DNA of 30,208 nucleotides from a virus. The stretch covers positions 1 to 30,208 of the IMG/VR virus record IMGVR_UViG_3300025120_000327; one strand, written 5' to 3'. Positions 1-30,208 of this stretch are shown here, piece by piece. A model generated the notes under the pieces. It had not been told where the DNA came from and searched no databases. It saw only the letters and a list, made by a program, of their open reading frames with translations. A program made the translations under genes and the position numbers. How positions within the stretch are numbered: the first letter of the stretch is position 1; each line of letters opens with the position of its first letter.

Positions 1-121
1 CACCGTCATTGGTTCCAGTCTGTGCATCCTCTAGGTTTTTATTTTCATCTTTAAGTAATGGATACTTAATAATATCAGGATCAGTGTTCTCAAGATCACC
101 TGCGGCAGTTGTAATAGCCAT
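1..121 (-). CDS. Partial gene at window edge, likely virion/baseplate operon member
   Basis: An open frame starts with ATG at 121-119 on the minus strand and runs off the left edge. The visible 40 residues begin MAITTAAGDLENTDPDIIKY and are acidic and polar. The start lies five bases beyond the stop of the gp53-like gene and has a Shine-Dalgarno-like AGGAT just upstream, inside the end of that gene. Tight packing behind two baseplate genes suggests it belongs to the same late operon. I do not recognise the protein from this fragment, so function is inferred from context only. Confidence 0.6.
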   Translation of the reverse strand, partial: MAITTAAGDLENTDPDIIKYPLLKDENKNLEDAQTGTNDG

Positions 122-125
122 TATA

Positions 126-431
126 TTATAATCCTAATGCCGCTGTCACTGTTTCTTTTGTAGGAATAAAAATCTCTACTCCTGGTACAAAGTCAAAGAC
201 AGGATCTTGGATAATGTTTGGATTACGTACAGAAAAAGTCCACCATAGAGATACGTCACCATAAAGATCGTATGCTAATAGATCTGGTCTATTTTTATAG
301 ATAGCATCAATAACGTATGGAGTATCACTGGCAACATAAGGTATCTGAGGAATGTTAGCAACATCTAAAAAGAAAGAAAATGTACCAGTATTAACATACG
401 GACTAGTTTTCGCATAATTTGCTGTAGCCAT
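126..431 (-). CDS. 53: Baseplate wedge protein, gp53-like
   Basis: A 101-residue protein resembling the short gp53 family of T4-like phages. In T4, gp53 joins the wedge sectors of the baseplate and has a LysM-like fold. The visible signature is the C-terminal half: an RPDLLAYDLYGD segment, then LWW, then an N-P-N turn, then DPVFDF followed by PGVEIFIP, which is the LysM-like pattern ending in a hydrophobic G-x-x-I-x-I-P strand. The start ATG at 431-429 overlaps the stop of the upstream gene as TAATG, and a GGAGG Shine-Dalgarno sits inside the upstream gene's last codons, so the two are translationally coupled. It is considerably shorter than T4 gp53, as is common in marine relatives. The assignment rests on pattern recognition. 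Confidence 0.7.
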   Translation of the reverse strand: MATANYAKTSPYVNTGTFSFFLDVANIPQIPYVASDTPYVIDAIYKNRPDLLAYDLYGDVSLWWTFSVRNPNIIQDPVFDFVPGVEIFIPTKETVTAALGL

Positions 432-1429
432 TATAGGAATCCTCCAAAGCCGCCTTTACCAACTAATTTTCCTTGTGCAAAGTCGTTAAGATTAAAGTTA
501 TCGTGTAAGTTCTTTCTACTGTAGATAGGTCTTACGTTTACGGTTACTGAACTACTAGTTGGTACTCTAGTAGTAGATGTTATTGTGCTGTATTTCTGAC
601 TTTTAGTAATTTTGTTTGGTTTACTAACTAAGTGAGCAGGTATAAATTCTTTACCTTGGTTATCTAGATAGTCTACTGCCCCATTGGTAATATCTGGACT
701 GTTTAGAGTTACATCTTCCAATGACGTCTGTGTAATTGGTACCTGCAGATAATCAACATCACTTGCTAAATTATGTGTGAATGATGTAATTACACAAGGA
801 ACGTGCGGAAAGTAGTGACTGCCATACCCATCTAAGAATAGTATTGGTGGTGGATTACCAACGTTATCACCTTGCCCAAAGAACATCTTTGTTGCAGAAC
901 GTAAGAAGTATACTGCGGCCATTAAGTATTGACCTTCTTCTACACTTTGTACTGTAAAGTCACCAGTCATAATAATGTCTGCCACATCTGAGTTATTGTA
1001 AAACTGCTGTGCATAATTACTATGTGTAAGGGCAGTTTGAGAATAATTAGCATTATGAGTTACATTGATAGTTGGAGTATAAGGAAATATAACACCATTT
1101 GTTTCTATCAGTGGAGCCATAATTGCATTATAAGTTGATGCTTGGTCTTTATAAAATATGCTAGCGTTATCAGCCAGACTTAGACGCACTCTCCAATCAT
1201 CTTCTCCCGCCGCCCCGGCTCCACTAGCTACGTCGCCACCGTTGAATCCAAAGTTTGGAATCATTTTAGACAAGCTACTGACGCCGCCAGGTAATAGGCC
1301 CGATATTGCTCGACGAGCGTTTGCAGGATCTAATAGATCAAAACTAGTTCCTGAAGATTTATTAGGAATCTGTGAACTACCAAATGCAGTAGTTGTTCTT
1401 GATACACTGGAGAAGTCTGGTAAAGCCAT
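431..1429 (-). CDS. Baseplate tail-tube junction protein, gp48/gp54-like
   Basis: A 332-residue protein resembling the baseplate tail-tube proteins of marine T4-like phages. In T4, gp48 and gp54 cap the hub and nucleate tube polymerisation. The recognisable core is roughly residues 110-240: FPYTPTINVTHNANY, then an HSNY stretch, then GDFTVQS, then a helix ending FLRSATKMFFGQ, then PPPILFLDGYG and a VPCVITSFTHN strand. This is the tube-like fold expected of a tail-tube relative. The N-terminal 90 residues are Ser/Gly-rich and low in complexity. It heads a minus-strand operon with gp53 (TAATG overlap) and lies 24 bases downstream of a TATAAATA late promoter. I cannot decide firmly between gp48 and gp54; gp48 is slightly favoured because it adjoins gp53. 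Confidence 0.6.
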   Translation of the reverse strand: MALPDFSSVSRTTTAFGSSQIPNKSSGTSFDLLDPANARRAISGLLPGGVSSLSKMIPNFGFNGGDVASGAGAAGEDDWRVRLSLADNASIFYKDQASTYNAIMAPLIETNGVIFPYTPTINVTHNANYSQTALTHSNYAQQFYNNSDVADIIMTGDFTVQSVEEGQYLMAAVYFLRSATKMFFGQGDNVGNPPPILFLDGYGSHYFPHVPCVITSFTHNLASDVDYLQVPITQTSLEDVTLNSPDITNGAVDYLDNQGKEFIPAHLVSKPNKITKSQKYSTITSTTRVPTSSSVTVNVRPIYSRKNLHDNFNLNDFAQGKLVGKGGFGGFL

Positions 1430-1442
1430 TTTAAAATACCTC

Positions 1443-1471
1443 TTGTTTTATGTATTTATAGGTATTATAAT
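1443..1471 (+). promoter_or_regulatory. Sigma70-type promoter for gp55
   Basis: TTGTTT at 1443-1448 and TATAAT at 1466-1471 are separated by exactly 17 bases, upstream of the gp55 ATG at 1501. The -10 is perfect and the -35 matches the first three consensus bases. A Shine-Dalgarno AAGGA follows at about 1487. This would let host polymerase transcribe the late sigma gene and the recombination genes behind it. Confidence 0.55.
1453..1460 (-). promoter_or_regulatory. Late promoter box (TATAAATA) for the baseplate operon
   Basis: The plus strand reads TATTTATA, so the minus strand carries the exact T4 late -10 element TATAAATA. It lies 24 bases upstream of the ATG of the gp48/gp54-like gene. It sits inside the spacer of the plus-strand sigma70-type promoter for gp55. 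Confidence 0.75.
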
Positions 1472-1500
1472 AGTAGTAGTTAATAAAGGAACCAAATTTA

Positions 1501-2385
1501 ATGAGAAAAGTAAATTATCTAAATAATAAAGACATACTAAAAGAAATAGCTAAAAGTAAGCTGACTTACTGTAAATTTGTCGACACTACTGTTCAAGCAT
1601 ATGATATGATTATAAAACCTGGTGAAAGTATCACTAAGGCTAACATACTAGAAGCACGCAGAATGCGTGCAGAAAGACTAGCTAAACTAGAACAAGAAGC
1701 AGAAATGCTAGAAGGCAGGAAACGTAAGCTAGATGAGTTTTTAAAACCTACTAAAGACATTCCAGCAACAGATGTTGTGTTTAGAGTTATGACTTGGGAA
1801 CATATTCCAATTGATGATGTTAAACAGGCAAAAGCGGATCTAAAAGCACAAGAAGAAGCAGAAGCTGAAGCAAAAGCAACAGACACTGAATATGATGAAG
1901 ATGCTCCTGGAGTTAAAGGACCAAAGAAATATGTTAAAGTAAATTTTCCTCCATTCTTCCACTACAAAGTCGACGAAGAACAAGTTCCTTATATTGTGGG
2001 CAAGAGTCATTGGAAAGGTAGTCTAGCTAACGGTAAGTTTACAAAAGACCATGGCAATATGACTAACAAACTAGCACATATGTTTATTAAACTGTGCGAG
2101 CGTTATGCTACTAGATCAAATTGGCGTGGGTATACCTACAACGATGAAATGCGTAGCCAAGCACTGCTACAGTTAAGTCAAATTGGTCTACAGTTTGACG
2201 AATCAAAGAGTGATAATCCGTTTGCTTATTATACAGCGGCCATTACCAACTCATTCACTAGAGTATTAAATATCGAGAAACGTAACCAAAACATACGTGA
2301 TGATATTTTAGAAATGAATGATTATTCTCCGAGTTATACCAGACAAGGTGGCTGGGGTTCGGGTGGCGGTAATTACGAAGGGTAG
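1501..2385 (+). CDS. 55: Late-transcription sigma factor gp55
   Basis: A 294-residue homologue of T4 gp55, the sigma-family factor that directs host RNA polymerase to TATAAATA late promoters. The sigma region 2-like part is about residues 187-270: NKLAHMFIKLCERYA, then NWRGYTYNDEMRSQALLQL, then NPFAYYTAAITNSFTRVLN and an EKRNQNIRDDIL helix. T4 gp55 has 185 residues; the extra length here is N-terminal and includes a charged, probably coiled-coil stretch (about 50-80) and an acidic Glu/Ala-rich linker (about 115-135). The C-terminus is a Gly-rich tail ending GGWGSGGGNYEG. I do not see the LDFLFE-like sliding-clamp-binding end known from T4 gp55. The start is supported by an AAGGA Shine-Dalgarno. 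It leads a plus-strand block with gp47 and gp46. Confidence 0.88.
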   Translation: MRKVNYLNNKDILKEIAKSKLTYCKFVDTTVQAYDMIIKPGESITKANILEARRMRAERLAKLEQEAEMLEGRKRKLDEFLKPTKDIPATDVVFRVMTWEHIPIDDVKQAKADLKAQEEAEAEAKATDTEYDEDAPGVKGPKKYVKVNFPPFFHYKVDEEQVPYIVGKSHWKGSLANGKFTKDHGNMTNKLAHMFIKLCERYATRSNWRGYTYNDEMRSQALLQLSQIGLQFDESKSDNPFAYYTAAITNSFTRVLNIEKRNQNIRDDILEMNDYSPSYTRQGGWGSGGGNYEG

Positions 2386-2425
2386 TTCGAACACATTCAA
2401 GCTAGACTTTAATTTTTCTATAGTA

Positions 2426-2436
2426 TATAATATAAT
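2426..2436 (+). promoter_or_regulatory. Overlapping TATAAT boxes immediately before gp47
   Basis: Two overlapping TATAAT hexamers occur 3-13 bases before the gp47 ATG, with no clear -35 and no Shine-Dalgarno. If either works as a -10, the transcript would be nearly leaderless. It may equally be chance in AT-rich DNA. Confidence 0.25.
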
Positions 2437-2438
2437 AT

Positions 2439-3455
2439 ATGGCGAATCTATTTAAAAAAGCGGCAGTTCTAACAGACATACACTTTGGCCTTAAATCTAA
2501 TAGTACCACACACAACGAAGATTGTTTGAACTTTGTCAAGTGGTTTATTGAGACTGCAAAAGCAAAAGGATGTGATACCTGTTTCATGACAGGTGACTGG
2601 CACAATAATCGTGCCGCAATCAATATTGTTACCCTAAACTACAGTTTAACTGCCTTAGAACTATTAGGTAAAGCATTTGATCGTGTGTTTTTTATTCCAG
2701 GCAACCATGATTTATACTACAGAGACAAACGTGATATACAATCTGCAGAGTGGGCAAGACATATTCCAAACATTGAAATTGTAAACGACTTTTATAGTGA
2801 AGGTGATGTTTCATTTGTACCATGGTTAGTAGGCGATGATCATAAAAAGCTAGGTAAAATTGAAGCGAAATATATGTTTGGTCATCTAGAATTACCACAC
2901 TTTTATATGAATGCCATGGTAGCAATGCCAGACACTGGAGAAATTAAGCCAGGTGCATTTGGTGGAGTAGAACACGTATACACTGGGCATTTCCATAAAA
3001 GACAGACTCGCAATAACGTTACCTATATGGGCAATTGCTTTCCTCATAATTATGCAGATGCTGGTGATGATGCACGTGGTATGATGATTTTAGAATGGGG
3101 CAAGGATCCAGAGTATCATACTTGGCCAGGACAACCAATGTATAGAGTTTACAATCTTAGTCAACTACTTAAAACTCCAGAAGATCTACTACTTAAAAAT
3201 ATGCACTGTCGAGTCAATCTAGATATTGATATTTCTTACGAAGAGGCTACATTTATTAAAGAAACATTTGTTGATACTTACAATCTCAGAGAGCTTACTC
3301 TGTTGCCAGTGAAAAATATTGATATCGGTGAAGATATTATACTAGGTAATATAGCGTTCGAAAGTATTGATACCATAGTAACTAATCAATTGACTACTAT
3401 AGAAAGCGACCACTATGATCCAAACTTACTATTAGACATTTATAGACATCTATAG
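2439..3455 (+). CDS. 47: Recombination endonuclease subunit gp47 (SbcD/Mre11-like)
   Basis: A 338-residue calcineurin-like metallophosphoesterase and Mre11/SbcD-type nuclease. With gp46 it resects DNA ends in recombination-dependent replication and host DNA breakdown. Metal-binding motifs appear in family order: TDIHFG near residue 13, GDWHNN near 52, GNHDLYY near 88, and a GHFHK motif near 185 (nt about 2989). Length matches T4 gp47 (339). The start ATG has no visible Shine-Dalgarno, yet moving the start downstream would remove the first metal motif. The stop lies six bases before gp46, as in T4 where 47 and 46 are adjacent and form a complex. Confidence 0.92.
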   Translation: MANLFKKAAVLTDIHFGLKSNSTTHNEDCLNFVKWFIETAKAKGCDTCFMTGDWHNNRAAINIVTLNYSLTALELLGKAFDRVFFIPGNHDLYYRDKRDIQSAEWARHIPNIEIVNDFYSEGDVSFVPWLVGDDHKKLGKIEAKYMFGHLELPHFYMNAMVAMPDTGEIKPGAFGGVEHVYTGHFHKRQTRNNVTYMGNCFPHNYADAGDDARGMMILEWGKDPEYHTWPGQPMYRVYNLSQLLKTPEDLLLKNMHCRVNLDIDISYEEATFIKETFVDTYNLRELTLLPVKNIDIGEDIILGNIAFESIDTIVTNQLTTIESDHYDPNLLLDIYRHL

Positions 3456-3461
3456 GAATCT

Positions 3462-5234
3462 ATGTTTAAAATAAAAACATTAACAGTTAAAAACTTTATG
3501 AGTGTTGGTAATTCAACACAGGCTGTCGATTTCGATCGCGATGATCTTACCTTGGTACTAGGTGAAAATATTGATCTAGGTGGTGATGACACTGGTGCTA
3601 GGAATGGTACCGGTAAAACTACTATCATCAACGCACTAAGTTATGCCCTGTATGGGTCTGCATTAACTAACATACGTAGAGAAAATTTAGTTAATAAAAC
3701 TAATGGTAAGAGTATGATTATTACCATTGACTTTGAGAAAGATGGGCAGTCATATCGCATCGAACGTGGACGTAAACCAAACATCTTAAGATTTTTTATC
3801 GGCGATCAAGAACAGGACGAGAACGATGATAATGCACAAGGAGATTCAAGGCAGACACAGGCTGAAATAGAAAGACTACTAGGAATGAGTCATGAAATGT
3901 TCAAACACGTGGTGGCTCTGAACACATACACTGAACCATTTTTAGCATTAAAGCCAACTGAACAAAGACTTATTATTGAACAGCTACTAGGTATTACAGT
4001 ACTAACTGAAAAAGCTGATGCACTCAAAGAAGAGATTAAAATAACAAAAAGTTCAATACAGCAAGAAGAAGCTAATATTAATGCTATACAAGATGCAAAC
4101 AAAAGGATGCAAGAACAAGTTGAAGCTATGGAGCGTAGACAAAAGATGTGGGGAGCTAAACATCAAGAAAATCTTGCAAAACTACAGACAGCACTAGACG
4201 ATCTATTAAAATTAGATATAGATCAAGAAATTATAGCACATCAAGAATTAGCTGACTATACACAAAAGAAAAGAGACATATCAGATATTGATACCGCTTA
4301 CACACAGGCCGTAATAGATCGTGACAGAGAAGCAAAAGGAATTACTAAACTAGAGAAAGATATTAGTAAACTGCAAGATCATAAATGTAATACCTGCGGA
4401 CAAGAACTCCATGACAATCAACATTCAGACCTGTTGAAAGATAAAGAAACTAGATTAAATGATGCACGAACAGAACTAGAAATACATCAAAAATCTTGTG
4501 ATGAATTTTTGTTAGCTAAACAAGAGCTCGGCGAGTTGAGTACCAAGCCAAACACATTCTACGACAGCAATGAAGATGCTATACATCATCGTTCAAGTTT
4601 AACTAATCTGCAAGAGCAAATAGATACATTAACCAAAGAACAAGATCCTTACAGTGAACAGATTGAGGAAATGAAAGCAACTGCATTAGCTGAAATTGAT
4701 TATGATAAGATGAACGAAGTTGTTAGAATGAAAGATCATCAAGAATTCTTATACAAACTATTAACAAATAAAGATAGTTATATACGTAAGAGAATAATTG
4801 ATCAAAATCTAAGCTATTTAAATGCTCGTCTTGGGCAGTATCTAACTCGTGTTGGTCTTCCACATTCTGTTGTGTTTATGAATGATCTTAGTGTTGAAAT
4901 TACAGAGCTAGGTAGAGATTTAGACTTTGATAATTTAAGTCGAGGAGAACGTAATAGATTAATATTATCATTAAGTTGGGCTTTCCGTGATGTTTGGGAG
5001 TCATTGTATCAACCAATTAACTTATTGTTTATTGATGAATTACTTGATAGTGGATTGGACACTAGCGGAATGGAAGCCACTATAGCTGTGTTGAAACAGA
5101 TGAGTCGAGACAGTAAAAAATCCGTTTGGTTAGTATCGCACAGAGATGAACTAACAGGACGTGTAAATAATGTATTCCACGTTATTAAGGAAAATGGATT
5201 TACTAACTATAGCACGGACCTTGAAATATCATGA
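3462..5234 (+). CDS. 46: Recombination endonuclease subunit gp46 (SbcC/Rad50-like ATPase)
   Basis: A 590-residue SMC/Rad50-like ATPase, partner of gp47. Walker A (GARNGTGKTT, Lys about residue 53) lies in the N-lobe, followed by long coiled-coil helices (about 170-470) interrupted by a zinc hook CNTCGQ at about residues 309-312. The ABC signature LSRGERNRL is near 492 and Walker B LLFIDELLD near 522, followed by a D-loop and the switch His in VSHRDEL. T4 gp46 has 560 residues, so length is normal. The last bases form ATGA with the start of the following SDR gene, which couples an accessory gene directly to this replication gene. Confidence 0.93.
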   Translation: MFKIKTLTVKNFMSVGNSTQAVDFDRDDLTLVLGENIDLGGDDTGARNGTGKTTIINALSYALYGSALTNIRRENLVNKTNGKSMIITIDFEKDGQSYRIERGRKPNILRFFIGDQEQDENDDNAQGDSRQTQAEIERLLGMSHEMFKHVVALNTYTEPFLALKPTEQRLIIEQLLGITVLTEKADALKEEIKITKSSIQQEEANINAIQDANKRMQEQVEAMERRQKMWGAKHQENLAKLQTALDDLLKLDIDQEIIAHQELADYTQKKRDISDIDTAYTQAVIDRDREAKGITKLEKDISKLQDHKCNTCGQELHDNQHSDLLKDKETRLNDARTELEIHQKSCDEFLLAKQELGELSTKPNTFYDSNEDAIHHRSSLTNLQEQIDTLTKEQDPYSEQIEEMKATALAEIDYDKMNEVVRMKDHQEFLYKLLTNKDSYIRKRIIDQNLSYLNARLGQYLTRVGLPHSVVFMNDLSVEITELGRDLDFDNLSRGERNRLILSLSWAFRDVWESLYQPINLLFIDELLDSGLDTSGMEATIAVLKQMSRDSKKSVWLVSHRDELTGRVNNVFHVIKENGFTNYSTDLEIS

Positions 5235-5863
5235 AAACAGTTTACTTAACAGGCGGTAGTAGCGGAATTGGACAAACGTTCAAACGATATCTAGAAGCCG
5301 AGTCATATGATGTTACTAGTCCTACTAGACAAGAACTAGATCTAGCAACACTTGATGTTTCAGATTTAGATCTAAAGTCATATGACTATCTCGTACTGTG
5401 TGCTGGCGTTGATACTAATGGTAAGATTCCGTTTTATAAAATGAAACCTGAAGATTTTAAGAATACTATTAATGTTAATCTTACAGCAAACATTTTACTA
5501 ATACACAAATACGTACAGCAAAGATTATTTAAACCATGGAGTAAAGTTATTGTGGTGGGTAGTGGTGTGGTAGATGGATACTTCCCAAATTTCGGTGTAT
5601 ATGGAGCATCAAAACACGGATTAGATGCCTTTATTCGTACCGTTAAGCACGAATTAGGTGACAAAAACATAGGGTTTACAATAATGCACCCAGCACTAAC
5701 AAAAACTAATTTTAATCGTAATCGGGGCAATATCCCCGAGGATCAAGTGGACGAACTATACAAACAAATACCACATATGCAACCAGAAGAGTTGATCCCT
5801 GTATTCGAGCAAATCTTACGTGATGAAAAACATCTTATCACAAAGATCAGTATGACCAGGTGA
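5231..5863 (+). CDS. Short-chain dehydrogenase/reductase (SDR family)
   Basis: A 210-residue Rossmann-fold oxidoreductase. The NAD(P)-binding motif TGGSSGIG occupies residues 7-14, an LCAG motif (family NNAG position) is near 57, an INVNLTAN segment carries the catalytic-type Asn, and Ser111 in VVGSG with Tyr124 and Lys128 in YGASK complete the SDR catalytic set with the usual 13-residue Ser-Tyr spacing. It is short for a classical SDR (about 250), with a reduced C-terminal substrate region. It overlaps gp46 (ATGA) and the next gene (GTGA), so gp46, SDR and radical SAM enzyme are probably translated in series. The substrate cannot be read from the sequence; sugar, lipid or nucleotide-derived carbonyls are all possible. 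Not a T4 core gene. Confidence 0.85.
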   Translation: MKTVYLTGGSSGIGQTFKRYLEAESYDVTSPTRQELDLATLDVSDLDLKSYDYLVLCAGVDTNGKIPFYKMKPEDFKNTINVNLTANILLIHKYVQQRLFKPWSKVIVVGSGVVDGYFPNFGVYGASKHGLDAFIRTVKHELGDKNIGFTIMHPALTKTNFNRNRGNIPEDQVDELYKQIPHMQPEELIPVFEQILRDEKHLITKISMTR

Positions 5864-6960
5864 ACTTAACATATCCTTGGCAACTATATCATTGGCATTT
5901 TGGAATCACTAGCAAGTGTACATTAAAATGTCCTAGGTGTCCGCGAACTGAATATCGAGATCAGCTGACCTTAAACAAAGACATTGATCTAGAGTTATTC
6001 CAAAAGATACTAACACCAGATCTACTAACAAACACAGTCAAGAGGATTACAATGTGTGGCGATCTTGGTGACCCTATATATAATAAAGATTACTTAAAAA
6101 TCTGTCGTTACATTAAAGAAACTAATCCTAATATACATCTGTTTACTATAACCAATGGCAGTTATAAAAATGATGATTGGTGGAAAGAGTTTGCTGAAAT
6201 TAGTAATGACCGCGATACTGTTAACTTTAGTATTGATGGCTATGATGAAACATCAAATAATATCTATAGAATTAACAGCAATTGGGAAAGTATACTGAAT
6301 GGCATAAGTATAATGTCAAAACAGTCCACGGCGTTCGTGAACTGGGCAACAATAATTTTTAAATACAACCAAGATAAGATAAACACCATAGTTGAGCAAG
6401 CAACAACGCTTGGCTGTGATGCTGTTCAATTGACTAAAAGTACTAAATTTGGCAGTAAGTATGAAGATTATGGTGGCACTAGTGACCCGTTAGAACCTAG
6501 AGCAGAGTTTGTGAGTACCAGTAATAGATATGAAAGGATAATGATTCCGATATCAACCAGAACATTAGATAATCAACAGTATATTGGTACCAAAGAAGTA
6601 CATTTTGAGAAAATACAAAAAAAGTACAACACAGCTATAACTCCGTTATGCCTAATAGGTACACAAGGAATGTATGTTAACGCTGATGCAGTATTATATC
6701 CCTGTAGTTGGAAAGGATTACCGTACAGCAGTTTAACTTCAGATGCTGAGAACATTAGCTTTGAGGATGATTTCTTTACTGTTAATCAAGATGTCTTAAG
6801 TCTACATAAAAGGTCACTTGAAGAAGTGTTAAATGATTCGATCTGGGATAAATTCTTTAATAATTTAGACAATAGTAATACCAGCTGGACTGAGTGTCAA
6901 TATAAATGTTCTGCAGATATTGTTGATCACGATTATGCTGTAGGCTATGAGACCAATTAA
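5860..6960 (+). CDS. Radical SAM enzyme with SPASM-like C-terminal cysteines
   Basis: A 366-residue radical SAM protein. The [4Fe-4S]-SAM motif is C20-x3-C24-x2-C27, preceded by HWHFGITSKC and followed by PRTEYRDQ. A GDLGDP segment fits the strand-2/GGE-type SAM contact, and FSIDGYDE is typical of the barrel. The C-terminal part has further cysteines at about 264, 282, 346 and 350 (an MYVNADAVLYPC stretch ending at C282), resembling a SPASM/twitch auxiliary cluster domain. The start is GTG at 5860, overlapping the SDR stop as GTGA; the frame needs this start to keep the N-terminus ahead of the cluster motif. The following gene begins directly after its stop. The reaction is unknown; SPASM relatives modify peptides, sugars or small molecules. 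Confidence 0.85.
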   Translation: MNLTYPWQLYHWHFGITSKCTLKCPRCPRTEYRDQLTLNKDIDLELFQKILTPDLLTNTVKRITMCGDLGDPIYNKDYLKICRYIKETNPNIHLFTITNGSYKNDDWWKEFAEISNDRDTVNFSIDGYDETSNNIYRINSNWESILNGISIMSKQSTAFVNWATIIFKYNQDKINTIVEQATTLGCDAVQLTKSTKFGSKYEDYGGTSDPLEPRAEFVSTSNRYERIMIPISTRTLDNQQYIGTKEVHFEKIQKKYNTAITPLCLIGTQGMYVNADAVLYPCSWKGLPYSSLTSDAENISFEDDFFTVNQDVLSLHKRSLEEVLNDSIWDKFFNNLDNSNTSWTECQYKCSADIVDHDYAVGYETN

Positions 6961-7800
6961 ATGATTAAACTAATAGCCAGAGGTGGTAGTGGTGTTCATA
7001 TGGTTGCGGCTCTATTAGATTATTGCACCGAAGAAGGAAACCTAGAAGGATATCCCCAATTTAATGCAGGGAAACACTTACACAGTCATGGAGAAATACA
7101 CAAGACTAGGGCGCCATGGTTTTATGAAGCACCACATCTACAATACGTTATAGAGAAGATGGATAGACAAGAGCTAGATCGAAAACTAGCACGTGAGTTT
7201 ACTCAATTGGAACGTATTGCTAGTTGCTCAGAGGGAGATATCATAATTTCGCCAGTTGCAAATAATAACTTTGGTAGGTTATTAATAGTAACAATGGCCT
7301 TTGGCAAAAGTATGAATAAGCAACTTCCACCAATGGATAATCGTTTAGATTATTCTAAGTGTGCAAGTGAGGCTGATCAGATAGAACATATTGCATTTAT
7401 ACTTGCAAGATTATTAAAACAGGAGTTTGATCAATTCCATGGGCATCACTATCCCACATATGCCCTTGATGTAATGTGGTTTTACGATATAGATTATAAA
7501 AATATATCTAGAGTTGTTGAATCGTGTAATTGGCATCCAAAGATTGAAAAAGTAAAAGAAATTTGTCATATGATATACAATAGTAACAAGATATATTATG
7601 ACAGTATAAGAAAATGTAAAAGCGTGTATCTTGATGTTGTTAGTAAGACTGCTCGACCCTGTGACTTAACCATATATGAAACTGCAATGGTACATTCTTT
7701 GCTTATTGATTATTATGATATTGAAAGTTCTGAACAGGTAAAACTTATTAATCAGATACCAACATCAACACAAGAGTTTTTTGATCTGTATATGAGCTAA
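6961..7800 (+). CDS. Protein of unknown function, third gene of SDR/radical SAM cassette
   Basis: A 279-residue protein whose ATG directly follows the TAA of the radical SAM gene. The N-terminus LIARGGSGVHMVAALLD could be a degenerate P-loop (G8-G9-S10-G11) after a first beta strand. The C-terminal pattern (a WFYDIDYKNISRVVESC segment followed by helices) is loosely like phage sulfotransferase-type proteins. Histidines are frequent (HLHSHGEIH near 40, FHGHHYP near 160) and could bind metal, but no known catalytic set is complete. No signal peptide or membrane segment is seen. A sulfotransferase-like or other P-loop transferase is a weak guess; the position points to a shared pathway with its two upstream neighbours. 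Confidence 0.75.
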   Translation: MIKLIARGGSGVHMVAALLDYCTEEGNLEGYPQFNAGKHLHSHGEIHKTRAPWFYEAPHLQYVIEKMDRQELDRKLAREFTQLERIASCSEGDIIISPVANNNFGRLLIVTMAFGKSMNKQLPPMDNRLDYSKCASEADQIEHIAFILARLLKQEFDQFHGHHYPTYALDVMWFYDIDYKNISRVVESCNWHPKIEKVKEICHMIYNSNKIYYDSIRKCKSVYLDVVSKTARPCDLTIYETAMVHSLLIDYYDIESSEQVKLINQIPTSTQEFFDLYMS

Positions 7801-7861
7801 AATCAGTATTACAGGCCGGTTAAACAATAGATTATAAGTAGAGTTGTTAAAGGAGACTGAT

Positions 7862-8056
7862 ATGGCAGGCAGAGGAACACAAAGAATACACCCAGGAAAA
7901 CGTAAAGCAGATCCAGAATTTACGTGTAATGAGAAACCTCGTATCAAAGGGTGGAGTAAGGCAAGACTAGAAGAAGCAATTGAAAAATCTTCTCGTAATA
8001 AAGAGAAAGCAAGGTATCGTACAGAAATACAAAGACGATTCCCTGAAGTAGTATAA
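7862..8056 (+). CDS. Small basic protein of unknown function
   Basis: A 64-residue protein beginning MAGRGTQRIHPGKRKADPEF, rich in Lys and Arg with a helical, charged C-terminal half (SKARLEEAIEKSSRN) ending RRFPEVV. An upstream ATG at 7844 is in frame, but the ATG at 7862 has an AAAGGAG Shine-Dalgarno seven bases before it and is preferred. The basic character would suit nucleic-acid binding, but no known domain is recognised. It is followed 20 bases later by another very small gene with its own Shine-Dalgarno. Confidence 0.7.
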   Translation: MAGRGTQRIHPGKRKADPEFTCNEKPRIKGWSKARLEEAIEKSSRNKEKARYRTEIQRRFPEVV

Positions 8057-8076
8057 CTTAAAAAGGAATAAGAATT

Positions 8077-8250
8077 ATGTCAGCAAACGAATCATTATTA
8101 GCCGCAGTTGAAACATACGTGGCAGAATCAACCAAATTTGAAGGTGGTAATAAATCAGCAGGAACACGTGCAAGAGCCGCTTTACAAGATATTAAAAATC
8201 AAGCACAGGCACGCAGAGTAGAAATTCAAGCTAAGAAAAACGCAGGATAA
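8077..8250 (+). CDS. Small Hc1-like (histone H1-like) protein
   Basis: A 57-residue protein with the start ATG at 8077 and an AAAAAGGA Shine-Dalgarno ten bases upstream. It starts MSANESLLAAVETYVAES and continues through a FEGGNKSAGTRARAALQDIK core to a Lys-rich end (QAKKNAG). The GNK-x-AGTR-x-R-x-x-L-x-x-I-K pattern resembles the N-terminal domain of bacterial Hc1 histone-like proteins, which compact DNA in chlamydiae and occur as short versions in other bacteria. The family call is from motif memory. A nucleoid or phage-DNA binding role would be inference. Confidence 0.65.
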   Translation: MSANESLLAAVETYVAESTKFEGGNKSAGTRARAALQDIKNQAQARRVEIQAKKNAG

Positions 8251-8254
8251 TTAA

Positions 8255-8701
8255 ATGTCATATGATAATCCTTGGACTTACAACGAAACACCCTTTGAGT
8301 CTGAGGATATCAGTGACAACTATGGATTTGTATATAGAATCACAAACACAGAAAACGGACACGATTACATAGGTCGTAAATTTTTCTGGACAATCAAGAA
8401 GAGACCACCTCTAAAAGGCAAGAAAAATAAAAGACGAAGTACAGTCGAGACAGACTGGAAAACATATTACGGATCTTCCGATAGACTTGTAAGAGATATC
8501 GAAGAATTAGGTAAAGAAAAGTTTACACGTGAGATTATATTCTTATGTAAATCGCGTGGTGAAACTAACTATATGGAGGCATATTTTCAGTTTAAAGAAG
8601 ATGTCCTATTGCGAGAAGATAACTACAATGGGATTATTAATATTAGACTAGGAATAGGTTCCGTTAAAAATATTCTAGTAGAAGATTTAAAAAACATTTA
8701 A
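8255..8701 (+). CDS. GIY-YIG family endonuclease-like protein
   Basis: A 148-residue protein with a GIY-YIG-type nuclease core: YGFVYRITN (GIY position), 10 residues, then YIGRKFFW (YIG position). A WKTYYGSSDRL segment with a G-x-x-x-F motif follows, then FTREIIFLC and NYMEAYF, where the Glu could be the metal-binding residue. Such single-domain proteins are common free-standing genes in T4-like phages and may be homing endonucleases. The start overlaps nothing but lies four bases after the previous stop. No DNA-binding repeat domain follows, so it is a minimal version. It stands directly before the structured non-coding stretch, an arrangement seen with mobile introns, though no split gene is visible here. 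Confidence 0.75.
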   Translation: MSYDNPWTYNETPFESEDISDNYGFVYRITNTENGHDYIGRKFFWTIKKRPPLKGKKNKRRSTVETDWKTYYGSSDRLVRDIEELGKEKFTREIIFLCKSRGETNYMEAYFQFKEDVLLREDNYNGIINIRLGIGSVKNILVEDLKNI

Positions 8702-8728
8702 TAGTCAATGATGCAGATGTATTTCTGT

Positions 8729-8789
8729 GTCCTGCGGAGATAATAGGTAATGCCTATTTGGAACGTGTAGAGAAGACTACACACAGGAC
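8729..8789 (+). other. Three-way-junction RNA element within the structured locus
   Basis: The closing stem GTCCTG (8729-8734) pairs with CAGGAC (8784-8789). Inside are two perfect hairpins: AATAGG/CCTATT (8742-8747 with 8753-8758, loop TAATG) and GTGTAG/CTACAC (8765-8770 with 8777-8782, loop AGAAGA). The nested perfect pairing of three stems in 61 bases is unlikely to be chance. Confidence 0.6.
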
Positions 8790-8994
8790 GACACGGTAAC
8801 AATCTATAGGTATAAAAACCAAAAGATGTGGACACTGAGAAAAAGCAATCCACGTGACTTTCATAGTTGGTTAACTACGGTTATGAAAGCATCCGCCAGA
8901 TGAAGCTGAAGTAGGGGGTACAGGCTGACCGCCTCCGTGCTAGTGATTAGCAATCTTCTTTAGTTAGTATGCAGACAAGACTCAGATAAAGTGT

Positions 8995-9036
8995 CTTTCA
9001 TACTTTGCCTTGCACTAGGTGAAGTATGGCTGAAAG
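8995..9036 (+). other. Long composite stem-loop within the structured locus
   Basis: CTTTCA (8995) pairs with TGAAAG (9031), TACTT (9001) with AAGTA (9022), and CCT (9008) with AGG (9017), closed by a TGCACT loop. The 5' arm has a TG and the 3' arm TG and TGGC as internal loops or bulges. In total 14 base pairs fall in 42 bases. Confidence 0.6.
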
Positions 9037-9128
9037 ATCTAGATAAAGCAGTTAAAAACATATAGTAATCAATTAATAAATTAGCTTAAGAAATACTAGA
9101 AAAGAACTTCGATCGAAGAGACGAAGTT

Positions 9129-9148
9129 AGATGTCAAAGACATCTTTT
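9129..9148 (+). terminator. Intrinsic terminator closing the structured RNA locus
   Basis: AGATGTC (9129-9135), loop AAA, GACATCT (9139-9145), followed by further T residues to 9148. This is a plausible plus-strand terminator after the GIY-YIG gene and structured region, placed before the convergent minus-strand gene. The stem is AT-leaning, so strength is uncertain. Confidence 0.55.
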
Positions 9149-9156
9149 AAAAGAGC

Positions 9157-9174
9157 TTTGCATTGAAATGCAAA
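9157..9174 (-). terminator. Hairpin, probable terminator of the minus-strand gene at 9196
   Basis: TTTGCAT and ATGCAAA form a perfect 7-bp stem with a 4-base loop, 22 bases past the stop of the minus-strand gene. Read on the minus strand it is followed by GCTCTTTT, a weak U-tract. Confidence 0.4.
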
Positions 9175-9195
9175 ACCATTTCACGTCTACTTGAT

Positions 9196-9633
9196 CTATG
9201 ATGCAATAACCTTACCAGTAAATACATCAACAACTTCTTCGTCACCAAACTCAGCACGCATCTCCATTTGCTCTTCTTCTGAGTAACCGTGTTTCTCACG
9301 CATAGCTTGATAACGTGTAAGAAATTCTGTAGTTTCAATTGAGTTTTGTTTAGTTGAACGCTCAAACATTTCCCAAGTAATTGTACCGTCAACCACAGCC
9401 ATCTCTAAGATGTCAGTTGGACAAATGTTATCTGATGATACCCAACGAACTTCACCGTGTGCACCAAGTTTCCATTCCTTGTTACCTAATACAGCAACAC
9501 CATCACGGTGCCATTCACCTTCTGTTACAGAGCCACCTCTAATTGCCTCGCCTTTGTAGTTTAATTTTAGTGCAGTAGAGTTGTATTTTTCTTGTAGTAA
9601 CTCTAGTGTTGGATTCTCTGTTGTATGTGTCAT
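9196..9633 (-). CDS. Hypothetical protein, early-type monocistronic gene
   Basis: A 145-residue soluble, acidic protein (starts MTHTTENPTLELLQEKYN, ends DVFTGKVIAS). The middle carries a run of Gly/Trp-rich beta-type sequence (GGSVTEGEWHRDGVAVLG, then WKLGAHGEVRWV), and the C-terminal third is helical and Glu/Met-rich (KHGYSEEEQMEMRAEFGDEE). No catalytic motif or membrane segment is recognised. The start is supported by AAGGACA upstream. A near-consensus sigma70 promoter lies 34 bases before the start, and terminators lie on both sides, so it is a self-contained unit opposed to the surrounding genes. The function is unknown; a host-takeover role would fit the promoter but is not shown by the protein. 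Confidence 0.75.
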   Translation of the reverse strand: MTHTTENPTLELLQEKYNSTALKLNYKGEAIRGGSVTEGEWHRDGVAVLGNKEWKLGAHGEVRWVSSDNICPTDILEMAVVDGTITWEMFERSTKQNSIETTEFLTRYQAMREKHGYSEEEQMEMRAEFGDEEVVDVFTGKVIAS

Positions 9634-9666
9634 TTTATTTGTCCTTTTCCTAAGTTGTTAAATACA

Positions 9667-9695
9667 ATTATAGAGTCATTTTACCAAAAAGTCAA
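9667..9695 (-). promoter_or_regulatory. Sigma70-type promoter for the 145-residue gene
   Basis: On the minus strand, TTGACT (9695-9690), a spacer of exactly 17 bases, and TATAAT (9672-9667). Eleven of twelve consensus bases match. It lies just upstream of the ATG at 9633. Confidence 0.75.
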
Positions 9696-9719
9696 CCAAA
9701 ATAGCAAATTAAATCCAAA

Positions 9720-9747
9720 AAAAAGCACCCAGTTAAGAGTGCTTTTT
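9720..9747 (-). terminator. Intrinsic terminator, potentially bidirectional
   Basis: AAAAAGCAC (9720-9728) pairs with GTGCTTTTT (9739-9747) around a 10-base loop. On the minus strand the stem is followed by a run of eight T in total, placing it as the terminator of the small membrane-protein gene ending at 9801. The plus-strand reading also has a T-run. Confidence 0.7.
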
Positions 9748-9800
9748 CTTTATTACTTTGACTTTTGGAAATGGTGTAATCCATATTCAACTTCTTCGGA

Positions 9801-10034
9801 TTACTTCTTATTCCAGATTGAGTATAGTACCCATACTGCTACCAATCCTACTAAGCCTTCAGCTCCGAGGGTTTTGATAACGCCAGTTACAGAACCAATT
9901 ACGTCTGTTGCTGGTAAGAATGCAACTGCAGATCCCTTGAGTAGAACTTCTAATGCAATAAACATTGCCATTAGCGATACTGCTACGTCAGCGATACCTG
10001 CCGCCCAGTTCTTAATGTGTGTTAATACTTCCAT
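9801..10034 (-). CDS. Small two-helix membrane protein
   Basis: A 77-residue protein starting MEVLTHIKNWAAGIADVAVS. The start at 10034 is chosen because a perfect AGGAGG Shine-Dalgarno lies eight bases upstream; a longer in-frame start at 10085 lacks one. Two hydrophobic segments are clear: about residues 13-32 (IADVAVSLMAMFIALEVLL) and 55-73 (GLVGLVAVWVLYSIW), with a Lys-rich C-terminus. Small size and two helices fit a holin-like or other inner-membrane protein, but no family is firmly recognised. A consensus sigma70 promoter drives it, with a roughly 100-base leader, and a terminator follows. An early promoter would be unusual for a holin, so a membrane-modifying role early in infection is an alternative. 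Confidence 0.75.
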   Translation of the reverse strand: MEVLTHIKNWAAGIADVAVSLMAMFIALEVLLKGSAVAFLPATDVIGSVTGVIKTLGAEGLVGLVAVWVLYSIWNKK

Positions 10035-10047
10035 TTTATTTCCTCCT

Positions 10048-10060
10048 GGGGAATGTCCCC
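10048..10060 (-). promoter_or_regulatory. Hairpin just upstream of the Shine-Dalgarno of the membrane-protein gene
   Basis: GGGGA and TCCCC form a 5-bp stem with a 3-base loop directly abutting the AGGAGG of the gene starting at 10034. It could modulate ribosome access or protect the 5' leader. This is suggestive only. Confidence 0.35.
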
Positions 10061-10115
10061 GTTTTAAAATAGCAAGACAGTTCAATAATAGTCTTAAGAA
10101 ACTTACCTGCTCTAT

Positions 10116-10123
10116 TATTTAGG
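10116..10123 (-). promoter_or_regulatory. Possible second (late-type) promoter CCTAAATA
   Basis: The minus strand reads CCTAAATA about 80 bases upstream of the ATG at 10034. It resembles the variant late boxes elsewhere in this window and would allow late expression of the membrane protein. Short and weak evidence. Confidence 0.25.
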
Positions 10124-10138
10124 TTGTCTTACTGTATT

Positions 10139-10167
10139 ATTATACTGTCGTTTAACGGAGATGTCAA
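10139..10167 (-). promoter_or_regulatory. Perfect-consensus sigma70 promoter for the membrane-protein gene
   Basis: On the minus strand, TTGACA (10167-10162), a 17-base spacer, and TATAAT (10144-10139): all twelve consensus bases and the optimal spacing. The transcript would have a leader of about 100 bases before the ATG at 10034. Confidence 0.85.
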
Positions 10168-10185
10168 TCGGATAACTACGTCAGC

Positions 10186-10203
10186 TGTGGCAAAAATGCC
10201 ACA
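10186..10203 (-). terminator. Perfect hairpin after the gp26 frameshift ORF
   Basis: TGTGGCA and TGCCACA form a perfect 7-bp stem with a four-base loop, eight bases beyond the TAA of the gp26 extension. There is no U-tract after it on the minus strand, so it may be a processing or 3'-end-protecting structure rather than a strong intrinsic terminator. Confidence 0.45.
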
Positions 10204-10210
10204 ATGCAAT

Positions 10211-10441
10211 TTAAAAGTAAGGGAGTTTAGTTTTTTCTGTTGTTTCCATATTACTTTTGATAATTGCGTGGATTATTTCTCTTTCTTTTGGACCTAGCAT
10301 CAATGAGGCGTCATAGCTTAAACCCCCTCGCATATGCCAGGACATTCTCAACGCATCATCTCTATAGGCTCTTACCTCTTTGTCGTATCCTTCTAAAAAT
10401 TCAACGACAGCGTCTTGGTCTAACGTTAAGAGCCTTCTACG
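10211..10441 (-). CDS. -1 frame extension of gp26 (frameshift product C-terminal part)
   Basis: Seventy-six codons stay open in the -1 frame relative to gp26, from CGT at 10441 to the TAA at 10213-10211. The peptide starts RRRLLTLDQDAVVEFLEGYD, has the central motif MSWHMRGGLSYDASLMLG followed by KEREIIHAIIKSN, and ends TEKTKLPYF. It has no usable start before its 33rd codon (ATG at 10345, without a Shine-Dalgarno), and the frame is closed by a stop only some 40 bases upstream of the overlap. The motif block looks like real, conserved protein. The best explanation is translation by -1 frameshifting from gp26 at 10441-10447, giving a fusion of about 361 residues. An alternative is a 44-residue protein from the internal ATG. 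Confidence 0.75.
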   Translation of the reverse strand, partial: RRRLLTLDQDAVVEFLEGYDKEVRAYRDDALRMSWHMRGGLSYDASLMLGPKEREIIHAIIKSNMETTEKTKLPYF

Positions 10442-11295
10442 AAAAAACTTGCGTAGTCGAAGCTGATAGTGATTTCGAATTCTTTACCACATTCTTCATT
10501 GTTACAGTTAACTTTTACAGGATCAACACCTGACTGTTCATTAAGCTCAGAGATGTAGTTTTTTATTTTACGTACTACATCGTTACTGGCATTACTGTAA
10601 AATTCAAATATATGTTTTGGATCTGTAACAACTTCACCCGTTTCAGTTTCAATTGAACGAGTACTGTTAGCCATGAACAATGTGTTTAGTTCAATAACCT
10701 TAGATAGGTGCTTGTCAAATATTGGTTTATTTTCTTCAGGATTATCTGCTATGTCTTGTAAACTACGCAGTATCTGTTGTTCTTCAAATGCTATCATATT
10801 ACTTTTATTAACATTGAAGTAGGCCTGTGGATAAACTTTTATTTTTAGTCCATCTACAGATAATGGTATATCCCAATCTGGTGGTGAAATACTAGAAAGA
10901 GTATGTCCTAAATCAATAGCATACTCACTTTCTTTGGAGCAATGTGGACAAGTAGAAGTAAAATCCATTTGATTACCGTATGTAGCAATACGTACAGCAA
11001 TTAAACAGGCATCTACATCTGTGCTAGGCATCTTCCAAGCATCTTTAATGTCTGGACAACAGCTTTCAATTACATTAACTACTCCCTGTCCGTTTAATAA
11101 AGCGTCTGGTGTCTTTAATGTTATTTCATCTTTGGTAGTCATTGACAGCACGCCAAGCTCAGAATTCTGAGGCATCACAAGTGCATCCTTTGGCCACCAC
11201 TTTCCTTGCCCAGGTAGTTTAAAATAAATCGCAGGTTGCCTAAAATGCGTAGCAAGTGGATTACTAGATGCGATTTCCGAAGTGTTTTGATCCAT
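10426..11295 (-). CDS. 26: gp26-like baseplate/tail assembly protein
   Basis: A 289-residue protein of the T4 gp26 baseplate-hub family. Visible are an N-terminal domain (FRQPAIYFKLPGQGKWWP, then DEITLKTPDALLNGQGV and a SCCPDIKD segment) and a zinc-ribbon-like pair: CPHC near residue 113 and C-x4-C (CNNEEC) near 270. The Cys pattern flanks a helical middle domain. T4 gp26 has 208 residues, so this version is longer. A TATAAATA late box lies 44 bases upstream of the ATG; a GGGGAT sequence is the only Shine-Dalgarno candidate. Near its end is a T TTT TTC slippery site leading to a second frame. Together with the tape-measure-like gene next door this suggests it acts as the tail assembly chaperone. 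Confidence 0.8.
   Translation of the reverse strand: MDQNTSEIASSNPLATHFRQPAIYFKLPGQGKWWPKDALVMPQNSELGVLSMTTKDEITLKTPDALLNGQGVVNVIESCCPDIKDAWKMPSTDVDACLIAVRIATYGNQMDFTSTCPHCSKESEYAIDLGHTLSSISPPDWDIPLSVDGLKIKVYPQAYFNVNKSNMIAFEEQQILRSLQDIADNPEENKPIFDKHLSKVIELNTLFMANSTRSIETETGEVVTDPKHIFEFYSNASNDVVRKIKNYISELNEQSGVDPVKVNCNNEECGKEFEITISFDYASFFVEGS
10441..10447 (-). promoter_or_regulatory. Slippery heptamer T TTT TTC for -1 frameshifting in gp26
   Basis: In the gp26 frame the minus strand reads AGT TTT TTC, a canonical X XXY YYZ heptamer, four codons before the gp26 stop. Slipping back one base leads straight into the 76-codon open frame. Downstream, TTAACG and CGTTGA can pair (one G-U) and may act as a weak stimulatory stem. 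Confidence 0.75.
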
Positions 11296-11307
11296 GGTTG
11301 AATCCCC

Positions 11308-11315
11308 GATAAATA
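11308..11315 (+). promoter_or_regulatory. Late promoter box (GATAAATA) for the tape-measure gene
   Basis: GATAAATA lies 61 bases upstream of the ATG at 11377. It matches the box before several other structural genes in this window. It faces the minus-strand TATAAATA at 11339-11346. Confidence 0.6.
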
Positions 11316-11338
11316 ATAGAGTAATACATTATATCATA

Positions 11339-11346
11339 TATTTATA
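11339..11346 (-). promoter_or_regulatory. Late promoter box (TATAAATA) for gp26
   Basis: The plus strand reads TATTTATA, giving the exact T4 late element on the minus strand, 43 bases upstream of the gp26 ATG at 11295. Second exact TATAAATA of the window. Confidence 0.75.
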
Positions 11347-11376
11347 GTGCGACTAACGTAGGTTAATAAAAAACAG

Positions 11377-13353
11377 ATGGCTGAAGAAGATAACCAGGAA
11401 ACAATTAACAAGATAAACGAGACCGGGGAAAGGTTTGGGTTTGTTAATAAAATTCTGGCCAAGTTCTCAGCTCAGATCATAAAGTCAACAAAATCCACTG
11501 AAGAACAATTTAAAGATCTTAATAAAGAAGCGGCTAAAAATGCGGATGCCACTAAAAAAGCCACCAATGACCAACAGAAAAAGGCTCTCCAAGAAAAGAA
11601 ACAAGATATAGAAAAGGCGAAACGAAGGGTAGAATATGACAGGATACTTGAGGACTCTAGCGAAGCACTAGTTAAAGCCACAGGTGCACTTACTGCACAA
11701 TTAACAACATCTATACAGGATAATAGTGGTGCTGTTGCAATATCTAGTAAGGTAATGTCCGCTGGTATGGGTTTCGTAGGTTCTGCGTCACAAACAGCTG
11801 GTACTGCGTTACAGGTACTTGGGGGTGGTATGATAGCGGCTGGAGTTGCAACAATGGGATTTACAGCGGCTATAGGCGCTGTGGTATATGGGGCAGGCCT
11901 TTTACTTAATGTACTGGGTGGCGCGACCACAGCCTTAGGGAAATTTGCTGTAGAAGCATTGAGCAAGGAATTAGAAAAAACAATAGTTGCATTTGGTAAA
12001 GCTAGCTCAGGTGGAGCATTATTTGCAGACGGAATGACTGGACTGAGAGATGCCGCCAAAAATGCCGGTCTAACTATAGAACAGTTTTCTGAAACAATAC
12101 AGAGACAAAGTGCAAACATTGCCGCCGCTGGTCTAAGTGTACCACAAGGAGTTAAACGGCTAGGTAACGCTCTAAGGGCAGGTGGTGATGAGTTACGTGG
12201 TAACTTAATTAATCTTGGATTTTCTATAGCAGAACAAGGTGACCTAGTAGCAGAAACAATGGCGCTAATGAGACAGAGTGGACAACCACTGCGAGCAAAC
12301 GGAACACAGATAGCAGTACAAACAGAAAGGTATGCAGAAAATCTTAGGATAATTGCCGCAATAACAGGTGAAGATGCTAAGAAAAAAATGGCACAAACCA
12401 GAGAAATAACTAACCAGCTGGCATTCCAACAAAAACTAGCAGGTATGGACGAAGATCAAAGAATAAAGATCATTAATGGTATGGCAAATATGCCAGCGGC
12501 CCTACAGAAAAATGTTAGAGATATTGTGTTATTTGGATCAGTAATAAACACAACTGGTGCTACTTTAACAGCACTAAGTCCAAATATACAAGGACTGCAA
12601 AACTCAATAGCCTCACAAGTTACTGCTGGAACATTAAACGCAGATTCAGCCAGAATGGCAACCAAACAATTTAATGCAGGCATACGAGCAGAACTTGCGG
12701 ATCAGAGTGGTGCATTTAGTTCGATAGCACTAGCACAGAGTGCAGGACTAAGTGGATTAGCCAGTGATGTAGCGGCTTTAGCTACAAATCTGTTAGTACA
12801 GGTGACACCAGATAAAGCCGCTATTACTGCCGCAGAAGAAGCAGTACGAAATCAAAAGAAAACAACTGACGAGCTAACAGATAATGTTAAAGACGCATCG
12901 ATTGCGGCCCAAAAACTAGCAACAGCAATACAAGATTCGTTGCTAGCACCAATGGGTCTTTTTGCTGATGCAACTAAAGGCATAACCGAAGGGATGGTCA
13001 AGGTTGTAGATAAACTTTACGAATTGGCTGGAGTAGTGAATCCGAACAAAGATTTCGGGACGTCCACATCACAGAACATCGGACCGGATTATACCTCAGT
13101 ATCAGGAATTCTGGCTGACACAAAGATGTCAAAAGGTGGCGTTGCTACGGGACCAGTGAGTGGATATGCCGCAACCCTACACGGTACAGAAGCAGTTGTG
13201 CCATTGCCAGACGGTAAGAATATACCAGTTAATCTAGATACTTCAAGTATAACAACTGCACTACAACATCAAACAGCAACCATTTCCGAATTACTCAGAG
13301 CCCAACAGCAGAGTAACCAACTAACATCACAACTATTATCAGTAAGTGTCTAG
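11377..13353 (+). CDS. Probable tail tape measure protein
   Basis: A 658-residue protein with tape-measure architecture: a charged, coiled-coil N-terminus (about 1-100, with repeated Lys/Glu heptads), a long Gly/Ala-rich hydrophobic region (about 120-200, such as GGGMIAAGVATMGFTAAIG), helical middle segments, and a C-terminal tail near residue 584 reading KGGVATGPVSGY, then LHGTEAVVPLPDG and IPVNL. The last block is a common ending in phage tape measure proteins. T4's gp29 (590 residues) has this role. Adjacency to the frameshifted gp26 fits the chaperone-tape measure arrangement of lambda-like tails. The ATG has no strong Shine-Dalgarno; a GATAAATA late box is upstream. The assignment is by architecture. 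Confidence 0.65.
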   Translation: MAEEDNQETINKINETGERFGFVNKILAKFSAQIIKSTKSTEEQFKDLNKEAAKNADATKKATNDQQKKALQEKKQDIEKAKRRVEYDRILEDSSEALVKATGALTAQLTTSIQDNSGAVAISSKVMSAGMGFVGSASQTAGTALQVLGGGMIAAGVATMGFTAAIGAVVYGAGLLLNVLGGATTALGKFAVEALSKELEKTIVAFGKASSGGALFADGMTGLRDAAKNAGLTIEQFSETIQRQSANIAAAGLSVPQGVKRLGNALRAGGDELRGNLINLGFSIAEQGDLVAETMALMRQSGQPLRANGTQIAVQTERYAENLRIIAAITGEDAKKKMAQTREITNQLAFQQKLAGMDEDQRIKIINGMANMPAALQKNVRDIVLFGSVINTTGATLTALSPNIQGLQNSIASQVTAGTLNADSARMATKQFNAGIRAELADQSGAFSSIALAQSAGLSGLASDVAALATNLLVQVTPDKAAITAAEEAVRNQKKTTDELTDNVKDASIAAQKLATAIQDSLLAPMGLFADATKGITEGMVKVVDKLYELAGVVNPNKDFGTSTSQNIGPDYTSVSGILADTKMSKGGVATGPVSGYAATLHGTEAVVPLPDGKNIPVNLDTSSITTALQHQTATISELLRAQQQSNQLTSQLLSVSV

Positions 13354-13356
13354 GAC

Positions 13357-13364
13357 GATAAATA
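13357..13364 (+). promoter_or_regulatory. Late promoter box (GATAAATA) upstream of gp20
   Basis: GATAAATA starts three bases after the stop of the tape-measure-like gene and 69 bases before the gp20 start. It is the first of two promoter candidates in this 80-base gap. Confidence 0.6.
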
Positions 13365-13377
13365 CACTAAACAACGG

Positions 13378-13406
13378 TTGACCTTACAGTAGTAATACTA
13401 TATACT
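13378..13406 (+). promoter_or_regulatory. Sigma70-type promoter upstream of gp20
   Basis: TTGACC (13378-13383), exactly 17 bases, then TATACT (13401-13406); ten of twelve consensus bases. It sits between the late box and the gp20 start, so the head operon may be read by both forms of polymerase. Confidence 0.5.
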
Positions 13407-13433
13407 AATAACTGTAAATAGAGAGAATATAAT

Positions 13434-15149
13434 ATGGCAGGGTGGAAAAAGTATTTCAAAGCGGCAAATCCTAACGTAGGATCATACGGTCCGATAAGTG
13501 GTGGCGGAACTAATGCAGGCTCAAGTCAAATGCCAGCTGATCCAGGCTATAGGAATTTTGCTAGTAAATTACCAGAAGTGTATATCGGGCATCCAAACAG
13601 GACAGAACGATATAGTCAGTACGAACAAATGGATAATGACAGTGAAGTTAATGCCGCATTAGACATTATTGCTGATTTTATGTCACAGTCAAACACCGAA
13701 AATGGTACAGGCTTTGACTTATTCTTTAAAGAACAACCAACAGACAACGAAGTTAAAATACTTAAAGACCAATTAAATCAATGGGTTAGCTTAAATCAAT
13801 TTAATAAAAGATTATTCAAGTTGGTACGTAACGTATTAAAATATGGCGATCAAGTATTCTTGCGTGATCCAGAAACATTTGAGTTATACTGGACAGAAAT
13901 GCACAAAGTGGTTAAAGTTATTGTCAACGAAGCAGAAGGTAAAGAACCAGAACAGTATCTAATTAAAGATATTAATATTAATTTTAAAAGTTTAACAGCA
14001 ACATCATTATCAACCAGTGATGTAATGGTTAATACTCCTCAAGTAGGTGGACCGACTGGAGCATATAATCAACCAAACAGTCCTTATGCTGGAGGGTCAC
14101 GCTTTAGTCACGCACAGAACGAAGCGGCCATTGACGCAGAACACGTAATGCACTTGAGTTTAACCGAAGGACTAGATGCTAATTGGCCATTTGGTGTTAG
14201 TATATTAGAAAGTATATTCAAAGTGTTTAAGCAAAAAGAATTGTTAGAAGATGCTGTATTAATATATAGAATCCAAAGAGCTCCAGAAAGACGGGTATTT
14301 AAGATTGATGTAGGTAATATGCCAAGTCATATGGCAATGGCATTTGTTGATCGTATTAAAAATGAAATTCACCAAAGACGTATACCTTCACAGACTGGTG
14401 ACGGTCAGAATATGATGGATGCTACATATAATCCATTGTCAACAAACGAAGATTATTTCTTTCCTGTAACAGCAGACGGACGTGGATCATCAGTTGATGT
14501 ATTTCCAGGTGGTCAGAATCTAGGTGAAGTTACTGACTTACGTTACTTTACTAACAAAATGTTCCGTGGGCTACGTATTCCTAGTTCATACTTACCAACT
14601 GGTACAGAAGATAGTGAACGTACATACAGTGACGGTAAAACTACAACAGCATTGATCCAAGAATGGAGATTTAATCAATACTGTAAACGTTTACAAAGTC
14701 TTATTGTTGAAAAATTAGATACAGAATTTAAAATGTTTATGCGATGGAGAGGAGTTAACATTGATGGAGCGGTATTTGATCTACGCTTTAATGAGCCACA
14801 AAACTTTGCCAAATATAGACAAGCAGAAGTTGATGCAACTCGCATTAACGCATTCCAAGCACTAGAAGCAACACCATATCTATCAAAACGTTTCTTACTG
14901 AAACGATATCTTGATCTTAGTGAAGAAGAAATGCAAGAAAATGAAGAGTTATGGAATCAAGAAAATAGTAACGTAGATGATACTGATGTGCCTGATGCAG
15001 GATTACGTAACGTAGGTGTTACTACTGCTGGAATACAATCAGATCTAGATAACTTAACACCTGAGATTGATGACCTAGGTGGAGATCCAGGCCCAGCTCA
15101 AGTTGGTGATACTGCCGGTGCAGGACCCGACGGGGGTGCAGTTGTATAA
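13434..15149 (+). CDS. 20: Portal vertex protein gp20
   Basis: A 571-residue homologue of T4 gp20, the dodecameric portal through which DNA is packaged and on which the prohead core assembles. Family landmarks are visible: FASKLPEVYIGHPNRTERY, then YEQMDNDSEVNAALDIIADF (about 62-81), ALDIIADFMSQ, KYGDQVFL, a RIQRAPERRVFKIDVGNMP block, and GLRIPSSYLPTGTEDSERTY near residue 380. T4 gp20 has 524 residues. The N-terminal 35 residues are Gly/Ser-rich, and the C-terminal 60 are acidic and Gly-rich (linker-like). It opens the head module and is followed by a small conserved gene and the prohead core gene. Confidence 0.93.
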   Translation: MAGWKKYFKAANPNVGSYGPISGGGTNAGSSQMPADPGYRNFASKLPEVYIGHPNRTERYSQYEQMDNDSEVNAALDIIADFMSQSNTENGTGFDLFFKEQPTDNEVKILKDQLNQWVSLNQFNKRLFKLVRNVLKYGDQVFLRDPETFELYWTEMHKVVKVIVNEAEGKEPEQYLIKDININFKSLTATSLSTSDVMVNTPQVGGPTGAYNQPNSPYAGGSRFSHAQNEAAIDAEHVMHLSLTEGLDANWPFGVSILESIFKVFKQKELLEDAVLIYRIQRAPERRVFKIDVGNMPSHMAMAFVDRIKNEIHQRRIPSQTGDGQNMMDATYNPLSTNEDYFFPVTADGRGSSVDVFPGGQNLGEVTDLRYFTNKMFRGLRIPSSYLPTGTEDSERTYSDGKTTTALIQEWRFNQYCKRLQSLIVEKLDTEFKMFMRWRGVNIDGAVFDLRFNEPQNFAKYRQAEVDATRINAFQALEATPYLSKRFLLKRYLDLSEEEMQENEELWNQENSNVDDTDVPDAGLRNVGVTTAGIQSDLDNLTPEIDDLGGDPGPAQVGDTAGAGPDGGAVV

Positions 15150-15163
15150 TTACAGCTACAATT

Positions 15164-15171
15164 GGTAAATA
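15164..15171 (+). promoter_or_regulatory. Weak late-type box (GGTAAATA)
   Basis: GGTAAATA lies immediately before the small gene starting at 15177, too close (6 bases) to serve that gene with a leader, but it could serve the downstream prohead genes. Low confidence. Confidence 0.2.
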
Positions 15172-15176
15172 CTGAT

Positions 15177-15416
15177 ATGAACATTATTGACTTATACGAA
15201 GACGACACTATTGAAAAAATGCCAGCCGGTTACGAAACCGAAAAGGATGACAATACGACTCTTAAACTTAGCGATCTACGCAAAACTAAGTTAACCTTGG
15301 CACAGATCAATCGCTTACGTATAATGAACGATGTTAGAGCATTAGAGCACGAACAAAAGCTAAAAACAGTTAAAAAACAGTATAAAATGCCAGCTCCAGA
15401 TATGTCAAGTCTATAG
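15177..15416 (+). CDS. Small conserved protein between gp20 and prohead core (gp67 position)
   Basis: A 79-residue charged protein, MNIIDLYEDDTIEKMPAG at the start and a helical KTKLTLAQINRLRIMNDVRA core, ending KKQYKMPAPDMSSL. The ATG at 15177 is preferred over an in-frame TTG at 15162; neither has a strong Shine-Dalgarno. In T4 the slot between 20 and 21 holds the prohead core proteins gp67 and gp68, so a head-assembly role is likely from position. The helix-rich core with K-L-T-x-x-Q-I-N-x-L is, from memory, common in marine T4-like phages. A specific function is not shown. Confidence 0.65.
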   Translation: MNIIDLYEDDTIEKMPAGYETEKDDNTTLKLSDLRKTKLTLAQINRLRIMNDVRALEHEQKLKTVKKQYKMPAPDMSSL

Positions 15417-15473
15417 TTATACCTCAAAACGATTCAAAAACATAGCATTTAACGCTATTACACCAATACCCCT

Positions 15474-15513
15474 GCTAAATATATTAACATAATACAAAGA
15501 CATCCTGTATTAT
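15474..15513 (+). promoter_or_regulatory. Promoter region for prohead core/capsid genes
   Basis: The 131-base gap before the core gene holds a late-type GCTAAATA (15474-15481) and a sigma70-like pair TTAACA (15484) and TATTAT (15508) with an 18-base spacer. Both are below consensus. A perfect palindrome ATATCCGGATAT follows at 15512-15523. Confidence 0.35.
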
Positions 15514-15547
15514 ATCCGGATATTAATTTTTAAACAGGAGTTCACAA

Positions 15548-16384
15548 ATGAACAACAAATATGAACAATTGATTGAGCACATCATTAACGATGAAGAAAC
15601 AAAGGCTCGAGATATATTTCACACTATCGTTGTAGAGAAATCTCGCGATATATATGAATCACTAATTGACGAAGAAGATTTATCAGAAGTAGGCGGAAAC
15701 GAAGTTGAAGGCCTAGTAGATGAAATCACAGTTGACGAACAAGGTATTGCAGAAGAAGACGAAGCTGAAGATCATGATGACGAAGCTATGGATATGGATG
15801 ACGATGCTATGGACGCTGACGTTGAAGCAGATGCTGAAGAAGCAGATGTTGAAGATCGTGTAGTTGATCTAGAAGATGCGTTAGACGAGCTTAAAGCTGA
15901 ATTTGATGCACTAATGGCAGGCGAAGCTGAAGAAGTTGTAGAACCAGAAATGGACGGCGCTGAAGAAATGGAAGTAGTTGACCAAGAAGAATTTATGGAA
16001 GAAAAAGAAGAAGTTACTGAAAATGTTGACTTAATTGCTGTTCCTACAGATTCACAATCAGGCGATGTTTTAATTGGTGATGACGGAACAGTTCCAGTTA
16101 ACACAACTAGTCCAAATGCAGGCGAAAACGATATGGGTGGTACTCCAGTTGATTTTGCTGAAGGTGGAACAGAAGAGCCAAATGGTCAAACACCAAATAG
16201 TTCAGAAAATCCAGACAAAAAAATGTCTAGTCAAGAATTCCAAAATGAACCAGCTAAGAAAGGCCTAGCAAAAATGAACAAACCAGCTAAGAAAGATGCA
16301 AATCAGTCTGGTACACAGCTAGCGGCCGCAGATGGTACAGTTCCGATTCAGACTAAAAGTACATTAAAACCAATCAAAGCGTAA
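15548..16384 (+). CDS. Acidic prohead core/scaffold protein (gp67/gp68-like)
   Basis: A 278-residue, extremely acidic protein. The N-terminal 45 residues (YEQLIEHIINDEETKARDIF, then VVEKSRDIYESLIDEE) form the helical domain typical of prohead core proteins of marine T4-like phages. Residues about 50-160 are almost a run of Asp, Glu, Ala and Met (EAEDHDDEAMDMDDDAMD and similar); the C-terminal third turns polar and basic (KKGLAKMNKPAKKD). Such proteins fill the prohead core and are degraded by gp21 at (L/I)-x-E sites, of which several are possible here. An ACAGGAG Shine-Dalgarno precedes the ATG. gp21 starts 12 bases downstream. T4 gp67 and gp68 are shorter, so this may combine their roles. 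Confidence 0.7.
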   Translation: MNNKYEQLIEHIINDEETKARDIFHTIVVEKSRDIYESLIDEEDLSEVGGNEVEGLVDEITVDEQGIAEEDEAEDHDDEAMDMDDDAMDADVEADAEEADVEDRVVDLEDALDELKAEFDALMAGEAEEVVEPEMDGAEEMEVVDQEEFMEEKEEVTENVDLIAVPTDSQSGDVLIGDDGTVPVNTTSPNAGENDMGGTPVDFAEGGTEEPNGQTPNSSENPDKKMSSQEFQNEPAKKGLAKMNKPAKKDANQSGTQLAAADGTVPIQTKSTLKPIKA

Positions 16385-16396
16385 TAGGAAATAATA

Positions 16397-17038
16397 ATGG
16401 CTACATATCTTAAAGAGAACTTGACATTTACCCAGGCTGGAATAGAAATTCTGTCTGAAGAAAAGAAAGATGGTAAAGGAAAGGACTTGTATATGAAAGG
16501 AGTATTCATTCAGGGTGGTGTTAAAAATCACAATGAACGTGTATATCCTATAACAGAGATTGAAACAGCCGTTTCTACATTAAATGAACAAATCAAGGGT
16601 GGCTATAGCGTCTTAGGCGAAGTAGATCACCCTGATGATTTGAAAATTAATTTAGACCGTGTATCACATATGATCACAGATATGTGGATGGACGGACCTA
16701 ATGGCTTTGGTAAATTAAAAATTCTTCCTACTCCAATGGGTCAGTTAGTTGAGACTATGTTGGAATCAGGAGTCAAACTTGGCGTTTCATCTCGTGGTAG
16801 CGGTAACGTGAACGAGGGTGACGGTAAAGTGAGTGACTTTGAAATAGTCACAGTCGATGTAGTTGCACAACCTAGTGCTCCAAATGCGTATCCAACAGCA
16901 ATTTACGAAGGGCTGATGAATATGAATGGTGGGCAACAGGTGTTCGAAATGGCACGTGAAGCCAGTGCAGATCAAAAAGTACAGAAGTATTTGAAGCAAG
17001 CAGTTACACGCTTGATCAAAGATCTAAAAATTAAATAG
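16397..17038 (+). CDS. 21: Prohead core protease gp21
   Basis: A 213-residue serine protease of the herpesvirus-assemblin-like fold. It matures the prohead by cutting gp22, core proteins and gp23, typically after (L/I)-x-E. The catalytic His is likely H78 in GEVDHPDD, and the Ser lies in GVSSRGSG (S131 or S132). The pattern NHNERVYP near residue 45 and a downstream TVDVVAQPSAPNA strand complete the family signature. Length equals T4 gp21 (212). A TAGGA-type Shine-Dalgarno precedes the ATG, and the gp22 gene follows after nine bases. Confidence 0.92.
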   Translation: MATYLKENLTFTQAGIEILSEEKKDGKGKDLYMKGVFIQGGVKNHNERVYPITEIETAVSTLNEQIKGGYSVLGEVDHPDDLKINLDRVSHMITDMWMDGPNGFGKLKILPTPMGQLVETMLESGVKLGVSSRGSGNVNEGDGKVSDFEIVTVDVVAQPSAPNAYPTAIYEGLMNMNGGQQVFEMAREASADQKVQKYLKQAVTRLIKDLKIK

Positions 17039-17047
17039 GAGATCACA

Positions 17048-18142
17048 ATGTTAGATGCTATCAAACCATTGTTAGATAGTGGCATCATTAATGAGGAGAC
17101 CCAAACTGCTATATCAGAAGCTTGGGAAGCCAAATTAGATGAAACCCGTGAAACTGTTCGTGCTGAATTGCGTGAAGAGTTTGCAGGTCGCTACGATCAC
17201 GACAAGACAGTAATGGTTGAAGCTCTAGACAAAATGGTTACTGAACAACTTTCCGCTGAACTCAACGAGTTTGCCGAAGAGAAAAAAGCTCTTACTGAAG
17301 ACCGTGTGAAATTTAAAACACATATGGTCGAAAGTGCAGGCAAGTTTAACGACTTTATGGTTACTAAACTAGCTGAAGAAATTAAAGAGTTAAGATCAGA
17401 TCGCAAAAATCAAGATAATGCAGTAGCAAAACTTGAAAAATTTGTAATCCATACCTTAGCTGAAGAAATTAAAGAGTTCGATCAAGACAAGAAAGACGTA
17501 GTTGCAACGAAAGTTAAACTAGTAGCAGAAGCTAAGTCAAAACTAGCTGAACTAAGAGAAACTTTTGTTAAACGAAGTGCTACACTTGTTAAAGACGCAG
17601 TAGCAACAAATCTAGGCTCAGAACTAACTCAACTTAAAGAAGACATCCAATCTGCTCGCGAGAATATGTTTGGTCGTCGAATCTTCGAAGCATATGCAAA
17701 CGAATTTGCTGTTACACATTTAAATGAAAACAAAGAATTCGAAAAACTACAAGCAACAATTGCAGAGAAAGACGCAAAAATTGCTGAAAGTGAAACTGCA
17801 CTTGCAGAAAAAGAAGCTCAAGTTGAAAGTAAGACAAAAGAAGTTGAAGCAATTACAGAAAGTGCAACTCGTAAAGAGAAGCTTGATGAATTACTTAAAC
17901 CTCTAAATAAAGAGAAAGCAGATGTAATGTCCAGCTTACTCGAAAGTGTGCAAACTGGAAGACTTCAGAATGCGTACGAAAAGTATTTGCCAGCAGTTCT
18001 AAACAATTCATCTAAAGCTAAAGCTCAAAAGCCTGCATTAGTTGAAAGTAAAGAAGTAACTGGTAATAAAGAATCTGCTAAAGATATCGAAGAAGATCAC
18101 AGCACTGTTGTAGATATTCGTCGATTAGCAGGGCTCAAGTAG
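17048..18142 (+). CDS. 22: Prohead scaffold protein gp22
   Basis: A 364-residue, almost wholly helical and highly charged protein located between gp21 and gp23, the T4 gp22 position. It forms the inner scaffold and is degraded by gp21 before DNA packaging. Two similar segments reading AEEIKEL/AEEIKEF (about 120 and 142) suggest an internal helical repeat. Long Lys/Glu/Ala heptads continue to residue 280 (EKDAKIAESETALAEKEA). The C-terminal end DHSTVVDIRRLAGLK is typical of marine gp22 proteins. T4 gp22 has 269 residues; this one is longer through extra coiled coil. AGGAG precedes the ATG. Confidence 0.88.
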   Translation: MLDAIKPLLDSGIINEETQTAISEAWEAKLDETRETVRAELREEFAGRYDHDKTVMVEALDKMVTEQLSAELNEFAEEKKALTEDRVKFKTHMVESAGKFNDFMVTKLAEEIKELRSDRKNQDNAVAKLEKFVIHTLAEEIKEFDQDKKDVVATKVKLVAEAKSKLAELRETFVKRSATLVKDAVATNLGSELTQLKEDIQSARENMFGRRIFEAYANEFAVTHLNENKEFEKLQATIAEKDAKIAESETALAEKEAQVESKTKEVEAITESATRKEKLDELLKPLNKEKADVMSSLLESVQTGRLQNAYEKYLPAVLNNSSKAKAQKPALVESKEVTGNKESAKDIEEDHSTVVDIRRLAGLK

Positions 18143-18174
18143 TAAATTTTTTTATTAAAAAAGGAAACAAGGAA

Positions 18175-19347
18175 ATGACAACCCAACTATTAGAAGGACG
18201 TTGGAACGAAACCAAAGATGCCCTGTTAGAAGGCTTACAAGGTTCACGTAGAACAACAATGTCCGTGATTTTAGAAAACACAAAACAACATTTAGCTGAA
18301 GCGGCAACAGCAGGTTCAACATCAGCTGGTAACGTAGCTACACTTAACCGTGTAATCCTACCTGTTATTAGACGAGTAATGCCTACTGTTATTGCTAACG
18401 AGCTTGTTGGTGTACAACCAATGACTGGTCCAGTATCACAAATCCACACATTACGTGTAAGATATGCTGAAACTGTAAATGCAATTGCTAATGATGATGA
18501 CGTAACAGCTGGTGAAGAAGCACTATCACCATTTAAAGTATCTAGAGCATATTCTGGTACAACAGCTGGTAAAGCATCAGCAACAGCGGCACTTGAAGGA
18601 ACACCTGGTAGAAAAATCAGTGTACAGATCCTAAAACAAACTGTTGAAGCAAAAACACGTAAATTATCAGCACGTTGGACTTTTGAAGCGGCTCAGGACG
18701 CTCAAGCAATGCACGGTTTAGACGTAGAAGCTGAAATTATGGCGGCACTAGCACAAGAAATTACCGTTGAAATCGATCAAGAAATCCTAGCATCATTAAG
18801 AGGACTTTCAGGTGCAACTCTTGCATATGATCAAGCGGCAGTTTCTGGTACAGCTACATTCGTTGGTGACGAACACGCGGCTCTAGCAGTAGTAGTTAAC
18901 AGAGCGGCTAACTTAATCGCTCAGCGTACAAGACGTGGTGCAGGTAACTGGGCAGTAGTATCTCCAGCGGCACTAACAGTACTACAATCTGCAACAACTT
19001 CAGCGTTCGCAAGAACAACTGAAGGTACTTTTGAAGCTCCAACAAACACTAAATTCGTAGGTACTCTTAACGGTGCTATGCGTGTTTATGTTGACGGCTA
19101 TGCAAATGATACAACTCCAGTATTAGTAGGATATAAAGGTTCATCAGAAGCTGATGCGGCCGCATTCTATTGCCCATATGTACCATTAATGAGCAGTGGT
19201 GTTGTGTTAGATCCAAGTACATTCGAACCAGTAGTAGGTTTCATGACAAGATATGGCTATGTTGAATTATCAAACACAGCATCATCTCTTGGTAATGCGG
19301 CTGATTACTTGGAAGAAATCACAGTTTCAAACTTATCATTCTCGTAA
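18175..19347 (+). CDS. 23: Major capsid protein gp23
   Basis: A 390-residue HK97-fold major capsid protein of the T4 type. Landmarks are LNRVILPVIRRVMPTVIAN and ELVGVQPMTGPVSQIHTLRV (residues about 57-98), then EAKTRKLSARWTFEAAQDAQ, MAALAQEITVEIDQEIL, and a C-terminal GFMTRYGYVE. The likely gp21 cleavage site is L40-A41-E42 before A43, leaving a 42-residue propeptide. It is shorter than T4 gp23 (521), lacking insertion-domain length, as in cyanophages. Strong AAGGAA Shine-Dalgarno copies precede the ATG, and a strong terminator at 19378 follows, consistent with very high expression. Confidence 0.95.
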   Translation: MTTQLLEGRWNETKDALLEGLQGSRRTTMSVILENTKQHLAEAATAGSTSAGNVATLNRVILPVIRRVMPTVIANELVGVQPMTGPVSQIHTLRVRYAETVNAIANDDDVTAGEEALSPFKVSRAYSGTTAGKASATAALEGTPGRKISVQILKQTVEAKTRKLSARWTFEAAQDAQAMHGLDVEAEIMAALAQEITVEIDQEILASLRGLSGATLAYDQAAVSGTATFVGDEHAALAVVVNRAANLIAQRTRRGAGNWAVVSPAALTVLQSATTSAFARTTEGTFEAPTNTKFVGTLNGAMRVYVDGYANDTTPVLVGYKGSSEADAAAFYCPYVPLMSSGVVLDPSTFEPVVGFMTRYGYVELSNTASSLGNAADYLEEITVSNLSFS

Positions 19348-19377
19348 GAGCAGTAAGTTTTTAACTAGATGTATACT

Positions 19378-19406
19378 AAAAAGCACTCTTAGGAGTGCTT
19401 TTTTTT
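19378..19406 (+). terminator. Intrinsic terminator after gp23
   Basis: AAAAAGCACTC (19378-19388), loop TTAG, GAGTGCTTTTT (19393-19403) and further T residues. Eleven base pairs and a U-tract, 30 bases after the gp23 stop. The stem core AAAGCAC/GTGCTTT is shared with the terminator at 9720. Confidence 0.85.
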
Positions 19407-19413
19407 GGCTAAA

Positions 19414-19421
19414 GATAAATA
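19414..19421 (+). promoter_or_regulatory. Late promoter box (GATAAATA) after the gp23 terminator
   Basis: GATAAATA lies eight bases behind the gp23 terminator and 75 bases before the ATG of the next structural gene. Same box as at 11308, 13357, 21150 and 22513. Confidence 0.65.
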
Positions 19422-19423
19422 CT

Positions 19424-19483
19424 ATGGCACAATACTGTGTTTATGCAGACAAAACTGCGTACCCGTTAGAACGGGTGCTTTAA
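19424..19483 (+). CDS. Possible 19-residue leader ORF
   Basis: ATG at 19424 opens a 19-codon frame (MAQYCVYADKTAYPLERVL) that ends 13 bases before the next gene, directly ahead of its Shine-Dalgarno. It begins within or at the expected start of the transcript from the 19414 promoter and has no Shine-Dalgarno, so it would be leaderless. It could be chance, a leader peptide, or the remnant of a gene start. Confidence 0.25.
   Translation: MAQYCVYADKTAYPLERVL
19459..19478 (+). promoter_or_regulatory. Leader hairpin before the Shine-Dalgarno
   Basis: GTACCCGT and ACGGGTGC form an 8-bp stem (one G-U) with a TAGA loop, four bases before the AAAGGAG Shine-Dalgarno of the gene at 19497. Possibly an mRNA-stabilising 5' structure. 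Confidence 0.4.
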
Positions 19484-19496
19484 AAGGAGAAAACAA

Positions 19497-20117
19497 ATGG
19501 GAAGACCGGTAAACAAGAATTTCATCGGTGACGGAGCAGGCAAAATCCAGGTAACCGCAGTCAAATTTGCGGCAGGTGGAGAAATCCTAACTGAGTCGCA
19601 TATCACAAAACAAAGATCAGCAAACAAATTTATTGTTACAGACGGTGCTAAAACCGAAACTTGTACACTAGTGAACAAGTCAATTGGCGGATTAGGTGCT
19701 AGTGAATTCTGTATCAACAGTACTAACAATGATGGTACTACACAACAAGTAACAAAACTTTACAATAGAAAAGCTCAAGTTGAAGACACAGCGAAAAGCA
19801 AGTGGGAAAAAAATGCTAGTGGAACACGAGCATCAACAGATACTGCTGTTATTACTGGAGCTACAGCGGCAAATCCAGTTGTTATTACATCAGCTGGACA
19901 CGGCTTCAGCAACGGAGATAAACTGTCAATTATGAAAGTTGTAGGAATGGTTGAGCTTAATACCGAAACTGCATACACAGTGGCAAGTACTGCAACAAAT
20001 ACTTTTGCACTATCAGGTGTTAATGGTTCAGCTTTTACAGCATATACCAGTGGCGGTGAAGCTACAAAAGCGGCAACTACTGCCGGTGAAATTGTAATAG
20101 ATGCACAAGCTAGTTAA
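19497..20117 (+). CDS. Virion structural protein with FCCH-like domain
   Basis: A 206-residue structural-type protein beginning MGRPVNKNFIGDGAGKIQV. Residues about 118-190 match the small beta domain often annotated in phages as a ubiquitin-activating-enzyme FCCH-like domain: NPVVITSAGHGFSNGD, then VGMVELNTETAYTVAS, then NTFALSGVNGSAFTAYTSGG. The N-terminal half is beta-rich with conserved GKIQVTAVKFAAGGE. The Shine-Dalgarno AAAGGAG fits the start. Placement right after gp23 behind a late promoter indicates a virion part, but head or tail location cannot be decided. It shares its MGR-x-(V/I)-x-N start with the genes at 20145 and 22062. Confidence 0.75.
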   Translation: MGRPVNKNFIGDGAGKIQVTAVKFAAGGEILTESHITKQRSANKFIVTDGAKTETCTLVNKSIGGLGASEFCINSTNNDGTTQQVTKLYNRKAQVEDTAKSKWEKNASGTRASTDTAVITGATAANPVVITSAGHGFSNGDKLSIMKVVGMVELNTETAYTVASTATNTFALSGVNGSAFTAYTSGGEATKAATTAGEIVIDAQAS

Positions 20118-20144
20118 TTAAATTAAGATATACGGAGAACAAAA

Positions 20145-21080
20145 ATGGGACGCCCTATTAATAACAGATTTATAAACACACCCACAGCGGGTATCGGTGG
20201 TGAAGGAGTTGATACTACTACTGTCAAAGTACACGGTGGTAATTCTTACTCGTCAGGAACAACAGTAACATTTGCAAATCCTCTAGCAGGTGGTACTACA
20301 GCAGTAGCAACAGTTAGTCTTGTTGCGGCGGCAGATACAGCACCAGGTAATGGTAACGTATCCGGAGTTACAGTAACAACAGCAGGATCAGGCTATGTTG
20401 AAGCACCAGTAGTTACATTTGTAGCACCAGCCAACGTGGTTGTAGATGGATTTACACAAATTGCAGGTAAAGTATTTAAGTTTTCATCAGGTGTAACTGA
20501 AGGTGTTTACCCTGGTATGGTTGCTAATGTGTTCTTTACAACATTAACAAAAGGAAACCCAACAAGAGTTGTTAGTGTTGACGAAGCTTCAGGTAATATC
20601 ACAATGTCAACTGCTAACACAGCGGCAATCAGTTCACCAGTTAACTTCGGTGACGTTGGTAGACTTGGTAACATAACTGTTGGAATAGATGCGGCAGTAA
20701 CTACAGGAAACACAATTCAAGTTAAAGCAAACATTGGGTCTACAGGATCATCAATTGAAAGATCCGGTGATATTGTAGCACAGGTTAGTTCTAATAGATA
20801 TAGAGTTATAACATCAGATGGAACTGCTGTTTGTCAATTAGTTTCTAATTCAGGCGCTCAATGGAGTACTGAACTTAAAGGTGGACAAATGACTATAGGC
20901 TTAACAGACAGTGACTCTGGTACTTACCTTGCTTCGAAACTCAATAATAGAACAGTTATTATTGGTGCTTCAAATGGCTCAGGTGGTGACGGTACACAGT
21001 TTGTTAATGGTAATACTGCAAAGTGGACGCTGAACACAGCCGTTGCAAGTACTACACTAAAAATTAATGCAAATGAGTAG
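20145..21080 (+). CDS. Virion structural protein, MGRPIN family
   Basis: A 311-residue protein starting MGRPINNRFINTPTAGIGGE, all-beta in character, with a Gly/Ser/Thr-rich segment (GGNSYSSGTTVTFANPLAGG) and a TTAGSGYVEAPVVTF block. That block resembles the short repeats found in phage tail and decoration proteins (N-x-G-S-G-Y-x-x-x-P). It follows the 206-residue protein with 27 bases between and a GGAG Shine-Dalgarno. A terminator closes this two-gene unit at 21105. The function is unknown beyond a probable virion role. Confidence 0.72.
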   Translation: MGRPINNRFINTPTAGIGGEGVDTTTVKVHGGNSYSSGTTVTFANPLAGGTTAVATVSLVAAADTAPGNGNVSGVTVTTAGSGYVEAPVVTFVAPANVVVDGFTQIAGKVFKFSSGVTEGVYPGMVANVFFTTLTKGNPTRVVSVDEASGNITMSTANTAAISSPVNFGDVGRLGNITVGIDAAVTTGNTIQVKANIGSTGSSIERSGDIVAQVSSNRYRVITSDGTAVCQLVSNSGAQWSTELKGGQMTIGLTDSDSGTYLASKLNNRTVIIGASNGSGGDGTQFVNGNTAKWTLNTAVASTTLKINANE

Positions 21081-21104
21081 TTAGACTAGTCATACAGTAA
21101 TTTT

Positions 21105-21133
21105 AAAATACCCCTTAATTGGGGTATTTTTTT
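21105..21133 (+). terminator. Intrinsic terminator
   Basis: AAAATACCCC (21105-21114), loop TTAATT, GGGGTATTTT (21121-21130) plus TTT. Perfect 10-bp stem with U-tract, 25 bases after the previous stop. Confidence 0.88.
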
Positions 21134-21149
21134 CTATAGACGTATCTAT

Positions 21150-21157
21150 GATAAATA
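21150..21157 (+). promoter_or_regulatory. Late promoter box (GATAAATA)
   Basis: GATAAATA lies 17 bases behind the terminator and 18 bases before the next ATG. Confidence 0.65.
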
Positions 21158-21175
21158 ATAAAAACGGGATAAACA

Positions 21176-21730
21176 ATGGCGGCATATAAAAAACTTAATT
21201 CAGACTATACTCTTGATACACCAGATGTATATCTTACCGGTAACTTACACGTAGCTGGAATATATGAAACTACAACTGTAGTAGATCTACAAGTAGAAGA
21301 CAGAAACATAGTTATGAATGTAGGGGAAACTGGCTGGGGCGTTGGCGGTAATGCGGCTCCTGGAACTTCTGGATTATTTGTTGATCGAGGATTACAAGCC
21401 AACGTTGGTATTAGATGGAAAGAGTCGATTAGAAATTGGGAAATAACAGCAGATGGAACAAATTATTCGAATATTTCTACTTCTGGAGCTACAGCAATAG
21501 TTAATGATACTAATCCACATCTAGGTGGAAACTTAGTAACAAACGGATTTAACATACAGTTCCAAACAGGAACTAAGATACCACCGACATTAGTAACTGG
21601 AAATACTGTTCTTTATTCTAGCGGAATAGTAGGCAGTGCAGGAAGTGGATTGTACGTGGTAAATTCTAAAACAGCCAGTGACGAACTAGTAACAAAATCG
21701 AAAGCCATAGCGTTTTCATTAATATTATAA
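21176..21730 (+). CDS. Tail-fibre-type virion protein with GNLHV module
   Basis: A 184-residue protein. Its core module GNLHVAGIYETTTVVDLQVE, then NIVMNVG, then a GLFVDRG and IRWKESIRNWEI pattern matches the N-terminal module of the large fibre gene at 27100 and a second internal module there. The last third (STSGATAIVNDTNPHLGGNLVTNGF region) is a separate beta segment with TNPHLGGNL, common in phage fibre-adjacent proteins. The ATG at 21176 has only a weak GGGA Shine-Dalgarno. It is probably a fibre or connector protein; exact role unknown. Confidence 0.7.
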   Translation: MAAYKKLNSDYTLDTPDVYLTGNLHVAGIYETTTVVDLQVEDRNIVMNVGETGWGVGGNAAPGTSGLFVDRGLQANVGIRWKESIRNWEITADGTNYSNISTSGATAIVNDTNPHLGGNLVTNGFNIQFQTGTKIPPTLVTGNTVLYSSGIVGSAGSGLYVVNSKTASDELVTKSKAIAFSLIL

Positions 21731-21743
21731 TAGGATAAAAGAA

Positions 21744-22061
21744 ATGGCAATTACAAACTCTATATTAACAAATTCTTCGGCGGCGAATGTCTATGTCAGT
21801 GTTGGCAATACAGCTATTACTGCTATGTATTTTTGTAATACAGATACATCAGCAAGAACATTTGATGTATATGCTTGTCCTAGTGGCAACACAGCTGGCT
21901 TTAGTAACCTGACTAGAATATACTCTGGTGTACAAATACAAACAGGTGATACATATGTTGTTGATAACGAGAAATTAATTTTAGGTAATGGCGATATGAT
22001 AAGAGCAAATTGCTCGGCCGCTACTGCTATTGCAATGACTGTTAGCTATATAGGAATTTAA
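21744..22061 (+). CDS. Small virion structural protein
   Basis: A 105-residue all-beta protein beginning MAITNSILTNSSAANVYVSV, with NTAITAMYFCNTDTSARTF and a DTYVVDNEKLILGNGDMIRA stretch. The composition and layout resemble phage fibre-associated or decoration proteins, for example a jelly-roll-like head-binding fold. AGGATAAAAG precedes the ATG. Its stop TAA is immediately followed by the ATG of the next gene, so the two are coupled. The function is inferred from context. Confidence 0.68.
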   Translation: MAITNSILTNSSAANVYVSVGNTAITAMYFCNTDTSARTFDVYACPSGNTAGFSNLTRIYSGVQIQTGDTYVVDNEKLILGNGDMIRANCSAATAIAMTVSYIGI

Positions 22062-22505
22062 ATGGGACGCTTTGTTAAAAATACAATGTTTAGGTCTGGA
22101 AGTTATTCTATAGACTTACCAGCAACTTCTAACAGTTTCAGGCCAAATGTAACAGGTTACACAGCGGCTACAGCATTACGTTATAGTACTACTAGTAATG
22201 CACTGGAGTTCTTTAATCATAGTGCAAATACTTACTCGACACTATCGACTGTAGGTACAGGTTCGGCATTAGTAACAAAAGACACATTTACAGGATCAAC
22301 TGGTATAAGTCAGTTCGGCGCAATGAGTTTTTCAATTGGTGCAGGACACGAAGCAAACGTGTTAGTACACGTAGCTGGCGTTTACCAAATACCTGGAACT
22401 AACTATGTGTTCGGTGGGAATACAACAATATCTTTCCTTTCAGCTCCATCAGACTCCTCAACCATTACACTCATCCACGGTTACAATTCTACGACACCAG
22501 CCTAA
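22062..22505 (+). CDS. Virion structural protein, MGRF variant
   Basis: A 147-residue protein starting MGRFVKNTMFRSGSYSIDLP, the same kind of N-terminus as two genes upstream. The middle carries FRPNVTGYTAATALRYSTTS and ALEFFNHSANTYSTLS, a pattern for binding or displaying on a trimeric scaffold. The C-terminal half (EANVLVHVAGVYQIPGTNYVF, shortened here, and STITLIHGYN) matches the V-x-V-x-G-x-x-Q-x-P-x-x-x-Y element seen again in the 483-residue protein. The start follows the previous stop directly, with AGGAATT as Shine-Dalgarno. Confidence 0.7.
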   Translation: MGRFVKNTMFRSGSYSIDLPATSNSFRPNVTGYTAATALRYSTTSNALEFFNHSANTYSTLSTVGTGSALVTKDTFTGSTGISQFGAMSFSIGAGHEANVLVHVAGVYQIPGTNYVFGGNTTISFLSAPSDSSTITLIHGYNSTTPA

Positions 22506-22512
22506 TTACCTA

Positions 22513-22520
22513 GATAAATA
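22513..22520 (+). promoter_or_regulatory. Late promoter box (GATAAATA)
   Basis: GATAAATA lies 32 bases before the ATG of the 969-residue protein; a TATAAT at 22525 follows but lacks a matching -35. Confidence 0.65.
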
Positions 22521-22552
22521 GTGTTATAATAAAGATAGGTTGGAAATACTAA

Positions 22553-25462
22553 ATGGCAATAAGTCGAATACCGGGGTTCTCTCTAAAAGCGAATTTAGAT
22601 CGTAAAGGCACAGATCTTTATATTTCGTCGACCGGCACGACATTAGCATATTGGGACGTTGCAAATTTTCGATATGGTATAAACACAGATTCTCCACACC
22701 AAGCACTACACGTTAGCGGAAACACTATTATAGGAAACGGCCACGTCTATACTGGTGCTAATCTTGCATACGACCTAGGTGAAACTACAAAAAGATGGGG
22801 CAGATTGTATTCAAATGAAATAATGGGTACTCTATTAACTCCTCTTCAACCCAATGTAACAGCACTAGGAACATTAACTGCACTCACAGTTACCGGTACA
22901 AGTAATCTAGGGCAATTAGAAATTGCCTCCAGCAAATATATTAATATGGGCAACAACGTAGTACGTTGGGGAGCAGATCCAGTTACAGCACAAGATTTAT
23001 CAACCAAAGCATATGTAGATGCACAGGTAGGTGGAGCCGCACAGAAAGGTAATGTAATTCCGTTAGGTACACCAACAGACGGTAATATAGCAGATGGTGC
23101 ATACACTGGATGGACAAGCAATACTTTTGTAACTAATGCCATTGATGACTTAAATGAAATGGTAGATAATGTACGAACAAATACTTTTGTTAAAGCAGTT
23201 AGCTTTTCAGGATCTCCGTTAGAAGGTGGTGCAGGAACAACAGTTACATTATCAATAACACCAATTGGTAACGCTAATAGATACGATGTTGCTTGGGGCG
23301 ACGGCAACTATTCAAACTCATCAGCAAGTACTGGACCAACACACACATATTCTACTAATACAGGAAGTCCGTTTACAGTTATAGTTAGAGCATTTAACAC
23401 TGGTGCATATGGAACTGGAAGTGAAGCTAGTCAAACTAGAACAAATTACATAATCATATACACAGCAAATCCAGTTGCGGCATTTGCATTGTATAGAGCA
23501 TCATCTGGTGGTAGTGCATTATCTGGATCTACTCTATATTTTACAGAAGGTGATACAGCATACTTACAAAATATTACAACCAATACAGGCAGTGCCACGG
23601 TAGCATACCAAGTTAATTGGGGTGACGGATCAGCCAACGTAGCAGTAGCTAATGATAGTGCATCAGGCGGAGTGTCTGGAACAAGGTTAGCATATAGATA
23701 TCTATGGGGAGCAGGGTCAGGTACTGGAACAATACCTGTAAACTTATATCTAACAGCTCATAACACAGCAGACCCGGCAGTTATACCAAATAAACAAGTA
23801 CAAAATGTAAAATTATATGATGCTAACATTGCAGTGCCAGCTGGTGTTAATACTAAGCTATTAACATTTAGTAGTAGTGTTGGTACTAGTCCGTTGTTGG
23901 CATTTAATGCCACAGATAATGTTGCAGGCGGTGCAACTCTATCAGCTAATTCTAGTGTAAGTAGAACAATTGCTACAGGATCCTCATTGATAAGAGCGGC
24001 ATCAGGCAACATTAGTACATCATTTACCTATAATGCTAACGTTGGCTACCTACAAGCTGTAATAAACGGCACAGTTCGCGGAAATGTAAACATTGCAACA
24101 GTAACAGGTGCAAATATTTACGGAAACTTAGGTACAATAGGATTTGGTGATTATCATCTATTAAATTCAGCTGGTGCTACAGTCTCGTTCGCAAGTTCAA
24201 CATACAGTCCGCAACGATTCTATGGATTTAAAGCAAACATACTAGCACGAGGAGACTTTATACAAACTGGTATAAACAGATTCCAAATAAATCATTCAAG
24301 CACAGGGCAAACAGCAAATATAGAATTTGTTAAAGATAACTTAACTGTAACACCAACTGTGACTGCTGGAACCTTAGCAGAAGGAACTGCTGGAACTAAA
24401 CGATTTATATCTGGAGTACCTTATTATAATACAGGATCTCCTACTTTGAACTGGAGTGGCGTAACTATAGAAAATTGGATAGGACAGACCTATAGAAATA
24501 CATCATCACCAGTACAAGCATTAAGTTCTACAAATTATGAAGGCACGTCGTCTTCTGCAATATCGACACAGAATTACACATATGCACAAACACTAGCAAC
24601 AACAGCAAGTGGTCGACCTATAGCAAACACTGGTATAGGTGCGGCAAATACTATTAGTACACTATCAGTTCCGATTACTTCAAGCTCAGTAAGGACAATT
24701 GACTCAATTGCTGTTCGAGCGTATAACGTTAATGGTACTTCAAGCTCAGTACAAAATACAACTAAACTAGCAGTTCATACAGCCTCACAGAGTGGCATTA
24801 GTGAAATTGCAATTAGTTGTAATATTGCCCAAGGTGGTGCAAATACTAATCCTGCTAGGCGTACTACTAGTTTCATAGCATCAACTGCACACAATCCGAG
24901 TTACACAGGAACTACACAATTTATTAGTGCGGCAAATTCCTTTATTGAAGCTTCAGATCCAGGTGTAGCAGGAACAAGAGAATCAGAAATTAGAATAGGG
25001 GTAATTAAACATACGACAGCAAATTACTCGACTGGATACTTACCAGCTGGACCAAACAGAAGCGGAACAGAAGCTAGTAATTATCAATACTTTACAGCAG
25101 TGTTTCAGCGTTCAGGTCTTACAGGATTTAATACACATTTAGTAGCACCAGCTGGAGTAGCAGGTATGTGGGTAGCACTTCCAAATTCTTTCATTGATGA
25201 TACTAGTGGAATAAATGGATGGATGGATGCGTTATCAACTACAGGTGGTAGTGGTCGACCAGGATCAAATACAGGATCAGGCGGAAACGGTAGTGATGGA
25301 TGTGCGACAGGAACGGTTATAACCGGTAATACTGCAACAAGCGGAACATTTACGTTATCGATGGGTAACGTTAGTACAAGTACATCACAAGACAATCAGG
25401 TCCTAGTGCGATTTGCATTAGCAGTAGGGCAAACAATAACAACTTTGGCATTCTCGGCATAA
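22553..25462 (+). CDS. Large tail fibre-like protein with PKD-like domains
   Basis: A 969-residue protein. The N-terminus (MAISRIPGFSLKANLDRKGT, then TDSPHQALHVSGNTIIGNGH) is a fibre-type head with a short DLGETTKRWGRLYSNEI motif. Residues about 200-310 contain a PKD-like fold (YDVAWGDGNYS, then THTYSTNTGSPFTVIVRAFN), and a second one follows near 355 (VNWGDGSANV). The remaining two thirds is Ser/Thr/Asn-rich beta sequence. The end is Gly-rich (GGSGRPGSNTGSGGNGSDG) followed by a beta segment, a composition seen at receptor-binding fibre tips. PKD domains occur in surface-binding proteins, so host or polysaccharide contact is likely but inferred. A GATAAATA late box precedes it. Confidence 0.72.
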   Translation: MAISRIPGFSLKANLDRKGTDLYISSTGTTLAYWDVANFRYGINTDSPHQALHVSGNTIIGNGHVYTGANLAYDLGETTKRWGRLYSNEIMGTLLTPLQPNVTALGTLTALTVTGTSNLGQLEIASSKYINMGNNVVRWGADPVTAQDLSTKAYVDAQVGGAAQKGNVIPLGTPTDGNIADGAYTGWTSNTFVTNAIDDLNEMVDNVRTNTFVKAVSFSGSPLEGGAGTTVTLSITPIGNANRYDVAWGDGNYSNSSASTGPTHTYSTNTGSPFTVIVRAFNTGAYGTGSEASQTRTNYIIIYTANPVAAFALYRASSGGSALSGSTLYFTEGDTAYLQNITTNTGSATVAYQVNWGDGSANVAVANDSASGGVSGTRLAYRYLWGAGSGTGTIPVNLYLTAHNTADPAVIPNKQVQNVKLYDANIAVPAGVNTKLLTFSSSVGTSPLLAFNATDNVAGGATLSANSSVSRTIATGSSLIRAASGNISTSFTYNANVGYLQAVINGTVRGNVNIATVTGANIYGNLGTIGFGDYHLLNSAGATVSFASSTYSPQRFYGFKANILARGDFIQTGINRFQINHSSTGQTANIEFVKDNLTVTPTVTAGTLAEGTAGTKRFISGVPYYNTGSPTLNWSGVTIENWIGQTYRNTSSPVQALSSTNYEGTSSSAISTQNYTYAQTLATTASGRPIANTGIGAANTISTLSVPITSSSVRTIDSIAVRAYNVNGTSSSVQNTTKLAVHTASQSGISEIAISCNIAQGGANTNPARRTTSFIASTAHNPSYTGTTQFISAANSFIEASDPGVAGTRESEIRIGVIKHTTANYSTGYLPAGPNRSGTEASNYQYFTAVFQRSGLTGFNTHLVAPAGVAGMWVALPNSFIDDTSGINGWMDALSTTGGSGRPGSNTGSGGNGSDGCATGTVITGNTATSGTFTLSMGNVSTSTSQDNQVLVRFALAVGQTITTLAFSA

Positions 25463-25477
25463 TGGAATTAGTATAAT

Positions 25478-26929
25478 ATGGCTCAACAACCAGCAGATTC
25501 GCAGAAGCTAGATTATCTTTGGAAAAAGATAGGATTTGCCGCGACCAAAACTGATATTGCGGCTAATGTTGATCCAACATCAGAAGGTATAGCTAGTCCT
25601 CTACAAATACGTGGCGATAAGATAATGCGACAGTCTGGAACTATTCCGGCTGTAATGCCAGGTGCTAATACTGCTATAGTTGGAGTATACCTAACTAGCT
25701 TACCAGTTGAAACTGCAAAAAATACTGATCAATCAGTACCAACACAGACCTGGAAAACAGGATTAACAGATTGGATTAGTCCTGAATTTGGATCAACATA
25801 TCAGGTTAAAGTTTATATAGCACCATCGGGTGCGGCAGGAACTGCTGGTGTTTCTACTAGCCAAGTGTTTGCTACAGGATCAGGAAACAACGATCAATGG
25901 TTCTTTGACTATCAGTCTGGAGTGTTAAACTTTAATGGACAGAATCCTCCACAGTATTCATTTACTGGGAACAGTGTTTACATCAGTGGAGCGAGATACA
26001 TTGGAGAGTTCGGAGTTAGTTCAAGTGGTGGTGGTGTAGGAAATTACTTATTTTCTAATCTTACTATATCAGCAAATAGTTTAGCAGTATCACCTTATGC
26101 AAATCTAGTAATATCAACATTAGGTCAAGGTGCTTTGCAGTTTACAGGTAACTCTGTCGGTATACCGGCTGGAAATACTTTACAACGTCCTACGGTTGCT
26201 GGAGTAGGATACACTCGATGGAATACTACAACTGAAAATTTAGAAGTATGGGATGGAACTGAATGGGATGGAGTAGGTGCCGGAACAGTAACATCACAAA
26301 CATTTACAGGTAATGGAGTTCAGGTAGCATTTACACTTAACAATCCAGCTACAACTGTTGATGTTCTAGTAGCCATTAATGGTACTATGCAGATACCAAC
26401 AACAGCGTATGCTGTATCTGGAACAACATTAACAATGGGAGAAGCACCAGCTCCAGGTGATATAGTTGAAGTAAGGCAAATTGCAGGAACACCTGAGGCA
26501 GTTTCAATATTCCAAAAAGGTACTTCTAAAATTGAATTGCCTAGAAACAACGGACCTATAGAATTTACAACAGATAGTAAAAAAGTACAGTCAATAACAA
26601 CATTCGGAGCAACAGTTGGTGAATACCCAGCAGTGGTAATACCGTCTGCGGCTTCTACTGTCACTATTGATAGTTTTTCAGCAACAACATATAGATCAGC
26701 AAAATATATTCTTCAAGCAAATACCGCCGCAGGAACTTATGAAGCCAACGAAGTATTAGTACTGCATAATGGATCTACAGCACTTGTATCTACATACGCT
26801 AACGTCCGATCAGCGGCAAGCCTAGGTAACGTAACTGCTAGTATTAGTAGTGGAAACGTACAAGTTGCATATACTAATATCAACAATAACACAAACGTAA
26901 GACTAGTAAAAACTCTAATTTTAATATAA
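25478..26929 (+). CDS. Virion structural/tail fibre-associated protein
   Basis: A 483-residue protein starting MAQQPADSQKLDYLWKKIGF. Its first 180 residues (KIMRQSGTIPAVMPGANTAI, then WKTGLTDWISPEFGSTYQVK, then QWFFDYQSGVLNFNGQNPP) form a domain I associate with marine T4-like virion proteins. A middle fibre-like part carries a GYTRWNTTTENLEVWDGTEW element, common in tail fibres. A segment VDVLVAINGTMQIPTTAYAV repeats the V-x-V-x-x-x-G-x-x-Q-x-P motif of the protein at 22062. It starts 15 bases after the large fibre gene and likely shares its transcript. Confidence 0.7.
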   Translation: MAQQPADSQKLDYLWKKIGFAATKTDIAANVDPTSEGIASPLQIRGDKIMRQSGTIPAVMPGANTAIVGVYLTSLPVETAKNTDQSVPTQTWKTGLTDWISPEFGSTYQVKVYIAPSGAAGTAGVSTSQVFATGSGNNDQWFFDYQSGVLNFNGQNPPQYSFTGNSVYISGARYIGEFGVSSSGGGVGNYLFSNLTISANSLAVSPYANLVISTLGQGALQFTGNSVGIPAGNTLQRPTVAGVGYTRWNTTTENLEVWDGTEWDGVGAGTVTSQTFTGNGVQVAFTLNNPATTVDVLVAINGTMQIPTTAYAVSGTTLTMGEAPAPGDIVEVRQIAGTPEAVSIFQKGTSKIELPRNNGPIEFTTDSKKVQSITTFGATVGEYPAVVIPSAASTVTIDSFSATTYRSAKYILQANTAAGTYEANEVLVLHNGSTALVSTYANVRSAASLGNVTASISSGNVQVAYTNINNNTNVRLVKTLILI

Positions 26930-26964
26930 AAATTCTTTGTTAAGTAGTGTGTTATCTTTACTAT

Positions 26965-27000
26965 TCTAAATAGATGTATATTTCCAAATTGAAATAAATA
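26965..27000 (+). promoter_or_regulatory. Late-type promoter candidates before the last gene
   Basis: The 170-base gap from 26930 to 27099 holds TCTAAATA (26965-26972) and AATAAATA (26993-27000). Either would give a leader of about 90-120 bases. No terminator is obvious for the upstream gene. Confidence 0.4.
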
Positions 27001-27099
27001 ACATTAAGCAACAGTTTATATGAGTCTAACAGGGGATATTGGAACCTGCCTAGTTAATAAAAAACAAAACTGAATTAACTTTTATATAGGATATAATTT

Positions 27100-30000
27100 A
27101 TGGCAGTGACCAGAATACGCAATAACCAAATCCAAGATAGTGGCATTTGGGCTAATGCTAAAATAATACCGGGGTCAATAACGGGAACGTTAATGAGCTC
27201 CAATCTTGTTATAACAAGTGACTTTGTTGTCACTGGTAATTTATTTGTAACAGGTGTCGCAAGTTACACAACAATCGCTTCAACGAACACATTTGTTAAC
27301 GATCCACTTATCGTATTCAACAATGCGTTTACCGGAACAAATACTCGTGATATAGGTATTGTCATGAACAGAGGATCAGATGCTTCTGTGGCATTCTTCT
27401 GGGACGAGTCAGCTGATGAATTTGTATTCGCTGTTACAACAGACGATGGAACAACATATGGTAACTTACCATTTAGTACATTAAGTAATGTACGAATGGG
27501 TAACCTTATACTAAACAACTATGAAAATACCAGAGTTTTATTTGCTGGTGCCGCTGGTTTAGTATCTAGAAGTCCTGGATTTACATTTGCATCAAACGTA
27601 TTAACTGTCGGTGGTGAAATTACAATCACTGGTGCAAGTGCAACAATTGGAACAACAACCGCAGATCAAGATTTAGTTCTTGCTCCAAACGGTGATGGTA
27701 TGATTGATGCGAATGCTACTAACCTTACTAACTTAGCTGATCCAACAGCGGATTCAGATGCAGTAACATTGAGTTACTTAGAATCATCACTATCAAGTGA
27801 CGTGACAGGAATTGTAGCAGACAATACTGTTATTAGAGTTATTGATAATGGAACGAACGCTGGATTATTCCTAGGTAACGTTGATAACCAACAAGTAATG
27901 AGGTCTACAGCAAATAGCTTTAGCCTGTTTGGTCAAGGCTACGCTCAAACTACACCAATCTTTAATGTTACAAAAGCTGGACCAAATGCAAACGTTGCTA
28001 CAGTACGAGGAGCAATTGTTGCTACTGGTAATGTTATGGGTGGATATGCTAGTTTTGCCGCACTTAATAATACACCAATTGGTAACGTAACAGCAAGTGG
28101 TGCTAAATTTACAGATATAAATGCAAGTGGATATACAAACTTAGCTGGTAACGTATCAGCTTCAATAGCACACTTTGATGCATTAACAGGAAGTGGCTAC
28201 TTTAACATAGCTGGTAACATAAGTGCCGCAATAGTGAACGCAGGTGCGTTGAACGCAACTGGAACAACAACACTTGCGGCAACTAATGTAAGTGGCTTCC
28301 TTAACTCAAGTGGTAATATATCAGCCGCAGTTGGACATTTTGGTGCATTAACTACAAGTGGTTATTTGAACTTAGCTGGTAACGTATCAGCCGCAATTGG
28401 ACATTTTGGTGCATTAACTGCAACCGGAACAACTACACTGGCGGCGACTAACGTAAGTGGCTACCTTAACTCAAGTGGTAACATAAGTGCCGCAACTGGA
28501 CATTTTGGTACATTAACTACAAGTGGTTATTTGAACTTATCTGGTAACTTGAGTGCCGCAGTTATACACGCAGGTGCATTAACTGCAACTGGAACAACAA
28601 CACTGGCCGCTACCAATGTAAGTGGATTCCTTAACTCAAGTGGTAACATAAGTGCCGCAATTATGAAAACAGGTGCATTAACTGCAACTGGTACTTCAAC
28701 ACTTGGTGCTGTTAATGCAAGTGGCTACGTGAACCTAGCTGGTAATATTAGTACGCCAGTATTAAATGCAGGAGCAGTAAATGCAACTGGAGTAGTAACT
28801 CTAACAAATGGTACTAACGCTACAAGCCCAACAAGTGGTGGACTAATAGTTAGTGGTGGTGCTGGTTTTGCACAAGATGTATATGTAGCTGGTAATTTAT
28901 ATGCGTCGAACTTAATCTCTACAACATACAGTGTTATAACTGTACAAGATCCATTAGTATTCTTTGAAGCAAATGCTCAATACCCATATGATTATGATAT
29001 TGGTTTCTTCAGTAAGTACATTGGTGGTTATGCTAATGTATCAGTAGGAACATCGTTCTTTAGAGATGATACTGATCATTTCTGGAAACTAGTAAGTAAT
29101 GTTACTACAATAGCTGGCGAACAAATTTCGTTGACTGGTGCATTCTTTGATGGATTAAAAATTGGTAACTTAGATGTAGCAGATTCAACAGCAACAACAA
29201 ATTTTGCAACAGGTGCTATAAGGTCAGTTGGTGGTATAGCCTCTAAGGGGCAACTACGTGCAGGCCATGGTATACAAGGTACAGTTATTGGTAACATATC
29301 ATCTGCCGCAGGTACATTTACAACTATTACTGCAAGTGGTTTTGTTAACACCGGTGGTAACGTAAGTGCCGCAATAGTGAACACAGGTGCGTTGAACGCA
29401 ACTGGTACTTCAACACTTGGTGCTGTTAATGTAAGTGGATTCCTTAACTCAAGTGGTAATATATCAGCCGCAATTATGAAAACAGGTGCATTAACTGCAA
29501 CTGGTACTTCAACACTTGGTGCTGTTAATGTAAGTGGTTTCCTTAACTCAGCTGGTAACATAAGTGCCGCAATATTGAATGGTGGTGCAATTAACTCAAC
29601 TGGCTTTATTAACACAACTGGTAATGTCAGTGGTGCTATAGTTAACACAGGTGCATTAAATGTAAGTGGTATAACAACACAAACCGGCTTCTTAAATGCC
29701 GCGGCTAACATAAGTGCCGCAGTATTGAATGGTGGTGCAATTAACTCAACTGGCTTAATTAACACAACTGGTAACGTAAGTGGTGCAGTGGTTAATGCAG
29801 GTGCATTGAACGCAACTGGAACAACAACACTTGCGGCAGTTAATGGAAGTGGCTTTGTTAACCTATCTGGTAACATAAGTGCCGCAATAATGAACACAGG
29901 TGCATTAAACGTAAGTGGTACTTCAACGCTTGGTGCAGTTAATGGTAGTGGATATGTAAACTTATCTGGTAATATAAGTGCTTCAAATGCACACTTTGCA

Positions 30001-30208
30001 ACATTAAGTGCAAGTGGCTATGTTAACCTAGCTGGTAATGTAAGTGCCGCAATAGTGAACGGTGGTGTTATTAACGCAGGTACATTAACAGCTACTGGTA
30101 ATATAATTGGTGGACAGTCATCGTTTGCTTCAATTAATAGTACACCAGTTGGTAATGCAACAGCAAGTAGTGGTGCATTTACAACATTAGCATCAAGTGG
30201 ACTTACAA
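27100..30208 (+). CDS. Large tail fibre protein with tandem repeats (partial)
   Basis: An open frame from ATG at 27100 stays open to the end of the window (1036 complete codons). The start has AGGAT upstream and reads MAVTRIRNNQIQDSGIWANA. Residues about 45-130 form a module GNLFVTGVASYTTIASTNTF, then DPLIVFNN, DIGIVMNRG and AFFWDESADEFVFAV. A related module returns near residue 600 (GNLYASNLISTTYSVITVQD, PLVFFEAN, DIGFFSKY). Between and after them lie arrays of Gly/Ala/Asn/Ser repeats with SGNISAA and LTATGTTTLAA motifs. This is a long fibre shaft architecture such as gp34 or gp37-type proteins. Which T4 fibre it replaces cannot be told; the C-terminus is missing. Confidence 0.8.
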   Translation, partial: MAVTRIRNNQIQDSGIWANAKIIPGSITGTLMSSNLVITSDFVVTGNLFVTGVASYTTIASTNTFVNDPLIVFNNAFTGTNTRDIGIVMNRGSDASVAFFWDESADEFVFAVTTDDGTTYGNLPFSTLSNVRMGNLILNNYENTRVLFAGAAGLVSRSPGFTFASNVLTVGGEITITGASATIGTTTADQDLVLAPNGDGMIDANATNLTNLADPTADSDAVTLSYLESSLSSDVTGIVADNTVIRVIDNGTNAGLFLGNVDNQQVMRSTANSFSLFGQGYAQTTPIFNVTKAGPNANVATVRGAIVATGNVMGGYASFAALNNTPIGNVTASGAKFTDINASGYTNLAGNVSASIAHFDALTGSGYFNIAGNISAAIVNAGALNATGTTTLAATNVSGFLNSSGNISAAVGHFGALTTSGYLNLAGNVSAAIGHFGALTATGTTTLAATNVSGYLNSSGNISAATGHFGTLTTSGYLNLSGNLSAAVIHAGALTATGTTTLAATNVSGFLNSSGNISAAIMKTGALTATGTSTLGAVNASGYVNLAGNISTPVLNAGAVNATGVVTLTNGTNATSPTSGGLIVSGGAGFAQDVYVAGNLYASNLISTTYSVITVQDPLVFFEANAQYPYDYDIGFFSKYIGGYANVSVGTSFFRDDTDHFWKLVSNVTTIAGEQISLTGAFFDGLKIGNLDVADSTATTNFATGAIRSVGGIASKGQLRAGHGIQGTVIGNISSAAGTFTTITASGFVNTGGNVSAAIVNTGALNATGTSTLGAVNVSGFLNSSGNISAAIMKTGALTATGTSTLGAVNVSGFLNSAGNISAAILNGGAINSTGFINTTGNVSGAIVNTGALNVSGITTQTGFLNAAANISAAVLNGGAINSTGLINTTGNVSGAVVNAGALNATGTTTLAAVNGSGFVNLSGNISAAIMNTGALNVSGTSTLGAVNGSGYVNLSGNISASNAHFATLSASGYVNLAGNVSAAIVNGGVINAGTLTATGNIIGGQSSFASINSTPVGNATASSGAFTTLASSGLT
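28080..28800 (+). repeat. Tandem repeat array 1 in fibre gene (99/66-base alternating units)
   Basis: The GCCGCA of the S-A-A codons recurs at 28225, 28324, 28390, 28489, 28555 and 28654, i.e. spacings of 99, 66, 99, 66 and 99 bases. That is alternating 33- and 22-residue units making a 55-residue super-repeat. Units share S-G-N-(I/V)-S-A-A, then G-A-L-x-(A/T)-(T/S)-G. Spacing in whole codons keeps the frame. Confidence 0.8.
29276..30160 (+). repeat. Tandem repeat array 2 in fibre gene
   Basis: The same repeat family resumes after the internal module, with GCCGCA at 29368, 29467 and 29566 (99-base spacing) and further, more diverged units to about 30160. The DNA is similar enough in places to suggest recent duplication. 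Confidence 0.75.

Follow-up and report, generated by a model that had tools for sequence, protein, structure and literature searches.

Probable programmed −1 frameshifting in gp26 of a jumbo-type phage lineage and its relation to gp26 and gp51 of phage T4

The T4-like genes gp26/gp51 were reportedly identified as tail assembly chaperone genes by Vladimirov, Gautam and Davidson in 2022 (Virology 566:9, pmid 34826709) and, going by the title of that work and by papers citing it, the assignment is not a new one. In the passage of the PRFect paper (PMC10885494) dealing with this work, some T4-like phages are described as having, in place of frameshifting, one short gene and a second, longer fusion gene, and the corresponding passage of the phage Adele paper (PMC12846349) credits the same work with poly-T −1 signals in the TAC-N genes of T4-like phages. 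In a review of T4 (PMC3004832), gp26 and gp51 appear among the hub assembly chaperones, and according to a 2016 review of recoding (PMC5009743) G-T frameshifting is widely conserved among phages with long tails, 'except T4'.

The stretch of DNA analysed here, referred to as the window, is a 30,208-base record of an uncultivated virus in IMG/VR and represents a 30-kb fragment. It encodes a T4-type portal (PF07230) and also a T4-type major head protein, head maturation protease and late sigma factor, and its source is a large bacterial virus of a jumbo-type uncultivated lineage.

Gp26 of the window and T4-like gp26/gp51 have in common the same PF12322 protein, a short and a long form, and the same type of C-terminal domain. 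In T4 and RB43, however, the long form comes from the separate gene 51, whereas in the window both forms would be made from one gene via T TTT TTC. In the lineage of the window the −1 frame is unannotated or labelled 'hypothetical'. With lambda G/GT and P2 E/E′ the locus would share a short product and a low-frequency −1 product with a C-terminal extension, both from a tail assembly gene. It differs in that gp26 of the window is approximately 290 aa against approximately 140 for lambda G and contains two conserved Cys pairs, with no homology detected, and in that its tape measure candidate is divergent, whereas in lambda the tape measure gene lies downstream. In the TAC of the Vandenendeviridae/Andersonviridae (phage Adele, PMC12846349) a conserved −1 site containing GTTTTT is located at the 3′ end of TAC-N and all genomes keep the −1 frame open, as is the case here, although the Adele-type phages are a different group of myophages from that of the window.

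The 3′ end of gp26 and its conservation

The features identified at this end of the gene were as follows:

10426–11295, minus strand: gp26 short product of 289 aa, TAC-N (PF12322 T4_baseplate / phrog_150)
10441–10447, minus strand: slippery heptamer T TTT TTC in X XXY YYZ phase (sequence and conservation)
10426–10428, minus strand: zero-frame TAA stop, four codons past the heptamer (sequence)
10214–10441, minus strand: −1 frame extension of 76 codons, RRRLLTLDQDAVVEFLEGYDKEVRAYRDDALRMSWHMRGGLSYDASLMLGPKEREIIHAIIKSNMETTEKTKLPYF; TAC-C, probable counterpart of the T4 gp51 C-terminus (tblastn, pN/pS and profile comparisons)
10211–10213, minus strand: TAA closing the −1 frame (sequence)

The minus strand reads GCA AGT TTT TTC GTA GAA GGC TCT TAA at the 3′ end of gp26, and after a slip the −1 frame would continue as CGT AGA AGG ... 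for 76 codons. The preliminary description of this locus had placed an in-phase heptamer four codons ahead of the gp26 stop and had given the −1 frame as open for exactly 76 codons to the TAA at 10213–10211; the heptamer was seen at 10447–10441 and the stop at 10428–10426, and the coordinates and codon count of the −1 frame were correct.

In-phase T TTT TTY together with a −1 frame was found at 55/55 mapped single-copy gp26 loci. These represent 24 lineages of less than 60% identity, spanning jumbo phages, cyanophages, and Pelagibacter, Vibrio, Caulobacter and Sinorhizobium phages; the mapped homologues include 16 isolate jumbo phages, 31 IMG/VR relatives at 41–69% identity and the small phages KVP40, Aeh1, S-PM2, P-SSM2, HTVC008M, Cr30 and phiM12. 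The distance between heptamer and gp26 stop at these loci is 0–11 codons and the −1 ORF has a length of 57–79 codons. A further 85 uncultivated IMG/VR loci from three single-copy groups (80 of cyanophage type, three of 121Q type and two of PA5oct type) all have the in-phase T TTT TTY as well; a few extensions in the cyanophage-type set are short, some of them owing to contig ends. Two loci were retrieved blind by the −1 peptide alone, and both have gp26 and the heptamer upstream. With tblastn, the −1 peptide of the window matched the −1 frame of Agrobacterium phage Atu_ph07 and Sinorhizobium phage Phosso (E=3e-9 and 4e-8, respectively). The T6 site is absent from gp26 of T4 and RB43, both of which have two PF12322 genes, while all of the T4-related phages examined with a single PF12322 gene keep the frameshift signal.

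Conditioned on the amino acids and codon usage of each gene, the joint probability of nnT TTT at the site was approximately 10^−13.3 over the 24 lineages of less than 60% identity; only one of the 12 other Phe-Phe dipeptides in these gp26 genes is written in this manner. Past the zero-frame stop, pN/pS among the relatives of the window (pairs non-independent) was 0.30 in the −1 frame versus 0.92 and 1.51 in the other frames. Among 25 distinct sequences, no stops were found beyond the overlap in the −1 frame, versus 3–9 in each other frame. The pattern of substitutions indicates that the −1 frame of these relatives is under purifying selection. Both the conservation of heptamer and −1 frame across homologues and selection in that frame had been put forward as checks on the frameshift, and both were observed. 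The frameshift feature at the end of gp26 is genuine, conserved and functionally coherent.

Products of gp26 and their relation to gp26 and gp51 of T4

Gp26 of the window matched Pfam PF12322 (E=1e-15, 58.5 bits against a curated cut-off of 24.5) and PHROG phrog_150 ('baseplate hub', E=7e-18), and the top BFVD fold match of its AF2 model (pLDDT 85.5) was 'Baseplate hub assembly protein, bacteriophage T4-like' (E=4e-23). It is classed here as a T4-like (PF12322) chaperone and not as a lambda G homologue. Its two conserved Cys pairs, C116/C119 and C264/C269, suggest a zinc site. The fold was also found to match unannotated proteins of phiRSL1, PaBG, Motura, RSF1, Erwinia Special G and SP-15. The −1 extension was modelled by AlphaFold as all-helical (pLDDT 83), and the −1 peptide of the window alone gave no match in Pfam or PHROG. 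Profiles of the two domains and of T4 gp51 found nothing relevant when searched against solved structures, and Foldseek with both domains gave no match in the PDB at E<=0.001, solved tail assembly chaperones included; tail assembly chaperones are highly divergent, and a missing PDB match is therefore weak evidence.

T4 possesses two PF12322 genes, gp26 and gp51, the latter consisting of PF12322 (1–201) and a C-terminal extension, and RB43 likewise has two. A single PF12322 gene was found in KVP40, Aeh1, S-PM2, P-SSM2, HTVC008M, Cr30, phiM12 and the jumbo phages with a match, with one in the searched full jumbo genomes and one in the 30-kb fragment that is the window; SCTP-2 gave no Pfam match despite having a gp26 homologue. 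The −1 extensions of the small phages matched the C-terminus of T4/RB43 gp51 (hhalign prob 97, E=1e-10), two PHROGs are matched in common by the P-SSM2 extension and the T4 gp51 C-terminus, and the KVP40 record notes the likeness of its product to the gp51 C-terminus. These profile matches lead to the conclusion that the gp51 C-terminus of T4 and the −1 extensions of the small phages are homologues. The jumbo fusion matched the small-phage fusion (hhalign prob 99, E=4e-18). The jumbo −1 domain alone gave a weak match to the small-phage/gp51 C-terminus (prob 34–36, E approximately 4e-4), and the jumbo fusion gave no match to the two-sequence T4/RB43 gp51 profile (prob 0.8). Given this weak lone match and the failed gp51 profile match, the jumbo extension, which occupies the same position, is probably, though not certainly, the same domain as the gp51 C-terminus.

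It is considered very likely that gp26 of the window is a programmed −1 frameshift gene yielding a short and a long tail assembly chaperone. The chaperone part of this reading is supported by homology, as T4 gp26 and gp51, the hub assembly chaperones of the T4 review (PMC3004832), both belong to PF12322 and a match to the C-terminus of gp51 was obtained with the −1 ORFs of the small phages. Most ribosomes would terminate at 10428–10426 to give the short form of 289 aa, while some, presumably at low frequency, would slip by −1 on U UUU UUC (10447–10441) and then translate 76 more codons. The long form would have approximately 361 aa, with an all-helical C-terminal domain probably equivalent to the T4 gp51 C-terminus. 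As in lambda G/GT, many short and few long molecules may coat the tape measure protein, with the C-terminal domain recruiting tail tube/hub components and afterwards departing. The proposal in the preliminary description that T4-type gp26 is a tail assembly chaperone is supported by the gp26/gp51 homology; however, it had already been published, and the mechanism is not transferable to T4, which has two genes and no T6 site.

An alternative, regarded as unlikely, is that gp26 is indeed frameshifted but that its products are components of the baseplate hub or hub-assembly factors and not tape-measure chaperones of the G/GT kind. The annotation of phrog_150 and the genetics placing gp26 in the T4 hub (PMC3004832) agree with this, as does the annotation of gp26 of CBB as a structural protein, a label that would be surprising in the case of a chaperone not present in virions. 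However, the same T4 review tables both proteins under assembly chaperones, the passage in PRFect (PMC10885494) renders the 2022 work as dealing with short and long tail assembly chaperone genes of T4-like phages, and a short/long pair produced through −1 frameshifting is the hallmark of G/GT.

The gene neighbouring gp26 is the following:

11377–13353, plus strand: divergent 658-aa virion structural protein, candidate tape measure protein (neighbour conservation and weak phrog_14121 match)

This gene adjoins gp26 divergently in most IMG/VR relatives; its match to phrog_14121 is weak and its matches are to 'virion structural protein' only. It carries a C-terminal GG..GP....G.EAVVPL motif, which we take to resemble those of tape measure proteins. 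Searches against PHROG, Pfam and NCBIfam gave no support for tape measure identity, and neither did hhalign comparisons with T4 gp29, KVP40.0326 and PSSM2_016. Of the earlier view that gp26 lies beside a tape measure gene, the conserved divergent structural-protein neighbour holds, but similarity to T4 gp29 was not found; it is plausible that the 658-aa protein is the tape measure protein.

Entry into the −1 frame and its stimulation

The claim that the −1 frame has no supported start was borne out in the window, with no ATG, GTG or TTG in its first 30 codons. The earliest candidates are a TTG at codon 31 and an ATG at codon 33, with no SD-like 4-mer upstream, and starting at either would cost the conserved N-terminal part of the −1 peptide. 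As the conserved block FFR.RLL.L sits ahead of codon 31, it is reachable in the window solely from gp26. In PA5oct the −1 frame contains zero ATG/GTG/TTG codons. Atu_ph07, Phosso, the locus L048 and cyanophages have an ATG that spans the gp26 stop or lies shortly after it, and reinitiation is therefore possible in those phages. Homologues whose downstream frame has its own start and Shine-Dalgarno, or an unconserved heptamer together with a lack of junction peptides, had been named as findings that would speak against the frameshift; an ATG near the stop does occur in some, but the heptamer is conserved throughout the single-copy loci.

It is improbable that the downstream frame represents a small gene of its own ('gp51' in cyanophage annotations) translated via reinitiation or coupling after gp26 termination, even though the KVP40 and P-SSM2 records annotate a distinct 'baseplate hub assembly catalyst' and Atu_ph07, Phosso, L048 and most cyanophages have an ATG or GTG on or immediately behind the gp26 stop. 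Start positions vary among lineages while the heptamer is constant, and the invariant T TTT TTY and the conserved codons ahead of any start (FFRRRLL..L in the window) would be left unexplained. An independent start or reinitiation as the main route was rejected, as no start is usable in the window and none whatsoever exists in PA5oct.

The heptamer is accompanied in the clade of the window by a putative stimulatory stem:

10427–10435, minus strand: 5′ arm AGGCUCUUA, beginning 5 nt past the heptamer (consensus fold and covariation)
10366–10374, minus strand: 3′ arm UAAGAGCCU, following a 52-nt loop (consensus fold and covariation)

In an alignment of 26 distinct, related sequences of this clade, including Atu_ph07 and Phosso, 96.2% of the cells of the 9-bp stem are paired, with double changes at three pairs. 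Eleven cells are altered on both sides, a figure matched by 0/500 shuffles, and shifting the partner arm abolishes the signal. Both arms lie within coding sequence. The RNAalifold consensus contained the same 9-bp stem, and the fold of the RNA of the window itself includes it but is not unusually stable (z −0.99). It is probable that slippage in the window is aided by this RNA stem 5 nt downstream.

In E. coli dnaX, a Shine-Dalgarno-like element is located approximately 10 nt upstream of the slippery heptamer. Cyanophage-type gp26 resembles dnaX in this respect, with an SD-like GGAGG/GAGGG 9–10 nt upstream of the heptamer, and 71/74 distinct cyanophage-type genes use GAG for the Glu of the L-E-G motif, versus 392/1606 (24%) Glu codons elsewhere in these genes. 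The GAG bias creating GGAGG/GAGGG was seen in cyanophage-type gp26 loci L083–L162. The upstream element is absent from the group of the window, which has the long-loop downstream stem in its place.

Still less probable is transcriptional slippage, in which RNA polymerase would slip on the T6–T8 run and the long form would come from edited mRNA. The site is a homopolymer run with at least seven T in HTVC008M, Cr30, phiM12 and XacN1, but at most loci it is exactly six T followed by C. A run of six T is on the short side for transcriptional slippage in bacteria. Codon phasing, a stem beginning 5 nt past the heptamer and an SD-like element 9–10 nt ahead of it are moreover features of ribosomal frameshifting. 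A coincidence of heptamer and open frame can practically be dismissed, for although T6C is common in the AT-rich window (8 observed versus 10.6 expected), so that the excess over chance lies in conservation and not in mere occurrence, a chance origin is ruled out by the nnT TTT probability, pN/pS and stop counts and countered by the homology results. The programmed −1 frameshift put forward in the preliminary description is strongly supported at sequence level by the conserved heptamer, the conserved and selected −1 frame, the lack of an available start and the covarying downstream stem.

Annotation, evolution and gene surroundings

The two frames are joined in 0/16 annotated jumbo-phage records, and likewise are not joined in KVP40 and P-SSM2; in these records the C-terminal piece is omitted, truncated, labelled 'hypothetical' or given as a separate 'gp51'. 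The frameshift reading would thus correct the annotation of the gp26 loci of the jumbo phages, KVP40 and P-SSM2. A literature search, in which the 2022 work was represented by its title and citing papers, returned no report of a jumbo-phage gp26 frameshift, stem or GAG bias. What therefore appears to be undescribed is the extension in jumbo phages, the stem with its covariation and the proposed exchange of stimulators from clade to clade.

As the single-PF12322 phages keep the signal and the two-gene phages T4 and RB43 are without it, T4 looks derived. The balance leans somewhat towards frameshifted gp26 being ancestral to the whole T4-like lineage. The stimulator would in that case have been swapped between clades, with the upstream SD-like element in cyanophage-type genes and the downstream long-loop stem in the jumbo clade of the window, and the T4 lineage would be the exception, having replaced frameshifting by duplication and fusion (26 + 51). 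T4 gene 51, an essential gene whose function was once unknown, would then be the duplicated and fused long form.

A sequence resembling the T4 late promoter, TATAAATA, is present upstream of gp26 (11339–11346, minus strand) with a second copy at 1453–1460; it was rejected as a T4 late promoter, its frequency in the window being not above chance. Directly past the −1 frame stop lies a small hairpin, TGTGGCATTTTTGCCACA (10180–10210, minus strand), which is followed by no T run and is therefore no obvious terminator. Downstream of the gp26 frames, a short hydrophobic ORF (9801–10085, minus strand) with an in-frame ATG at approximately 10035 preceded by AGGAGGA apparently encodes a small membrane protein. 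It should also be noted that the region 5231–6960 (plus strand) contains auxiliary genes for a FabG-like reductase and radical SAM proteins.
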